Origin: Thioclava electrotropha
Lineage (GTDB): Bacteria; Pseudomonadota; Alphaproteobacteria; Rhodobacterales; Rhodobacteraceae
Assembly (NCBI RefSeq): GCF_002085925.2
Contig: NZ_CP053562.1
Location: 3,299,501 to 3,363,500 of the forward strand
DNA: 64,000 nucleotides
Direction of reading: 5' to 3'
Numbering within the stretch: position 1 is the stretch's first letter; the number at the start of each line of letters is the position of its first letter. Positions 1-64,000 of this stretch are shown here, one piece after another. The position numbers and the translations under genes are program-made. Under the pieces are notes generated by a model. The model did not search any database and had not been told where the DNA came from. It worked only from the letters and a program-made list of their open reading frames with translations.

Positions 1-1260
1 GAGCAACACGCTCAGCGTGGCCTGGTCGGCCGGATCTGGGGCTTTAACGGAGACCTTGAACTCGGTCGCCTCGCCCGCCTTGTTGCGCAGCCGCAGCGTG
101 TAGATGTTGCGGATCGCGCCAGAGGGCTCCACCACGAAGAGCGGATCGCGGTTCGGCGTCACGTTGAAGTCGATGGGCGAGCGCATGAACAGCGCGACCA
201 CCAGACCGATGCCGATCAGCGACCACATCGAGAAGTAGAGGATCGTGCGCGGGCGCATGATGTGCTTCCAGACATTGATGACCGGATTGCCCGAGCGCTC
301 GTTCGCCTCGTCCTTCAGCGCCATGTAGCCGATGAGGCCGCGCGGCTTGCCGATCTTGTCCATCATCTCGTTGCAGGCGTCGATGCACAGGCCGCAGGTG
401 ATGCATTCGAGCTGCTGGCCGTCGCGGATATCGATGCCCATCGGGCAGACGTTGAAGCAGGCCATGCAATCGATGCAGTCGCCCTGCGTCGGATCGTGCT
501 GGCCCTTCTTGAGCTTGCCGCGCGGCTCGCCGCGCCATTCGCGATAGGCGATGGTGATCGTGTCTTCGTCCATCATCGCCGCCTGAATGCGCGGCCACGG
601 GCAGGCGTAGATGCAGATCTGTTCGCGGGCGAAGCCGCCGAAGGCGAAGGTCGTGAGCGTCGCCACCGCGATCGTCGTATAGGCGATCGGCGAGGCGGTG
701 CCGTGGAACAGATCGGTCAGCAGCGTCGGCGCATCGGTGAAGTAGAACACCCAGGCCCCGCCGGTCGCGACGCCGATCAGCAGCCAGAGCACCCATTTCG
801 TGATGCGCTTGCGGAATTTCTCGGCGTTCCATTTCTGACGCAGCAGGCGGATACGCGCGTTGCGGTCGCCCTCGACCCAACGCTCGACGAGGATGAACAG
901 GTCGGTCCAGACGGTCTGCGGGCAGGCATAGCCGCACCAGACGCGCCCCAGTGCCGAGGTGAACAGGAACAGGCCAAGGCCGGCCATGATCAGAAGGCCC
1001 GCGACGAAGTAGAATTCATGGGGCCAGATTTCGATCATGAAGAAGAAGAACCGGCGGTTCGCGAGGTCCAGAAGCACTGCCTGATCGGGCAGTTCCGGGC
1101 CACGATCCCAGCGAATCCACGGCGTGATGTAATAGATGCCAAGCATCACCGCCATCAGCACCCATTTCAGGTTGCGGAACTGGCCGTGCACGCGGCGCGG
1201 AAAGATCGGCTCGCGGGCGGCGTAAAGCGGCGGGGGATCGACTGGTTCGGTGGAGCTCAC
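1..1260 (-). CDS. ccoG: CcoG (RdxA/FixG) cbb3 oxidase assembly ferredoxin, C-terminus cut by window edge
   Basis: Membrane polyferredoxin that, in its family, reduces copper for assembly of the CuB centre of cbb3 oxidase. The first 420 residues are in the window; the family is about 470-490 aa long, so the C-terminal domain lies beyond position 1. Visible features are several hydrophobic helices, the motif WCGYACPQTVW, and two ferredoxin-type clusters (CIDCMACFNVCPMGID and CITCGLCIDACNEMMD). The GTG start at 1260 is chosen because GGAGAG lies just upstream; the ATG at 1276 is out of frame. A perfect FnrL box lies about 70 bp upstream. It is separated from ccoNOQP by a LysR gene, whereas ccoGHIS usually follows ccoP directly. 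Family assignment is very secure. Confidence 0.95.
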   Translation of the reverse strand, partial: MSSTEPVDPPPLYAAREPIFPRRVHGQFRNLKWVLMAVMLGIYYITPWIRWDRGPELPDQAVLLDLANRRFFFFMIEIWPHEFYFVAGLLIMAGLGLFLFTSALGRVWCGYACPQTVWTDLFILVERWVEGDRNARIRLLRQKWNAEKFRKRITKWVLWLLIGVATGGAWVFYFTDAPTLLTDLFHGTASPIAYTTIAVATLTTFAFGGFAREQICIYACPWPRIQAAMMDEDTITIAYREWRGEPRGKLKKGQHDPTQGDCIDCMACFNVCPMGIDIRDGQQLECITCGLCIDACNEMMDKIGKPRGLIGYMALKDEANERSGNPVINVWKHIMRPRTILYFSMWSLIGIGLVVALFMRSPIDFNVTPNRDPLFVVEPSGAIRNIYTLRLRNKAGEATEFKVSVKAPDPADQATLSVLL

Positions 1261-1326
1261 GACTCTCTCCGTTCATATATTTCTCTGCGTCACAGGCTCT
1301 TCTGGTATGACACAGTCGTGAAGGCT

Positions 1327-1340
1327 TTGACCTGCGTCAA
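1327..1340 (-). promoter_or_regulatory. FnrL box upstream of ccoG
   Basis: TTGACCTGCGTCAA is a perfect match to the FNR/FnrL palindrome TTGAY-N4-RTCAA. Its centre is about 73 nt upstream of the ccoG GTG. Activation from -41.5 would put the transcription start about 30 nt before the gene. Low-oxygen induction by FnrL, encoded at 8413-9159, is inferred. Confidence 0.85.
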
Positions 1341-1384
1341 AAAGACAGGTCTGCCATACAGGAAATCTTCACTGGTTGGTATTT

Positions 1385-2278
1385 TTACTGGTCACCGGCA
1401 TGCGCCGCTTGCTTGAAGAGCCAAGACATGAACTGGCGTAGCGCCGGTCGCCTCACGCCCGGTCGCGTAACCGTGTAATAGCCTTTTTCCTCGCTGTCTT
1501 CAAACAGAAGCCGCAACCGTCCGGCCGCAATATCGCCTGCGACCCAGACCAGCGCGGTCACCGCGACCCCCTGCCCGCCGCGAGCCGCTTCGAGCAAAAG
1601 GTTCCCCGGCATCACGGTGAGGCTTTTGGCCTGATCCTGCGTGACGCCATGGCGCGCGAACCAGTCGGTCGACTCGGAGGTGCCGAGCTCTTGCAGCCAC
1701 GGCAGGCCGCGCAAATCCGCCGGACAATCATACCGCCCCTCCCCCACCAGCGCAGGCGCCGCGACCACGACGATGGGCGAGCGCACCAGAAGGCGCGACT
1801 CGAGGCCGGGCCAGTCCCCCGATCCGTAGCGCAGCGCCATCTCGACCCCGCCCGGCGCAAGCGTGGAGACGGTCGCCGAAGGGTCGATAGTCAGACCGAT
1901 CTCGGGATGGGCTTCGCGAAAATCCGGCAGCCGGGGCAACAGCCAGGCCGAGGCGAAGCTTGGCGTGGTGGAGATTTGCAGCGGGCGGGAGTCGGCGGTG
2001 TCGCTCAGCGAAGCGACCGCTTCGGCAATCGTTCCGAACCCGTCGCGCAGCGCCTGCGCAAGGCGTTGGCCATCGGGCGTCAGCGCAGGCCGCGGGCCCG
2101 ACCGGTCGACAAGCGTCACACCGAGCCGCTCTTCGAGCCCCCGCAACTGCTGACTGACGGCCGCGTGCGACACGTTGAGCGCACGCCCCGCCTGAGCCAC
2201 CGACCCGGAGTCGGCAAACGCCGAAAAGGCCCGCAGCGCGGTCAGGGAGGGAAGGGTTCGCCAGTCCATATCTGTCAC
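1385..2278 (-). CDS. LysR-family transcriptional regulator (GcvA-like)
   Basis: Standard-length LysR regulator (297 aa). It has an N-terminal winged helix-turn-helix (about residues 10-65, including ALNVSHAAVSQQLRGLEERLG) and a C-terminal periplasmic-binding-like effector domain. The N-terminal style (LPSLTALRAFSAFADSGSV) is that of the GcvA/AmpR subgroup. It lies between ccoG and ccoP but has no evident link to respiration. A 54-aa gene at 2370 is transcribed divergently, and LysR proteins often control the divergent neighbour. An inverted repeat lies about 20 bp before the start. The effector is unknown. A second in-frame ATG at 2269 is an alternative start. Confidence 0.9.
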   Translation of the reverse strand: MTDMDWRTLPSLTALRAFSAFADSGSVAQAGRALNVSHAAVSQQLRGLEERLGVTLVDRSGPRPALTPDGQRLAQALRDGFGTIAEAVASLSDTADSRPLQISTTPSFASAWLLPRLPDFREAHPEIGLTIDPSATVSTLAPGGVEMALRYGSGDWPGLESRLLVRSPIVVVAAPALVGEGRYDCPADLRGLPWLQELGTSESTDWFARHGVTQDQAKSLTVMPGNLLLEAARGGQGVAVTALVWVAGDIAAGRLRLLFEDSEEKGYYTVTRPGVRRPALRQFMSWLFKQAAHAGDQ

Positions 2279-2293
2279 CTCACCTTACATGTT

Positions 2294-2304
2294 GGAAAGT
2301 TTCC
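2294..2304. promoter_or_regulatory. Candidate LysR operator (GGAAAGTTTCC)
   Basis: An 11-bp perfect palindrome (GGAAA-G-TTTCC) lies in the 91-bp gap between the LysR start and the divergent small gene. A second imperfect dyad, GAAT-N5-ATTC, lies at 2323-2335. Either could be the autoregulatory or target operator. The sequence symmetry is seen; the function is inferred. Confidence 0.4.
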
Positions 2305-2369
2305 TGAGTCGCATCTTCGCGCGAATAACGCATTCTGACCAGAGTTGACCCGCCTTCAGGAGATCAGAC

Positions 2370-2534
2370 ATGAAAGATAGAGTTACACCCGACACGCTGA
2401 TGCTGTTCGCCCGCATGAACCTCCATCCGCCGCAAAGCAACTGGCCGCACCTGCCGGACCCGATAGACTCGCGCAAGCGCCATCGCGCACCGCGTCCCTC
2501 ACTGCGCCAACGTTTGCGGGAGATGTGGAAATGA
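2370..2534 (+). CDS. Small basic hypothetical protein (54 aa), divergent from LysR
   Basis: A 54-codon frame starting MKDRVTPDTLMLFARMNLH and ending QRLREMWK. It has a good ribosome-binding site (CAGGAGA, about 7 nt before the ATG). The product is basic, with many Arg and Pro residues, no transmembrane segment and no cysteine. No family was recognised. It is divergent from the LysR gene and shares its promoter region, so it may be that regulator's target. The start, Shine-Dalgarno and bidirectional arrangement support a real gene, but coding evidence from so short a frame is limited. Confidence 0.5.
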   Translation: MKDRVTPDTLMLFARMNLHPPQSNWPHLPDPIDSRKRHRAPRPSLRQRLREMWK

Positions 2535-2702
2535 TCGGGATCTGGGCGCAGAGCTTCACGATCGCCACGGGCCTCGATCAGCGCCCCGGCCCACCGGCGG
2601 CCCGCTCGCATCGGCGTTCACATCGGCGTGCAAAGACAAGCGCGGAGCTTGTTTTGCCCAAAGATGACCCCAAGATAGACGACAGGTAACCCTCGACAAA
2701 CG
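2535..2702. other. Intergenic tail between small gene and ccoP terminator
   Basis: The gap from 2535 to the end of ccoP at 2829 is about 295 bp. Apart from the hairpin at 2703-2728, no convincing gene or motif was seen. Short open frames here lack ribosome-binding sites. Confidence 0.5.
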
Positions 2703-2728
2703 AGAGGGCCCCGCGACGGGGGCCCTCT
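2703..2728 (-). terminator. Hairpin downstream of ccoP
   Basis: A perfect 10-bp GC-rich stem (AGAGGGCCCC / GGGGCCCTCT) with a 6-nt loop lies about 100 bp beyond the ccoP stop codon. In the minus direction it is followed by CGTTTGTC, a weak U-tract. It probably ends the ccoNOQP transcript or protects its 3' end. Confidence 0.5.
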
Positions 2729-2828
2729 GAAATTGGGCACCGGCACCCCCAGGAAACGCGCGAACAGGACGGGGTGCCGGTGCGACCCGCCAGACCAAAG
2801 CCCCGCGGGATCTCTGTATTTTCGACCG

Positions 2829-3713
2829 TTACTGGCCGCCGCCCAAGCTGTGAACGTAAGCCGCCACGGCGCGGATATCCGCTTCCGACAGACGCTCGTT
2901 CCAGTTCGGCATAACGCCAAAGCGGGCGTTGGTGACCGTGTAGGTCAGCGTGTCCACATCCCCACCGTAAAGCCAGACGGCGTCGGTCAGGTTGGGCGCA
3001 CCCTGCATCTGGTCGCCGGTGCCATCTTCGGCATGGCAGGCCGAGCAGTTGTCCATGAAGACGGTCTCGCCTTCAGTGGCCATTGCTTCGTCATGGTCCT
3101 GACCCGAGATCTTGCGGACGTATTGCACGACCTGATCGATCTGCGCGGGCTCGAGAAGCTCGTCCGTGCCGAAAGCGGGCATTTGCGAGTAACGTGCCTC
3201 GCCATCCGGGTCCGTCTCGTTGCGGATGCCGTGCGTGACGGTGAAATGGATGTCCTCCATCGTGCCGCCCCACAGCCATGCGCTGTCGAGAAGGTTCGGA
3301 TAGCCCAGCTTCGAGTTGCCGCCCGCACCCGCACCGTGGCACTGCGCGCACCAGGTCCGGAACACGGCCGCACCGGCGTTCTGGGTGTAGTTGTTCAGCT
3401 CGGGATCGCTCGAAATCTGGTCGAGATCGACCGAGACGAGCTTCTCCTGGATCGGCTTGTTCGCCGCGGCGAACTTGTCGATATCGGCCTGTACATTCGC
3501 GCGGGTCGACGAGCCCATGATCCCCGGCGTCGCGCCGGACTTGAAGATCGGCCATGCCGGCATCGCGATCGAGTAACCGATCCCCCAGATGATGCAGGCA
3601 TAGAAGGTCCACAGCCACCATTTGGGCAGCGGATTGTTGTATTCCTCGATGCCGTCCCACTGGTGACCCGTGGTCTCGACCTCGTGCTTGTGCTTGCTTG
3701 GTCTCTTGCTCAT
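2829..3713 (-). CDS. ccoP: cbb3 cytochrome c oxidase subunit III, di-heme CcoP
   Basis: Membrane-anchored di-heme cytochrome c that passes electrons from soluble cytochromes to CcoO/CcoN. One N-terminal membrane helix (about residues 31-55, within [20 protein letters not shown]) is followed by two c-type heme domains, with CAQCH near residue 122 and CSACH near residue 223, each with later Met candidates as axial ligand. The length of 294 aa is normal. The ATG at 3713 is preferred (MSKRPSK, as in related CcoP, with GGAG just upstream). A GTG three codons earlier is possible. Last gene of the ccoNOQP operon. Confidence 0.97.
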
Positions 3714-3744
3714 TTTCTCCACGCCTCCTTACAACGTGGCGCCG

Positions 3745-3945
3745 TCAGTCCTTGGAGGACCGGCTTTCGCCGGCCTCCGAGGCATTGGCGGGTTTGTCTT
3801 CGTGCCGGAACGGGATCTCGGACGTATCTTCGTAGGTCTTGCGAGACCCGGGCCGGAAGACCCAGGCCACGACGGCCAGGAAGAAGACGAACATGAAGAT
3901 CAGAAACCAGCTGTCCGCGAATTCCCTGAAGATGTGATAGTCCAT
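3745..3945 (-). CDS. ccoQ: cbb3 oxidase subunit CcoQ
   Basis: Small single-helix subunit (66 aa) that stabilises the cbb3 complex. It has a short N-terminal stretch (MDYHIFREFADSW), one hydrophobic helix of about 20 residues (FLIFMFVFFLAVVAWVF), then a cytoplasmic tail with FRPGSRKTYEDTSEIPF, typical of CcoQ in Rhodobacterales. It lies between ccoO and ccoP with short gaps, in the canonical operon order. Confidence 0.95.
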   Translation of the reverse strand: MDYHIFREFADSWFLIFMFVFFLAVVAWVFRPGSRKTYEDTSEIPFRHEDKPANASEAGESRSSKD

Positions 3946-3958
3946 TGATCAGCTCCCC

Positions 3959-4687
3959 TTACCGGCTGGCCACGGGTTCGAAGGTCGAGAAATCGACCAT
4001 GGTGCCGAGCACCTGCAGATAGGCGACGAGTGCGTCCATCTCGGAAATGCCCGGGCGACCGTCGAAGTTACGGACGTTCGTCGCGTTGGGATAACGCTCC
4101 ATCAGCCCGTCGTAGTCGCTCATCGGATCGGCCTGAGCGGCAAAGTCCGCCTTGGCGTTCTCGATCATGTCCGAAGTATAGGGCACGCCCACCATCGCAT
4201 CGGTCGAGAGCCGCTCGTCGATATGCGCGGGATCGACCATGCGATTGAGCAGGAAGCCGTATTTCGGCATCACCGATTCCGGCACGACCGACTGCGGATT
4301 GGTCAAGTGATCCACATGCCAGGCGTCCGAGTAGCGGCCGCCGACGCGGGCGAGGTCGGGCCCCGTCCGCTTCGAGCCCCACTGGAACGGGTGGTCGTAT
4401 TGCGACTCCGCTGCCAGCGAGTAATGGCCGTAACGCTCCACTTCGTCGCGCATCGGGCGGATCATCTGCGAGTGGCAGACATAGCAGCCCTCGCGGATGT
4501 AGATATCGCGCCCGGTGAGCTCCAGCGGCGTGTAGGGCCGCACCCCTTCGACGTCCTCGATGGTGTTTTCGAGGTAGAAGAGCGGTGCGATCTCCACGAT
4601 GCCGCCGATCGTGACGACCAGGAAGGCGAAGATCAGCAGGAGCGTGGCGTTCTTTTCAAGAACACTGTGCTTGTCGAGAAGTCCCAT
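3959..4687 (-). CDS. ccoO: cbb3 oxidase subunit II, mono-heme CcoO
   Basis: Membrane-anchored monoheme cytochrome c of the cbb3 oxidase (242 aa). An N-terminal helix ([20 protein letters not shown]) is followed by the heme motif [11 protein letters not shown] near residue 68. The C-terminal half continues as the CcoO periplasmic domain, ending [14 protein letters not shown]. It starts 12 bp after ccoN and ends 13 bp before ccoQ. The length and order are normal. Confidence 0.97.
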
Positions 4688-4699
4688 CTGTTCCTCTCC

Positions 4700-6304
4700 T
4701 TATTCAGCCGGCACGGCGGCAACCGAACGCGATTCCACGCGCGGCTGACGAGCGACGGTCATCCACAGATTGTAGGCCATGATGATGCCACCCGTGAGGT
4801 AGAGCACACCGCCCAGACCACGGACCACGAACATCGGATGCATGGCGGCCACGGTGTCGGCAAAGGCGTTCACGAGGAAGCCTTGGCTGTCCACTTCGCG
4901 CCACATCAGGCCCTGCATGATCCCGGCGACCCACATCGAAGCGGCATAGAGCACGATCCCGATGGTGGAGAGCCAGAAGTGCCAGCTGACCAATTTCAGC
5001 GAGTAGAGCCCTTCACGCGCCCACAGACGCGGCACGAGGAAGTAGAGCATGCCGAAGGTGATCATGCCGTTCCAGCCGAGCGCACCCGAGTGCACGTGAC
5101 CGATCGTCCAGTCGGTGTAGTGCGACAGCGAGTTCACCGCCTTGATCGACATCATCGGGCCTTCGAAGGTCGACATGCCGTAGAAGCCGACCGACACCAC
5201 CATCATGCGGATGATCGGATCGGTGCGCAGCTTGTCCCATGCGCCCGAGAGCGTCATCAGACCGTTGATCATGCCACCCCAGGAGGGCATCCACAGGATC
5301 ACCGAGAAGGTCATGCCCAGCGTCGAGGCCCAGTCGGGCAGCGCCGTGTAGTGCAGGTGGTGCGGACCGGCCCAGATATACAGGAAGATCAGCGCCCAGA
5401 AGTGCACGATCGACAGCTTGTAGGAGTAGACCGGACGTTCAGCCTGCTTCGGCACGAAGTAATACATCATGCCCAGGAAGCCTGCGGTCAGGAAGAAGCC
5501 CACCGCGTTGTGGCCGTACCACCACTGCGTCATCGCGTCCTGCACGCCCGAGAAGACCTGAACCGACTTCGAACCGAAGAACGAGACCGGGATCGACAGG
5601 TTGTTCACGATGTGCAGCATCGCGATGGTCACGATGAAGGACAGGTAGAACCAGTTGGCGACGTAGATATGGGGTTCCTTGCGCTTGAAGATCGTGCCGA
5701 GGAAGGCCAGCAGATAAGCGACCCAGACGATCGTCAGCCAGATGTCGACATACCATTCCGGCTCGGCATATTCCTTCGACTGCGTTGCGCCGAGGATGTA
5801 GCCGGTCGCAGCGAGCACGATGAACAGGTTATAGCCCCAGAACACGAACCAGCCGAGGCCGTTGCCACCGAACAGCCGCGCTGCCGAGGTGCGCTGCACC
5901 ACGTAGAACGACGATGCGATCAGCGCGTTGCCACCGAAAGCGAAAATCACCGCCGACGTGTGCAGCGGGCGCAGTTTGCCAAAGTTCAGATAGCCCTGTG
6001 CCCATTCGAAATTGAGCGCCGGATAGGCCAGCTGGAAGGCGATAATGACGGCGACCAGGAAGCCCACGACACCCCAGAAGGTCGTCGCGATCACCCCGGC
6101 GCGAACCACGCCGTCGAAATACTCGTTCTGAGCCACCGGCTGGCGGCTCCCCATGGTGCGAAGCACCCAGATGAATGCGATGGCCGCGGCCAGCATGACC
6201 TCGACTGCATTCACCTGATAGGCAAGATCGCGCGCGTAGCCGGCCGCAATGGCGGCCAGAACCGCCACAAGGCCAAGCGCGATCAGCTTGATATAATCCC
6301 ACAT
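4700..6304 (-). CDS. ccoN: cbb3 cytochrome c oxidase catalytic subunit CcoN
   Basis: Catalytic heme-copper subunit (534 aa, about 12 helices) that reduces O2 at high affinity. Conserved metal-binding segments are visible: [15 protein letters not shown] (low-spin heme), [25 protein letters not shown] (CuB histidines) and [15 protein letters not shown] (heme b and b3 ligands). It is the first gene of ccoNOQP. A perfect FnrL box (6409-6422) lies 105-118 nt upstream of the start, consistent with induction under low oxygen. Confidence 0.98.
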
Positions 6305-6408
6305 TTTGTGCGTCCCTTCGTCTGGTCTGCCCCTGCGGCACCCTCGTAAACCGAGAATCCTCCTGGGCTTGACTGGAGTCCTTGTGGTCCGAGGGTATGC
6401 ACGATGCC

Positions 6409-6422
6409 TTGATCTGCATCAA
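6409..6422 (-). promoter_or_regulatory. FnrL box for ccoNOQP
   Basis: TTGATCTGCATCAA is a perfect FNR-type palindrome. It is the nearer of two boxes to ccoN, with its centre about 111 nt from the start codon. If used at -41.5, the leader would be about 70 nt. The target assignment is inferred from proximity. Confidence 0.85.
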
Positions 6423-6481
6423 ATGCTCGCGATCACAGTGCGCCATTCGGTCGCAGTTATGTGATATGACGGGCACGTCCC

Positions 6482-6495
6482 TTGATCCGCGTCAA
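6482..6495 (+). promoter_or_regulatory. FnrL box for the divergent usp gene
   Basis: TTGATCCGCGTCAA is a second perfect FNR-type palindrome in the same intergenic region, with its centre about 80 nt upstream of the usp ATG. Two boxes 73 bp apart between divergent genes suggest one box per promoter. Confidence 0.82.
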
Positions 6496-6567
6496 AGTGC
6501 GGCCGATCTCTTCGGGTTAGTCTCTGGTCTCACATGCTTATTCGCTTTTGGCGCAAGGACAGGACCC

Positions 6568-7407
6568 ATGGCTTACAAGACACTTCTCACGATCGTCACG
6601 GATCCCAAGGCGGCCGCGACACAGATCGATACCGCAGTGGCCGTCGCCCGGCGGCGCGACGCCCATCTCGACGTGCTCTGCCTCGGCGTGGACCGCACGC
6701 AGACCGGATATTACTACGCGGGCGCGACCGCCTTCGTGCAACAGGAAACGATGGACCGTGCGCAGGACGATGCGCGCAATGCCGAGACCGCGGTGCGCGC
6801 GCGGCTCGAAGCCGAAGATATCCGCTGGGGCGTCGATGCGGTCGTCTCGCAAATCGGCGCGATGCCGACCGTTGTCGGGCAACGCGCCCGCTTCGCCGAT
6901 CTGGTCGTGATGGGCCGCCCCTATGGCGAGGGCCGCGGGCCGGAAATCGAGGCCGCGGTCGAAGCCGCGCTCTTCGAGGGTCAGGTTCCGGTCGCGATCG
7001 TGCCCGACGGGTATAACGGCGACATGCCCGCCAAGCGCGTCGTTATCGCGTGGAATCAATCGCATGAGGCGATGCGTGCGGTCCGCGCCGCCCTGCCCGT
7101 TCTGAAATCCGCCGATCTGGTCGATATCACCGTGATCGACCCGCCCGCGCATGGGCCCGAGCGCTCCGATCCCGGCGGCCAACTCAGCCAGATGCTGGCG
7201 CGTCACGGCGTCCATGCTGAGGTGTCGGTGCTAGCCAAGACGATGCCGCGCGTGTCGGACGTGCTCAACCGTCATGTCAGCGACAGCGAAGCCGATGCGA
7301 TCGTGATGGGGGCTTACGGCCATTCGCGCTTCCGCGAAGCGATCTTGGGCGGGGCGACGCGCCACATGCTCGAGATGGCCGAGGTTCCGGTGATCATGGC
7401 GCACTGA
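6568..7407 (+). CDS. Tandem-domain universal stress protein (UspA family)
   Basis: A 279-aa protein with two Usp folds. The N-terminal domain (about 1-145) begins MAYKTLLTIVTDP and ends VPVAIVP. The C-terminal domain (about 155-279) begins KRVVIAWNQS and carries the ATP-binding signature GAYGHSRFREAILGGATR near its end. Tandem Usp proteins next to ccoN and FNR genes are common in Rhodobacterales and are linked to survival under low oxygen. The ATG at 6568 is chosen for the RBS AAGGACAGGA and the domain start; the frame is open further upstream but covers the promoter. A perfect FnrL box precedes it. Confidence 0.92.
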   Translation: MAYKTLLTIVTDPKAAATQIDTAVAVARRRDAHLDVLCLGVDRTQTGYYYAGATAFVQQETMDRAQDDARNAETAVRARLEAEDIRWGVDAVVSQIGAMPTVVGQRARFADLVVMGRPYGEGRGPEIEAAVEAALFEGQVPVAIVPDGYNGDMPAKRVVIAWNQSHEAMRAVRAALPVLKSADLVDITVIDPPAHGPERSDPGGQLSQMLARHGVHAEVSVLAKTMPRVSDVLNRHVSDSEADAIVMGAYGHSRFREAILGGATRHMLEMAEVPVIMAH

Positions 7408-7431
7408 GCGCGCCACCTTTCTGAACGGATG

Positions 7432-7456
7432 ACGGCGCCTCTCGGGGCGCCGTTTT
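7432..7456 (+). terminator. Rho-independent terminator after usp
   Basis: A perfect 8-bp stem (ACGGCGCC / GGCGCCGT) with a 6-nt loop, followed by TTTT, lies 25 bp after the usp stop codon. It abuts the 3' end of the convergent gene at 7456. Confidence 0.75.
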
Positions 7457-7824
7457 CATGACCCGAGGTCGGTCTTTATGCCCTTCGCCTTGCCGAGCTT
7501 GCGGCAATAGCTGGCCCAGTCGCGGAAGTCCTGCGAGAAGGCCGCCATCTTGCCGCGCCCACGCCAGTCGTCGAAGCTTTCACGCTGATGACCCGCCACC
7601 CAGATGGCGGCATCTGCGCGCCCTTCAGCCTCGGCCTGCTTGATCGCCGCGCCTCGCCAGATCATCCCCGCCCGGTCGAGCTTTTCCGCCCGCGCGGGAT
7701 CGGACATCATCGTGCCGACGCCGTGAAACAGGCCTGAGCATTGCGCCATGCTCTGCGACAATGGCTGTGCCACACTCAGGCCTGGAACGGCAACGAGGAA
7801 GAAACAAGTAAACAGGATACGCAT
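7456..7824 (-). CDS. Small exported protein of unknown function
   Basis: A 122-aa protein with a clear Sec signal peptide (MRILFTCFFLVAVPGLSVA, cleavage before QPLSQ). The mature part contains two cysteines (MAQCSGLFHG and ASYCRKLG) that could form a disulfide, and a His/Trp/Arg-rich middle. No family was recognised. It is divergent from a lipoprotein gene at 7987 across 162 bp. A periplasmic location is inferred from the signal peptide only. Confidence 0.75.
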   Translation of the reverse strand: MRILFTCFFLVAVPGLSVAQPLSQSMAQCSGLFHGVGTMMSDPARAEKLDRAGMIWRGAAIKQAEAEGRADAAIWVAGHQRESFDDWRGRGKMAAFSQDFRDWASYCRKLGKAKGIKTDLGS

Positions 7825-7986
7825 AAGACCTTCCTCGATGCTGCCTCCCCTTATTTACCTACCGACAGTGCCGAAACCGAGGCAGAACCCGCACGAATTC
7901 GCGACCTTGTCGCGACATCCCTGCCCTGCGCGGAACCCCGGTCGGGCTGACGGGTTGGCTGGTTAAATAAAGACCGGAGCCCCACA

Positions 7987-8400
7987 ATGACCCGCCGCAT
8001 CATCCTGCCCGCCCTTCTCGCCAGCCTCGCCCTGCTCGCCGCCTGTCAGGAGATGACGCCGAAACAAGACGGGGCGATGCCCAAGACGCTGCCGGAGGGC
8101 ATGGTCGGGCGCTGGGGGCTGACGAAGGCCGATTGCGACAGCTCACGCGATGACAACAAGGGGCTGATGGTGGTGAAGCCGGACAGCCTGCAATTCTACG
8201 AGTCGCAGGCCAAACTCGCCGAGATCGACAGCGCGACCGATCGCGTGGTGCGGGCGCGGTGGAATTTTACCGGTGAAGGAGAAAAATGGCAGCGCGACAT
8301 CGTGCTGACCCTGTCGAGTACGGGCATCTACCTCTCGCGTCAGGATATCACGCGGGACTCGATGAAGCCCCTCACCTATCGGCAGTGCGTGTCTCCCTGA
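7987..8400 (+). CDS. Small outer-membrane-type lipoprotein of unknown function
   Basis: A 137-aa protein with a lipoprotein signal peptide; the lipobox LLAAC places the lipidated Cys near residue 20. The mature domain (GRWGLTKADCDSS to TYRQCVSP) has two cysteines that could pair and a WNFTGEGEKWQRD strand pattern like small beta-barrel lipoproteins. The start is supported by CCGGAG about 9 nt upstream. It converges on fnrL with a 12-bp gap. Function unknown. Confidence 0.78.
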   Translation: MTRRIILPALLASLALLAACQEMTPKQDGAMPKTLPEGMVGRWGLTKADCDSSRDDNKGLMVVKPDSLQFYESQAKLAEIDSATDRVVRARWNFTGEGEKWQRDIVLTLSSTGIYLSRQDITRDSMKPLTYRQCVSP

Positions 8401-8412
8401 TCGGACGGATGC

Positions 8413-9159
8413 TCAGATGAGGAAACCGCCGTCGCTGTCATCGCCCGCTTCCAGCAGCAGCCGGTCCATATCCGGCACGGTGACATGGCGCTTGCCTTGC
8501 AGCTCGATCACCCCGTCGCGTTTCAGCGCGGACATCTGACGGCTCACCGTCTCGAGCGTCAGCCCGAGGTAATCGGCCATCGCCTCGCGCGTCAGCGGCA
8601 GATCGAACACCATCTGCCGGGCGCTGGGGCTCATGTTGATCGACGCATCGCGCCGCGCCACGATCGACAGCAGCGAGGCGATCTTCTCGCGCGCGGTCTT
8701 GCGGCCCAGAAGCAGCATCCATTCGCGCGCCGCGTCCAATTCGTCGAGCGTCATCTGCAACAGGCGCTGCGCGATATGGGGCGTGCGCTCCATCATCTCC
8801 TCGAAGGGCTTGCGGCGGAAGCAGCACATCAGAATGTCGGTGGTCGCGGTCACATTATAAGCGGCACGGTTGCGCCCGGGACGGCCCACGAAATCCGAAG
8901 GCAGCAAAAGGCCAACCATCTGCGTGCGCCCGTCCTCGAGCGTCTGCGTCAGAGTCGCGATGCCCGAGACGACCGAGGCCACGAAATCCATCTGGTCGCC
9001 GGCCCAGATAATCGTCTGGCCTGCCTCGAAACTCCGGTAATATTTGATCTTCTCAAGCTGTTCGAGCTCGTCTGCATCGCATCGTGCGCACACAGCGCGA
9101 TGTTGGATCGGGCAGTCTCCGCAGGCGAGCGAAGCAGGCTGAACGTCATCATGTGCCAT
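8413..9159 (-). CDS. fnrL: FnrL oxygen-responsive CRP/FNR regulator
   Basis: Global anaerobic regulator (248 aa). The N-terminal cysteines C13, C16 and C24 (LACGDCPIQHRAVCARC) with C112/C113 (DILMCCF) can ligate an O2-labile [4Fe-4S] cluster. A cyclic-nucleotide-binding-type beta-roll and dimer helix follow. The C-terminal HTH has E203, S206 and R207 in TLETVSRQM, the residues that read TTGAT half sites. Four such boxes lie in this window. Its start is only 11 bp from the box shared with hemN, so autoregulation, probably negative, is likely. Confidence 0.96.
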   Translation of the reverse strand: MAHDDVQPASLACGDCPIQHRAVCARCDADELEQLEKIKYYRSFEAGQTIIWAGDQMDFVASVVSGIATLTQTLEDGRTQMVGLLLPSDFVGRPGRNRAAYNVTATTDILMCCFRRKPFEEMMERTPHIAQRLLQMTLDELDAAREWMLLLGRKTAREKIASLLSIVARRDASINMSPSARQMVFDLPLTREAMADYLGLTLETVSRQMSALKRDGVIELQGKRHVTVPDMDRLLLEAGDDSDGGFLI

Positions 9160-9170
9160 GTGGATATTGC

Positions 9171-9184
9171 TTGATCTGGGTCAA
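9171..9184. promoter_or_regulatory. FnrL box between fnrL and hemN
   Basis: TTGATCTGGGTCAA is a perfect FNR-type palindrome in the 60-bp divergent gap. Its centre is 42 nt before the hemN ATG and 18 nt before the fnrL ATG. At that distance it can only activate hemN with a near-leaderless transcript, or block fnrL transcription. Confidence 0.88.
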
Positions 9185-9219
9185 ATTCTGTTGCGCGTCT
9201 TACATCTAAAGATACGCCT

Positions 9220-10575
9220 ATGGAACAGGAATCGCAACTGACCCGGCTCGGGCTCTTCGACGCACGGGTGCCCCGCTACACAAGCTACCCCACCGCCCCC
9301 CATTTCGCGGGCGATGTCGGGCCGATGGAATTCGCGCACTGGATCGAAGCGATCCCCGAAGGTGCGTCGATCTCTCTTTATATGCACGTGCCGTTTTGCC
9401 GACGGCTGTGCTGGTTCTGCGCCTGCCGCACGCAAGGCACGCAAAGCGAAGAACCGGTGCGCGCCTATGCCGAAACGCTGCTGGCCGAACTGCGTCTTTT
9501 CAAGGAACGCTTGGCCCCCGGCGTCACGCTGTCGCGACTGCATTGGGGCGGCGGCACGCCGACGCTGATGCCCGCCGAGATGATGCGTCGCCTCGCCGAT
9601 GCGGTCTTCGACGCGGTGCCCATGGGCGAAGGTGCGGAATTCTCGGTCGAGATCGACCCGAATGAGATCGACGCCGAGCGCATCGACGCGCTGGTGGAAT
9701 CGGGCATGAACCGCGCCTCGATCGGGGTGCAGGATTTCGACCCGCAAATCCAAGGCGTTATCGGGCGCGATCAGAGCTACGAGATCACCAAGGCCGCGGT
9801 CGACATGATTCGCGAACGCGATGTCGCGAGCCTCAACGCCGATATCCTCTACGGGCTTCCGCACCAGACGCCGACGAAGATCGCGGACTCGGTGCAGAAG
9901 CTACTGTCTCTCGGTCCCGACCGGGTGGCGCTTTACGGCTACGCGCATGTGCCGTGGATGGCGCGCCGCCAGACCATGATCCCGTCGGATCACCTGCCCA
10001 CTCCGCAGGAACGCCTGAAGCTGTTCGAGGTGGCGCGCGAGTTGTTCGTGGCCGACGGTTATGACGAGATCGGCATCGACCATTTCGCCCTGCCGACCGA
10101 CGGTCTCTCGATCGCGCAGAGGGCAGGCAAGCTGCGGCGCAATTTCCAGGGCTATACCGACGATCAGGCCGAAGCGCTGGTCGGGCTCGGCGCTTCGTCG
10201 ATCTCGCGCTTCCCGCAAGGCTATGCGCAGAACGCACCCGCCACCTCGGCCCATACCGCGGCGATCCGGGCGGATCGGTTCTCGACCTCGCGCGGGCACC
10301 GCTTCACCGCGGATGACAAGATGCGTGCGCGGCTGATCGAGGCGCTGATGTGCGATTTCGAAGTGAGCGCAGCGGAGCTGGTGCAGGACTTCGGCGCCGA
10401 CCCGGAAGAGTTGTCCGCGCTGTTCGCCACCTGCGCCGAGCATTTCGGCGATATGGTTCAGGTGAGCGCGGAGGGGCTGCGCATTCCGATCAAGGCACGC
10501 CCATTGACCCGGATGATCGCACGCCATTTCGATGCCTATGATCTGTCGAAAGCCGGGCATAGCTCGGCGATCTGA
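9220..10575 (+). CDS. hemN: Oxygen-independent coproporphyrinogen III oxidase HemN
   Basis: Radical-SAM enzyme that decarboxylates coproporphyrinogen III to protoporphyrinogen IX without O2, supplying heme in low oxygen. Its 451 aa match the HemN family. The [4Fe-4S]/SAM motif is C60-X3-C64-X2-C67 (CRRLCWFCACRT), preceded by the family signature PRYTSYPTAPHF. Other features are GGGTPTL, EIDPNEID and the C-terminal HemN domain. It is divergent from fnrL with a shared FnrL box, which fits anaerobic induction. The ATG at 9220 gives the expected N-terminus; the Shine-Dalgarno sequence is weak. Confidence 0.97.
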   Translation: MEQESQLTRLGLFDARVPRYTSYPTAPHFAGDVGPMEFAHWIEAIPEGASISLYMHVPFCRRLCWFCACRTQGTQSEEPVRAYAETLLAELRLFKERLAPGVTLSRLHWGGGTPTLMPAEMMRRLADAVFDAVPMGEGAEFSVEIDPNEIDAERIDALVESGMNRASIGVQDFDPQIQGVIGRDQSYEITKAAVDMIRERDVASLNADILYGLPHQTPTKIADSVQKLLSLGPDRVALYGYAHVPWMARRQTMIPSDHLPTPQERLKLFEVARELFVADGYDEIGIDHFALPTDGLSIAQRAGKLRRNFQGYTDDQAEALVGLGASSISRFPQGYAQNAPATSAHTAAIRADRFSTSRGHRFTADDKMRARLIEALMCDFEVSAAELVQDFGADPEELSALFATCAEHFGDMVQVSAEGLRIPIKARPLTRMIARHFDAYDLSKAGHSSAI

Positions 10576-10598
10576 TCGAAGGGAAGAGGGACGAGAGA

Positions 10599-10623
10599 GG
10601 GGTCGCGGCGGCGGCCCCTTTTC
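10599..10623 (+). terminator. Terminator after hemN
   Basis: An 8-bp stem with one G-T wobble (GGGGTCGC / GCGGCCCC) and loop GGCG, followed by TTTTCTTT, lies 23 bp after the hemN stop codon. It is a typical rho-independent terminator. Confidence 0.75.
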
Positions 10624-10669
10624 TTTGCGCGCAGTCATCCGGGGCCGCGCCCGCCGCGTACCGCCCTGA

Positions 10670-10840
10670 ATGAAGATGCGCCGCAAATCCGACCTGCCGA
10701 CCAAGCTCTGTGCCACCTGTGGCCGCCCCTTCGCGTGGCGCAAGAAATGGGCCCGGGATTGGGAGAGCGTGCGCTACTGCTCGGAACGCTGCCGGAGATC
10801 AGCAAAGACCGAACCGCCGAGGCGAAATCGCGGCGATTGA
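10670..10840 (+). CDS. DUF2256 small zinc-ribbon-like protein
   Basis: A 56-aa protein matching the DUF2256 family, with two CxxC-type pairs (LCATCGRPF and RYCSERCRR) flanking the signature [10 protein letters not shown], so a single Zn site is likely. The ATG at 10670 ([12 protein letters not shown]) is used; the ATG at 10676 is equally plausible. In other genomes DUF2256 genes often lie near photolyase/cryptochrome genes, but none is seen here. It ends 31 bp before acuR, so it overlies the acuR upstream region. Molecular function is unknown. Confidence 0.85.
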
Positions 10841-10846
10841 TTTATC

Positions 10847-10860
10847 ATACCACATGGTAT
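10847..10860. promoter_or_regulatory. Candidate AcuR operator (ATACCA-CA-TGGTAT)
   Basis: A perfect 6-bp inverted repeat with a 2-bp spacer, 11 bp upstream of the acuR ATG, with partial symmetry extending outwards (TATC... / ...ATTA). This position suits TetR-type autorepression of acuR-acuI. That AcuR binds such a dyad upstream of its own gene is known in Rhodobacter; binding here is inferred. Confidence 0.65.
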
Positions 10861-10871
10861 ATTAATTCCCC

Positions 10872-11501
10872 ATGACCGCTACGCCAGCCCCATCGCGCCG
10901 TGGCCGCCCGCGCCGCAAACCGGAGGATCAGGACGCCCGAAAGGCGCTGATCCAAGCGGGGCTCGCACAATTGACCGAGCGCGGCTACGCGAGCGTCGCC
11001 CTCGACGAGATCACCGCCGCCGCCGGTGTCACCAAGGGCAGCTTTTATCATTACTTCCCGACGAAGGCGGCCTTCGGCGCGACCCTGATCGACGCCTATG
11101 GCGCCTATTTCGAAGACAAGCTCCGCCGCGCCTTCGACCGCACCGACCTCAGCCCCTTCACCCGGCTCACTGCCTTCACCGAAGAAGCCGAGGCAGGCAT
11201 GGCGCGGTTCGATTTTCGCCGTGGCTGCCTGATCGGCAATCTCGGTCAGGAGATGGGCAGCCTGCCCGAGGCGTTCCGCACCCGCCTAATCGCGGTCTTC
11301 GAGCGCTGGCAAAGCCTCACCGCGACTTGCCTACGTGACGCGCAAGCGGCAGGCGAGATCGGCCCCGATCACGACCCCGACGCCCTCGCAGAGCTGTTCT
11401 GGACCGGTTGGGAAGGCGCGGTCCTGCGCACCAAACTTCAACGCAACCCCGAGCCGCTGCGCCGTTTTACCGACGGCTTCCTGCGGCTCGCCCGAAGCTG
11501 A
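10872..11501 (+). CDS. acuR: TetR-family repressor AcuR-like
   Basis: TetR regulator of 209 aa. The N-terminal HTH (about residues 25-70) includes [24 protein letters not shown]. The C-terminal ligand domain is of the TetR_C AcuR type ([14 protein letters not shown] and [13 protein letters not shown]). In Rhodobacter sphaeroides AcuR represses acuI and dddL and is released by acrylate. Here it is 11 bp upstream of acuI in the same direction, with a palindrome just ahead of its own start. The assignment rests on family features plus the acuI neighbour. Confidence 0.85.
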
Positions 11502-11512
11502 AAGGATACCCC

Positions 11513-12505
11513 ATGGTCAAAGCCATTCTGATCGAGAAACCCGAAGAGACCCAGAGCGCCGCGCTCAAGGAGATCGACCTGCCCGATCTGGCCGAGGGCC
11601 AGGTTGCCGTCGACGTCGCCTACTCGACGCTGAACTACAAGGACGCCCTGGCGATCACCGGCGCGGGCCCCGTGGTGCGCAGCTTCCCGATGGTGCCGGG
11701 CATCGACTGCTCGGGCATCGTGGCCGACAGCAAGCATCCCGATTTCGCGAAGGGCGACCGGGTCGTGCTCAACGGCTGGGGCGTGGGCGAGAAGCACTGG
11801 GGCGGGCTGGCAGAGCGCGCCCATCTGAAAGGCGACTGGTTGGTGAAACTGCCCGACGGGATCTCCTTGCGTCAGGCGATGGCGATCGGCACCGCGGGCT
11901 ACACCGCGATGCTCTGCGTGATGGCGCTCGAGGCGCATGGCGTGACGCCCGAGAGCGGCGAGGTCGTCGTGACCGGCGCGACCGGCGGCGTGGGCAGCGT
12001 GGCAACGGCGCTTCTGGGCAAGCTGGGCTACACCGTTGCCGCCGTGACCGGACGCCCCGAAGAGGAACAGTACCTCAAGGGCCTCGGCGCTTCCTCGATC
12101 GTTCCGCGCGAGGATGTCTCTGGCAAACCGCGCCCGCTGAACAAGGAACGCTGGGCCGGGGCTGTCGACGTGGTCGGCGGCGAAGTGCTCGCCAATGTCC
12201 TGTCGATGATGACCTATCGCGGCACCGTTGCGTCCTGCGGCCTGGCGGGCTCGATGAACCTGCCGACCTCCGTAGCCCCCTTCATCCTGCGCGGCGTGAC
12301 GCTCGCAGGCGTCGACAGCGTGATGTGCCCGCTCAAAGACCGCGTCGAGGCATGGGGTCGCCTGGCCGCCGATCTCGACATGGACAAGCTCGCCACGATG
12401 GAGACCGAGGTCGCACTGGAAGAGGTGATTGCAACCGCGCCGAAATTCCTCGAAGGAAAGATCCGCGGGCGGATCGTCGTTCCGATCGCACCTGACCTCG
12501 GCTGA
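11513..12505 (+). CDS. acuI: Acrylyl-CoA reductase AcuI (MDR superfamily, NADPH)
   Basis: Zinc-free medium-chain reductase (330 aa) that converts toxic acryloyl-CoA to propionyl-CoA during DMSP, 3-hydroxypropionate or acrylate metabolism. Features are an N-terminal catalytic fold ([22 protein letters not shown]), a nucleotide-binding Rossmann motif ([13 protein letters not shown]) and the YhdH/AcuI-type C-terminus ([14 protein letters not shown]). The ATG at 11513 has AAAGGA upstream and follows the acuR stop by 11 bp; the frame is open further upstream but that part lies inside acuR. A TSUP gene follows after 12 bp. No DMSP lyase gene is present in the window. Confidence 0.93.
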
Positions 12506-12517
12506 TTACGGCAAACA

Positions 12518-13267
12518 ATGCTGTCTTTTCTGATCCTCGCGCTCGCCGGTCTCGCGGCGGGGGCTTTGAATGCGGTCGCGGGCGGCGGGACGTTCCTGTC
12601 CTTCCCCGCGCTTGTCTGGACCGGCGTGCCGCCGATCACCGCGAATGCGACCGCGACGCTGGCGGCCCTGCCCGGCTATCTGTCGAGCGCTTGGGCCTTT
12701 CGCCACGAGCTGCGCCACAAGGGCCCGATGGCGCTGCGCACGATTCTGATCGCGGCCGTCGCGGGCGGCTTCCTCGGCGCGCTGCTGCTGCTGATAACGC
12801 CGGAGAAACTGTTCGCTGGCGTGGTCCCGTGGCTGTTGCTGCTGGCGACGGCGGCCTTCGCTTTCGGGCCGTTGCTGCTGAAGGCGCTGCAACGCTCGGG
12901 CCGCACGATGGGCGCCGCGTCCGCCTTTGCCCTCCTGATGGCGGTGACGATCTACGGCGGCTATTTCAACGGCGGGCTCGGGATCATGCTGCTCGCCGCC
13001 CTCGGCCTGATCGGGTTTACCGATCTGCACGCGATGAACGGGCTGAAAAACCTCGTCTCGGCGGTGCTGTCGCTGGTGTCGGTCGTGACCTATGCGGTGG
13101 CCGGGCTGATCGACTGGCAGGCGGTCGTGGTGCTGGGCATCGCGAGCGCCATCGGCGGCTATCTGGGCGCGCATCTGTCGAAGCGGATCACGAATATGGC
13201 GCTGCTGCGCGGCTTCATCATCGCGGTCGGGCTGGTGATGGCGGCGGTCTTCTTTGCACGCGGCTAA
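12518..13267 (+). CDS. TSUP (TauE/SafE) family membrane exporter
   Basis: A polytopic membrane protein of 249 aa with about 7-8 helices and the TSUP signatures AGALNAVAGGGTFLSFPAL near the N-terminus and YGGYFNGGLGIM in the second half. Family members export sulfite, sulfoacetate or other small organosulfur anions. It lies 12 bp after acuI in the same direction, so it is probably co-transcribed. The context suggests a DMSP-, acrylate- or sulfonate-related anion, but the substrate cannot be told from sequence. Its 3' end overlaps the convergent LuxR-type gene by 4 bp. Confidence 0.88.
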   Translation: MLSFLILALAGLAAGALNAVAGGGTFLSFPALVWTGVPPITANATATLAALPGYLSSAWAFRHELRHKGPMALRTILIAAVAGGFLGALLLLITPEKLFAGVVPWLLLLATAAFAFGPLLLKALQRSGRTMGAASAFALLMAVTIYGGYFNGGLGIMLLAALGLIGFTDLHAMNGLKNLVSAVLSLVSVVTYAVAGLIDWQAVVVLGIASAIGGYLGAHLSKRITNMALLRGFIIAVGLVMAAVFFARG

Positions 13268-14268
13268 CCCAGCCAGAGCGCCGAGCCGAACATCTTGCGC
13301 AACAGCCCCGTCTGGCCGCTGACACCCGCGCGGGCGTAGATCTGCTTCGAGGTCGAGCGCGCGGTCTCCAGCGTCCAGCCGAGCTGATCCGCCGCCTCGC
13401 GCAGCGTTGCCCCATCGCACAGAAGCGCCGCAAGCCGCGCCTCGGAGCGGTTGAGATCGAGCGCGCCCGCGATCCGCGCGACTGGCAAAGCTTCGGCCCG
13501 CGGCATGTCCCGCAGATGACCGATCAAGGCGGAACTGCCCTGCCATTGTCCCGGCGCGAGCCGGAGAACACCCCGCCCGTCATGACCAAGCGGGATCGGT
13601 CGGACGACCTCCCGCCCCTCTCCAAGTGCAGCAAGGTTCTGACGGAAGCGCAGCGCGGCGTCGGGATCGGCGAATTCCGGGCGCGCGCCCATGCGCAGCC
13701 GCAACCAGCCTTGCGCGTCGAACACCGCCGCCACGCGCGCGTCGAATGCGAGCACCGTGCCCGCAGGCGTCAGCACCACCCAGCCCGCGCCGAGCGCTTC
13801 CGCAGCCTCAGTATCACGCGCAGCACGGGCCCGCTCGCTACCGAGCGCCTCGCGGATCATCATCGCCTGCCCCAAATGCGGCGCGAGCGTCGAGAGCGCC
13901 AGCGCCTCTGCCGCGCGAAAATCCCGATGCGGGCGCGCGATCATCAACACAGCCTGACCCGCCGCCCCCGCCGCAACTTTCAGCGCGCGGAGCGGCCCGG
14001 GCCATTCGATATCGCCCGGGAGGTCGATCTGCGAATAGACACGGTCCAGACGCATCGGATGCAGACGAGCGGCATCGGGCAAGGCAATCCTGCCAACCTG
14101 CCAGCCTGCGCCCTCCCCCTCATTCGCGAGAATCTGAACCGCCGCGCCCTCGGCATGAGCCACCGCACAAAGCCGCTCGAGAAAGCGCACCCAGCCCGAC
14201 TTTCCCACCTCACTCGCCGCCGCGAAGAGCGCGTTGATCAACAGTGTGTTTTCGGACTGACCCAACAT
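13264..14268 (-). CDS. LuxR-type HTH regulator with GAF/PAS-like sensor region
   Basis: A 334-aa regulator. The C-terminal 65 residues form a LuxR/GerE-type HTH (LNRSEARLAALLCDGATLREAADQ, then TARSTSKQIYARAGVSGQ). The N-terminal part has no receiver or acyl-homoserine-lactone-binding signature and looks like a GAF region (about 1-150) followed by a PAS-like segment (GAGWVVLTPAGTVLAFDARV). It is divergent from cysD with a strong C6/G6 palindrome between them, so it may control sulfate assimilation or itself. The ligand is unknown. Confidence 0.85.
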   Translation of the reverse strand: MLGQSENTLLINALFAAASEVGKSGWVRFLERLCAVAHAEGAAVQILANEGEGAGWQVGRIALPDAARLHPMRLDRVYSQIDLPGDIEWPGPLRALKVAAGAAGQAVLMIARPHRDFRAAEALALSTLAPHLGQAMMIREALGSERARAARDTEAAEALGAGWVVLTPAGTVLAFDARVAAVFDAQGWLRLRMGARPEFADPDAALRFRQNLAALGEGREVVRPIPLGHDGRGVLRLAPGQWQGSSALIGHLRDMPRAEALPVARIAGALDLNRSEARLAALLCDGATLREAADQLGWTLETARSTSKQIYARAGVSGQTGLLRKMFGSALWLG

Positions 14269-14280
14269 AAGCCATATTTA

Positions 14281-14296
14281 CCCCCCATTTGGGGGG
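14281..14296. promoter_or_regulatory. C6-ATTT-G6 palindrome between LuxR-type gene and cysD
   Basis: CCCCCC-ATTT-GGGGGG sits 12 bp before the LuxR-type start and 61 bp before cysD, flanked by TA on the left and TTA on the right. No U-tract or gene end makes a terminator unlikely, and the location suits an operator shared by two divergent promoters. The symmetry is seen; the role is inferred. Confidence 0.5.
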
Positions 14297-14357
14297 TTAT
14301 CCAGCAAAACCCGAGGCCTATATCTTGGAAAACCGCGTTCAGACAGAGACCTCCCTC

Positions 14358-15260
14358 ATGAACAAGACCCTGACTCACCTGCAGCGGCTCGAAGCCGAAA
14401 GCATTCACATCCTGCGCGAAGTCGTGGCCGAAGCCGATAATCCGGTCATGCTCTATTCCGTCGGCAAGGACAGCGCGGTGATGCTGCATCTCGCGAAAAA
14501 AGCCTTCTACCCGTCGCCGCCGCCCTTCCCGCTGATGCATGTCGACACGACGTGGAAATTCCAGGCGATGTACAATCTGCGCGACAAGGCCGCGAAGGAT
14601 GCGGGGATGGAGCTGATCGTGCACCAGAACCCCGAGGCGAAGGCCAAGGGGATCAACCCGTTCGATCACGGCTCGCTGCATACCGACATGTGGAAGACCG
14701 AAGGTCTCAAACAGGCGCTGGACAAACACGGCTTCGACGTAGCCTTCGGCGGCGCGCGCCGCGACGAGGAGAAATCCCGCGCGAAGGAACGCGTCTTCTC
14801 GTTCCGCTCGGCCAATCACCGCTGGGACCCGAAGAACCAGCGCCCCGAGCTTTGGCGCCTCTACAACGCCAAGAAGGCCAAGGGCGAAAGCGTCCGCGTC
14901 TTCCCGATCTCGAACTGGACCGAGCTGGACATCTGGCAATATATCCACCTCGAAGGGATCGAGATCGTCCCGCTCTATTTCTCGGCCCCGCGCCCGACGG
15001 TGGAACGCGACGGGCTGATCCTGATGGTCGATGACGACCGCTTCCCGCTGCGTGATGGCGAGGAGCCGAAGATGCGCTCGGTGCGCTTCCGCACGCTGGG
15101 CTGCTACCCGCTGACCGGCGCCGTCGAGAGCGAGGCGCAGACCCTTCCGGAAGTCATTCAGGAAATGCTGCTGACCACCACCTCCGAGCGTCAGGGCCGC
15201 GCGATCGACCACGATCAGAGCGCCTCGATGGAGAAGAAAAAACAGGAAGGCTACTTCTGA
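14358..15260 (+). CDS. cysD: Sulfate adenylyltransferase small subunit CysD
   Basis: Small (catalytic) subunit of ATP sulfurylase, which makes adenosine 5'-phosphosulfate (300 aa). The PP-loop signature [13 protein letters not shown] lies near residue 35. Other family features are [20 protein letters not shown] and the C-terminal [11 protein letters not shown] with EKKKQEGYF. The ATG at 14358 ([16 protein letters not shown]) is the normal CysD start. It pairs with cysNC 58 bp downstream. Confidence 0.96.
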
Positions 15261-15318
15261 GCCTTCCCCTCCCGAGCCGCACGCGCGCCTTCATTTCCAC
15301 CCTATCAGGTGAGCCGAC

Positions 15319-17226
15319 ATGACGACCAACGATCCGATCTACAAGACCGACGCGCTGATTGCGCAGGATATCGACGCCTATCTCGAGGCGCATCAACACA
15401 AGACCATGCTGCGCTTCATCACCTGCGGCTCAGTCGATGACGGGAAATCGACGCTGATCGGGCGGCTGCTCTATGACAGCAAGATGATTTTCGAGGATCA
15501 GCTGGCGGCCCTTGAAGCCGACTCCAAGCGCGTCGGCACCCAAGGCCAGGAGATCGACTTCGCGCTACTGGTCGACGGTCTCGCCGCCGAGCGCGAGCAG
15601 GGCATCACCATCGACGTGGCCTACCGCTTCTTCGCAACCGAGAAGCGCAAGTTCATCGTCGCGGACACGCCCGGCCACGAGCAATACACCCGCAACATGG
15701 TCACCGGCGCTTCGACCGCCGATCTGGCCGTGATCCTGATCGACGCGCGCAAAGGTGTGCTGACTCAGACGCGGCGCCACTCCTATCTCGTCCACCAGCT
15801 GGGCATCCGCCATATTGTGCTGGCCGTGAACAAGATGGACCTCGTCGATTACGATCAGGCGACCTTCGACGAGATCGTGGCCGATTACAAAACCTTCGCC
15901 GACAGCATCGGCATCGAAGGCTTCACCCCGATCCCGATCTCGGGCTTCAAGGGCGACAACATCACCGGCCCGAGCGAGAACACCCCTTGGTACAAAGGCC
16001 CCTCGCTGCTGCCCTATCTCGAAGCGGTCGAAGTGGACGTGACCTCCGATCAGGAGCGTCCCTTCCGCATGCCGGTGCAATGGGTGAACCGCCCGAACCT
16101 CGACTTCCGCGGCTTCTCGGGCCTGATCGCCTCGGGCACCGTGAAACCGGGCGATGAAGTCCGCGTGCTGCCCTCGGGCAAGACCTCGAAAGTCGCGCGG
16201 ATCGTCAGCTTGGAGGGCGACCGCGACACGGCGGTGGCGGGCGAATCCACGACGATCACGCTCGCCGACGAGATCGACTGCTCGCGCGGTCAGGTCATCG
16301 TTGCCGCGAAAGAGCCGCTGGAAGTCGCCGATCAGTTCGAATCCACACTCGTCTGGATGGACGAGACCGAACTGGTGCCGGGCCGCGCCTATTGGCTGAA
16401 GATCGGCACGCAGACGGTTTCGGCGACCGTCCACGAGCCGAAATACGAGGTGAACGTCAACACGCAGGAGCATCTGGCGACGAAGACGCTGGACCTGAAC
16501 GCGATCGGCGTGGCCAACATCACCACCGACCGCGAGATCCCCTTCGCGCCCTATGGCGAGAACCGCGATCTGGGCGGGTTCATCCTGATCGACAAAATGA
16601 CCAACCAGACGGCGGCTGCGGGGATGATCAACTTCGCGCTGCGCCGGGCTCAGAACATCCACTGGCAGGCGACCGATATCGGGCGCGAGCATCATGCCAA
16701 CATGAAGCACCAGAAACCCGCCGTGGTCTGGCTGACGGGCCTCTCGGGCTCGGGCAAATCGACCATCGCCAATATCGTCGAGAAGAAGCTGGCGCGGATG
16801 AACCGCCACACCTTCCTGCTCGACGGCGACAACGTCCGCCATGGCCTGAACAAGGATCTGGGCTTCACCGAGGCCGACCGCGTGGAGAACATCCGCCGCG
16901 TCGGCGAGGTCGCGAAGCTGATGACCGATGCGGGCCTCATCGTGGTCACGGCCTTCATCTCGCCCTTCCGCTCCGAGCGCGACATGGTCCGCGCGATGAT
17001 GCAGCCGGGCGAATTCCTCGAAGTCTTCGTGGACACGCCGCTGGAAGTGGCCGAGGCGCGCGACGTGAAGGGGCTTTATGCCAAGGCCCGCGCCGGTCAG
17101 CTGAAAAACTTCACCGGCATCGACTCGCCCTATGAGGCGCCCGAGAATGCCGAGATGCGGATCGACACCACCGCGATCAGCCCCGAGGAAGCGGCCGATC
17201 TGATCATCGAGCGGCTCATTCCGTAA
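15319..17226 (+). CDS. cysNC: CysN-CysC fusion: sulfate adenylyltransferase GTPase / APS kinase
   Basis: Bifunctional 635-aa enzyme. The N-terminal CysN part (about 1-445) is an EF-Tu-like GTPase with G1 [14 protein letters not shown]3 [12 protein letters not shown] and G4 NKMD. The C-terminal CysC part (about 460-635) is APS kinase with P-loop [12 protein letters not shown] and [15 protein letters not shown]. Together with CysD it activates sulfate to PAPS. Such fusions are usual in alphaproteobacteria (NodQ type). It ends the operon, with a strong terminator 30 bp downstream. PAPS feeds cysteine synthesis (cysK lies at 52796) and sulfation reactions. Confidence 0.96.
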
Positions 17227-17256
17227 GCGGTTACATCCGCTGCCCCAAATCACGCG

Positions 17257-17294
17257 AACGTGCGGCCCTCCCGGTGGCCGCACGTTTTCGTTTT
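17257..17294 (+). terminator. Terminator after cysD-cysNC
   Basis: A perfect 11-bp stem (AACGTGCGGCC / GGCCGCACGTT) with an 8-nt loop, followed by TTCGTTTT, lies 30 bp after the cysNC stop codon. Confidence 0.82.
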
Positions 17295-17360
17295 GGCCTT
17301 GACCTCGCTCGGGGGCGCGCCCCAACCTGCGCGAAATAACGCCAGCAGAAAGAAGCCCGA

Positions 17361-18545
17361 ATGCCGATCGAAAACGTGCACTTCAGCGAACTCGAATATT
17401 CCCGCCGGATCGCGCTCGTGCGTGCTGCGATGGCGCAACGCGAGATCGACATTCTCTTCATCACCAACCCCTCGAACCAGTTCTGGCTGACGGGCTATGA
17501 CGGCTGGTCTTTCTACACCCATCAGGGGGTGATCCTGCCGATGGAAGGCGCGCCCTACTGGTGGGGCCGCTTCATGGATGCCAACGGTGCGCGCCGCACC
17601 GTCTGGATGGAGGAGGAAAACATCCTCCACTACAACGACGCGATGGTGCAATCCGACATCATGCACCCGATGGAAGACCTCGCCTCGCACCTGCGGATCA
17701 TGGGCTACGGCAAGGCCCGGATCGGTGTCGAGATGGAGACCTATTTCTACACCGCCAAGGCCCATGCGGTCCTTTATGAAGGGCTGCCCGAGGCCACGCT
17801 TCTCGATGCCTCGGTGCTGGTGAACTGGCAGCGCCTGATCAAATCCGACGAGGAGCTGCGCTTCATGCGCCGCGCGGCGCGAATTTCCGAACTGGTGATC
17901 GAACGCGCGATGGCGCTGGCCGAGCCGGGGCTGCGCAAGCACGATCTGGTGGGCGAGCTCTATCGCACCGCCGTGCAGGGCGAGGAAGACAGCTGGGGCG
18001 ACTACCCGGCCATCGTGCCGATGCTGCCCTCGGGCCCCGACGCCTCCGCGCCGCATCTGACATGGAACGGCGAGGCGCTGAAGGCGGGCGAGGCGACCTT
18101 TGTCGAACAATCGGGCTGCTACCGCCGGTATCACGCGCCGCTCTGCCGCACCGTGTTCCTCGGCAAACCGCCGCAACACATGATCGACGCATCCGAGGCG
18201 CTGACCGAGGGGCTGAACGCCGGGATCGAGGTCGCCCGCGCCGGCAACCGCGCCTGCGATATCGCGCGCGCGCTGAATGTCGAGCTTGCGAAGGTCGGCA
18301 TCGAACGCCCCAACCGTGCGGGCTACGCGGTGGGCTGCTCCTACCCGCCGGATTGGGGCGAGCACACCGTCTCGATCCGCGACACCGACGAGACGATCCT
18401 TGAACCCGGCATGACCTTCCACTTCATGCCCGGCCTCTGGATGGACCATTGGGGAATGGAGACGACGGAGACCATCGTGATCACCGAGGACGGCCCCGCC
18501 ATGCCCCTGTGCAACGTCGAGCGCAAACTGTTCATCAAGGACTGA
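17361..18545 (+). CDS. doeA: Ectoine hydrolase DoeA-like (M24 aminopeptidase fold)
   Basis: A 394-aa protein of the M24/creatinase fold, closest by eye to ectoine hydrolase DoeA/EutD, which opens the ectoine ring to give N-acetyl-L-2,4-diaminobutyrate. Characteristic stretches are NPSNQFWLTGYDGWSFYTHQ, MDANGARRTVWM, SGPDASAPHLTWNG and EPGMTFHFMPGLWMDHWG. The C-terminal catalytic half (about 160-390) keeps the pita-bread fold. An ArgE-like deacetylase follows after 4 bp. The rest of the usual ectoine-use cluster (enuR, ueh transporter, doeB/eutE, doeC/D) is not in the window. Confidence 0.85.
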   Translation: MPIENVHFSELEYSRRIALVRAAMAQREIDILFITNPSNQFWLTGYDGWSFYTHQGVILPMEGAPYWWGRFMDANGARRTVWMEEENILHYNDAMVQSDIMHPMEDLASHLRIMGYGKARIGVEMETYFYTAKAHAVLYEGLPEATLLDASVLVNWQRLIKSDEELRFMRRAARISELVIERAMALAEPGLRKHDLVGELYRTAVQGEEDSWGDYPAIVPMLPSGPDASAPHLTWNGEALKAGEATFVEQSGCYRRYHAPLCRTVFLGKPPQHMIDASEALTEGLNAGIEVARAGNRACDIARALNVELAKVGIERPNRAGYAVGCSYPPDWGEHTVSIRDTDETILEPGMTFHFMPGLWMDHWGMETTETIVITEDGPAMPLCNVERKLFIKD

Positions 18546-18549
18546 ACCT

Positions 18550-19704
18550 ATGCGCATCGACACCACCCGCGCGATCCTCTCGGACCTGATCGCCTACCCG
18601 ACGATTTCGACCGACAGCAACCTGCCGATCATCCACTATATCGCGGACCGGCTGGAAACCGTCGGCGCGGCGGTGGAAGTGATGGTCGATGAGAGCGGCC
18701 ACAAAGCGAACCTCTTCGCCACACTGGGCGCGCCACGCGACGGCGGGCTGGTGCTGTCGGGCCATTCCGACGTGGTGCCGGTCACCGATCAGGACTGGAC
18801 CAGCGATCCCTTCACCATGACCGAGCGTGACGGCAAGCTCTACGGGCGCGGCGCCTGCGACATGAAAGGGTTCATCGCGGCCTGTCTCGGCTCGCTCGAT
18901 CTGCTGGCCGAAGCCGCGAAAACCCGCCCGATCCATTTCGCCTTCACTCATGACGAGGAAGTCGGCTGTCTGGGCGCGCAGGAACTGGTGAAGCTGCTCG
19001 CGAAACGCCCGGTCAAACCCGCGCTTTGCATCATCGGCGAGCCGACTTCGATGCAGGTCTTCGACGGCAACAAGGGCTGCTGCGAATATACCGTGCGCTT
19101 CGAGGGCCTGCCGGGCCACAGCTCCGCCCCCGAGAAGGGCGTGAACGCGGTCGAATACGCAGTGCGCTACATCAACCGGCTCTTCGAGCTGCGCGCCGAA
19201 CTGGTAAAGCGCTGCCCCGAAGGCTCGCGCTTCGACCCGCCGCAGACGACGCTGAACGTGGGCGCGCTGAAAGGCGGCATCTCGCATAACGTGATCGCGC
19301 CCCGCGCCGAACTGGCCTGGGAGATGCGCCCGATCAACGCCGCCGACATGGAGTTCGTCAAAGGCGAGATCGCGAGCTACGTCGAAGACACGCTGCTGCC
19401 AGAGATGCGCGCGATCGCGCCCGAGGCCGGGATCGCTACCGAGACCATCGGCGAGGTCGTCGGGCTCGAGCCGATGGACGACAATGCCGCGCGTGATCTG
19501 GTCTTCGCGCTGACCGGCCAGAACCACGCAGGCTGCGTCGCCTTCAACACCGAGGCCGGGCTGTTCCAGTCGCTCGGGATGGATGCGGTGATCTGTGGGC
19601 CGGGTTCGATCGAGCAGGCCCACAAGGCCGACGAGTTCGTCTCGCTCGAGCAGATGGATCAGGCGCTGACGATGCTGGGAAGGCTCGCCAGCGCCCGAAC
19701 CTGA
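18550..19704 (+). CDS. M20 deacetylase, ArgE/acetylornithine deacetylase-like
   Basis: A 384-aa M20 metallopeptidase with the metal-site motifs SGHSDVVPV, GRGACDMKGF, THDEEVGCLGA and, near the C-terminus, EQAHKADEFV. The lid/dimer domain is about residues 175-290. By sequence it is an acetylornithine-deacetylase family protein. It lies 4 bp after doeA, so the likeliest substrate in context is N-acetyl-diaminobutyrate, the DoeA product and a near homologue of N-acetylornithine. The usual enzyme for that step, DoeB, is of the AstE/AspA family, so this would be a replacement. True ArgE activity is the alternative. Confidence 0.85.
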   Translation: MRIDTTRAILSDLIAYPTISTDSNLPIIHYIADRLETVGAAVEVMVDESGHKANLFATLGAPRDGGLVLSGHSDVVPVTDQDWTSDPFTMTERDGKLYGRGACDMKGFIAACLGSLDLLAEAAKTRPIHFAFTHDEEVGCLGAQELVKLLAKRPVKPALCIIGEPTSMQVFDGNKGCCEYTVRFEGLPGHSSAPEKGVNAVEYAVRYINRLFELRAELVKRCPEGSRFDPPQTTLNVGALKGGISHNVIAPRAELAWEMRPINAADMEFVKGEIASYVEDTLLPEMRAIAPEAGIATETIGEVVGLEPMDDNAARDLVFALTGQNHAGCVAFNTEAGLFQSLGMDAVICGPGSIEQAHKADEFVSLEQMDQALTMLGRLASART

Positions 19705-19710
19705 CCGCTC

Positions 19711-20904
19711 TTACGCGGCGGCTTGTCGCACAGGGGTGGCGGCGGTCTCGCGGTAATGCGCCTGGGCTGCGGCAACCCCGCTGCCCAGCTCCACCGGCAG
19801 ACCGAGATCGACCATCGCCATCTCGGCCGTGGCCAGCCCCGAGAGCGCCATCACATCGGTCATCAGGCCCAGATGCCCGATGCGGAACACCTTGCCCGCG
19901 ACATCGCCCAGCCCGCCCCCGAAGGCCACGCCATAAGTATTCAGCGCCTGCGCCACGATCCGGGCCGCGTCGAACCCGTCCGGCGCACGCACCGCACTGA
20001 CGCTGTTGGAGTAGAGATCGGGCGAGACGGCGCAAAGCTCCATCCCCCAGGCCGCCACCGCGCGGCGCACACCTTCCGCGATCCGGGCATGGCGGGCGAA
20101 GACATTGCCCAGCCCTTCTTCCAGCAGCATGTCGCAGGACGCTTTCAGCCCGTTCAGCATCCCCACCGGCGGCGTGTAGGGATAACCGTTGGCCGCGTAG
20201 CCCGTGCGCATGTCGCGAATGTCGAAGAAGCAGCGCGGCAGCTTCGCGCCCTCGACCGCCTCCAGCGCCTTTTGCGAGAACCCGGTGATGGCGAGGCCCG
20301 GCGGCAGCATGAAGCCCTTCTGGCTGCCGGTGACCGCGACATCGACGCCCCAGTCATCCATCCGGAACTCCATCGACCCGATCGAGCTGACGCCATCCAC
20401 GAAGAAAAGCGCCGGATGCCCTGCCGCATCCATCGCGCGCCGGATGCCCGCGACATCCGAGGTCACGCCGGTCGCGGTCTCGTTATGTGTGGCGAGCACC
20501 GCCTTGATCTGGTGGCCCGTATCGGCGCTGAGGATGTCCGCGAAACGCTCGACCGGGATGCCCTCGCCCCATGCGACGCTCACCACCTCGACTTCCAGCC
20601 GGTAGCGTTGGCACATGTCGATCCATTTATGGCTGAACATTCCGTTGCGGCAGGCCAGAACCTTGTCGCCGGGCGAAAGCGTATTGGTGATCGCGGTCTC
20701 CCAGCCGCCGGTGCCAGTCGCGGGGAAGACGAAGGCCTCGCCCGTGGTCGTCTTGAGCACCTTCTTCACACCGTCCAGCGCCGGGTGGATGATATCGGCG
20801 AAACCGGGGCTGCGATGATCCATCGTCGGAATATCGACGGCTTTGCGCAGCGCCTCGGGGATGTTGGTCGGGCCCGGAATGAAAACGGGATTGAGATGGA
20901 TCAT
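19711..20904 (-). CDS. bhcA: L-aspartate:glyoxylate aminotransferase BhcA-like
   Basis: PLP class-V aminotransferase (397 aa) of the serine/aspartate-glyoxylate type. It shows the BhcA-like N-terminus FIPGPTNIPEALRKAVD, the PLP-lysine region VAVTGSQKGFMLPPGLAI, and VFRIGHLGLMTDVMALSG. In Paracoccus BhcA starts the beta-hydroxyaspartate cycle, turning glyoxylate plus aspartate into glycine plus oxaloacetate. The ATG at 20904 (MIHLNPVFIPGP) is chosen; the upstream frame extension is atypical. It is divergent from an IclR gene like bhcR. The partners bhcB, bhcC and bhcD are not beside it. Confidence 0.88.
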   Translation of the reverse strand: MIHLNPVFIPGPTNIPEALRKAVDIPTMDHRSPGFADIIHPALDGVKKVLKTTTGEAFVFPATGTGGWETAITNTLSPGDKVLACRNGMFSHKWIDMCQRYRLEVEVVSVAWGEGIPVERFADILSADTGHQIKAVLATHNETATGVTSDVAGIRRAMDAAGHPALFFVDGVSSIGSMEFRMDDWGVDVAVTGSQKGFMLPPGLAITGFSQKALEAVEGAKLPRCFFDIRDMRTGYAANGYPYTPPVGMLNGLKASCDMLLEEGLGNVFARHARIAEGVRRAVAAWGMELCAVSPDLYSNSVSAVRAPDGFDAARIVAQALNTYGVAFGGGLGDVAGKVFRIGHLGLMTDVMALSGLATAEMAMVDLGLPVELGSGVAAAQAHYRETAATPVRQAAA

Positions 20905-21027
20905 GACGCCTCCTCCATGTGTCGGAAGCGTTTCTACCATGGCGCAGTTGACCCTGAAATTTTTACGGCTCGTGGGCGTTTGCATCGCGTTGGTCGATAA
21001 TCATCAAGGAATTCAGTGCTTTGATTT

Positions 21028-21042
21028 TTTCACACAGTGAAA
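21028..21042. promoter_or_regulatory. Candidate BhcR operator (TTTCAC-ACA-GTGAAA)
   Basis: A perfect 6-bp inverted repeat with a 3-bp spacer in the AT-rich gap between bhcA and bhcR, about 60 bp before bhcR and 124 bp before bhcA. IclR-family proteins bind palindromes of this size in divergent promoters. Binding is inferred. Confidence 0.6.
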
Positions 21043-21101
21043 TTAAATTTTGTTTTATACTGCATAAGATATTTTCTTTTCGCAGCTCAGAGGTGCGCCC
21101 G

Positions 21102-21898
21102 ATGACCACGCCCCGCCGAAAGGGCCGCCCGAAAGGCTTCAACACCGACCCCGCGCAGGGCACGATCCTCGCGTTGGACCGGGCGCTCGACGTGCTGGAC
21201 CTGCTGGCGCGGCATGGCGGGCTGTCGCTCAGCGCCATCGCGCGCGAGTTGGACCAGTCTCCGGCAACGATGCACCGCGTTCTGGCCACGTTGCATGCCC
21301 GCGATTTCGTGGAGCCCGAGGCGCAGGACTGGCATATCGGCCCGGCGGCCTTCCGCATCGGCTCGGCCTTCCTGAGGCGCACCAATGTCTTCGAGCGCGC
21401 GCGGCCGCTGATGCAGGATCTGATGCGCGCGACCGGAGAGACGTCAAATCTGGGTGTCGAGCGGGCGGGACAGGTGCTGTTTACCGGGCAGGTGGAGACG
21501 CATGATCCGATCCGGGCGTTCTTCCCGCCGGGCACGGTCGCGCCGCTGCACGCGTCGGGCATCGGCAAGGCGCTTCTGAGCACCTACGCGCCGGACCAGC
21601 TCGACCAGCTCCTCGCGGATTACGATTTCGCGCGATTCAATGACCGCACCATCGGCGATGCGCCGACGCTACGCGCCGAATTGGCGCGGGTCACGGCGCA
21701 GGGCTACGCGGTGGACGATGAGGAACGCACGCTCGGGATGCGCTGCATCGCCGCGCCGATCTTCGACGCACATGGTGACGCGGTGGCGGGGATTTCAGTC
21801 TCCGGCCCCGTGCAGCGGATTCCCGATAGCCGCCTGCCCGCGCTCGGGCAAGCGGTCGTCGAGGCCGCGAAAGCGATCAGCCACCGGATCGGCGCGGC

Positions 21899-21902
<4 letters not shown>
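21102..21902 (+). CDS. bhcR: IclR-family regulator BhcR-like
   Basis: IclR regulator of 266 aa: an N-terminal winged HTH (about 22-85, including LSLSAIARELDQSPATMHRVLATL) and a C-terminal effector domain (about 95-262, with PLHASGIGKALLSTY and RCIAAPIFDAHGDAVAGISVSG). In Paracoccus BhcR senses glyoxylate and controls the bhc genes. The basic N-terminal start MTTPRRKGRPKGFNTD and the divergent bhcA support the same role. The ATG at 21102 is preferred over an upstream in-frame start that would cover the palindrome. It overlaps the convergent ugpC end by 4 bp. Confidence 0.87.
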
Positions 21903-22951
<1,049 letters not shown>

Positions 22952-22960
22952 TGTCTGCCC

Positions 22961-23830
22961 TTATTTCTCGCTGTCCACGAGGCCGCGAATGAAGAGTTTC
23001 TGCATCGAGATCACCACGATCACCGGCGGGATCATCGCGAGGATCGAGGTCGCCATGATGACCGGCCAATCGGCGATATCGTCGCCCGACGGGAACATCT
23101 GCTTGAGCCCCATGACGATGGTGTTCATCTCGGGATTGGTGGTGATGAGAAGCGGCCAGAGATACTGGTTCCAGCCATAGATGAAGAGGATCACGAAGAG
23201 CGCCGCGATATTCGTGCGGCTCATCGGCAGCAGGATATCGAAGAAGAAGCGCATCGGGCGCGCGCCGTCGACGCGGGCGGCCTCGGCCAGCTCGTCGGGC
23301 ACCGTCAGGAAGAACTGCCGGAACAGGAAGGTCGCCGTGGCCGACGCGATCAGGGGCAGGATCAGGCCGGAATAGCTGTTGAGCATCCCGAATCCCGCGA
23401 CCACCTCGTAGGTCGGCACGATCCGCACCTCGACCGGCAGCATCAGCGTGATGAAGATCATCCAGAAGAAGAAGCGCCGCCCCGGAAAGCGGAAATAGAC
23501 GATTGCGAAGGCCGACAAGAGCGAGATCGCAATCTTGCCGAGCGCGATCCCCAACGCCATGACCAGCGAGTTCACCAGCATCGTCGCGACCGGCACGTTC
23601 ACCCCGGAGAACAGCGCATCCGAATAGTTCTCGATCAGGTGCGAGCCCGGCATCACCGGCATCGGCGCCTGAGCGATCTCTTGCTGCGTGTGGGTCGAGG
23701 CCACGAAGGCCAGCCAGATCGGGAAGAAGATCACCAGCACGCCCGCGATCATCAGCACATGGGTCAACCAAAGGCCCGAGCCGCGCTTTTCCACCATGCC
23801 CGGGGGCGGTTCGTTGTGCATGTCAGCCAT
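22961..23830 (-). CDS. ugpE: Glycerol-3-phosphate ABC permease UgpE
   Basis: Inner-membrane permease (289 aa, six helices) with the EAA cytoplasmic loop [20 protein letters not shown]. It shows UgpE-type segments such as [19 protein letters not shown] near the N-terminus and the ending [14 protein letters not shown]. Its ATG overlaps the ugpA stop codon, and ugpC follows after 9 bp, so translation is probably coupled. Confidence 0.92.
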
Positions 23831-24711
23831 TAGTAATGCACCCGCTTCTCGACGAATTTGAATTGCAGCACCGTCAGGAAGCCCACGACCACGAGCAGCA
23901 CCACGGATTGCGCGGCGGAGCTGCCGAGATCCTGGCCCACGAACCCGTCGGCATAGACCTTGTAGACGAGGATCGTGGTCGCCTGTTGCGGCCCGCCGGA
24001 CGTGATCGTGTGGATCACGCCGAAGGTCTCGAAGAAGGCGTAGACGATGTTGACGACCAGCAGGAAGAAGGTCGTGGGCGACAGGAGCGGCAGCACGATC
24101 GTGAAGAAGCGCCGCCAGAACCGCGCCCCGTCGATCGCCGCCGCTTCGATCACCGATTTCGGCACCGCTTGCAGCGCCGCGAAATAGAACAGGAAGTTGT
24201 AGCTGATCCGCCCCCAGGCCGACGCCACGACGACGAGTCCCATCGCCTCATGCTCGTTGAGCACATGGTTCCAGTCGTAACCCATCTGGTTGAGATAGAA
24301 GGCGACCACACCGATCCGCGTGTTGAACATGAACAGCCACAGCACACCGGCCACGGCGGGTGCGACCGCATAGGGCCAGATCAGCAGCGTGCGATAGGTC
24401 CCCGCCCCTTTCACCAGCCGATCCGCCAGCACCGCGAGGAACAGCGCCGGGATCATCGAGACCAGTGTCACGAGGGTCGAGAACACCGCCGTCGTCACGA
24501 AGGACGCGCGGTAATAGGGGTCGTTGAACAGGTATTCGAAATTGCCGAGGCCCACATACTGCATCGACAGGCCGAACGGATCGGGGATGAACAGCGATTG
24601 CCACACCGCCTCGCCCGCCGGGTAGAAGAAGAACACGCCCGAGACGATCAACTGCGGCGCAAGCAGCAGCATCGGCAAGAGCCAGCCCTTGAAGGTTACG
24701 CGTTTTTCCAT
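23830..24711 (-). CDS. ugpA: Glycerol-3-phosphate ABC permease UgpA
   Basis: Inner-membrane permease (293 aa, six helices), partner of UgpE. The EAA loop is visible as [19 protein letters not shown]. The UgpA-type N-terminus is [20 protein letters not shown] and the C-terminus ends [19 protein letters not shown]. It lies 68 bp after ugpB. That gap holds a GC-rich imperfect hairpin, a common arrangement that gives more binding protein than permease. Confidence 0.92.
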
Positions 24712-24743
24712 ATCGGGATCGGGGCCTTCGAATAGAAATAGCC

Positions 24744-24770
24744 ACGGGCAGGTTTCCCCCGCCCGCGGCC
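24744..24770 (-). terminator. Imperfect GC-rich hairpin between ugpB and ugpA
   Basis: GGGCAGG and CCCGCCC can pair with one mismatch around a short loop in the 68-bp ugpB-ugpA gap. It has no U-tract. It may attenuate read-through or protect the ugpB 3' end. Confidence 0.3.
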
Positions 24771-24779
24771 GGATTTGGG

Positions 24780-26093
24780 TTAGCGGTTGGCTTGCTCGAA
24801 GCGGCGCAGCAACTGGTTGCCACGCTCCACCGCGTTGTCGAGCGCGTCCTGAGCGGTCTTGTCACCGGCCCAGACAGCTTCCAGTTCCTCGTCGATGATG
24901 CCGCGGATCTGGTCGAAGTTGCCCAGACGGATGCCCTTCGAGTTCTCGGTCGGCGCATTCGCGGTCATCTGCTTCACAGCCACATCGGTGCCGGGGTTCG
25001 CGTCATAGAAGCCCTGCTCGCGGGTCAGGTCCGCCGCAGCCTTGGTGATCGGCAGGTAGCCGGTGTCCTGGTGCCACTTCGCCTGCACTTCCGGCGAGGA
25101 GAGATAGCTCAGGAACTCGGCGACACCCTTGTAATGGCTGTCTTCCTTGCCCGACATCACCCAAAGCGAAGCGCCCCCGATGATGGTGTTCTGCGGCGCA
25201 CCGTCCACGTCACCCCAATAGGGCAGCGGGTGCACTTCGAAGTTGAACTTGGCTTCGGACTTGATGCCCGCGTAACCGGCCGAGCTCTCGGTGAAGAGCG
25301 CGCAGGTGCCAGCGCGGAAATCGGCGCCACCTTCGTTGCGGCGGCCCTTGTAGACGAACTCGCCCTTCTTGGCCCAGTCACCCAGCGTCTGGATATGCTT
25401 GACCTGAACGGGGCCGTTGAATTCCAGCTTCGCGTCGAGACCGGCGAAGCCGTTCTCTTGGCTGGCGAACGGCACGTTGTGATAGGCCGAGAGGTTCTCG
25501 AGCTGGATCCAGCTCTGCCATGCGGTGGTCATCGGGCAATCGACGCCCGAAGCCTTCAACTGGTCGAGCACCTTGCCGACATCTTCCCAGGTGGTCAGCG
25601 GCGCATCCTTGGCCACGCCTGCCTCGTCGAGCATGTCGCGGTTGACCCAGAGAACCGGCGTAGAGGAGTTGAAGGGCAGCGACAGCATCTTGCCGTCGGT
25701 GGTGGTGTAATAGCCCTTCACCGCACCGATATAATCGTCGGGATTGAAGTCGACGCCCGCGTCTTCCATCACCTGATAGACCGGCTTGATCGCGCCCTTG
25801 GCGGCCATCATCGTCGCCGTGCCGACCTCGAACACCATCAGGATGTCGGGCTGCTCACCGGCGCGGAAAGCCGCGATCCCGGCGTTCAGCGTTTCCGAGT
25901 AGTTGCCCTTGTTGGTCGCCACGACCTCATACTGGTCCTGGCTGGCATTGAAGTCCTTGACCTGCTGATCGACGAGCTCGCCGAGACGGCCGGTAAAGGC
26001 GTGCCAGAACTGGATTTCCGTCGCTGCATTGGCCGTGAAGGGCGCAATGAGCGAGGCCGACGCAAGCGCCGCACCGAGTGCAAAATTCTTCAT
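24780..26093 (-). CDS. ugpB: Glycerol-3-phosphate-binding periplasmic protein UgpB
   Basis: Extracytoplasmic solute-binding protein (437 aa) with a Sec signal peptide (MKNFALGAALASASLIAPF, cleavage after TANA). The mature start ATEIQFWHAFTGRLGELVDQ is characteristic of UgpB. Other features are GKMLSLPFNSSTPVLW and the extracellular domain ending NQLLRRFEQANR. The ATG at 26093 has a strong GGGAGGAAG ribosome-binding site; an upstream in-frame extension lacks any signal peptide. First gene of ugpBAEC. Confidence 0.95.
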   Translation of the reverse strand: MKNFALGAALASASLIAPFTANAATEIQFWHAFTGRLGELVDQQVKDFNASQDQYEVVATNKGNYSETLNAGIAAFRAGEQPDILMVFEVGTATMMAAKGAIKPVYQVMEDAGVDFNPDDYIGAVKGYYTTTDGKMLSLPFNSSTPVLWVNRDMLDEAGVAKDAPLTTWEDVGKVLDQLKASGVDCPMTTAWQSWIQLENLSAYHNVPFASQENGFAGLDAKLEFNGPVQVKHIQTLGDWAKKGEFVYKGRRNEGGADFRAGTCALFTESSAGYAGIKSEAKFNFEVHPLPYWGDVDGAPQNTIIGGASLWVMSGKEDSHYKGVAEFLSYLSSPEVQAKWHQDTGYLPITKAAADLTREQGFYDANPGTDVAVKQMTANAPTENSKGIRLGNFDQIRGIIDEELEAVWAGDKTAQDALDNAVERGNQLLRRFEQANR

Positions 26094-26487
26094 GTCTTCC
26101 TCCCATATGTAGCGGGATTCATTGTTGGATGGATCTGAGGCCCCAAGCGAAGCCTCCGCGCTACGCGGCGTAGTGTGCGGATGTAACAGGAACAAAACAA
26201 GAGAGTGATTTCGTTTTCGCTTTGACGCTCGGTCGCGTTACCCGATGCGGAGCCGAGCCTCCTCAATCCCTATTTTTCATAGGAATTTCGAAGTTCCTCG
26301 AAGTTAGGCCGATCCATTGCTCACGATTTTGTGAAGCGCATTTTTGCGCGCTTCGACCAAAACCGAACAAAAACCGACAGCTCCGCGCAACGGCCGAGCA
26401 TGTTTCGCCCCGCCCCCGCGGCGCTTTGCCGAATCCCTCCGATTTGCTAGCCTGTTGAAATGGTTCAACTCAGTTCGGATCATTGTC
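26094..26487. other. Intergenic region between ugpB and an unknown envelope cassette
   Basis: 394 bp holding the divergent promoters for ugpB and the gene at 26488. The stretch next to ugpB is comparatively AT-rich (around 26185-26345). I saw no convincing Pho box, palindrome or small gene. Confidence 0.5.
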
Positions 26488-26958
26488 ATGTTCGTTGCGT
26501 CGTATCAGTTTTCTGCCTTTCCGATCCTTGCCGCCGCAGGGATCGCCCTCGCATCGACGGGCGCTGCCTTTGCCCAAAGCTCCGGTGAAGGTCCCGCCCT
26601 GCGATGGGATCAGGCCGAATGCCTGCGCGATCATGCAACCGACTACCTCGAGCAACGGGCATTCCCGTCAATCCTCTTCGTGGGCTTCTGCAAAGACGGG
26701 GTTTTCGACCCCACCGCAGCGGAGATCGCACAGGGAACGAGCCGCAATTCCGCCATCGACTCGGAAGGTCTGCCGCGTTTGCAATCTGGCGCGGTCATCC
26801 CCGCCAATCCCAAGGCGGCGGTGCTCGTGTTGACCCGTGCGCAGCTCGAATGCCTGCGCGACAGTTTCGACAGCGTCGCGCGCAAGCAGGTCGCGAAGCT
26901 CGACGAGACGACCGAAATTCCGGTGGCCGAGCTTGATTTCTCGGGATGCCCGCAGTGA
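26488..26958 (+). CDS. Exported protein of unknown function, first gene of a three-gene cassette
   Basis: A 156-aa protein with a Sec signal peptide (the stretch ending ALASTGAAFA, cleaved before QSSGEGP). The mature domain has four cysteines (ECLRDHATDY, GFCKDGVF, ECLRDSFDSV and the C-terminal FSGCPQ) that could form two disulfides. The repeated ECLRD element suggests an internal duplication of a short motif. The ATG at 26488 is the one that gives a signal peptide; the frame is open upstream. It overlaps the next gene by 13 nt. No family was recognised. A periplasmic location is inferred. Confidence 0.75.
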   Translation: MFVASYQFSAFPILAAAGIALASTGAAFAQSSGEGPALRWDQAECLRDHATDYLEQRAFPSILFVGFCKDGVFDPTAAEIAQGTSRNSAIDSEGLPRLQSGAVIPANPKAAVLVLTRAQLECLRDSFDSVARKQVAKLDETTEIPVAELDFSGCPQ

Positions 26959-27590
26959 GCGCGGGACAGACGCCGCCCCCTCCCGCAGACGCCCCCAATG
27001 TGCCCAGAGACGCGCCTGAAGCGGATACCGCCCCGGCCGAAGTCGCGTCCAACACGGCCATGAGCATCCGGGATAAGATCGAGATGGGCTCCTGGATCGC
27101 CACGATAGCTGCCCTCGTCTTCACCGCCGGGCAAATCTACCAATGGCGCGAGGACCGTAAGGCCGATCTCTCGCTCGAGATGGTGGCTAGGTTTTCCGAC
27201 CTCGAATATGCAGGCCGCGCACGCCGCCAGCTCGCGCAATTCTGGTGGGAAAATTCCGATGATCTGGCAAAGGTGACTGCCGTCAATGGAGGCATCCCCC
27301 CGGCGCAACGGCGGAACTTCCTCGATCTGCTGTTTCAAAGACAACCGGCGCCGCAACGCCAGAAGCAATTCGCGGCGGTATCGGAAATGGCGAATTTCTT
27401 CGATCAGGTCGAGCTGTGCATCGCGACCAAACGCTGCGACGCACAGATCGCGACGGACTACTTCTGCGGCTACGCCGCGAATTTCGCCGATCTCTACCAA
27501 GGCCCGCTCACCCAAGTGCGCGAGACCTTCGGTACTTCCGGGCTCGGGACCGGCCTGCAGCACTTCGTGGAGGCCCGATGCGACGACTGA
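26946..27590 (+). CDS. Membrane-anchored protein of unknown function, second gene of the cassette
   Basis: A 214-aa protein with a Pro/Ala-rich N-terminus (about 1-40), one transmembrane helix (about 48-64, SWIATIAALVFTAGQIY), then a helical domain of about 150 residues. Its helical C-terminal part recalls DUF4760-type membrane proteins, but only loosely. Cysteines occur as ELCIATKRCD, YFCGYAA and EARCDD. The ATG overlaps the preceding stop by 13 nt; a GTG at 26955 with a 4-nt overlap is an alternative start. It overlaps the next gene by 13 nt as well, so the three genes form a coupled operon. Confidence 0.72.
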   Translation: MPAVSAGQTPPPPADAPNVPRDAPEADTAPAEVASNTAMSIRDKIEMGSWIATIAALVFTAGQIYQWREDRKADLSLEMVARFSDLEYAGRARRQLAQFWWENSDDLAKVTAVNGGIPPAQRRNFLDLLFQRQPAPQRQKQFAAVSEMANFFDQVELCIATKRCDAQIATDYFCGYAANFADLYQGPLTQVRETFGTSGLGTGLQHFVEARCDD

Positions 27591-29239
27591 TCCCTGCCCT
27601 CGCCGCGCTGAGCGTCCTCGGCGCCGCCCCACCAGCCCTCGCCGCCGATATAGACTGGGCACCGCCGATCACGAATGAGTTCGTGTTACCTTATATCGGC
27701 GTGGATATGGCTACCGGGACCAAGCCGGGCGACAGCTTCGATTTCAAGAACGCGTTGCACATTCATATTAGAGGCGAAATCGCGCCCGGCGACGCAGAGA
27801 CATTCCGGAACCTGATCACCGACAAGGCTAGCGAGATTTTCGATCCGATTACGGGCGGGGTGAATATGCGCCCCGTCGTCGTCTCTCTCGACAGTGACGG
27901 CGGCGATTTCTATGAGGGCCTCAAACTCTCAGACTCGATCCGCGGCTTCGCAACATTCGTCGGCAAGGGCGACAGGTGCCTCTCGGCCTGTGCGATCGCA
28001 TTTCTGGGCGGCTCTGAGCGGATGCTGCGCGGCTACCCGATGTGGAACGCGCGATACGTTCACACCGAGGGCGTCGTCGGGTTTCACGCGCCGTTCTCGA
28101 GCCTCTCGAATACGCTGATGATCCCCGACGGCACGCCGTTTTCGGGCACGCTCGGAAATCAGATCGCCACGCAATTCTACGCGCAGGCTCAGGACGCCAT
28201 CAACGAACTCACAAAGCGGATGGGGACATGGAATATCGCTCCAGGCTTCGTCTTCGAAATGATCGGCAAGAAATTTCAGAAGGACGACGACAGGCCGCTG
28301 GGCGAGCAGTACCTGCTGATCAATTCATATAACCGGCTCGATCAGACCAAGACGACTGTCCTTGCCGATCGCGCCCCGAACCCGGCCAATGTGGACATTC
28401 TCGGCGCCATAAACGCCTGTGAATTCCTGGTATTCGCAAATACCGGTCGCCGGGTGATGACTGGCCCGCCAGTATCTTCAGAGGCCATACCCGAGCACGG
28501 CCTGATCCGCTTGTGGTCAAGATACTCAAGCTTCGGATATGCGACGGAAGAAGGCCTTAAAACCTCGGGCAATCCCCGCCCAAGGCTGAAGAAGGTGAAA
28601 ATCGGCCCCCTTACGGCGAATGTTTTACTGCCCGCCGCGGGCGACGACTCCTATTACCTGCAAGCGAAGCTCGCAGGTCCGGGCCGCGTCGACTGCAATG
28701 TTTTCAGGGACGCTGACGGCCAATGGTATGTCAAAACCTACAATATCGACATTCATGACAACGATACGTTTCTCACGATGAACGGGACAACAGCCACGCA
28801 GCGCGATGTGCTCGACTATAAGGGCCCCTACCCGATCAACGATTTCACCATCCTCGGCCCCGATGGCGTCTGGAACAATTTCCCCGCCATCGAGCCCTCC
28901 GAAGAGCTCACGCCGATCCTCGCCCAGTTTCCCGATATCACCGGCCCCAGCTTCGACTGCACCGGCAAGCTCGATCCGGCGGCGGAGGTGATCTGCCTGA
29001 TCCGCCCGCTCGGCCAGCTCGACGGCGTGCTGGGCAAGCTCTACCCCCGCGCCGTCGCGAAGGACGCAGAGGGCACGAAGCAGAGCCAGCGGCATTGGCT
29101 CAAGATTCGCGACCGCGCCTGTCGTCCGGGCGGGATCGACACGAACGATCCGCTGCAATTCCGCAGCCTCATCGACTGCCTCACATACTTCTACGAGATG
29201 CGCCTAAGAGAGCTGGACCAGATCGCCTCGGCCAATTAA
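27578..29239 (+). CDS. Periplasmic ClpP-like / LprI-like (DUF1311) fusion protein
   Basis: A 553-aa exported protein with a Sec signal peptide (MRRLIPALAALSVLGAAPP, cleaved after ALA). The middle (about 60-190) resembles the periplasmic ClpP-like/COG3904 group: VVVSLDSDGGDFYEGLKLSD, then CLSACAIAFLGG with a candidate nucleophile near S136, and VVGFHAPF with a candidate His near 170. A long unassigned region follows. The last ~100 residues look like an LprI/DUF1311 domain (FDCTGKLDPAAEVICLI and SLIDCLTYFYEMRLREL). The ATG at 27578 has GGAGG upstream. Proteolytic activity is not proven; the fusion and operon are unusual. Confidence 0.78.
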   Translation: MRRLIPALAALSVLGAAPPALAADIDWAPPITNEFVLPYIGVDMATGTKPGDSFDFKNALHIHIRGEIAPGDAETFRNLITDKASEIFDPITGGVNMRPVVVSLDSDGGDFYEGLKLSDSIRGFATFVGKGDRCLSACAIAFLGGSERMLRGYPMWNARYVHTEGVVGFHAPFSSLSNTLMIPDGTPFSGTLGNQIATQFYAQAQDAINELTKRMGTWNIAPGFVFEMIGKKFQKDDDRPLGEQYLLINSYNRLDQTKTTVLADRAPNPANVDILGAINACEFLVFANTGRRVMTGPPVSSEAIPEHGLIRLWSRYSSFGYATEEGLKTSGNPRPRLKKVKIGPLTANVLLPAAGDDSYYLQAKLAGPGRVDCNVFRDADGQWYVKTYNIDIHDNDTFLTMNGTTATQRDVLDYKGPYPINDFTILGPDGVWNNFPAIEPSEELTPILAQFPDITGPSFDCTGKLDPAAEVICLIRPLGQLDGVLGKLYPRAVAKDAEGTKQSQRHWLKIRDRACRPGGIDTNDPLQFRSLIDCLTYFYEMRLRELDQIASAN

Positions 29240-29892
29240 CCGCCATAGCGGAAATCGCGCACATGGGCGGGCATCTCGACACCGTCGAGGTTGCGCGGAT
29301 CGGGGATCGGGTCGCCCACCTCCATACGGATCGGGATCACCCCGGCCCAGATCGGCAGCGCGTAATCCTCCGCGTCGTCACTCGGCCCGCCCGTGCGGAT
29401 CTTCGCGGCGCCCTCGGTGATCTCCATCCCCAGCACCGTCGTCGCTTTCAGATCCTGCGCGTGATCGGGGCGCAGCATCTCGTAGCGCCCCGGATAGAGA
29501 TGGTTCACGAAATTGCCGAGCTTTTGCAGCTTGTCCGCCGGGTCCTCCACCTTGAACGCGGTCCCGTAGAGCATCACCGACCGCGTGTTCAGCGAGTGAT
29601 GCATCCCGGAGCGTGCCAGCACCAACCCATCGAGGATCGAGACCGTCAGGCAAACCTCGGCCTGCGTCTCGCTGCGCAACGCGCGGCTCGCGGAGGAGCC
29701 GTGCCAATAGACGTGATTGCCCTCGCGCCATTGCATCGTCGGCGTCACGTAAGGCTTGCCGTCGCGGACATAGCCCACATGGCACATCGGCTGCGCATCG
29801 AGGATCGCGTTGATCGTCTCGCGGTCGAAATGGCCGCGCTCATGCAGGCGGCGCAGACGGGAACGGTCGGTCACGGGAAGGGGCTCGGTCAT
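29236..29892 (-). CDS. PNPOx-like FMN-binding split-barrel protein
   Basis: A 218-aa protein of the pyridoxamine-5'-phosphate-oxidase-like split-barrel superfamily (FMN-binding flavoprotein type). Features include MCHVGYVRDGKPYVTPTMQW, NHVYWHGSSASRALRSE and LARSGMHHSLNTRSVMLYG. It lies divergent from a MocR/PdxR-type regulator, the usual pairing for this subgroup, so it is probably that regulator's target and may act in vitamin B6 metabolism or flavin/heme chemistry. The ATG at 29892 follows the regulator's promoter; the frame stays open further upstream but there it overlaps the regulator. Convergent 4-bp overlap with the preceding gene. Confidence 0.85.
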   Translation of the reverse strand: MTEPLPVTDRSRLRRLHERGHFDRETINAILDAQPMCHVGYVRDGKPYVTPTMQWREGNHVYWHGSSASRALRSETQAEVCLTVSILDGLVLARSGMHHSLNTRSVMLYGTAFKVEDPADKLQKLGNFVNHLYPGRYEMLRPDHAQDLKATTVLGMEITEGAAKIRTGGPSDDAEDYALPIWAGVIPIRMEVGDPIPDPRNLDGVEMPAHVRDFRYGG

Positions 29893-29940
29893 GGGGATCT
29901 CACTCAAAGCGGGTCTATCTTGTCCCGGCAGCGATACCGC

Positions 29941-29953
29941 CCTATTGGATAGG
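29941..29953. promoter_or_regulatory. Candidate MocR operator (CCTAT-TGG-ATAGG)
   Basis: A 5-bp perfect inverted repeat, 6 bp before the MocR ATG in the 66-bp divergent gap. A related CTATC element lies on the same strand about 30 bp upstream (GGTCTATCTTG). MocR proteins often bind spaced repeats near their own start. Function is inferred. Confidence 0.4.
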
Positions 29954-29958
29954 AAAAC

Positions 29959-31395
29959 ATGTCCAGTTTCGCCAAAATGTACCAGTCCAATCTGAACGCC
30001 GCCCTCTTCGGCCTGTCGCTGGATCGCCGCTCCGGCTTGCCGCTGCACGCGCAGCTGACGCAAGCGCTGCGCGAGATGCTGCGCGCCGATCCCGCCGCAG
30101 CCGGAGAGCGCCTGCCGCCAAGCCGCGCTCTGGCCGAGGAGCTGTCGGTCTCGCGGATGACGGTGACCACGGCCTATGATCAACTGATCGCCGAGGGTTA
30201 TCTGAGCACCCGCCCCGGCGGTGGCACCTATGTGGCCGAGGACCTGCCCCATCTCGCACCGCCCGCGCCGCGGGACGCGCCACATTCGGAGCCGCACGCG
30301 GCACAGACGTGGCTGCCCTTTCAGCCCGGCCTGCCCGATCAGGCGCTGTTCCCGCACAGACTCTGGGCACGCCACCTCGAAAGGGCATGGCGCAACCCCG
30401 ATCCCGCGCTTCTCGACCGGCCTGACCCGTTCGGCTGGCCCTCGCTGCGGCAGGCGATCCGCGACCACCTCGCGGCATGGCGCGGCCTCGACTGCGCGAC
30501 CGAACAGGTGGTGATTACCGGCGGTGCGTGGGACGGGTTCGACCTGATCGCGCGGGCGGCGCTGCCCCCCGGCGCGCTGATGGCGACCGAAGACCCAGGC
30601 TGGGCGACGATGGGTCATGTGCTGGCCGCAAGCGGGATCACCGAGCGCCCGGTGCGCATCGACGCCGAGGGGCTCGACCCCGCCGATCTGCCGCCCGAGA
30701 CCCGCGCGGTCACCATCACCCCATCGCGCCATTTCCCGACCGGGATCGCGATGCCGCTGACGCGCAGGCTGGCGCTGCTTGACTGGGCGCGCGAGCGCGA
30801 CGCTTTGATCGTCGAGGATGATTACGACAGCGAGTTCCGCTATCGCGGCCAGCCGCTGCCCGCGCTCGCCGGGCTCGATGGATTGCAGCGCGTGATCTAT
30901 ATGGGCAGCTTCTCGAAATTGCTCAGCCCGGCGCTGCGGATCGGCTATCTGGTGTTGCCCGAGCGGCTGATGACCCCGATGCGCGACGCGATTGCGACGA
31001 CCGGATCACGGGTCTCGATGGTTCCGCAACCGGCGCTGGCGAGCTTCATGGCAAGCGGCGAATTCGCGACCCATCTGCGGCGGATGCGGCGCCATTACGC
31101 GAAGCGCCAGCGTCACCTGCTGAGCGAACTGGCGGGGCTGGAGGACTATCTTCAGCTTCAGCCCGACCCGTCGGGAATGCATCTCTGCGCAGGCCTCGGC
31201 CCGGCCCTCGCCCCCTTGGGCGACCGTGCGATATCCGAGCGCGCAAAGGCAGAAGGCCTCACGCTGCGGGCGCTATCGTCCCACGCCCGCCTGCCCGACC
31301 CGCCACAGGGACTTCTGTTCGGCTATGCCGCCTTCGACGAACGGGCGTTGAGCACCGCCGCAGATACGCTGCGCACCCTGCTAAAGGAACTCTAG
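29959..31395 (+). CDS. MocR-type regulator: GntR HTH fused to aminotransferase-like domain
   Basis: A 478-aa MocR/PdxR-type regulator. The N-terminal GntR winged HTH (about 25-90) includes SRALAEELSVSRMTVTTAYDQL. The C-terminal PLP-dependent aminotransferase-like domain (about 115-475) shows VEDDYDSEFRYRG and the PLP-lysine segment MGSFSKLLSPALRIGYL. These regulators use PLP or a PLP adduct as effector. It is divergent from a PNPOx-like gene, which fits control of B6-related or amine metabolism. Convergent 4-bp overlap with hypE. Confidence 0.9.
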   Translation: MSSFAKMYQSNLNAALFGLSLDRRSGLPLHAQLTQALREMLRADPAAAGERLPPSRALAEELSVSRMTVTTAYDQLIAEGYLSTRPGGGTYVAEDLPHLAPPAPRDAPHSEPHAAQTWLPFQPGLPDQALFPHRLWARHLERAWRNPDPALLDRPDPFGWPSLRQAIRDHLAAWRGLDCATEQVVITGGAWDGFDLIARAALPPGALMATEDPGWATMGHVLAASGITERPVRIDAEGLDPADLPPETRAVTITPSRHFPTGIAMPLTRRLALLDWARERDALIVEDDYDSEFRYRGQPLPALAGLDGLQRVIYMGSFSKLLSPALRIGYLVLPERLMTPMRDAIATTGSRVSMVPQPALASFMASGEFATHLRRMRRHYAKRQRHLLSELAGLEDYLQLQPDPSGMHLCAGLGPALAPLGDRAISERAKAEGLTLRALSSHARLPDPPQGLLFGYAAFDERALSTAADTLRTLLKEL

Positions 31396-32411
31396 CAGAT
31401 ACGCGGCAACTGCTCGCCCACCAGCATATCGACGATGCGCTGACCGCCGAACGCCGTCGTCATTCGCACCTGCTTATGCCCCCCGACCGCACGGCCCACG
31501 ATCACTGCACCGGACCCTTCGGGGCGCGCGCGCATCGCGGCCAGCGCCGCCTCGGCCTCGGCCTCGGGCACGAAGACCACGAGCCGCCCCTCATTGGCCA
31601 GATACAAAGGATCGAGCCCGAGGATCTCGCACATCCCCACGACCTCGGTGCGCAGCGGCAACGCATCCTCCTCAATCTCGATCCCGCAACCCGCAGCCTC
31701 CGCAATTTCGTTAAGCGCCGAGGCCAACCCGCCCCGCGTCAGATCCCGCGCGGCTTTCGCGCCCGGCGCCACCGTCAGCACATCCACCATCAGATGCCCC
31801 AGAGCAGCGCAATCACTCTCGATCGCGCTCGACAGCGCCAGATCGCCCCGCGCGGCAAGGATCGTCGCGCCGTGATCGCCCAACACCCCGTTCACGATGG
31901 CGACGTCTCCGGGCGCGACCCGCCCTGCGGCCATCTCGACCCCGCCGGGGATCACGCCGACGCCCGCCGTCGTGACGAACACCCCGTCACAGGCCCCGCG
32001 CCCCACGACCTTGGTATCGCCGGTAACGATCTTCACACCGGCAGCCTCAGCCTCGCGCGCCATCGTCGCCACGATCCGGCGCAGAAGCGCGATCTCGGTG
32101 CCTTCCTCGATGATAAAGGCCGCCGAGAGCCAGAGCGGTGTCGCGCCGCCCACCGCCAGATCGTTCACCGTGCCGCAAACCGCAATCTTGCCGATATCGC
32201 CGCCCGGAAACTCGATCGGCGTCACCACATAGCTATCGGTCGTAAAGGCCAGCCGCGCGCCGGGCTCGGCCAGCGCCTCGGCCTGCAACCGCGCCTGATC
32301 TTCCATGCCGGGCGGCGCGAAGACCGAGGTGAACACCTCCTCGATCAGATCCCGCATCGCCTTGCCGCCGCCGCCATGGGCCAGCGTCACCCGCTCGTCG
32401 CGCAAAGCCAT
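31392..32411 (-). CDS. hypE: Hydrogenase maturation factor HypE
   Basis: Makes the CN ligands of the [NiFe] site: HypF carbamoylates its C-terminal Cys, which HypE dehydrates to thiocyanate. The 339-aa protein has the AIRS/PurM-like fold (LAHGGGGKAMRDLIEEVF, VTGDTKVVGRG) and ends in the essential PRIC. It is the last gene of the hup/hyp cluster, separated from hypD by a repeat-containing 113-bp gap. Confidence 0.97.
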   Translation of the reverse strand: MALRDERVTLAHGGGGKAMRDLIEEVFTSVFAPPGMEDQARLQAEALAEPGARLAFTTDSYVVTPIEFPGGDIGKIAVCGTVNDLAVGGATPLWLSAAFIIEEGTEIALLRRIVATMAREAEAAGVKIVTGDTKVVGRGACDGVFVTTAGVGVIPGGVEMAAGRVAPGDVAIVNGVLGDHGATILAARGDLALSSAIESDCAALGHLMVDVLTVAPGAKAARDLTRGGLASALNEIAEAAGCGIEIEEDALPLRTEVVGMCEILGLDPLYLANEGRLVVFVPEAEAEAALAAMRARPEGSGAVIVGRAVGGHKQVRMTTAFGGQRIVDMLVGEQLPRIC

Positions 32412-32426
32412 TCTACCTACCTTCGC

Positions 32427-32524
32427 CTTGGTTCAAATATCCCGGGGGAGCGCGCAAGCGCGGGGGCGGAGCCCCCTCCTCCCTCAATTACTGTCGCCCT
32501 CCGGCGACGGGGGCAGAGCCCCCC
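32427..32524 (-). repeat. Intergenic repeat copy 1 (between hypE and hypD)
   Basis: About 95 bp that aligns with 47260-47351. Both contain CTTGGYTCAAATATCCCGGG, a GGGGC-rich hairpin, GCCCTCCGGCRACGG and CAGAGCCCC, and end in YTTACTC at the stop of the upstream minus-strand gene. Several GC-rich dyads could fold into hairpins (for example GGGGGCGGAGCCCCC). It may act as a terminator or processing signal. The core TCAAATATCCCGGG element is common in Rhodobacterales intergenic regions. Confidence 0.7.
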
Positions 32525-33667
32525 TTACTCCGCCGGCTCGACAGCGCGCGCGCCGCCATATTGCCAATAGGCCGCACAGGCCCCTTCCGAGCTCACCATC
32601 AGCGCGCCAAGCGGCATTTCCGGCGTGCAGCCGCGCCCGAATTGCGGACACTCCACCGGCTTCATCCGCCCCGTCATCACCTGCCCGCAGGCGCAGCCCT
32701 CGGCCTCTTCGACCTCGCGCCGACCGGCGGCATAGCCGATGCCGAACTTCTCCTCGGCGTCATAGGCTTCGTATTGCGCACGGATGCGCAGCCCCGACTT
32801 GTCGATCTCGCCCAAGCCGCGCCATTCAAACGACGGCCGCGTCTCGTAGACATCGTCGATCGCGGCAAGGCTAACCGAATTGCCATGCTCGGGCACGACG
32901 CGGGCATATTGGTTCTCAACCTCGGCGCGGCCTTCCGCGATCTGGCGCAGCACCATCAGCACCGATTGCAGCAGATCGAGCGGTTCGAACCCGGCCACCG
33001 CAATCGGCTTGCCGTAATCCTGCGCGATAAAGTCATAAGGGTGGATCCCGATCACCATCGAGACATGGCCGGGCCCGATGAAGCCATCGAGGCACATATG
33101 CGGATCGTCGAGCAGCGCCTTAATCGGCTCGGGCACGGTGATGTGGTTGCAGAACACGCTGAAATTGCCCAAGCCTTCGCGCGCGGCCTGCTGGATCGCA
33201 AGCGCCGTGGACGGGGTCGTGGTTTCGAACCCCAATCCGAAGAACACCACTTCGCGCTCGGGGTTACGGCGCGCCAGTTCCAGCGCGTCGAGCGGCGAAT
33301 AGACCATGCGGATATCCGCGCCATCGGCCTTCGCCTGCAGCAGCGATTTCTTCGTGCCCGGCACGCGCATCGCATCGCCGAACGTGGTGAAGATCACGCC
33401 CAGGCGCTCGGCGATCTCGATGCATTCATCGACACGCGCACGCGGCAGCACGCAGACCGGGCAACCGGGGCCGTGGATGAACTCGATGCCCTCATGGACC
33501 AGTTTGTCGAGCCCGTAGCGGAAGATCGAATGGGTATGCCCGCCGCAGACCTCCATGATGTGGACGGGCTTTTCCTTCGTCGCGCCGATCTGATCGGCCA
33601 CCTTGGCGATCTCGGCCAGCAGCACCTTGGCGGCTTTCGGATCGCGGAATTCGGATGCGAATTTCAT
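32525..33667 (-). CDS. hypD: Hydrogenase maturation factor HypD
   Basis: Fe-S scaffold protein (380 aa) that, with HypC, carries the Fe(CN)2CO unit. Conserved cysteine motifs are EVCGGHTHSIFRYGL, HGPGCPVCVLPR and the C-terminal series CACGQVMTGRMKP to CPQFGRGCTPEMPLG. The ATG at 33667 (MKFASEFRDPKAAK) matches other HypD N-termini and has GAGG upstream. A GTG three codons earlier overlaps the hypC stop and is possible. Confidence 0.97.
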   Translation of the reverse strand: MKFASEFRDPKAAKVLLAEIAKVADQIGATKEKPVHIMEVCGGHTHSIFRYGLDKLVHEGIEFIHGPGCPVCVLPRARVDECIEIAERLGVIFTTFGDAMRVPGTKKSLLQAKADGADIRMVYSPLDALELARRNPEREVVFFGLGFETTTPSTALAIQQAAREGLGNFSVFCNHITVPEPIKALLDDPHMCLDGFIGPGHVSMVIGIHPYDFIAQDYGKPIAVAGFEPLDLLQSVLMVLRQIAEGRAEVENQYARVVPEHGNSVSLAAIDDVYETRPSFEWRGLGEIDKSGLRIRAQYEAYDAEEKFGIGYAAGRREVEEAEGCACGQVMTGRMKPVECPQFGRGCTPEMPLGALMVSSEGACAAYWQYGGARAVEPAE

Positions 33668-33672
33668 CTGCC

Positions 33673-33960
33673 TCACTCCCCTGCCAGCGCGGCATCGCCC
33701 GCGGCCATCTGTTCCAGCGCCTCCTGCGCCTCGCCAAGATCGCGCAGCGCGATCAGCGTCTTTTCGGCCTCGTCCTCGTCAATCAGGCTCATCGCGAAGC
33801 CGACATGGATCAGCGCCCATTGCCCTACGAGCCCCTCCAGCGCGCCCTCGGCCACGCAGGCCACGTTCACCTCGCGGCGCACGCCCGACACCTCGGCCAT
33901 CGCCATCTGGCGCGTCTCATCGGTGATCGCCACGATCTGGCCCGGAATACCCAAACACAT
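33673..33960 (-). CDS. hypC: Hydrogenase maturation chaperone HypC
   Basis: Small chaperone (95 aa) that works with HypD and delivers the Fe unit to the large-subunit precursor. The essential N-terminus MCLGIPGQ is intact, followed by the OB-fold segment LVGQWALIHVGFAMSLIDE. An Ala/Glu-rich tail of about 20 residues is slightly long for HypC. It overlaps the hupR stop codon at its start (ATGA). A second member of the family, hupF, lies at 39644. Confidence 0.96.
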   Translation of the reverse strand: MCLGIPGQIVAITDETRQMAMAEVSGVRREVNVACVAEGALEGLVGQWALIHVGFAMSLIDEDEAEKTLIALRDLGEAQEALEQMAAGDAALAGE

Positions 33961-35435
33961 CAGTCACTCTCCTCCTCGGTGGCCACCGACGGGTCGGCGA
34001 TGCCGTAACGATCCAGTTTCGCCCGCAGGCCCACACGCGACAGGCCCAGCTCGGCCGCCGCACGGCTCTTGTTCCAGCGGTTGCGGGTGAGCGTCTCGCG
34101 CAGGATGCGCATCTCCATCAGCTCGATCCGGTCCTTCAGCGTGCCTTCGGCGGTCATCACATCCTCGGCGGCGCGATCGGCACCCTCATCCGACGGATCG
34201 GCCTGCAGGATGTGGCGCGAGATCAGCTCGGCGCCCAACACATTGTCCTGCGCGAAGATCAGCATCCGCGTGACCTCGTTGGTCAGTTCGCGCAGATTGC
34301 CCGGCCAGTCGTAATTTTCCAGAAATTCCAGCGCCGCCGCCTCGAAGCCCATCACCGGCTTGCCGTGGCTCGTCGCGACCTCGGACAGGATCGCCTGCGC
34401 CAGCATCGCGACATCTCCGCGCCGCGCGCGCAGCGGCGGGATCGCGATCTCGCCAAGGCTCAGCGCATAGTAAAGATCGGTGCGGAACCGCCCCTCGGCG
34501 ACGCCTGCGCGCAGATCGCCCGACGCGCCCGCGATCAGCCGCAGATTGGTCGAGACCGCCTCCTGCCCGCCGACCGGCGTCACGGTCCCGTCGCGCAGCA
34601 TCCGATGCAGCGCGAGTTGCAATGCCGGGCTCGCGCCCTCGATCCCGGCAAGATAGAGCGTGCCGCGATCGGCCTTCTGCGCAAGCCCGATCTTGGCCAC
34701 GCCGCCGGGCAACACGCCGCGCTTGGCGCCGAACAGCTCGACCATCGCGAGATCTTCCGGCATGCCGGAAATGTTCAATTCGTAGAACGGCTTCTCCGAG
34801 CGCAGCGAGCCGTAATGCATCGCACGGGCCATCTGCGTCTTGCCCGTGCCCGGCTCACCCGTCATCAGCACCGGCACGTCGAAGCTGGCATATTGCCGCG
34901 CGAGAGTGACCGCCGCGTTCATCGCGGAATTGGGCGCGCGCAGGATCGTCTCGAACCCCATCCCCTCGCGCAAAGACCGACGCCGCTTCTCGACCCGCGT
35001 CTCGGTGGTCGAGTTGAGGAACCGCATCTCCAGCGTCAGCCGCTCGTTCTCGCGCGACAGCTGGAACATCCGCGCGGCATTGCGCGCCACGGCCAGAAGC
35101 TGCTCGGGATGCCAGGGCTTGGCGATAAACTGGTGAATGCCCGCATCGTTGATCGCGGCCACCATCGAGGCGCTGTCGGTATAGCCGGTGATGACGATGC
35201 GCACGGTTTCCGGCCAGCGCTCGCGCACCTCGGTGAGGAAATCGACCCCCGAGCGGCCGGGCATGCGCTGATCGCAGAAGATCACCTGCACCCATTCCTC
35301 TTCGAGCACCGCCATCGCCTCTTCGGCCCCCGGCGCGGTGAGGATCTCGAACTCGTCCTCGAGCGCCATTTTCATCGCCTGAAGCGAATGGGGCTCGTCA
35401 TCGACGAGGAGGATGGCCGGAGTCGAGCCGGTCAT
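33960..35435 (-). CDS. hupR: HupR response regulator of hydrogenase genes (NtrC family)
   Basis: A 491-aa regulator: receiver domain (about 1-125; LLVDDEP, phosphoacceptor in [10 protein letters not shown]), AAA+ domain (about 165-400; Walker [12 protein letters not shown]) and a Fis-type HTH at the C-terminus ([20 protein letters not shown]). The loop that reads GAFTGA in sigma54 activators is here [11 protein letters not shown]. Known HupR works with sigma70 polymerase and activates hupSL when unphosphorylated; HupT is its kinase. The ATG at 35435 follows the hypB stop by overlap. Confidence 0.95.
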
Positions 35436-36331
35436 GACCCGGCCTTCCCGTCGAGCCCGGCGCGAAGCCAATCGAGCCAGCCCTGCATCCCCTCGCCCGT
35501 GCGGGCGGAGACGCGCAGCACCTCGATTTCCGGGTTCACGCGCTTGATATTCGCCTCGTAGAGATCGAGATCGACATCGCAATAGGGCGCGAGATCGGTC
35601 TTGTTGAGGATCGCAAGACCGGCGGCGGCGAACATGTCCGGGTATTTCAGCGGCTTGTCCTCGCCCTCAGTGACCGACAGGATCGCGACCTTCGCGTCCT
35701 CGCCCAGATCGAAGGCGGCGGGGCAGACGAGGTTACCGACATTCTCGATGAACAGCAGTGACCCTTCGGGCAGCGCCAGACGGTCGAGCGCGGTTTCCAC
35801 CATGCGCCCGTCGAGGTGGCAACCCTTGCCGGTGTTCACCTGAATGGCTTTCGCGCCTGTCGCGCGGATGCGGTCCGCGTCATTGGTGGTCTGCTGGTCG
35901 CCCTCGATGACGGCGAGCGGCGCATCGCCCAGCATCTCGATCGTGCGGCACAGAAGCGTGGTCTTGCCCGAACCGGGAGAGGAGACGAGGTTGGTCGCGA
36001 AGATACCCTTCTGCGCCAGTCGCGCTCGGTTCTTCGCGGCGAAATCATTGTTTTTCGAAAGGATATCGGTCTCGATCTCGATCAGACGTTCCTGGCTCAT
36101 ACCCGGCACTTCGGTGCCTGCCGCCCCAAGGCCGATATGGATATCGCCGTGATCGTGGTGGTGATGGTGGGGGGCATGATCGTGAGACTGATGGCCCTGC
36201 CCGGGTGCCGGAGCTCCTTGCGCCAGCACTGCGAGAGGCGCCGCTTTCGGCGCAGCCTGACCGCTCTTTTCCAGATGGGCGCGGAACTGATCCTCCACGC
36301 TATGTCCGCTGCATCCGCACACCGTGCACAT
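35432..36331 (-). CDS. hypB: Nickel-binding GTPase HypB
   Basis: Hydrogenase nickel-insertion GTPase (299 aa). The N-terminal MCTVCGCSG is a high-affinity metal site. A His-rich nickel-storage stretch follows at about residues 44-66 ([19 protein letters not shown]). The G domain (about 90-295) has P-loop [11 protein letters not shown], a Zn/Ni site GCHLDGRM and NKTDLAPY. It overlaps hypA and hupR at both ends. The ATG at 36331 gives the canonical start. Confidence 0.97.
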
Positions 36332-36672
36332 CAGAGCACCTCCATATCCTTGATCCGCATCTCCTCGCCGCCCTGCGCCAGCAATTTGCCGCCGCCGCAG
36401 TTCGGGCAAGGGTCCAGTCGATGTTCGATTTCCACAGTCTCCGCGCAATCATAGCAGAGCGCTTTGCCGGGAATGTCGATAATCTGCAATTCCGCGCCTT
36501 CCGCGGGCGAGCCGCGCATCACCACGTCGAAGGCGAATTCCAGCGCGTGTTTCTCGACGCCTGCGAAGCGCCCGATTTCGAGCCGCAGCGTGGTCACGCG
36601 CGAAAAGCTGTTGGCCTTGGCCGCATCCTCGATCACGCCGCGGATGCCTTCGGCGATCGACATCTCATGCAT
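36331..36672 (-). CDS. hypA: Nickel metallochaperone HypA
   Basis: A 113-aa metallochaperone that delivers Ni to the large subunit with HypB. The N-terminal Ni site MHEMSIAEG is present. The zinc-ribbon cysteines are CYDCAE and CPNCGG, 16 residues apart. It overlaps hupK by 8 bp at its start and hypB by 1 bp at its end. Confidence 0.97.
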
Positions 36673-37549
36673 CGGCGACCTCCCGCATCAGAACTGGCAC
36701 GCAGGGATCGAGTATGTCCACTACCAAGCTCGCCAAAGACGCTTTCTCTGCGGGCAGGGTCTCCAAGCTGCGCTGCAACATCCCGCCGGGCACGGTCAGA
36801 TGGTCGGTCGGCGTGATCCGCGTGAGCGCGCTCACACGACCGCCGCTCAGTCTGACCTGCAAGGTATAGGCGCCACGCGCCGCCGCGACCGAGGCCACGC
36901 ACGGCGCGACCCGGCGCGCGGGCGGCGCATCGAAGCACAGCCGATCCAGATCGACCACGCGCCCCAGCGCCCGCCAGAGCGGTCCGCGGCCGTAGCGCGC
37001 TTCGGCCTGACGCATCAGATCCGCATCGCGCACCCGCCCGGCGGCGGAATTCTCCTGCGGCACCATCGACAAAGGCTGCGACAGGTCGGGCAGATCGGCC
37101 ACCGCCTCACCCGGCGCGAAGCGCTCCGCGATCGCGGCCAGAAGCGGACTGATCCCAGCACCGGAACTCAGCCAATCCGCCAGCCGCGCGGGCCGCGCAC
37201 CGCCCCAGATCCAGCGCTGCAGCGCCTCGCCGCCCTTCGACCAATCCGAAGGCAGCGGCATCGGGTCGTGACCGATCAGCGCGGGCCAACGCAGGCATAG
37301 CTTGGAGAGATGGTCGCGCAAAATCTCGCGCCGCGGGTCGCATCCTGCGGTCTCCAGCCCCGTCGCGAGCCGCACCGCGAGGCCCTGCGCCATGCCGCAC
37401 AGGTTAAACAAGCGGGGCATCAGTTCCGCCACCTCTTCGGGGGTCTTGCCCAGCATCATCGCCTCGACCGGGCTCGGCGCGGGCAGCGCAAGCACCGCCT
37501 TCAGCCGAGCGCCGTCGCGCGCAATGGTTATGCCGAGCGTCTGGTTCAT
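36665..37549 (-). CDS. hupK: HupK, hydrogenase large-subunit-like assembly scaffold
   Basis: A 294-aa degenerate relative of the large subunit, found in O2-tolerant and uptake hydrogenase loci (HupK/HoxV) and thought to scaffold Fe(CN)2CO transfer. The residual L1 element is [11 protein letters not shown] and the residual L2 element [13 protein letters not shown], where the second cysteine of DPCxxC is missing. It cannot bind a complete [NiFe] site. It overlaps hupIJ and hypA. Confidence 0.9.
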
Positions 37550-38385
37550 TCCGCGTCATCCGCCGCGTCGCGCGGCGCATCCTCGGCCAGACCGGCCGAG
37601 ATCAGCTTGCGCCGGGTCGGTTGCGCCATCTCCTCGACGCGCGCATCTTCCGCCGCCTGCGCAGCCTCCGCCTCCTCGACCGCGGCAAGCTCGGCCTCGC
37701 GACCGGCGCGGATTTCGGATTTGCGATCCGTCTCGGCGCGGTTCTCGTCCTTGAACAGTTCCATCATGATCGCGCGGGCGACATCGGTCGCCTGCATCTG
37801 CGTCTGGAAATCGCCCATCGGCGAAAAGAGCGAGCACGCTTTGTAGCCGCCGCCCATCTCGCGGACGTTATGGATGAACTCATAGGTGCCGGACGGGAAG
37901 TCGATGTTTTCCTTGGCGCCGGGGACCAGCGCCGACCAGTCCTCGCCCTCGCGCGGCAACATGATCAGGTTCATGAACCACGGGCTGACAAGCACACCGA
38001 GCCCGCGCCCCTCATGGGAAACGAAACCCACCGGCTCGACCGAGAGCGCCTTGTTCACCAAGGGCACGTCGCGCATTTTCGAATGCCAGACCTCGCGGAA
38101 ATCGGCGGTGAGCTTGGCCACCTGTTCCTCGATCCGGCGCGCCTCCAGCATCGCGGGCGCGCCCGGATCGGTCTGCACCATGAACTGCTCTTTCGGCGCG
38201 TCGCAATTGGGGCAATGCCAGTCCTCGGGCAGCATCGAGAACGGCGTGCCGGGCAGGACCTGGCGGAAATCGTCGCCCTCCGCCGGATCGTAAGGCGTCC
38301 AGCAGATTTTGCATTCCATGATCGCCTGATCGGAAATCCGATCATTGGCGCCCATGTAGCTTCCCTCGAACCCCGCAACGCTCAT
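37546..38385 (-). CDS. hupJ: Rubredoxin-HybE fusion (HupI-HupJ)
   Basis: A 279-aa protein joining two hydrogenase-assembly proteins that are separate genes in rhizobia and many others. Residues ~20-75 are a rubredoxin with two Cys pairs (MECKICWTPYDP and WHCPNCDAPKEQ). Residues ~85-210 are a HybE/HupJ chaperone (VPLVNKALSVEPVGF, LGVLVSPWFMNLIMLP, YKACSLFSPMGDF). A Glu/Ala/Arg-rich tail of about 60 residues follows. The ATG at 38385 overlaps the hupH stop. The fusion may couple redox protection to chaperoning of the large subunit during aerobic assembly. Confidence 0.9.
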   Translation of the reverse strand: MSVAGFEGSYMGANDRISDQAIMECKICWTPYDPAEGDDFRQVLPGTPFSMLPEDWHCPNCDAPKEQFMVQTDPGAPAMLEARRIEEQVAKLTADFREVWHSKMRDVPLVNKALSVEPVGFVSHEGRGLGVLVSPWFMNLIMLPREGEDWSALVPGAKENIDFPSGTYEFIHNVREMGGGYKACSLFSPMGDFQTQMQATDVARAIMMELFKDENRAETDRKSEIRAGREAELAAVEEAEAAQAAEDARVEEMAQPTRRKLISAGLAEDAPRDAADDAE

Positions 38386-39212
38386 CGGATCGCCTCCAGC
38401 ACTTCGACGATCCGCTCGGCGGAGTCGGCGAGATCCTCTTTCGCGGCGATCGCCACCTCGGGCATCGTGGTGACCTCGAACGTGTCGAGGATCAGCGTGT
38501 CCATCGAGTTGAAGAACTGCACCCGCCAGACATGGGGCAACGCGGTCGCGGTGACGCGGCAATTGCCGTAGCCCCGCGACAGGATCGTCACCGCGCCTTC
38601 GCCCGTCGTCGCATCGAGCCAGAGGAGGTCTTCCTCGGTATGGGGCAGCAGGGTCAGGTTCACCACATGCGGCTCGCCGCCCATGAAGCTGCCCGATTTA
38701 TCCTCCAGTTCGGCCATCAGCGCCGGGGCGTTGACGACGCCCGGACCGCGCGGGTGGGTCTTGCCTTCGGCCTTGCGGAACGGCTCGAAGGCGCGGCTCA
38801 GCGCCGCCGAGGGGACCGGACCGACCTCGATCTTGTCGACGCCCGACCCTGCGATCATCCAGACGCCCGCGAAGACCGACTCCTGCACCGCCAGCGCCGG
38901 GATGCCGCGGATCTTCATCGCGACCTCGCCCTGCCCCATCGTCTCTGCGATGAGCGCGCGGTTCTCGGCGTCGAGATGGCTCAGATCGAAGCTCGCCATG
39001 CCGCCTTGCGCCGCCGCCTCGCAGGCCTTCGCCACATCGGCGAGCGTCTTGAGCGCGGGCGTCACGCTGGACGGGTCGTCGATGTCGGGCATATGCGCCG
39101 AATAGGTGCGCATACCGGAGGGCAGCTTCATATATTCGAGCTGCGCATCCTCGTCTTCGGGTTGCGAGCCGGGACCGAAGCCCATGGGCGGAAGGTGGAA
39201 ATTGGAAACCAT
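38382..39212 (-). CDS. hupH: Hydrogenase assembly protein HupH (HyaF family)
   Basis: A 276-aa HupH/HyaF-family protein needed for processing of uptake hydrogenase under oxygen in other bacteria. Recognisable segments are MRTYSAHMPDIDD, VVNAPALMAELEDKS and GNCRVTATALPHVWRVQFFN, the last being the C-terminal HupH signature. It starts 4 bp before the hupG end and overlaps hupIJ at its 3' end. Confidence 0.93.
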   Translation of the reverse strand: MVSNFHLPPMGFGPGSQPEDEDAQLEYMKLPSGMRTYSAHMPDIDDPSSVTPALKTLADVAKACEAAAQGGMASFDLSHLDAENRALIAETMGQGEVAMKIRGIPALAVQESVFAGVWMIAGSGVDKIEVGPVPSAALSRAFEPFRKAEGKTHPRGPGVVNAPALMAELEDKSGSFMGGEPHVVNLTLLPHTEEDLLWLDATTGEGAVTILSRGYGNCRVTATALPHVWRVQFFNSMDTLILDTFEVTTMPEVAIAAKEDLADSAERIVEVLEAIR

Positions 39213-39216
39213 CGTC

Positions 39217-39633
39217 TCAGCCTTTCGCGGTCAGGATATGGGAGGTGCGGGCGACGTAATCGTCCCAGTCGCGGATCTTCTCGATCGCGCCGAGAAACTC
39301 ACCCTCGCGGTAGAACAGGAAACCGGGGGCTTTCAGCGCGCGGGTCTGCTGGCGCAGCTCGGTCTCGATCGCATCGCCCACCACCGCGCAGTCGAAGGCG
39401 TGCTGGAAGGCCATACGGATTTCCGGCAACACCACGGCGGCATCGGGGGTCTCGAGGTTGCGCTTGGCATCGCCCGGAATGAACAGGCAATGCGCCCCGG
39501 GACGCGCGGTGAACTCGGCCACATCGGACATGTTCGCCAGAAGCGGATAGCCCATCTCGTCGATCAGGCGGGTCACCAGCGGGTGCATCGCGCCCGAGGG
39601 CGCAGCCGTATCGGGCATTGCGAAATCGTGCAT
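39217..39633 (-). CDS. hupG: Hydrogenase assembly protein HupG (HyaE family)
   Basis: A 138-aa thioredoxin-fold protein of the HupG/HyaE family, thought to chaperone the Tat-exported small subunit. Seen are HPLVTRLIDEMGYPLL, GAHCLFIPGDAKRN and ALKAPGFLFYREGEFLGAI. The CxxC of true thioredoxins is absent, as usual in the family. The ATG at 39633 is chosen over an upstream extension that would overlap hupF. Confidence 0.92.
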   Translation of the reverse strand: MHDFAMPDTAAPSGAMHPLVTRLIDEMGYPLLANMSDVAEFTARPGAHCLFIPGDAKRNLETPDAAVVLPEIRMAFQHAFDCAVVGDAIETELRQQTRALKAPGFLFYREGEFLGAIEKIRDWDDYVARTSHILTAKG

Positions 39634-39643
39634 GTGTCTCTCC

Positions 39644-39964
39644 TCAGGCAGTCGTTTTGCCGGCATCGCGCGCGGCTTGCAGATGGGGCGGCAGTTGCGG
39701 TTCGCGGGCGTCGAGATCGGCGAAAGCATCGCCCAGATCGCCGCCCTGCATCAGGGCCCGCAACCCGCCAAGCGCGGCCGCGATCTTGGTCGCCTCGTCC
39801 TCGGTGATCACCTCGCGAGAAGCCCCGAGAAAGGCCAGAAGCCAGTCGCCGGGCTTGGCGTCAGGCGTCAGCGACAGGTCGATGATGCCGGGCTGCCCCT
39901 CTTCGAGAACCTCGCCGCGGATACCATCAACCGCCACCAGTTGAACCGGGATTCCGACGCACAT
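39644..39964 (-). CDS. hupF: HupF, HypC-family hydrogenase chaperone
   Basis: A 106-aa HypC paralogue with the essential [10 protein letters not shown] start. It has the core segment [15 protein letters not shown] and a C-terminal extension of about 35 residues relative to HypC, typical of HupF. In Rhizobium HupF stabilises HupL in the presence of O2. It overlaps the hupD stop codon by 1 bp. Confidence 0.93.
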
Positions 39965-40596
39965 CAGGCGCGGACCTTCTCGGCGCCGGGGAAGAAGCGG
40001 TGATCGCCCATCCGGCAGGCCTCGCCCTCGGTCGGGCGGCCCCCTTCGTAAGCGCCGCGACGGATCGAGGCATCGGCGAGGTCATCGGCCTGCGTCACGC
40101 CTGCCGCGACCGAAATGCCCCAGCGCGCCAGTTCGGCTTCGCATTCGCGGATCGCGGGCTCGATCTGAGCGGCGACCGCGGGGCGCAGGCCTCCGCCATA
40201 ATCCTCCAGCTCGACCGGCTGGCAGCCGATCAGCGTCAACTTCGCCGGGCAGCGGTTCATCAGCTGTGCGGTGGCGATCACGTCCTGAAAGCCGGTCTGG
40301 TGCAGGCTCATTTTCTTAGCGCCCATGAAGGCGGGCACGTCGTCGTCGCGCAGCACCCGCATCTCACCCGGCTCCAGCCCGAAATCGATCGCATCGAAGA
40401 CGATCAGCGCATCGGCCTCTTCAAGAAACGGCAGCAGATACAGGCCCTGCGTGCCGCCATCCAGGAGCTTGACGTTGTCCGGCACGGCGCGGGTCTCGGC
40501 CATCACCTCGACGCAGCGCACGCCGAAGCCCTCATCCGCCCAAAGAACGTTCCCGATACCCAGAACGAGCACCCGGTCCGGCGCAAAATCCGACAT
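39964..40596 (-). CDS. hupD: Hydrogenase maturation endopeptidase HupD
   Basis: Ni-dependent protease (210 aa) that removes the C-terminal extension of HupL after Ni insertion. The Ni-binding residues are visible in [10 protein letters not shown] (Glu), VFDAIDFG (Asp) and [10 protein letters not shown] (His). The last ~40 residues ([15 protein letters not shown] to EKVRA) extend beyond the protease core. The ATG at 40596 is preferred; an upstream in-frame extension lacks conservation. A 320-bp gap separates it from hupC, so it may have its own promoter. Confidence 0.93.
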
Positions 40597-40769
40597 GATT
40601 TCCTCCCTCTCCCCGAGGCGGCAAGCGCGTTGCCATCCTCGCCTCGAATCGACAATAGGCTTTGCAGAGGGGCGGGTTTCACGGAAATCGCGCGGAACTG
40701 CGACAATCTGTCTAGCCATTGTTTTTACGAAATTTTCTTTGGAACTACGCCACTATCAAAGCCACCAAT

Positions 40770-40788
40770 GTGGAAACTATATTTCCAC
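40770..40788. promoter_or_regulatory. Palindrome GTGGAAA-CTATA-TTTCCAC upstream of hupD
   Basis: A perfect 7-bp inverted repeat with a 5-bp AT spacer, about 175 bp upstream of hupD. The AT-rich loop and lack of U-tract favour an operator over a terminator. The binding protein is unknown; it does not match the HupR TTG-N5-CAA form. Confidence 0.5.
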
Positions 40789-40865
40789 CTAAGCGAATTT
40801 TTCGCAATGCAATCTTCCACCGGCAGCGCAACGCTGGAAACAGCTCGAATCCGCGCCAGAATGCA

Positions 40866-40895
40866 GAACGGGCGCGGATTGCCCCGCGCCCGTTC
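40866..40895 (-). terminator. Hairpin after hupC
   Basis: A perfect 12-bp GC-rich stem (GAACGGGCGCGG / CCGCGCCCGTTC) with a 6-nt loop, 22 bp after the hupC stop codon. No U-tract follows on the minus strand, so it may stabilise the hupSLC mRNA or cause partial termination. Confidence 0.6.
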
Positions 40896-40916
40896 GCCCT
40901 ACCACCGCACGAACCG

Positions 40917-41693
40917 TTACTCGATACGATCGTCCTTAAACGTCCGGTGGCCGGAGATCATCGTGGAGACCATCGACTGACGGCTCATGATGTCCTCGCG
41001 GATCGCCGCGTAGATGTGCACGATCATGAAGATCACGATGGCCCACATTCCCAGATGGTGCAGCGTGTGCAGCCTCTGTGAGTTCTGCACGAGGCCAAGC
41101 ACCCAGCCCATCAGCGTATCGGGCAAAGAGCCCTGCCCCGCGCCTTCCGCGTAGAGCGCCCAGCCGGTGATCAGCATGAAGGTGATCCCGAGCGTCATGA
41201 AGAAGAACATCGCAAGCTGTGCCAACGGGTTGTGGCCGACGTATTTCTTCGGCGTCTTTTCGAGGAACGCATACCAGCGCAGCTCGTGCCCCAGCTCTTT
41301 CCACCAGCGCTTGCGCCAGACCGGCACGTAGAACAGCTGGCGGGCGTGGTGATTGCCCACGAAGGCCCAGTAGATGCGCCCAAAGAAGATCACCGTCAGG
41401 ACCTGCGCCGCCGCGAAATGGCCGAAGCGGATATAGCCCATGACGAATTGCTCGGTCGCTTCGCCGATCTGCAGCGACGGCAGGGGCGCGCCGATCAGGA
41501 AACCGGTCACGATCAGCACCGTGATCATCAGCGCATTGAGCCAGTGCCAGAGGCGCACGGGCGCCTCGTAGACATAGACGGAGGTCCGGCGGCGGATCGA
41601 GTCGAGATCCTCCTCGGTCGCGTCGCCGGTCAGGCGGGAGGCCTCGAAGGCCCCTGTCGCCTTGGGGTTTGGCGTGTGGATCGTGTCCTCCAT
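40917..41693 (-). CDS. hupC: Ni/Fe-hydrogenase b-type cytochrome HupC
   Basis: Di-heme cytochrome b (258 aa, four membrane helices) that anchors HupSL and passes electrons from H2 to quinone. Candidate heme-ligand histidines occur in VRLWHWLNALMITV, GYIRFGHFAAAQVL, GNHHARQLFY and LHTLHHLGMWAIVIFMIVH. The N-terminal ~30 residues are a hydrophilic extension. It is separated from hupL by a small gene, whereas hupL-hupC are usually adjacent. Confidence 0.95.
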   Translation of the reverse strand: MEDTIHTPNPKATGAFEASRLTGDATEEDLDSIRRRTSVYVYEAPVRLWHWLNALMITVLIVTGFLIGAPLPSLQIGEATEQFVMGYIRFGHFAAAQVLTVIFFGRIYWAFVGNHHARQLFYVPVWRKRWWKELGHELRWYAFLEKTPKKYVGHNPLAQLAMFFFMTLGITFMLITGWALYAEGAGQGSLPDTLMGWVLGLVQNSQRLHTLHHLGMWAIVIFMIVHIYAAIREDIMSRQSMVSTMISGHRTFKDDRIE

Positions 41694-41698
41694 CGCCC

Positions 41699-41884
41699 TT
41701 ACTCCTTGCGGATGCGCTTGACGGCGCGGGCGATTTCGACGGCCACATAGGCCAGGGCGATCGCGCCGGCCGCCATCGCGACATGGGCGATGGTATGCCC
41801 TTCCGCGCCGGGGGCCACCGCGTGGCCCGGATGGGCCAGCGCAGGACCTGCGATCATGCTGAAAGCAAATGCGAGTTTCTTCAT
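41699..41884 (-). CDS. Small His-rich membrane protein between hupL and hupC
   Basis: A 61-aa protein with a short signal-like N-terminus (MKKLAFAFSMIAGPALA), a His-containing segment (HPGHAVAPGAEGHTIAHVAM), then one membrane helix (AAGAIALAYVAVEIARAV) and a basic tail. The ATG at 41884 has GGAGGAAAT upstream. It lies 14 bp after hupL and 5 bp before hupC. The AHPGH start recalls the N-terminus of HupE/UreJ nickel permeases and DUF6732-type small proteins, but it is far too short for a permease. Function unknown; metal binding is a guess from the histidines. Confidence 0.75.
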   Translation of the reverse strand: MKKLAFAFSMIAGPALAHPGHAVAPGAEGHTIAHVAMAAGAIALAYVAVEIARAVKRIRKE

Positions 41885-41898
41885 GATTTCCTCCTCCC

Positions 41899-43695
41899 TC
41901 AGCGCACCTTGACGGTGGTGAGCTCTTCGCCGTCGGGCGACATCACATGGGTCGAACAGGCAAGGCACGGATCGAAGCTGTGCAGGGTGCGCAGGATTTC
42001 GACCGGTTCTTCGGGACGCTCCACCTTGGTGTTCATCAGCGACGCCTCGAAGGCCCCGATATTGCCCTGCGTGTCACGGGGCGAACCGTTCCAGGTAGTG
42101 GGCACGACGCATTGGTAGTTCTCGATGCGCCCGTCCTTGATCTTGACCCAATGCCCCAGCGCGCCGCGCGGAGCCTCGGTCATGCCGACGCCCTTGGCCT
42201 CTTTCGGCCAGCTCGACGGATCCCATTTCTCGACATTGGCGGTGCTTTCGTCGCCATTCTTGATATTGGTCATCATCTTGTCGAAGAAATGCCGCTGCAG
42301 ACGCGAGCAATACTCGGATTCCAGCGCCCGTGCCGCGGTCCGGCCCAGCGTCGAGAAGACCGCATTGAACGGCAGGTCCATCTTGCGCAGCAGACCGTCG
42401 ACCTGGTTCTTGATATCCTCGTGACCCTTGGCGTAGCCCACGACGTAACGCGCGAGCGGCCCGACCTCCATCGCGTGCCCCTTCCAGCGCGGGGCCTTGA
42501 TCCAGCTGTATTTCGCAGCCTCGTCAAGCTCGATGATATTGGTCCGCGTGCCTTTGGCGTTCGGCCCGAGCTCGTATTGCGGCTCGGTCACGCCATCCCA
42601 CGGGTGCAGGCCCTTGCCGGGCTCGCCGTAGGTGTACCAGGAGTGATCGACGAATTCCTGCACCTGCTCGGGGTCGCGCGGATCGACGTCATGCACCTCG
42701 TTGAGGTTACCGTTGATAATCGCGCCACGCGGAAGGTGAAGCTGCTCGGGCGAGAAGTCGTTCGGGTTCTCCGGAATATCGCCATAGGCGAGGCAAGCCT
42801 GCGACGACAGACCACCGCCATAGAGCCAGTTCTTGTAGAAGCCGCCGATCGCGATCACGTCCGGAATGTAGACGTTCTCGTTGAACTCCTGACACTTGTC
42901 GATGATCGACGAGACAAGGTTCAGCCGCTCCATGTTGATCGCACCGACCGAGCCGACGCCGTCGATATTGATCGGGCACGGCACGCCGCCCACCAGCCAG
43001 TTCGGGTGCGGGTTCTTGCCCCCGAAGATGGTGTGGACCTTGACGATTTCCTTCTGAAGATCGAGCGCCTCCAGATAGTGCGTCGTCGCCATCAGGTCCG
43101 CTTCCGGCGGAAGCAGATAAGCCGGGTTATCCCAATAGCCGTTTTTGAACAGCCCGAGCTGTCCGCTTTCGACGAATTTCTTGAGACGGTTCTGCACGTC
43201 CCGGAAATAGCCTGGGGAGGAGAGCGGATGGCTCGGGCTGACCTTCTGCTGCAGCTCCGAAGTCGCCTTCGGGTCCGCGCGCAGAGCGTTGACCGGGTTG
43301 ACCCAATCGAGCGCGTGCAGGTGATAGAAATGCACGATGTGGTCATGGATCTGCAGCGCGAGCTGCATCATGTTCCGGATCGAGTTCGCATTGTCGGGGA
43401 TCTGGATTCCCAGCGCATCTTCCACCGCGCGGACCGAGGTCAGCGCATGGGTGCCGGTGCAGACGCCGCAGATCCGCTCGGTGAAGGCCCAGGCGTCGCG
43501 CGGATCGCGGCCCTTCAGGATCACTTCCAGCCCGCGCCACATCGTGCCAGTCGAGACCGCGTTGGTGATCATGTTGTTTTCATCCACATTCACTTCGCAG
43601 CGCATGTGACCTTCGATCCGGGTCACCGGGTCGACAACGACCCGCTTGCCCGAATTGTCCATCGTGTAGCCGTTCGGCGTGTTGAGAACCGACAT
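41899..43695 (-). CDS. hupL: Uptake [NiFe]-hydrogenase large subunit HupL
   Basis: Catalytic subunit of a group 1 membrane-bound uptake hydrogenase (598 aa). The Ni-Fe ligands lie in the L1 motif [11 protein letters not shown] and the L2 motif DPCLACSTH. The last 15 residues after that His ([15 protein letters not shown]) are the extension removed by HupD. Starts 3 bp after hupS. HupL receives Fe(CN)2CO and Ni through the hyp proteins encoded downstream. Confidence 0.98.
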
Positions 43696-43698
43696 GGA

Positions 43699-44775
43699 TT
43701 ACGCCTCCTCGTTCTTCTTCTGGGCGCGTTTGAGCGCGGAGACGGCAGCGTGAACTGCCACCGCACCGCCGACGACGGCCGCCGTGGTGCCGCCGACCAC
43801 ATCGGCATTCGCTTCGATCCCGAATTGCTTGATGTTGGTGAGCCGGTCGTAGAAGGAGCCCTGATCCCAGAACCCGTCCTCGGAACAACCAATACAGCCG
43901 TGACCCGACTGGATCGGGAAGCTGACACCCTCGTTCCAGCGCACGGTCGAGCACGCGTTGTAGGTGGTCGGCCCTTTGCAGCCCATCTTGTAGAGGCAAT
44001 AGCCCTTGCGCGCGTTCTCGTCGTCCCAGGTCTCGACGAACTGACCAGCGTCGAAATGCGGACGGCGGTAGCACTTGTCGTGGATACGCTGCGAATAGAA
44101 CATCTGCGGGCGGCCCTGCCGGTCCAGCTCGGGCATCCGGTCGAAGGTCAGCATGTAGGTGATCACGCCGGTCATCACCTCGGCGATGGGCGGGCAGCCC
44201 GGCACCTTGATGATCGGCTTGTCGGTGATGACCTTGTGCACCGGGGTGGCGCGCGTCGGGTTCGGGGCGGCAGCCTGCACGCAGCCATAGGAGGCGCAGG
44301 CGCCCCAGGAGATAATGGCTTTCGCATGCTCGGCAGCGTGGCGGAGTTGGTCCACGAAGGGCTTGCCGCCCACGATGCAGTACATCCCGTCTTCGTTGAG
44401 CGGCGGATTGCCCTCCACGGCGAGGATGTAATTCCCTTTGTACTTGTCGATCGTGTCCTGCAGCGCGGCTTCCGCCTGCGCGCCCGCCGCCGCCATCAGC
44501 GTGTCGTCATAGTCGAGCGAAATCATCGAGAGCACGACATCCTTGGCCAGCGGGTGGGCCGAGCGGATGAAGCTTTCCGAACAACAGGTACATTCGAGCC
44601 CGTGCACCCAGATCACCGGGGTGCGCGGCTTGGTTTCCATCGCATGGGCGATCTTGGGCACATAGGCCGGGCCGAGACCCAGCGCCGCCGCCGTCAGCGA
44701 GCAATATTTCATGAAGCTGCGGCGGGTAATCCCCTGCCGACGCATCACGTCGTAAAAGGTTTCGATCGCAGGCAA
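43699..44775 (-). CDS. hupS: Uptake [NiFe]-hydrogenase small subunit HupS
   Basis: Fe-S electron-transfer subunit (358 aa) exported by Tat; the twin-arginine motif is TRRSFMK at residues 17-23. Cluster ligands lie in [24 protein letters not shown] and [12 protein letters not shown]. The adjacent cysteines in ECTCCSE are characteristic of O2-tolerant group 1d-type enzymes. A C-terminal membrane helix (about 315-345) anchors it. The start is TTG at 44775 ([15 protein letters not shown]) with AGGGAGGGA 5 nt before it; the first in-frame ATG is ten codons inside and has no ribosome-binding site. Confidence 0.95.
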
Positions 44776-44929
44776 AGTGTCCCTCCCTCTGTGATCCCGA
44801 TGACCGGATTCTCCCTCCTCCCGAGGGGAATACGCATGTGTGGTCTCAGGATTGGCAGGTCGGGTCCGCGAACAGAACGAAATAATGACAGGATGTCGCA
44901 GGCGCGAATTCCTGTTTGTTTCCGATATG

Positions 44930-44940
44930 TTGCCAGTCAA
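44930..44940 (-). promoter_or_regulatory. HupR-type binding site TTG-N5-CAA upstream of hupS
   Basis: TTGCCAGTCAA on the plus strand (TTGACTGGCAA on the minus) is a TTG-N5-CAA palindrome, about 155-165 nt upstream of the hupS start. In R. capsulatus HupR binds TTG-N5-CAA at a similar distal position, and IHF bends the DNA between it and the promoter. No clear IHF site was seen here. Confidence 0.6.
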
Positions 44941-45000
44941 AACCCCGGTGCGGCGCGGGGCTGCACTGGTACGTCAGTGACCAGCTTTCCGGGATTCCGG

Positions 45001-47253
45001 TCAGTCTCTTTCCGACTGCGCCGCAGCAATCACCGCCTGCCCCAGCGCCAGCGAGCCGTCATTCGCCGGCAGCGTGCGATGGCTCAGCACCGGCAGGTCG
45101 CCCAGCGCGGCGCAGGTGAGCCGATGCAACAGCGCGTTCTGATACACGCCACCGGTGAGCGCCACGGCTTTCGCGTCTCCGCTTTCGATCAGCGACCGCG
45201 CCCGGCGGGCAAAGCCCTGCGCCAGCGCCGCATGGAACCGCAGCGCGATGGTCTCAGGCGCGACCCCGGCCTCCAGATCGGCGGCGAGCGCCTGAAAAAA
45301 CGGTGCGGTCTTGAGCAAGTCGCCCGCATCCGAGAACGCATAGGCCCCGGCCTCCGCTAACTCCCCGTGGGCCAACGCACGCGACGCCAGCGCCTCGAGC
45401 CGCATCGCGGCCTCGCCCTCATAACTCTGCCGCATCGGGCAAATCCCGAGGCAGGCCGCCACCGCATCGAAGAGCCGCCCCGCCGACGACGACAGCGGCG
45501 CGTTGATCCCCTTCGCCGCCGCCTGACGCGCAAGATCGCGCGGGGCCTCGGGGAACAGGCTATCGGCCAGCCCCTCCAGCCCCGCCGCATCGAGCCGCAC
45601 CAGCGCGTTGCGCCACGGCTCTGCCTGCGCCCGGTCGCCACCGATCAGCGGCGCGGGCTCAAGCCAGCCGCGCCGCGCGAACCCATGATAATCGCCCAGC
45701 AACAACTCGCCGCCCCACACCGTGCCATCGGGGCCCAAGCCGAGCCCATCGAGCACGATCCCCGCGACCTTGCCGCCCTCCAGCGGCCAACCGTTCTCGG
45801 CCATGCAGGCCGCGAGATGCGCGTGGTGATGCTGCACCTCGACCAGCCGCAACCCGTCGCGCGCAGCCCGTTCGGCCCCGTGGCGCGAGGCCCGGAAATC
45901 GGGGTGCAGATCGACCGCCACGACTTCGGGGCGATGATCGAACAGCGCCGCATAATCCGCATCGGCCTGCTCGAACGCCTCCCATGTCAGCGCCTCGTCC
46001 AGCTCGCCCAGATGATGGCCCAACAGCGCCTGCCCGTTCTTGATCAGGCAGATCGCGGCCTTCATCTGCCCGCAATAGCCCACGACCTGCGGCGCGCCCT
46101 CGAACCCTTCGGGCAGCGGCAAGGTGCCCGGCACCTGCCCCCGCGCGCGGCGCAGCACCATCGGCGGATCGGCCCGCACGACGCTGTCATCGAGCCGCCG
46201 CGCAATGTCGCGGTCATGCATCAGGAAGGCATCGACGAAGCCAGCTAGCTTCTCCCGAGCCTCACCGTTTCCGATCACCTGCGGCTCGCCCGAGAGATTG
46301 CCCGAGGTCATCACCAGAGGACCTTTCCCCCATTCGCGCAGCAGCAGATGATGCAGCGGCGTATAGGGCAGCATCCAGCCGAGGCTGTCCTGCCCGGGCG
46401 CCACCGCCTCCGGCAACGCCTCCCCCGCCTTTTGCAACAAAACGATCGGCGCCGCAGGATCGCGCAGCAATTCCACCTCGGCTTCCGAAACTTGGGCATA
46501 GCGGCGGATCGTCTCGATCTCGCCCATCAGCGCGAAGGGCTTGGCGGGTCTGCGCTTGCGCTCCCGCAAAAGCGCCACGGCCTCCGCATTCGTCGCATCG
46601 CAGGCGAGATGAAACCCGCCCAAGCCCTTCACCGCGACGATGCCCGCGCCCTGCAAAACCGCTCCGACCTCTTCGGCAGGACGCTCTTCCCCGTCCACCT
46701 CCAGCCACACCCGCGGCCCGCACTCGGGACAGGCGATCGGCTGCGCGTGAAAACGTCGATCCGCCGGGTTCTCATATTCCGCGCGACAGGCCGGACACAT
46801 CTCGAAGGGTGCCATCGTCGTCTGCGCCCGGTCATAGGGCAGCGCGTGCAGGATCGTGAAACGCGGCCCGCAATGGGTGCAGTTGGTGAAGGCGTAGTGC
46901 CGCCTGCGCCCGTCGCCCCGGATTTCCGCAAGACAGTCCGGGCAGGTCGCCGCATCCGGCGTCACCCGCGTCTCGGCCCCCGCCCCCTGCGAGGCCACGA
47001 TCGCGAACCCCTCAGGCGCGGTGTCGAAGACAAACTCCGACACCTCCACCGCATCGACCCGCGCAAGCGGCGGTGCCTCATCCGAGATCGCCTCGGCCAA
47101 ACCGTCCAAAGCCCCCGCCACCCGGATCAGCACGCCCTCGGGATCGTTGAGCACATGGCCCGAAAGCCCGCGCTCCTGCGCAAGCCGCCAGATGAAGGGA
47201 CGGAACCCCACCCCCTGCACCTGCCCGCGCACCCTGATCTCGAAACCCTGCAT
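45001..47253 (-). CDS. hypF: Carbamoyltransferase HypF
   Basis: A 750-aa maturation enzyme that carbamoylates HypE for cyanide ligand synthesis. Domains in order: acylphosphatase (about 1-90, VRGQVQGVGFRPFIWRLA), two zinc fingers (about 105-185; CPDCLAEIRG, CTHCGPRF, CPACRAEY, CPECGPRVW), YrdC-like (about 200-380, KRRPAKPFALMG) and Kae1-like (about 385-745, VQHHHAHLAACMAENG and ALTGGVYQNALLHRL). It lies between hupV and hupS, as in R. capsulatus. Its 3' end is about 225 bp from hupS. Confidence 0.97.
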   Translation of the reverse strand: MQGFEIRVRGQVQGVGFRPFIWRLAQERGLSGHVLNDPEGVLIRVAGALDGLAEAISDEAPPLARVDAVEVSEFVFDTAPEGFAIVASQGAGAETRVTPDAATCPDCLAEIRGDGRRRHYAFTNCTHCGPRFTILHALPYDRAQTTMAPFEMCPACRAEYENPADRRFHAQPIACPECGPRVWLEVDGEERPAEEVGAVLQGAGIVAVKGLGGFHLACDATNAEAVALLRERKRRPAKPFALMGEIETIRRYAQVSEAEVELLRDPAAPIVLLQKAGEALPEAVAPGQDSLGWMLPYTPLHHLLLREWGKGPLVMTSGNLSGEPQVIGNGEAREKLAGFVDAFLMHDRDIARRLDDSVVRADPPMVLRRARGQVPGTLPLPEGFEGAPQVVGYCGQMKAAICLIKNGQALLGHHLGELDEALTWEAFEQADADYAALFDHRPEVVAVDLHPDFRASRHGAERAARDGLRLVEVQHHHAHLAACMAENGWPLEGGKVAGIVLDGLGLGPDGTVWGGELLLGDYHGFARRGWLEPAPLIGGDRAQAEPWRNALVRLDAAGLEGLADSLFPEAPRDLARQAAAKGINAPLSSSAGRLFDAVAACLGICPMRQSYEGEAAMRLEALASRALAHGELAEAGAYAFSDAGDLLKTAPFFQALAADLEAGVAPETIALRFHAALAQGFARRARSLIESGDAKAVALTGGVYQNALLHRLTCAALGDLPVLSHRTLPANDGSLALGQAVIAAAQSERD

Positions 47254-47259
47254 CTTCCT

Positions 47260-47351
47260 CTTGGCTCAAATATCCCGGGGGTTTGGGGCAGAGCCCCCAT
47301 TTTCGTCGACGTTTCTCGCCCTCCGGCAACGGCAGGGACAGAGCCCCAACT
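47260..47351 (-). repeat. Intergenic repeat copy 2 (between hypF and hupV)
   Basis: Matches copy 1 at 32427-32524 in the same orientation, in the leader of hypF just after hupV. Shared blocks are CTTGGYTCAAATATCCCGGG, GGGGC..GAGCCCC hairpins, GCCCTCCGGCRACGG and the end YTTACTC. Both copies separate consecutive minus-strand genes of the cluster. Confidence 0.7.
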
Positions 47352-47354
47352 TAC

Positions 47355-48782
47355 TCAATGCACCGTGCAGACCATGCAGGGATCGAAACTGCGCACGATA
47401 TGCTGCACCGAGACCGGCGTGGTCTCGCCCTCGCCGACCGGCGCGCCGACCAGCGCAGCCTCCAGCGGTCCCGGCACACCCTCCGCGTCGCGCGGGCTGA
47501 AATTCCACGTCGTCGGCGCGATGATCTGATAGGAGGCGATGCGCCCGTCCTCGATCCGTAGCCAATGCCCCAGCGCGCCGCGCGCGGCCTCGACCAGCCC
47601 CGCACCCTGCCCTGCCTCGGGCAGATCGCCTTGCACCATGAACGCAGCCCCCGGGTCGATGCCTTTCGCAAGCCCCTCCATGAAGGCTTGCGTCCGCGCC
47701 AGTTCCAAGAGCCGCCCTGCAACCCGCGCCAGAACGCCGCCGCCCGCCAGCGCACGCGCCAGCGGATGCCCGTCCACGACCTGCCGCGCGAGCGCGCCGG
47801 TCTCCACCGTCTGACCGTTCAGCCGCGGCGCCTTGCACCAGCTATAGGCGGCGTCGCGCATCGCCTCATCGGGCCGTGTCTCGCCCTGCCAGGGATGGGC
47901 CTGCGCCCCCAGCATCCACGCATGGCTCAGGTCTTCCGTGATCGCGCCGAAATCGACCGCGCCCAAGGACCCGTCCCACAGCCCACGCCCAAAGCCATAG
48001 CCTTCGGCCAGCGGATAGGCTCCGAAGCTCATATACCGGCCCGAGCCGCGACCGAGCCGGTCCAGATCCAGATCGGCCGCGATGCGCAGGAACAGCCCCG
48101 CATCGCCCGCCTCCCACGCCATCAGCTGATCGACGGTTTCGATCGCACAGAAGGCTTCCAGCGACCCGCCGAAAACCACCTCCTCCAGATACCGCCGGAA
48201 AGCGCGCAACGTCGTCTCGATGCGCACCTTGTCGCGCGATCCCGGCGCGCGGGTCACGCCGCCCGGCTGGATTGCGAGCGTATGGGGCCATTTGCCCGCC
48301 ATCAGCCCGAGGATATGCATCAGCTCGGCGCGTGCCGCGACCGCCGCGCGCTGCGCGCCGCCCTCGGCGGGGGTGAAGCGCGACACCGCCCGGTCAAACC
48401 ACGGTTTTCCTGCATACACGGGGCGGATGAAATCGGGCATGAAGAACAGGTTGAAATGGAACAGGTGGTCCGAGACATTCTCGACCGCATGGATCAGCGC
48501 CGCCATACCCGCGCCCTGCGGCGTGGGCTCCAGCCCCATGGCCGCGCCCAGCGCGCGCGCCGCCGCCGCGGACTGGCTGATCGAGCAGATGCCGCAGATC
48601 CGCGGCGTGATCGTCAGCGCATCGCGCGGGTCTTTGCCTTCCAGCATCCGCTCGAACCCGCGATAGAGCGGCGAGTTCACGCGCGCCTCGGCCACCGCCC
48701 CACCGGCGAGATCGAGATGCACTTCCAGATCGCCCTCGACCCGGTTGAACGGGCCCACAACGAGGCGCGGCGTCTCTGTCAT
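47355..48782 (-). CDS. hupV: H2-sensing hydrogenase large subunit HupV
   Basis: Large subunit of the regulatory (group 2b) hydrogenase (475 aa). Ni-Fe ligand motifs are PRICGICSIS and, at the very C-terminus, DPCMVCTVH. The protein ends at that His without a cleavable extension, as known for sensor hydrogenases, so no HupD step is needed. The ATG at 48782 overlaps the hupU stop. With HupU it senses H2 and relieves HupT kinase activity. Confidence 0.96.
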   Translation of the reverse strand: MTETPRLVVGPFNRVEGDLEVHLDLAGGAVAEARVNSPLYRGFERMLEGKDPRDALTITPRICGICSISQSAAAARALGAAMGLEPTPQGAGMAALIHAVENVSDHLFHFNLFFMPDFIRPVYAGKPWFDRAVSRFTPAEGGAQRAAVAARAELMHILGLMAGKWPHTLAIQPGGVTRAPGSRDKVRIETTLRAFRRYLEEVVFGGSLEAFCAIETVDQLMAWEAGDAGLFLRIAADLDLDRLGRGSGRYMSFGAYPLAEGYGFGRGLWDGSLGAVDFGAITEDLSHAWMLGAQAHPWQGETRPDEAMRDAAYSWCKAPRLNGQTVETGALARQVVDGHPLARALAGGGVLARVAGRLLELARTQAFMEGLAKGIDPGAAFMVQGDLPEAGQGAGLVEAARGALGHWLRIEDGRIASYQIIAPTTWNFSPRDAEGVPGPLEAALVGAPVGEGETTPVSVQHIVRSFDPCMVCTVH

Positions 48783-49777
48783 CTGCGTCCTTTCGGCTTG
48801 CGGATCGTCGGCGTCACCTCGACCCGGTCGGCGACCGCGTTCTTCGCGATCCGCTCGGGCGTCGCCGCTTTCGACAGCGAGGCGAGCGCCATGAACCACG
48901 CTTTGGGCATATCGGTCGGAAGGCCCACCGGGATGCCTGCGATCTTCGGCGTCTCGGTGAAGGAATGGCGCGGTTCCTCGAACTCAGGCGCAGTGCAGTT
49001 GATGCAGGGGTATCCGCCCGAGGTGCATGACCCGTCGCCGTTCCACGGCCGGATGTTACAATCGCCCACGGCCTGCGTGCCGATGCAGCCCAAGTTCTCC
49101 ATCATGCAACCGATATCGGACAGCTCCACCGCCGAGGCCTTGTATTCGTAGAACTCGTTTTTCGAGCAACCGTGATGGACGAGGTGCTTGGCGTAGAACA
49201 GCGGCCGCCCGAAAGCGTCGAGGTCTTCCGCCCCGAGCGCGCCTTCATTCAGCAGCAAAAGCGTCTCGGTCACCCAGTCGGGATGGGTCGGGCAGCCTGC
49301 CACGTTGATCACCGGTAGCCCCGAGATCGAGCGGAATTCAACCGGCAGCGCTCCGCCCGGCAGCGCGCCGTCATATTGTACGCCTACTGCATCGGAGGGG
49401 TTGCCGCCCGCCGAGGTCACGCCGCCATAGGTCGCGCAGGTGCCTACCGCGACCACATGGCGGGCTTTCGGCGCGAGGCTCTCCACCCAGTCGAGCATCG
49501 AGCGCCCGGTGCCGGACACCATCTGGAACTTGCCCGTCCCACGCGGCCCGCGGGCGATGGAGCCCTCGACGGCCAGCACGTCCAGCGCGATCTCGCCGCT
49601 CTCGACCGCCTCGAAAATCGCGCGCACCTCCGCCCCGGTCTCGAGGCTGACGGTCGGGTGCCAGAGGAACTCGATCCCCGCCCCGCCCAGCGTGTCGAAG
49701 ACATTCGGGGATTCCGCACAAAGGAGCGACATGGTGCAGCCGCCGCAGCCTGCCGCTTGCAGCCAGAGAACCTTCAT
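48779..49777 (-). CDS. hupU: H2-sensing hydrogenase small subunit HupU
   Basis: Small subunit of the sensor hydrogenase (332 aa). It has no Tat signal, starting directly with MKVLWLQAAGCGGCTMSLL, so it stays in the cytoplasm. Fe-S ligands are visible in VGTCATYGGVTSAGG, HHGCSKNEFYEYK, CMMENLGCIGTQAVGDCN and CINCTAPEFEE. It overlaps hupT and hupV by 4 bp each. Confidence 0.96.
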   Translation of the reverse strand: MKVLWLQAAGCGGCTMSLLCAESPNVFDTLGGAGIEFLWHPTVSLETGAEVRAIFEAVESGEIALDVLAVEGSIARGPRGTGKFQMVSGTGRSMLDWVESLAPKARHVVAVGTCATYGGVTSAGGNPSDAVGVQYDGALPGGALPVEFRSISGLPVINVAGCPTHPDWVTETLLLLNEGALGAEDLDAFGRPLFYAKHLVHHGCSKNEFYEYKASAVELSDIGCMMENLGCIGTQAVGDCNIRPWNGDGSCTSGGYPCINCTAPEFEEPRHSFTETPKIAGIPVGLPTDMPKAWFMALASLSKAATPERIAKNAVADRVEVTPTIRKPKGRR

Positions 49778-51165
49778 TCCGCTCCCTCGCCCAGTTCCAG
49801 ATCGAAGGAGAAACAGGCCCCGCCCAGCGCCGACCCTTTCGGGCAGAGCCGCAGACGCCCACCATGTTCCTCGATGATCTTATGGCTGATCGCGAGGCCC
49901 AGCCCCGTGCCCGCCCCCACCGCCTTGGTGGTGAAGAACGGATCGAAGATCGCCTGCGTCAGCTCCTCGGTCACGCCGGGGCCATTGTCGCCAACCGACA
50001 GCACCCCGCGCCCCTCCATCACGCGCGCGTCGACCTCGATCCGGCCGGTGCCCTCTTCCAGCCCCGAGAGCGCGTCGATCGCATTTTGCACGAGATTCAT
50101 CACGACCTGCTGGATATGCCCCTGCCGACCGCGCACCTGCAGCGTCTCCGCGCCGGTGAAGGCGATCTCGACCCCGGCCTTGGAGCCGCGCTGCACCCAG
50201 TTCGCCGCCACCCGCGCGGTCTCGACCAGATCGAAGACGACCATCTCGCCAGAGCCTTCGGCACTCAGCCTCCGCAGATCCTCGACGATGTCGCGCACCC
50301 GTTCGGCCCCGTCGCGCGCGCCCTCGATGGCCGAACGCAGGTTGCGGATTTCGCGGTCGAGCTTCAGCTCCTCTCGCAGGGCGATCAGCGCCTCGCGATC
50401 CGCTCCGGCCTGCACTTTCTCGAAATAGGCCTCGAACTTGCCCGCATAGCGCTCCAACGCATGGGTGTTCGCGTAGACGAAGGAAATCGGGTTGTTCAGC
50501 TCATGCGCGACGCCAGCAAGCAGACGGCCCAGCGAGGCCAGCTTCTCGTTGCGCACCAGCTGCGCCTGCGTCGATTTCAGTTCTTCGTGGCTGCGCTCCA
50601 GCTCGGAATAGGCTTGGCGCAATTCGCCCAAGGGTCGGCCGGTCAGCACATAGCCCGCGATGCGAGAGCGTTCGTCCATGCGCGGACTGATCGACAGCTC
50701 GAGCGGCGCGGGGCCTTCCGGCCCGCTCAGCGCCGCTTCGATCGTCACCGGTTTGCGGGTATTCGCAGCTTCCGCCAACCCGCGATCCAAGGCCTCCACC
50801 GAGCGCGCGTCGAACATGCCCGCGAGCTTGCGACCGTGCCACGCGCCGGGCGGCTCGCCCGTCAGGCTCGCGACCGAGGCCGAAGTTTCCAGCACCTCGC
50901 CCGAGCGCGAAATCACGATCAGCGCATCCGAAACCGAGGCGAGGATCGACCCGAGGAAAGAGCGCAGATCTTCCAGTTCGTGGTTCTGCTGCTCCAGCCG
51001 CTCCTGATAGTCCACCAGATCGGCATAGGTCCGGTCGACCGCCGAGAGCACATCGAACCAGACGTCTTCGCCCTCCCCCTCATCCGCGCCCGGCGCGTGG
51101 CGCAACAGCCCGGCCAAGGTCGGGTCCAAGGGGTGCTGGCTATCGGGTGCGGACTCGCGCGACAT
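49774..51165 (-). CDS. hupT: HupT sensor histidine kinase
   Basis: Soluble histidine kinase (463 aa) of the H2-sensing pathway. A coiled-coil-prone N-terminal segment (about 35-75, including YQERLEQQNHELEDLRSF) leads to a PAS domain (about 75-190). The HisKA box holds the phospho-His in LLAGVAHELNNPISFVY, and the HATPase domain shows NLVQNAIDAL, VGDNGPGV and GTGLGLAISHKIIEEHGG. In R. capsulatus it phosphorylates HupR, which switches the hup genes off, until HupUV binds H2. The ATG at 51165 is chosen. First gene of hupTUV. Confidence 0.94.
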   Translation of the reverse strand: MSRESAPDSQHPLDPTLAGLLRHAPGADEGEGEDVWFDVLSAVDRTYADLVDYQERLEQQNHELEDLRSFLGSILASVSDALIVISRSGEVLETSASVASLTGEPPGAWHGRKLAGMFDARSVEALDRGLAEAANTRKPVTIEAALSGPEGPAPLELSISPRMDERSRIAGYVLTGRPLGELRQAYSELERSHEELKSTQAQLVRNEKLASLGRLLAGVAHELNNPISFVYANTHALERYAGKFEAYFEKVQAGADREALIALREELKLDREIRNLRSAIEGARDGAERVRDIVEDLRRLSAEGSGEMVVFDLVETARVAANWVQRGSKAGVEIAFTGAETLQVRGRQGHIQQVVMNLVQNAIDALSGLEEGTGRIEVDARVMEGRGVLSVGDNGPGVTEELTQAIFDPFFTTKAVGAGTGLGLAISHKIIEEHGGRLRLCPKGSALGGACFSFDLELGEGAE

Positions 51166-51422
51166 GACACTCTCAAAGCCGGGCGCGACGGGCGCCCATC
51201 CCTTATCGCTAGCCCATTCGGGACGCTCAGTCCATGATCTCGGGCCCCGCACCGAGGGGCGCATTTCGTGTCAAAAGACGCACCATACCCCAAGATGACC
51301 TTCCGTCAGCCCGCGCCTCGCCCTCTTGGCAAGGGCGCGCGCTTTGCCAAAACTACAGCGCGAGCGCAAACAGGCGGGTGACTTGGCGCGTCCGGCGCGG
51401 CGGGAACCCGAGGGAGGACGAG

Positions 51423-52841
51423 ATGCGGGGATGGAAAGCGGTGCTTGCCGGGATCGGCGGGCTTGTCGTGGTGGCGGTGCTCTACGCGGTGATCGTGCCG
51501 CCGGAGCTGCTGCGCGTGGGCGCTGGCTATAGCGCGAAGATCACCTGCTCGGCGGAAGCGCTGCAAGGCCGTGACCCCGACGAAGTTCTCGAAACCGATG
51601 TGCAGGCGCCGGGCAACCCATTGCTGCGCGCCTTCTGGGTCAGCACCGACCGCCGGGCAGGCCGGGTCCGGGCCGCCTTCGCCGGGATCATCGCGCCCAC
51701 CACCGCCGAGGAGCGCGTGGGCCTCGGCTGCGCGACCTACCCCGATGGCAATCTGGCCGACGCCGGCGATCAAAGCGCCCCGCCCGCGCCGGGGCCCAGC
51801 AAAAGCGCCGCCCTCTGGCCCACCGGGTCGAAAACCGACCTGACCGGGCAAGGCCGCTTCGATGCGGTTTTGCGCGACGATGCACTGACCGGGCCGGGGA
51901 TGCGCGCGGTGGTGGTGATCAAGGATGGCAAGCTGGTCGCCGAACGCTACGGCGATGGCTTCGATGCCGCGACGCCGCTTCTGGGCTGGTCGATGACGAA
52001 GACCGTCACTGCGGCCCTTGTCGGCACCGCGATCGAGGCGGGCAAGCTGCGGATGGACCAAAGCGACCTGCTGCCCGAATGGCAGGGCGACGACCGTGCG
52101 AAGATCACCGTCGCGCAGCTGATGTCGATGTCGAGCGGGCTGCGCTTCAACGAGGATTACGGCGACGTCTCTGACGTGACGCGGATGCTCTATCTCGAGC
52201 CGGACATGGCGCAATTCGCAGCCTCGCAGCCGCTCGATCACCCGCCCGGCACCCATTTCAGCTATTCCAGCGGCACCGCCGTGCTGCTGTCACGCATCTG
52301 GCAAAATGCGGTGGGCGACACCTCCACCGCGCTCGCCTGGCCGCGCCGCAAGCTGTTCGATCCGCTCGGGATGAGCTCGGCCACGCTCGAGACCGACGCC
52401 TCCGGGACCTTCGTGGGCAGCTCCTACCTCTACGCCACCGCGCGGGACTGGGCGCGTTTCGGCCAGTTCCTGCTACAGGATGGCAAATGGGATGGTCGGC
52501 AATTGCTGCCCGCCGAATTTGTGCAGCGGATGCATGCACCCGCCCCGACCGACGGAGTCTATGGGCAGGGCATGACATGGCTGGCTGGCCCGAGCGATCA
52601 GCAGAAAGCGGGCGATGATGCGCGGTTCGGGCTGCCCGCCGACACCTATTGGCTCGAGGGGCATGACGGGCAGACCGTCACCGTGATCCCCTCGGCCGAT
52701 ATGGTCGTGGTGCGGATGGGACTGACGCCGTCGGACCTGAACTACCGCCCGCAGAAGCTGGTGGCGGCACTGCTGGACGCGGCGAAGGCCACGGCTCACG
52801 CTTCGTCGAACATCCCTTCGAACAGCGCCGAAGACAGGTAA
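51423..52841 (+). CDS. Serine hydrolase of the class C beta-lactamase/PBP4* type
   Basis: A 472-aa membrane-anchored serine hydrolase. An N-terminal helix (about 5-22, [19 protein letters not shown]) is followed by a linker and a beta-lactamase-fold domain from about residue 150. The active-site Ser/Lys are in WSMTKT (near 190-193), and the Tyr element is FSYSSGTAV (near 281). The C-terminal HGHxxG-type motif appears as [11 protein letters not shown]. The start at 51423 follows GAGGACGAG. Its 3' end overlaps the convergent cysK by 46 bp. The substrate is unknown (peptide, ester or D-amino compound). Confidence 0.85.
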
Positions 52842-53761
52842 CGCTCGCCCGAATCCGGCAGCACGACGACGATGGTCTTGCCCGCGTTCTCCGGTTCGCG
52901 CGCGAGGCGCAAGGCCGCAGCCGCAGCCGCGCCGCAGGAGATCCCGGCCAAGATGCCCTCTTCGCGCGCCAGCCGCCGGGCCGTCTCGATCGCCTCGTCA
53001 TTGCTGACCTGCTCGATCCGGTCCACGAGATCCATGTCGAGCACTTTCGGCACGAAGCCCGCCCCGATGCCCTGGATCTTGTGCGGGCCGGGCTGCAGCG
53101 CCTCGCCCGCGCGGGCCTGCGTGAGAACGGGGCTGGCCTCGGGCTCCACCGCGACCGAGATCACCGGCAGACCCTTTTCCTTTTTCAGATAGCGCGAAAC
53201 GCCAGTGATCGTGCCGCCCGTGCCGACGCCCGCGACGAAGATATCGACCACGCCATCGGTATCCTCGAAGATTTCCGGACCCGTGGTCTTCTCGTGAATC
53301 TCGGGGTTCGCCGGGTTGTTGAACTGCTGCAGCAGCACGTAGCGATCGGGATCGGAGGCCGCGATCTCCTCGGCCTTGGCAATCGCCCCCTTCATGCCCT
53401 GCGCGCCTTCGGTCAGCACGAGCTTCGCGCCATAAGCCAGAAGCAGCTTGCGCCGTTCGATGCTCATCGTGTCGGGCATGGTCAGCGTGATCGGGATGCC
53501 GCGAGACGCGGCGACGAAGGCCAGCGCGATCCCCGTGTTGCCCGAGGTCGGCTCGACGATCTCCTTGCCGGGACCGAGCACGCCGCGTTCCTCGGCATCC
53601 CAGATCATGTTCGCACCGACACGGCATTTCACCGACCACGCCGGGTTGCGCCCCTCGATCTTGGCCAGAACGGTCGCGCCCGCCCCCTCGGTCATGCGGT
53701 TGAGCCGCACCAGCGGCGTGTTTCCGATGCTGAGAGAATTGTCTTCGTAGATCCGTGCCAT
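52796..53761 (-). CDS. cysK: Cysteine synthase A (O-acetylserine sulfhydrylase)
   Basis: PLP enzyme (321 aa) making cysteine from O-acetylserine and sulfide. The PLP lysine is in [14 protein letters not shown], the asparagine loop in [15 protein letters not shown], and the phosphate-binding GTGGT in [17 protein letters not shown]. It ends with [20 protein letters not shown], typical of CysK. The ATG at 53761 has GGGAG about 9 nt upstream. It is monocistronic, 7.5 kb beyond the hydrogenase genes and far from cysDNC. Confidence 0.96.
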
Positions 53762-53827
53762 GCGCGCGCTCCCTTCCTGTCGTTTGCCGCGCCATCAAAG
53801 AGCAACACGCGCGGAAGGGAAAGACGA

Positions 53828-53851
53828 AAGCCTCGCATCGCTGCGAGGCTT
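53828..53851 (-). terminator. Terminator after the lasso-type small gene
   Basis: A perfect 10-bp stem (AAGCCTCGCA / TGCGAGGCTT) with loop TCGC lies 50-73 bp after the stop of the 53901 gene. On the minus strand it is followed by TCGTCTTT. This gives the small gene its own transcript end, separate from cysK. Confidence 0.7.
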
Positions 53852-53900
53852 CCACTTCTTTACCGGGCAACTGGCAGCACCCGGAGCTTTCCGAACGCCG

Positions 53901-54074
53901 TTACGAGAAGGCTAAATCCGGCGGACAGTACGAGCCGTGTCCGTCATAATCGTCATCCTTGTGTCCGCGACCGCGGCCGCCATGCGTCAGATCTTCGAGA
54001 GACCCCAAATGTTTCAATTTGGGCCGCTCATACCGGATGGCGTCATTTTTGCTTCGAGAATTTTCAATCACCAC
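53901..54074 (-). CDS. Putative RiPP precursor with lasso-peptide-type leader
   Basis: A 57-aa product. Residues 15-30 fit the lasso leader recognition pattern Y-x2-P-x-L-x2-LG-x4-LT (YERPKLKHLGSLEDLT). The Thr is at -2 to Gly32; a core starting there has Gly1 and Asp at position 9, the spacing needed for a macrolactam ring. The 26-residue core is rich in Gly, Arg, Asp and His (GGRGRGHKDDDYDGHGSY, then CPPDLAFS). The start is GTG at 54074 (GGGGG 5 nt upstream) or the adjacent GTG at 54071; an in-frame GTG at 54086 is less likely. No lasso B or C gene is in the window. Confidence 0.6.
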   Translation of the reverse strand: MVIENSRSKNDAIRYERPKLKHLGSLEDLTHGGRGRGHKDDDYDGHGSYCPPDLAFS

Positions 54075-54086
54075 ATATACCCCCAC

Positions 54087-54352
54087 GTTTGATTGAATAT
54101 AGAAAGGGTTACACAGCTCTGATGAACCGCTAGCGGTTTTTGCGGCGATTCAATCCGCGGTTGCGCGCGCATTTAAAAGTCACCCGAAAATGCTTAAAAA
54201 ACGCGCATTTACGGGCTGGATTCCTGAATTTATCGAAATTGCGATCGGCGGCGGCTGGCCGAAAACCCCTGCGCAAGACACGAGGGAATCGCCTGACCGT
54301 CAGCTATTCGCGGCGGAACGTTCTGTTTTCACACACTTAATGCGTGTTAAAT
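54087..54352. other. AT-rich intergenic region upstream of the lasso-type gene
   Basis: About 265 bp, visibly lower in GC than the neighbours, between the RiPP-like gene and the glycosyltransferase ending at 54353. On the minus strand a TATATT element lies about 25 bp before the RiPP-like start and could be a -10 box. Short open frames here lack ribosome-binding sites. Confidence 0.5.
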
Positions 54353-55312
54353 TCAGTTACTTACTCTCGGCAAAGTGGCATCTACAGAGGAATGAGCGCG
54401 GCCGACAAAGCGCACGGCATTCCGCTTCAGGATCGCCTTCGGCTGGAAATTTCCCGGCACGCCATTCGCCGCAATCCCCGCCTTCTGGAGCGCCTCGATC
54501 CGTGCCGAACGCGGTATCCGCAGAACCTCGCCAGCCAGAAATGCGTCCTTCGCCTCTGGCGAGGTTCGGCCCCAGATCGCCCGTTGAAGCCGCGTGATTG
54601 ACGCCTTGAGATCAAGCTCGCGACGCAGCCACCCTTTGTCGAGGCCCAGATTGCGAGTGGTCGATGTCTCGTTCTCTGCCCACGCGGCCAGCCGTTCGCG
54701 ACAGACATAGACAGGTTCGGAGATCAGAGCCGTGCGCAGATATTCCTCCAGCGTCGGGATCGTATCGACCTTCACCGCCAGACTGCCCTTCATATTTCGC
54801 GACCAGAACAGCGCACCATTCGACACGCCGATCGATCCGAAGATCGCCAGATGGACCTCTTCGGGCGTGTAAGTGCGCTCGTCATAGACATCATCGAAGA
54901 TGCCCTTGTCGCCGAGATAGGCGTTTGGCGTCCGGCTTTCGTGCTCGATGACCTGGCTCAGCATGCAGAGGTTCACCCCCTGCTGGGTGCAAATCTCGTG
55001 CCCGCGCGCAAGGTAGTCCGGGAAGACCTGGTTATCGTCTTCCAACATGCAGAAGTAATCGGCCTTGTAGGGGTTCTCCTTGAGAAAGCAGTCATCGAGA
55101 TTGCGCGTCATGAATTTCTGCGGGCGGTTCTGCACATAGTGAACCCGCGGATCGCCAATCTCTTCGACCATCGCGCGGCCGCTCGCATCGGGGCAGTCGT
55201 CGCGCACCTCACAGACCCAGTCCTCGAAGGTCTGCGCCTGAAGCGTGCCTATGGCACGCCGCAACAGGTCGGGGCGCCGATAGGTCGGCATACGCACGAG
55301 CGCTAACGGCAT
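54353..55312 (-). CDS. Family 2 glycosyltransferase
   Basis: A 319-aa GT-A fold glycosyltransferase of family 2. The N-terminus VRMPTYRRPDLLRRAIGTL gives the nucleotide-sugar fold, with a DxD-like element in YFCMLEDDNQVFPDY. The C-terminal ~100 residues are helical and not assigned. The ATG at 55312 has GGAGGG upstream; an upstream extension is unlikely. It follows the gene at 55380 by 67 bp and probably forms a two-gene operon with it. The acceptor is unknown; the exo genes nearby suggest surface polysaccharide. Confidence 0.82.
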   Translation of the reverse strand: MPLALVRMPTYRRPDLLRRAIGTLQAQTFEDWVCEVRDDCPDASGRAMVEEIGDPRVHYVQNRPQKFMTRNLDDCFLKENPYKADYFCMLEDDNQVFPDYLARGHEICTQQGVNLCMLSQVIEHESRTPNAYLGDKGIFDDVYDERTYTPEEVHLAIFGSIGVSNGALFWSRNMKGSLAVKVDTIPTLEEYLRTALISEPVYVCRERLAAWAENETSTTRNLGLDKGWLRRELDLKASITRLQRAIWGRTSPEAKDAFLAGEVLRIPRSARIEALQKAGIAANGVPGNFQPKAILKRNAVRFVGRAHSSVDATLPRVSN

Positions 55313-55379
55313 TGGAACACCCTCCTCGTCGAAAAGAGGTTTGACCGACCGCGGCACGCCGATCGTTTACAGTTCGGCA

Positions 55380-56387
55380 TCACGCGATCCTCTCAAACAG
55401 GTCCAGAAAGCGTCGCGCGCCACGCTCGAGGGAAAGCTCGTCGAGGATGTATTCGCGCGGCTGATATTCCGGCAGCCGCGCCCAGAAGTCCTCGAACCGG
55501 TCCTCCATGTTCGCACGCGTCCACCGCAGCCCGCATCGATCGTCAAAATAAGGAACGGCCGAGACTTCGAGGCCTTCGGGGACAAATTTGGCGCCGAGCG
55601 GATCGACGAGTTCGCCCTCATCCCACGCGAAAACCGGAACGCCGGAAGACATCGCCTCCTGATAAGCAAGGCCTTGGGTTTCGTGCTCGGTCACGAAGAT
55701 CAACGCCCGCCCCTTGGCCAAGGCGCTGCGATACTCTGCCAACTCGTGCTCGCCATATTTTAGCTCGACTGAACTCAGGCCGCGACGTTCGAGCATGGCT
55801 CGCAGCGGCTGCATCGTATCCGCCTCGCGCGCGGCGTGGTTCCAGCGGATCTTGTTGTAGATGACACAGTCGATCTGCTTTCGGTTCTCAGCGAGAAGCG
55901 GCCAGCGGTCCGTATCGATCCCGACGAACATCGGGGCCATTTTCGCGGCGACCTGCGGTGTATAAAGCCGGATCGGCCATTCCGACGGCTGCGTCACGAT
56001 CTGATAGTTCCGCTCGGCCAGCATCGCCTCGGCGCGGTCCGGATAGGGAACCCAGCCGGGCCCGAACAGGGTCGGATTGGGCAGATGGACATCGCTCCAG
56101 ACGGACTGATGGCCGGCAATGGCGATCGGTCTGTCCGGTGACCGACGGGCGAGCGCGAAATCATTGATCCGAACGTCATACCCGTTTCGCCGAAGACTTT
56201 CCGTCAGGTTCAGGAACGCCGTGAAGAACCCGGTATAGGGCTGCTTTCGCTTCAATTTGCGGTAGCTGCGCCGCGCAACCCCGCGCAGCTGCGAAAGCTG
56301 CCGCCCCAGAGGCATTTCCCAGGCGCGCATCTCGTAACCGTCATAGAAGACGGGAATAACCTTGTCCGTGAAAGCTGCCCCAGCCAA
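55380..56387 (-). CDS. Glycosyltransferase, GT-B/family 1-like
   Basis: A 335-aa protein resembling a family 1/4 glycosyltransferase. The C-terminal half has the donor-binding pattern ALIFVTEHETQGLAYQEAMS followed by GVPVFAWDEGELVDP. The N-terminal half (RNGYDVRINDFALARR, AIAGHQSVWSDVHLP) is the less conserved acceptor domain. Short for a GT-B enzyme. It is divergent from the exo operon across about 580 bp. Function in polysaccharide decoration is inferred from context. Confidence 0.72.
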   Translation of the reverse strand: MAGAAFTDKVIPVFYDGYEMRAWEMPLGRQLSQLRGVARRSYRKLKRKQPYTGFFTAFLNLTESLRRNGYDVRINDFALARRSPDRPIAIAGHQSVWSDVHLPNPTLFGPGWVPYPDRAEAMLAERNYQIVTQPSEWPIRLYTPQVAAKMAPMFVGIDTDRWPLLAENRKQIDCVIYNKIRWNHAAREADTMQPLRAMLERRGLSSVELKYGEHELAEYRSALAKGRALIFVTEHETQGLAYQEAMSSGVPVFAWDEGELVDPLGAKFVPEGLEVSAVPYFDDRCGLRWTRANMEDRFEDFWARLPEYQPREYILDELSLERGARRFLDLFERIA

Positions 56388-56969
56388 CGTCCACCTTCCC
56401 CTTCGCGCTGCGATCGCGCCGCAAACCGAAGTGGCTTTTCGGGGATCACATGCCCCGCACGCGACGCCCTATGCACTTCAGATGTCCTCCAAGGGTTTCC
56501 ATGACGCGCCGCTCCGAGCCAGCCCGCAGGCAATTCCCGCCACTCGTGCAGCCATGGACGCACAATCACTCAGCAGTGAAAGGTGCAAAAGATGCCAAGC
56601 GCCTATTCAGCAGGCATTTTATCGACAACCCACTAACGAATTCCCGCAAACCCCATTTCTGAATAGGCAACCAACCGGGTTTTCTCAGAGCGCGCGTCGA
56701 AAGAACTCTCATTGCGTAAATAGAATCGCTACCAAAGCGCCAAGCAGCCTCGCTGCAGCGCAGAAAGCACCGCCGATTATTCGTTCACATTACGCACAGT
56801 TTCTAAGCGCCTTGGATATTCGCGCGACGTTTCCACATGCCGCGCGGTAATTCGGTGAACCTGCCCTCCTTAGCATTTGACCGGAAACTGCCCAGATCGA
56901 AGCCTGGTTTTGCGGTAGTTGGTTTTCGTCCGCTCCGCGCCGCGTTTCAGGCGATCTGGAGGAAGTTGA
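56388..56969. other. Long divergent promoter region upstream of the exo operon
   Basis: About 580 bp, AT-richer than the flanks around 56570-56800. It must hold the promoters for the minus-strand glycosyltransferases and the exo genes. I saw no convincing palindrome, terminator or gene. Confidence 0.5.
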
Positions 56970-57077
56970 ATGACTCGAAGTGGGCCCGATGCGAATGTCC
57001 CGCCCCTGCAGACTGACGGTCACGCGGACCATGTGCAGATCGGTGACTGCCACGCCGTTGATCGCGCGGCAGCGTGA
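56970..57077 (+). CDS. Short upstream ORF (35 aa) coupled to exoL
   Basis: A 35-codon frame (starting MTRSGPDANVPPLQTDGHAD, ending DRAAA) with the strongest ribosome-binding site of the operon (GGAGGAAG, 6 nt before the ATG). Its stop TGA overlaps the GTG start of the next gene (GTGA). The glycosyltransferase start itself has almost no Shine-Dalgarno sequence, so this ORF may load ribosomes by translational coupling. The peptide resembles no family known to me. Confidence 0.5.
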   Translation: MTRSGPDANVPPLQTDGHADHVQIGDCHAVDRAAA

Positions 57078-58261
57078 GCGCAGGGAAGACGGCTTTCAAG
57101 ATGCGTTTGATCTACCTCGTTCATGACCTCGATGATGCCGCGATCTGGCGACGCGTTCAGATGTTGCGCGCAGGCGGCGCCGAGGTGACGCTTGCGGGGT
57201 TCCAACGCTCAGCGCGGCCACTGCCGGAGCCTGCGCTCGTTCTCGGGCACACAGCGAATGGGAAAATGGCCCAGCGCGCGCTCTCGGTGCTCAAGGCCCT
57301 CCCCGGTCTCGACAAGCAGTTTCCGACGCTCAAGGAGACAGATGTCATCATCGCTCGCAATCTAGAAATGCTCGCGCTCGGGGCGTATCTCAAGCGACGC
57401 GCACCGGCGGTACGCCTCGTCTACGAACTGCTCGACGTGCATCGCCTGTTGTCGGGGAACGGTCCGACGTCCAAGGCAATCCGAACGATTGAAGCGGCAG
57501 CGCTCAAATCCGCCTCGGGCCTTCTGTATTCCTCGGAAGGGTTCAAGCGCGGCCACCCTCAGCCGTTCGAGAAGCTCGCGCCGCATCTGTGCCTGATTGA
57601 AAACAAGCCGCTCGCGCTTGGTCCGGCACGGCTTCGCACGCGCACGCGTCCTCTGGCGGGGCCGTTGCAGATCGGCTGGAATGGAATTCTCCGCTGCCGC
57701 TGGTCGCTGGACACGCTCGACGAACTCACCCGCAACGCACCGGGACATTTCCGGATCAAGTTGCGCGGACGTCCGGCGCTCGATCAACTCCCGGATTTCC
57801 ATGAGCGCGTCGCCGCAAATCCTGATCTCGAATTTGGCGGCCCCTATACTGCGCCCGATGATCTTGATGAGATTTACGACGCGGTCGATCTTGCCTGGCT
57901 GATCGACCGCTACGAGGCCGGAGAGAATTCGGACTGGCTGCTGCCAAATCGCCTTTACGAAGGCTGCCTGCATGGTGCGGTCCCGGTGGTTCTGTCGGGA
58001 ACCGAGGTCGCACGACGTACCGAAACTCTCGGCATCGGGGTTCAGGTGGCAGAACCGTCGAGCGCGTCGGTCGCGCAAGCCCTTACCGACCTGAGCAATG
58101 CGGATCTCCAGACGCTTCGGCAAGCGGTCGCTACGAAGCCGAGGTCAACTTGGGAGGCGGGTCACGCAGAATGCCGTGCGCTCGTGTCCTGGTTGGCGGA
58201 TCTTCCCACGCTTGGCGCGCCTCGCAGCGACGCCACGCATCTGCGGGAGGCACAATCTTGA
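57074..58261 (+). CDS. exoL: ExoL-like glycosyltransferase
   Basis: A 395-aa GT-B glycosyltransferase. MRLIYLVHDLDDAAIWRRV begins the fold, with RAPAVRLVYELLDVHRLL in the middle and the C-terminal WLIDRYEAGENSDWLLPNRL, EGCLHGAVPVV region. The gene order that follows (exoA, exoM, exoP types) matches the exoL-exoA-exoM order of the rhizobial succinoglycan locus, hence the assignment. The GTG at 57074 overlaps the preceding short ORF; the ATG at 57101 is an alternative start at the conserved N-terminus. Confidence 0.7.
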   Translation: MSAGKTAFKMRLIYLVHDLDDAAIWRRVQMLRAGGAEVTLAGFQRSARPLPEPALVLGHTANGKMAQRALSVLKALPGLDKQFPTLKETDVIIARNLEMLALGAYLKRRAPAVRLVYELLDVHRLLSGNGPTSKAIRTIEAAALKSASGLLYSSEGFKRGHPQPFEKLAPHLCLIENKPLALGPARLRTRTRPLAGPLQIGWNGILRCRWSLDTLDELTRNAPGHFRIKLRGRPALDQLPDFHERVAANPDLEFGGPYTAPDDLDEIYDAVDLAWLIDRYEAGENSDWLLPNRLYEGCLHGAVPVVLSGTEVARRTETLGIGVQVAEPSSASVAQALTDLSNADLQTLRQAVATKPRSTWEAGHAECRALVSWLADLPTLGAPRSDATHLREAQS

Positions 58262-59247
58262 GCCGCATCCTCATCGTCATCCCCACGCTGAATGAGATCG
58301 ACCATATCGCCTCGGTCCTCTCGGCGCTGCTGCCCTTCGCGCGCGCCCAGGACGCGACCGTCATCGTAGCCGACGGCGGATCGACGGACGGAACCTGCGC
58401 CGAGGTTGAGAAAATGGGACAGGAAACGCCGCAAATCGTCCTGCTGCACAATCCCGACAAGCTGCAGGCCGCAGCCGTCAACCTCGCCGTGGAGCGTTTC
58501 GGCGACGACGCGGAATGGTTGATCCGTGTGGACGCACACAGCGCCTACCCGAGCGATTTCTGCGAAACGCTGATGAGCGAAGCCATCGACACCGGCGCCG
58601 ACAGCGTCGTTGTCCGTATGCATGCCGAAGGGGTGTCCCCACTACAGACCCAGATCGCGCGGGCTCAGAATTCTCGTTTCGGGAATGGTGGGTCGGCACA
58701 TCGCGGCGCAGGGGAAGGCCGTTGGGTCACTCACGGTCATCATGCCCTGTTTCGGCTGAACGCCTTTCGGTCGGTCGGGGGTTACAACACAACATTCAGC
58801 CATAACGAGGATGCGGAACTCGACCACCGCCTGATCCGCGCGGGCTTCAAGATCTGGCTGACCGCACGCACCTTCGTCCGCTACTTCCCGCGCAAATCCC
58901 TGCGCGATCTCGCGTCGCAATATTTCCGGTTCGGCAAGGGACGCGCCCGCACGCTTGCTTTGCATCGCGAACGCCCGGCGATGCGACAGGCGATCGTCGC
59001 GGCTCTGGCACCGGCGCTCGCTCTGGTCGTGCTGGCCCCGCTGCACCCGGTCTTCGCCCTGCCCGCGATCGCTTGGCTTCTGGGCTGCGCGACCGCAGGG
59101 CTGGCGATCGCCATTCAGACGAAGCGCCTCGCCAATCTCACGGCTGGCCCGATTGCGGGTATCATGCATCTGGCCTGGTCCGCGGGATTCTGGGCACAGA
59201 TTTTGGGCAATAGCATTCCAACCATCGGTCGCGGGGTGCCCGAGTGA
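58258..59247 (+). CDS. exoA: ExoA-like family 2 glycosyltransferase
   Basis: A 329-aa membrane-associated family 2 glycosyltransferase similar to ExoA of succinoglycan synthesis. The GT-A domain shows VIPTLNEIDHIASVL, VIVADGGSTDGTC and LIRVDAHSAYPSDF (DxD-like), then FSHNEDAELDHRL as catalytic base region. Two or three C-terminal hydrophobic helices follow. The start is TTG at 58258, overlapping the exoL stop as TTGA, with GGGAGG 7 nt upstream; no in-frame ATG or GTG is better placed. Confidence 0.85.
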   Translation: MSRILIVIPTLNEIDHIASVLSALLPFARAQDATVIVADGGSTDGTCAEVEKMGQETPQIVLLHNPDKLQAAAVNLAVERFGDDAEWLIRVDAHSAYPSDFCETLMSEAIDTGADSVVVRMHAEGVSPLQTQIARAQNSRFGNGGSAHRGAGEGRWVTHGHHALFRLNAFRSVGGYNTTFSHNEDAELDHRLIRAGFKIWLTARTFVRYFPRKSLRDLASQYFRFGKGRARTLALHRERPAMRQAIVAALAPALALVVLAPLHPVFALPAIAWLLGCATAGLAIAIQTKRLANLTAGPIAGIMHLAWSAGFWAQILGNSIPTIGRGVPE

Positions 59248-60224
59248 CCAGTCCGAAGCGCAAAGACAAGATCGGCATTGGCCTGTGTACTTATCGTCGC
59301 GAAGTCGTGCGCGACACCCTCGCCTCGCTTGCCGAAACGCTCCCGCCAGATCTCGATATCTGCGTCATCGTTGCGGATAACGATATTGAACTCTCTTCCG
59401 AAGAGCGGGTTCGTTCGGTGCCGCTTCCCTTCGAACTGCACTATCTGCACGCGCCCGCCCATAACATCTCGATCGCGCGCAATGCGGTTCTCGACGCGGC
59501 CGAGGCGCAAGACTTGGACTGCCTCGCCTTCCTCGATGATGACGAACGCGCCCTGCCCGGCTGGCTCCCTGCTCTGATGGAGGCGCGCAAATCCGAAGAG
59601 AGCGCCGCTGTGATCGGCCCCGTGCGCGCCTACCACAATGACGCGGCCCCCGAGTGGATGCGCGCGGGCCATATCCACGACACCCTCGCCGAGCTTGATA
59701 GCGAAGGGCGCGTGCGTGCGGGCTACACCTGCAACGTCCTGCTCGACCTGAAACACCCCGCCGTCTCTGGCCTGCGGTTCGATCCCGATTTCGGTCGGAG
59801 CGGCGGCGAAGACACGATCTTCTTCGACCAGATCAAGCACCGCGGCGGGACGCTAGCCTACGCCCCGGAGGCCTGGCTGGAAGAGGATGTCCCTGCTGAA
59901 CGCGCGCGGCTTTCGTGGCTTTTGCGGCGGCGTTTCCGCATGGGCCAGACCCATGCCGTTCTGGTCTCGCAGGGCAAAACGTTCGCAGCACGAATGATCG
60001 AACTCGGACGCGCCGGCGCGAAAGCACTCGCCTGTCTCGGACTTTCTCTGGGCCACGTCACCGCCCCCTTGGCGCGCAACCGGAATCTGATGCGCGCGGC
60101 CCTGCATATCGGCGTCGTCTGGCGACTTGCCGGCGGAAGCCGAACGGAAATCTATGGCGGAGCATCTACGGATGCCACGCACAACACAGCCTCAAGGCGC
60201 AACGCGCGAGGAACGACCTCTTGA
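59244..60224 (+). CDS. exoM: ExoM-like family 2 glycosyltransferase
   Basis: A 326-aa family 2 glycosyltransferase like ExoM. Signature segments are KIGIGLCTYRREVVRDTLAS, VIVADNDIELSSEER, NISIARNAVLDAAE and CLAFLDDDERALPGWL (DDD metal site). The C-terminal part has GRSGGEDTIFFDQIKHRG. The start is GTG at 59244, overlapping the exoA stop (GTGA). Together with ExoL and ExoA it probably extends the lipid-linked repeat unit. Confidence 0.85.
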   Translation: MTSPKRKDKIGIGLCTYRREVVRDTLASLAETLPPDLDICVIVADNDIELSSEERVRSVPLPFELHYLHAPAHNISIARNAVLDAAEAQDLDCLAFLDDDERALPGWLPALMEARKSEESAAVIGPVRAYHNDAAPEWMRAGHIHDTLAELDSEGRVRAGYTCNVLLDLKHPAVSGLRFDPDFGRSGGEDTIFFDQIKHRGGTLAYAPEAWLEEDVPAERARLSWLLRRRFRMGQTHAVLVSQGKTFAARMIELGRAGAKALACLGLSLGHVTAPLARNRNLMRAALHIGVVWRLAGGSRTEIYGGASTDATHNTASRRNARGTTS

Positions 60225-62662
60225 GACAGACGCAATTCAAATTCGCAGATACGAGCAACGATCTCGAGCGGCCGATCTCGAAACCGCCCGAAACCGTAAC
60301 GCTGGGCCAGCTCACGCGTATCCTGCGTCGTCGGCGGTGGTCGATCATCGTTCCCGTCGTGATCCTCGGCATCCTCGGGATCATCTATCTGGCGACCACG
60401 CCGCGCAGTTACCTTGCCAATTCACTGCTGCTGCTGGATGCGAATATCAGCCGGTCGATCGAACAGCTCGGGGCTTCGGAGAGCAACAATCTCAGCGAGT
60501 CCGCCCTTGAAGATGCCCGGCTGATCATCCGCTCCGACCGGATCTCGCAATCGGTCGTCAAAGAGCTCGATCTTCTCGACAATCCCTCCTTCACGTCGCC
60601 GCCGAGCTCGCTGTTTTCCCGGCTGATCGGCGGTGCGATCAATACGATCCGTACACCGATCAACTGGCTGCGCTCGAAACCCGAACCGAGCGGCACAACC
60701 ACTCTGACGCCCGAACAGATCACCGCCGCGCGGCAAGACCTCGCCGCGCGCGCCCTGCAGGCGCGCATCGATGTCGGGCGTGTCGGCAGAAGCTCCGTGA
60801 TCTCGATCAGCTACGAGTCCTACGATCCGGCCATGAGCGCCTCGATCGTGAATTCGCTCGCCGAGGGCTACATCGCCGATGTCCTCAACGCGAATTTCGA
60901 AGCGACCGAGCGAACGACGAACTGGATGCAGGACCGGCTGACGGAGCTGCAAAATCAGGCGCAACAAGCCGCGCTCGATGCGGAGACCTTCCGGGCCGAG
61001 CATGGGCTCGTCTCCTCGCGCGGCGTTTCGATGACAAAGGATTCCGTCGTCCAGCTCAATGCCGAGATGGCCAACGCGGTCAGCGATGTGGCCCGCGCTC
61101 GGGCGCGCGTCGATACCTACAACCAGATCATTGCCGGTGGGGTCCAAGCCCTCGTCGATGGCGGCTCCACCGGGGTCGGCGGCGGAAGCGACCCGGCCCT
61201 GCAGCAGGCCCGCGATACGCTCACCGACTCCCTGGCGATGCTCAATCAGATCAAGACCAATTTCGGCGAAGATCACCCGCAGTATAAGGTCGTCCAACGG
61301 CAGGTTCAGGCCGCTGCGGAACGCCTGTTCACCCTTCTCAAACAAGGGAGCGCGCAGGCGAAAAGCGATCTTTCAAGCGCCGAAGCGAAGGTCGATGCGC
61401 TCAAGAACAGCCTCGGTCTCGCGATCGACAGCGACACGAGCTCCGGCACCGTCGAGGTCCAGTACAGCGCGCTGCAGCAACGTGCCGACACGCTCTCGAC
61501 GCTGTACCAGGCCTTCCTGACGAAGTTTCAGGAGATCGAGCAACAGAAATCCTTCCCCGTCTCGAACGTGCGGATCCTGACCAAGGCGGACGTGCCGCGC
61601 AACCCGGTTGGCCCGAGCACGAAGCGCGCGCTTGCGATCTCGATCGTGCTCGGTTTGATCATCGGGATGATTATCACGGCCTGGCAGGAATGGCGGGAGC
61701 GGTTCCTGCGCACCTCGGATGACGTTCAGGACGAAACCGGTGGACCGTTCCTCGGCTATCTGCCGGAGTTCGAAACGTCGGCGCAGTCGGAACCGGTCCG
61801 ATCGATCACAAGCACCGCCGTGTTCCAGAACCTGCGGGACGGGCTTGCCGAGAATATCTCGAAACCGAGAAACGGGTCGCATTCGACCAGTGAAAGCGCC
61901 ATCTACGCCGTGCGCCATCCCAGATCTTTCTTCGCGGAAACCTTGCGCAGCGTGCGGCTCGCCGCAGAAATCCGCGCGCCGGTCGAGACCGGGGCAATCG
62001 TTCTGGGGGTCACCTCCGCACGTCCCGAGGAAGGCAAATCGACGGTGTCTCTCAATCTGGCTGCCGTGCTCAACATGTCCAATGCACGGGTGCTCTTGAT
62101 CGATAGCGACATCCGGCGCCCCGGGCTTAGCCAGCGCCTCGGCTTCCGCCATGGCGACGGGCTTGTCGAAGTGCTCGCCGGCCGCGCGCCTTGGCGCAAC
62201 CTGGTGCGTGAAGTGGAAGGCACCGGCGTGCATATCCTGCCCTGCATTCCGCCGAACGGCTTCACCCACAGCGCCGAGCTGTTGTCCTCACGCGGCATGC
62301 GCGAGTTGATCGCCGAGGTGCGCAGCGAATTCGATTTCGTGATCATCGATCTCGCCCCGCTCGGCGCGATCGTCGATGCGCGTGCCATGATCCCGAACCT
62401 CGATACCGTGCTCCTCGTGGCAAGCTGGGGCAAGACGCCGAAGTTGATGCTGAACCGCATCCTGTCGGCCAATGCAGCGTTGCGCGAGCGCCTCTTGGGA
62501 ACGGTGCTGAATCGCGTGGATATGGATGACCTGCGTGACTTCGTCGACGTCTCCAGCACCGAGGCCTATTTCGAAGATTACAACGGATATTTCGGGGATC
62601 CGGGAAAAGGCTGGGACAAGCCCGAGATGCGCGGCACAAATACCAACACACGCAACAATTGA
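60221..62662 (+). CDS. exoP: ExoP/Wzc-type polysaccharide co-polymerase with tyrosine kinase
   Basis: An 813-aa bacterial tyrosine kinase/co-polymerase that sets exopolysaccharide chain length. A first membrane helix (about 42-62), a long periplasmic coiled-coil region (about 200-430) and a second helix (about 470-490) form the Wzz part. The cytoplasmic kinase has Walker A TSARPEEGKSTVSLN (near 600), Walker A' VLLIDSDIRRPGL and Walker B FVIIDLAPLG. A C-terminal tyrosine cluster (AYFEDYNGYFGD) is the autophosphorylation tail. The start is TTG at 60221, overlapping the exoM stop (TTGA), with GAGGA upstream. Confidence 0.92.
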   Translation: MRQTQFKFADTSNDLERPISKPPETVTLGQLTRILRRRRWSIIVPVVILGILGIIYLATTPRSYLANSLLLLDANISRSIEQLGASESNNLSESALEDARLIIRSDRISQSVVKELDLLDNPSFTSPPSSLFSRLIGGAINTIRTPINWLRSKPEPSGTTTLTPEQITAARQDLAARALQARIDVGRVGRSSVISISYESYDPAMSASIVNSLAEGYIADVLNANFEATERTTNWMQDRLTELQNQAQQAALDAETFRAEHGLVSSRGVSMTKDSVVQLNAEMANAVSDVARARARVDTYNQIIAGGVQALVDGGSTGVGGGSDPALQQARDTLTDSLAMLNQIKTNFGEDHPQYKVVQRQVQAAAERLFTLLKQGSAQAKSDLSSAEAKVDALKNSLGLAIDSDTSSGTVEVQYSALQQRADTLSTLYQAFLTKFQEIEQQKSFPVSNVRILTKADVPRNPVGPSTKRALAISIVLGLIIGMIITAWQEWRERFLRTSDDVQDETGGPFLGYLPEFETSAQSEPVRSITSTAVFQNLRDGLAENISKPRNGSHSTSESAIYAVRHPRSFFAETLRSVRLAAEIRAPVETGAIVLGVTSARPEEGKSTVSLNLAAVLNMSNARVLLIDSDIRRPGLSQRLGFRHGDGLVEVLAGRAPWRNLVREVEGTGVHILPCIPPNGFTHSAELLSSRGMRELIAEVRSEFDFVIIDLAPLGAIVDARAMIPNLDTVLLVASWGKTPKLMLNRILSANAALRERLLGTVLNRVDMDDLRDFVDVSSTEAYFEDYNGYFGDPGKGWDKPEMRGTNTNTRNN

Positions 62663-62736
62663 ATTTCAAATGCTTGACCGGTTATTATCGAGAAGGTAAC
62701 CGCTGGAGCCCAGCCCAAGTTTCGGAGTGCCAAGCC

Positions 62737-63018
62737 ATGCGCTTGATGCCATTTCTCGTCGTCCTGACTCTTGTCACGATCATCGCTGGCGCGGTCGGGT
62801 TCTGGAATGGCATGTCTTTGGGAATGGTCGCGATTTTGTGCATCGCGATCTTTTTTCTCGGTCAGATCCTGTACGTCGGCCTCGTCGCCATCATGACCCG
62901 CGAGGAAACGGTCCGGAGAAAGAATCAGGGGCCCGCGCAAGCCGGTCGCGAGGCTTCGGACGACAATACGACGTCGCATGTTTCGCGCGGCGCCTACCTC
63001 AATCAGGAAAATCGCTGA
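62737..63018 (+). CDS. Small two-helix membrane protein, ExoX/SyrA-like architecture
   Basis: A 93-aa protein with two membrane helices (about 5-22 and 29-52) and a charged C-terminal tail (MTREETVRRKNQGP onwards). Size, topology and position after an exo operon resemble small exopolysaccharide-production repressors (SyrA/ExoX family), but similarity is only general. The ATG at 62737 has GGAG upstream; an in-frame TTG overlapping the exoP stop (TTGA at 62659) would extend it by 26 residues without a ribosome-binding site. Probably co-transcribed with exoP. Confidence 0.65.
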   Translation: MRLMPFLVVLTLVTIIAGAVGFWNGMSLGMVAILCIAIFFLGQILYVGLVAIMTREETVRRKNQGPAQAGREASDDNTTSHVSRGAYLNQENR

Positions 63019-63039
63019 GCTTCAGAGCGCCGTTCGATG

Positions 63040-64000
63040 TCACACCGCGCGGCTCGTGCTGCGTTCGGCGTCACGCATCTTCATGAACCTTGCGTCGGGC
63101 TTGGTGCGCAGGATGGCAGGTGCACCGCTCTCGACGATCCGACCCTCTTCCAACGCGAAAACCATATCCGCGAATTCGACCATCGAATAACGATGCGCGA
63201 TCGTGAGGATAGCCATCGGGGTTTCGATCTTCGCAAGGTTCGCCACGATACGGTTCTGACTTTGCCAGTCGAGCGCACTCGTCGCCTCGTCGAGGATCAG
63301 CAGCTCGGGCTTTCTCAGCAAAGCGCGTGCCAGCGCGATCCGCTGACGTTCTCCCCCTGACAACAGCACGCCACGCTCCCCCAGCAGAGTGTCGAGCTGC
63401 GCGGGAAGCGAGAAGACGAAGTCCGCGGACGCGACGCGGAGGGCCGCCTCCATGTCCTGCTGATCCGCCTCCGGCGCGCCAACTTGCAGAGCTTCGCGCA
63501 CCGTCATCGGTGGCAGATAGGTGTCCTGCGTGACGTATGAAATCCGGTGCCGCCAGCTCCGAATATCCATCGGATCTAGGTCTTGACCGTCGATGAGGAT
63601 CTTGCCGGTCTCGGGCCGAATGAGGCCGCAAATCAGATCCGCGATCGTCGATTTTCCAGAACCCGACGGCCCGATCAGCGCCGTCACCTCCCCCGCGCGA
63701 ACGGAAAGGCTGACATCCTCCAACGCACGCGGCAGGTCTTCGCCGTGACGATAGGATACATTCTCCAGCCGGATTTCGTGCCATGGCGCGCGCGTCGCGA
63801 TCGGCAATCCCGCCGCGACATCGCGCTGGCGGATCATCTCACCCTGGACATTTCGAATGTGCTGCCAACCCGGTAAATTCACCAGGAACATCTGCGCCTG
63901 CTGCTGAAGCGTCATGAACCGCGGGGCCAGCCGCATCATCACGAGCAGCAAAACGACAATCTCGGAAATCGCGAGGCCGAGCTGCACGAGCGACAGGTAG
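63040..64000 (-). CDS. ABC exporter (fused membrane/ATPase type), N-terminus beyond window
   Basis: The C-terminal ~320 residues of a type IV ABC exporter half-transporter; the frame is open through position 64000. The end of the membrane domain (IVVLLLVMMRLAPRFMTLQQ) is followed by the ATPase: Walker [15 protein letters not shown]-loop YVTQDTYLP, signature LLSGGERQRIALARALL, Walker B LLILDEATSALD and the switch His in TIAHRYSMVE. The spacing and QALPQLDT-like segment (LPAQLDTLLGERGVLLSGG) resemble exporters found beside RiPP/lasso genes and also polysaccharide exporters. The substrate is unknown. Confidence 0.85.
   Translation of the reverse strand, partial: YLSLVQLGLAISEIVVLLLVMMRLAPRFMTLQQQAQMFLVNLPGWQHIRNVQGEMIRQRDVAAGLPIATRAPWHEIRLENVSYRHGEDLPRALEDVSLSVRAGEVTALIGPSGSGKSTIADLICGLIRPETGKILIDGQDLDPMDIRSWRHRISYVTQDTYLPPMTVREALQVGAPEADQQDMEAALRVASADFVFSLPAQLDTLLGERGVLLSGGERQRIALARALLRKPELLILDEATSALDWQSQNRIVANLAKIETPMAILTIAHRYSMVEFADMVFALEEGRIVESGAPAILRTKPDARFMKMRDAERSTSRAV

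Follow-up and report, generated by a model that had tools for sequence, protein, structure and literature searches.

The closest described systems are the phospho-lasso pathways (SyanA/SyanK, paeninodin with PadeK, and pseudomycoidin with PsmK and PsmN), in which B1, B2 and cyclase (C) proteins are accompanied by an HPr-kinase-like protein (K) and an ABC exporter, and in which the last residue of the precursors is Ser, reported to be where phosphorylation occurs. HPr-kinase homologues have been reported to phosphorylate a terminal Ser in both Firmicutes and Proteobacteria (PMC8498205, PMC9266682). The paeninodin-type kinases are described as scarcely selective for the peptide beyond its C-terminal Ser (PMC8498205), and the proteobacterial kinases as acting on the C-terminal Ser too (PMC9266682), but not all such kinases target the last Ser, since LppK acts on Ser3 (PMC13381572). 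BsfK also acts on Ser3, in the Bsf system, where B1 is used for leader removal as well as by the kinase (PMC10368454); B1 reportedly binds to the leader rather than to the core (PMC5067487). Further decoration has been described for pseudomycoidin, where PsmN adds hexoses to the phosphoserine, with a host glycosyltransferase not excluded in that study (PMC9266682).

A second group, the linear polyphosphorylated peptides (LPPs), is described as cyclase-less, HprK-phosphorylated, often encoded in capsular loci and restricted to Bacillota (PMC13381572). A lasso cluster may contain several precursor genes whose leader motifs are identical (PMC13381572), and the enzyme that makes the citrulline of citrulassin is encoded elsewhere in the genome (PMC12971885). 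Word matching in the titles and abstract openings of open-licence papers returned no announcement of an unclustered, orphan or second lasso precursor or of a cyclase-less lasso system.

The Thioclava genome analysed here (G000) has the phospho-lasso set of B1, B2, C, K and an ABC exporter (D) in one operon together with a precursor gene (A1), and a separate gene, A2, for which we propose the role of a second precursor. Both A1 and A2 end in -FS. The window, by which we mean the whole stretch of 64,000 nt that was analysed (G000:C1:3299501-3363500), contains A2 and the 3' part of D, and the rest of the operon follows past its right edge. Positions are given in window coordinates, extended past the edge where required, and equal the position in the 20-kb locus L013 plus 51999 (Table 1).

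Table 1. Features of the A2 gene, its neighbourhood and the lasso operon
Feature	Position	Strand	Position in L013	Remarks
Cysteine synthase A (cysK), downstream neighbour of A2	52796..53761	minus		TIGR01139, 463.2 bits
Terminator-like hairpin 3' of A2	53824..53855	minus		Found by scan; stretch nearly invariant in three genomes
A2, putative second lasso-type precursor gene	53901..54074	minus		57 aa from GTG 54074
A2 core GGRGRGHKDDDYDGHGSYCPPDLAFS	53904..53981	minus		Asp9 (53957-53955) and -FS align with A1-type cores; C-terminal Ser at 53906-53904
A2 leader peptide, 31 aa	53982..54074	minus		YxxPxL (54032-54015) and LEDLTH; aligned with A1-type precursors
GGGGG, Shine-Dalgarno-like	54080..54084	minus		5 nt before GTG 54074; putative, from upstream sequences
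Perfect palindrome AACCGCTAGCGGTT, candidate operator	54125..54138	.		About 50 nt upstream of A2; intact in three genomes
Glycosyltransferase family 2, first gene of polysaccharide island	54353..55357	minus		PF00535, 30.8 bits
Wzz/chain-length protein with kinase-like domain	59915-62662			In polysaccharide island
D, ABC exporter	63040-64863	minus	12864-11041	3' part (63040..64000) inside the window
K, HPr-kinase-like	64860-65930	minus	13931-12861
C, cyclase	65843-67732	minus	to 13844	Start codon chosen by eye
B2	67729-68175	minus	16176-15730
B1/PqqD	68177-68449	minus	16450-16178
A1 precursor	68537-68671	minus	16672-16538

The A2 gene and the lasso operon at opposite ends of a polysaccharide island

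An earlier note, made from the letters of the window, had called A2 an orphan gene with a lasso-type leader of the pattern Y-x2-P-x-L-x2-LG-x4-LT and Thr at -2. The leader is as it was described: it ends in ...YERPKLKHLGSLEDLTH, which reads Y-ER-P-K-L-KH-LG-SLED-LT-H, and relative to the predicted cleavage site (...LEDLTH before G) the Thr stands at -2, as it does in A1 of the operon. The whole product consists of the 31-aa leader VVIENSRSKNDAIRYERPKLKHLGSLEDLTH and the 26-aa core GGRGRGHKDDDYDGHGSYCPPDLAFS. A recheck of the boundaries confirmed that this core starts with Gly, carries Asp at position 9 and is 26 residues long, and Gly1 and Asp9 are present in three of three A2 orthologues. Five Asp, two His and one Cys are found among the 26 residues, and the core ends in -DLAFS. 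The non-ATG start also held, GTG 54074 giving the 57 aa counted before; other possible starts are GTG 54071 and GTG 54086, the latter being the first GTG of the mechanically listed open reading frame (54086..53901, minus strand, 61 aa). Like A2 with its GGGGG run, A1 of the operon has GGGGGTAT ahead of its start.

A model of lasso leaders, the kind of search that the note had suggested, does match A2, though below its cut-off: NF033521 (NCBIfam lasso_leader_L3) scored 15.9-16.1 bits against a cut-off of 19. Among NF033534 (rhodolasso), NF033528 (lasso_cyano) and NF033521, A2 matched NF033521 only (16.1 of the required 19 bits). When the 14 precursors of alignment A3 were searched at E<=0.1, NF033528 matched 13, NF033521 12 and NF033534 8. 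A1 itself scored 16.6 bits against NF033521, below the cut-off of 19, and where scores are listed the G612, Epibacterium and G004 precursors are below cut-off too, while the distal precursor of G066 reaches 19.8.

A2 lies between cysK and a family-2 glycosyltransferase gene, at the left margin of a polysaccharide island that contains glycosyltransferase genes and separates it from the lasso operon at the other end. A terminator of its own, which the note had assigned to the gene, has a candidate in the hairpin at 53855-53824, but the evidence for it is weak because the scan found two such sites where 1.1 were expected in shuffles. The palindrome AACCGCTAGCGGTT has a single exact copy in the window and is the sole match in the 20-kb locus L013 when up to 2 mismatches are allowed. 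An Rfam scan of the window at gathering thresholds gave no match. Pfam matches at 43699-51264 also revealed a group of hydrogenase genes. They encode a NiFe hydrogenase small subunit, HypF, a pair of large and small subunits and a histidine kinase with a PAS domain, and the group resembles part of an uptake hydrogenase together with a set that we take to be hydrogen-sensing.

The operon, in the order A1-B1-B2-C-K-D, spans 63040-68671 on the minus strand, the same strand as A2. The note's statement that no cyclase, B1 or B2 lies near the gene is true within the window, but C, B2 and B1 are reached 1.8, 3.7 and 4.2 kb past its edge, where the search beyond that edge found them; the earlier reader saw no machinery because the window cuts D. 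PF13471 (B2) and PF00733 (cyclase) match the same contig 1.9-4.1 kb past the right edge, which rules out an orphan gene whose genome lacks the lasso machinery. D lies 9.0 kb, C 11.8 kb and A1 14.5 kb away from A2, so that the B2 and asparagine-synthetase-like cyclase genes, at 11.8-14.1 kb, are not adjacent to it. The note would have given up a lasso origin had the genome held no B1, B2 or C homologues and had orthologues not conserved the leader; the operon is present and the leader is kept. B2 scored 57.1 bits (cut-off 33), PqqD 64.1 (23.4) and Asn_synthase 148.7 (21), and K remained below its cut-offs, with 23.4 of 33.3 bits for PF07475 and 38.1 of 200 for TIGR04352. Beyond A1, whose sequence is MKTYTRPQLQKHGKLEDLTHGAGSTTIADQVLPPGTDIAGLTFS, there follow a divergent NTP_transf_5 gene (PF14907, 90.6 bits) and a GT2 gene. 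This gene order, in which GT2 and NTP_transf_5 diverge from B1-B2-C-K-D, is conserved in loci of Thioclava, Mesorhizobium, Salipiger and one further genus (L013:11041-19105, L045, L046, L081, L092-L098, L100 and L101).

Relation of A2 to A1-type precursors

A1 and A2 have in common YxRPxL, a leader Gly, LEDLTHG, Asp at core position 9 and a C-terminal FS. We searched all six-frame open reading frames of 25 aa or more in the whole window (1,197) with a profile of 12 A1-type precursors, which consisted of A1 of G000 and 11 precursors from other genomes and excluded A2. The single match was A2 with an E-value of 4.6e-8, and the same 1,197 frames reversed gave 0 matches. This match, the orthologues within the genus and the frame that is open in three genomes rule out that A2 is a spurious open reading frame. 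Among copies of A2 with shuffled cores, 664 of 4,000 scored as high as A2 on the A1 profile; the family signal thus lies in the leader and two end features of the core, and the view that the A2 core is a diverged A1 core over its full length is unsupported. The same shuffle test on the G066 distal precursor gave 236 of 4,000.

Asp9 together with Phe, Tyr or Leu at position 12 was found in A2 (Tyr12) and in 19 of 19 hand-chosen A1-type cores, a count that describes the chosen set alone. In choosing this set, near-identical Mesorhizobium cores were cut to two, and precursors from other phyla or with clearly different cores were left out (including L102, L110, L111, L112, L113, L116, L118, L119, L121 and L135), as were those of G423 and of G439, whose core has D9 and F12 but ends in -ITLS. 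In shuffle tests of the A2 core that were picked after the sequence had been seen, Asp or Glu occurred at position 9 in 20.5% of shuffled cores, an acid at 9 with Phe, Tyr, Leu or Trp at 12 in 3.2%, and the ending [DEGH]-hydrophobic-[TA]-FS in 0 of 4,000 free shuffles and in 0.2% of those with FS fixed.

The polar, Cys-containing core of A2 is unusual, and the note's remark that it differs from most lasso cores agrees with the presence of Cys in one of the 19 chosen A1-type cores. A polar core was also found in G423, in a locus with C, B1 and B2, where the sole open reading frame with the leader motif (L192:9186-9413) lies between C and B1/B2 and has a candidate core, GGSGRRSEPNGGPNSNDPSRRP, that is rich in Gly, Arg and Asn with Glu8; a polar core is therefore not foreign to lasso loci.

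Among 394 family genomes, 55 had a match at E<=0.5, of which the nine at E<=1e-7 were kept and the other 46 were dropped, with six of their loci inspected; a second distant match was present in two of the nine, G000 and G066. Across the order, 10 of 390 genomes matched at E<=0.005 (G463 with 3.4e-7), with a second match again in G000 and G066 only, and across the class (385 genomes) there were, besides G000, three genomes with a weak match at E<=0.01, and one of these matches (L226) has a lasso-type leader and a Gly-rich core. A query with A2 alone in 295 family genomes gave four matches at E<=0.01, namely G000, the G236 precursor, and L048 and L049, the last two of which were dropped, and plasmid records held no A2 relative at E<=0.1. 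We also checked 21 genomes, representing 21 of at least 80 loci with a cyclase relative. A match at E<=0.05 was found in 18, and a second full-length precursor in one, Epibacterium ulvae (L235 around 9168). The two precursors of this species are 38 kb apart; the second has the core of an ordinary lasso peptide (Asp9, -ITFS), and no lasso genes were seen in 19 kb of its locus. Leader-only extra matches in 7 of the 21 were other precursor kinds or uncertain and were not counted as A2. As a separate observation, five Mesorhizobium loci (L214, L216, L221, L222 and L223) contain clustered short open reading frames of the form MKKTYEKPxLxxKGxLSxxTA... with short cores, which are another family with lasso-type leaders.

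Processing in trans and competing readings

We consider A2 to be best explained as a second, unclustered phospho-lasso precursor whose 26-residue core is made into a lasso by the operon machinery, and we give this reading as a whole a probability of about 55%. One part of it, that A2 is a real second precursor and a substrate of the operon machinery, we hold to be highly probable, and we lean somewhat towards its also being lassoed. By its leader, Thr at -2, Gly1, Asp9 and C-terminal Ser, and with the machinery in the genome, A2 would work like a phospho-lasso precursor. B1 would bind the YERPKL leader and K would phosphorylate the C-terminal Ser; B2 is predicted to cut after ...LEDLTH, with His(-1) as the last leader residue. 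C would most likely link Gly1 with Asp9, turning the 26-residue core into a lasso, and D would export the product. Everything after translation, including processing in trans, phosphorylation and ring closure, is what we infer from the gene and its genome. Since A2 displays what B1, B2 and K presumably require, processing in trans would require no new enzyme, and ring closure by C is our first guess because Asp9 of A2 sits in the A1 register. With a leader akin to that of A1 and the machinery at hand, A2 can be explained by less than the new RiPP class or stand-alone metal-binding peptide that the note had considered. Against this reading speak the polar core with its Cys and its lack of an overall likeness to A1 cores, the G066 distal core that lacks a ring acid, the kinases that act on Ser3, codon changes without a clear signal of selection, and the NF033521 cut-off that A2 missed.

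A linear phosphopeptide is a possible product because the core of the G066 distal precursor cannot form a ring and the G612 locus lacks a detected cyclase. On this alternative, which we think possible but unlikely, A2 would be matured in trans by B1/B2 and K without the cyclase, giving a linear peptide that is phosphorylated at its C terminus and may carry a sugar cap, comparable in Alphaproteobacteria to the LPPs of Bacillota. The G066 distal precursor (E 6.0e-7, L080:6996-7172) lies 65 kb from the first precursor of that genome, with no lasso genes found near it in 16 kb and a neighbour that reads, by eye, as enolase. Its leader is AYEAPVLRVHGTLEEMTHG, where the A1 leader of G066 is AYEAPVLRVHGTLEAMTHG, and its Gly/Trp/His/Arg-rich core, GRGHGGFGGGWGWGGGRPHRPHDPCDYTFS, keeps THG and -FS but has no Asp or Glu at positions 7-9 or anywhere before position 23, so that it cannot close a lasso ring of the usual 7-9 residues. 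The G612 locus (L191:7554-9653) has the order A-B1-B2-K with a GT2-like gene nearby, and its 38-aa precursor, MKKIYEAPALRAHGKVESVTKFYWSWTKIAPWCDPSYS, ends in ...PWCDPSYS. No cyclase was found in 18 kb of this locus or, at E<=1e-5, in the genome, which is rated 99% complete, and the locus is possibly a linear LPP counterpart that uses B2. LPP clusters offer a described parallel, being reported without a cyclase and with an RRE, an HprK-like kinase, an NTP transferase and an exporter in capsular loci (PMC13381572). The transfer of these cases to A2 is weakened by the G612 precursor itself, which has Lys(-1) and Phe1 in place of the THG junction, in a locus with no exporter match of 80 bits or more, and by Thioclava, where in each of the three A2 genomes Asp9 and Tyr12 stand in the register of A1 and a cyclase is present.

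It is also conceivable, although we would bet against it, that phospho-lasso machines of Alphaproteobacteria have a dual use. Their operon precursor would then become a lasso while scattered precursors (examples would be A2, the distal one of G066 and the G612 locus without a cyclase) would yield linear, C-terminally phosphorylated Gly/His/Cys-rich peptides tied to exopolysaccharide. Sugar caps would be added via the neighbouring NTP transferase and glycosyltransferases, and the whole would correspond to the LPPs of Bacillota but have arisen independently and use B2.

We regard as improbable that A2 is a remnant or decoy, with a duplicated leader and a decayed core, little expressed or merely competing for B1. 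The non-ATG start, the remote position and a core without overall profile similarity to A1 would fit this view, as would the absence of A2 from the operon-bearing G003 and G004. Within the genus, close A2 orthologues are present in 3 of 16 genomes (97% identical in the two others) and B2 in 5 of 16, the three all being within the five, which speaks for a substrate of the operon machinery; because the three A2 genomes are close relatives, this co-occurrence amounts to little more than one event. A single-sequence search with A2 gave weak matches (E 0.05-1) in eight further genus genomes, all of which were dropped except that of G004, which is its A1. The codon changes, with three synonymous and one amino-acid change between G000 and each of the other two genomes and zero and two between those two, and the very conserved spacer to cysK (0-0.7% divergent) show no clear sign of purifying selection on the core. 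Against a remnant speak a frame that is open and free of indels in all three genomes, a protein-identical leader and an intact -DLAFS end, and a divergence of 1.1-2.2% for the A2 open reading frame against 4.3-6.6% for the two flanking genes. Finally, composition alone suggests a secreted Gly/His/Asp/Cys peptide that binds metal, is independent of the operon and resembles a lasso precursor in its leader by chance. This is very improbable given the leader match by a profile that excluded A2, a LEDLTHG identical to that of A1 in the same genome, and genus orthologues solely in B2-bearing genomes.

Lasso precursors are usually looked for beside the operon. A search of that kind could overlook distal ones, which here lie 14 to 65 kb from the first precursor, when their core is non-standard, and the product repertoire would then be under-counted. 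Should processing in trans proceed without the cyclase, one machinery would make both lasso peptides and linear phosphopeptides, which would bear on the origin of LPP-like families and on why such pathways sit in polysaccharide islands.

Comparison with described systems

The Thioclava locus resembles pseudomycoidin in that an NTP transferase gene adjoins the operon, as PsmN belongs to the pseudomycoidin cluster. It resembles the LPP loci of Bacillota in its YxxP leader, RRE, HprK-like kinase, NTP transferase, ABC exporter and polysaccharide locus (PMC13381572), and we count as a further likeness that LPP clusters are reported with one to three precursors of variable C termini (PMC13381572). 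The differences are that LPP loci are described with a SipW-like peptidase and that the LPP studied is phosphorylated on Ser3 (PMC13381572), whereas Thioclava has B2 and a cyclase and its last Ser is the expected site. The LPP leader motif, given as YxxPxVLxHQxIxFETxxS (PMC13381572), is absent from A2, whose leader reads YERPKLKHLGSLEDLTH; for this reason, and because B2 and a cyclase are encoded in the genome, we did not class A2 as an LPP.

What is shared with multi-precursor lasso clusters is that one machinery serves several precursors that agree in the leader motif and differ in the core. Caulosegnins are reportedly an example of such a cluster. There, however, the extra precursors lie inside the cluster and A2 lies at a distance. 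A2 likewise departs from the phospho-lasso systems in its polar Gly/Arg/Asp/His core with Cys and in its position, with 9.0 kb between it and the nearest part of the operon and 14.5 kb between it and A1, and it is this second precursor far from the operon that makes the Thioclava system unusual.
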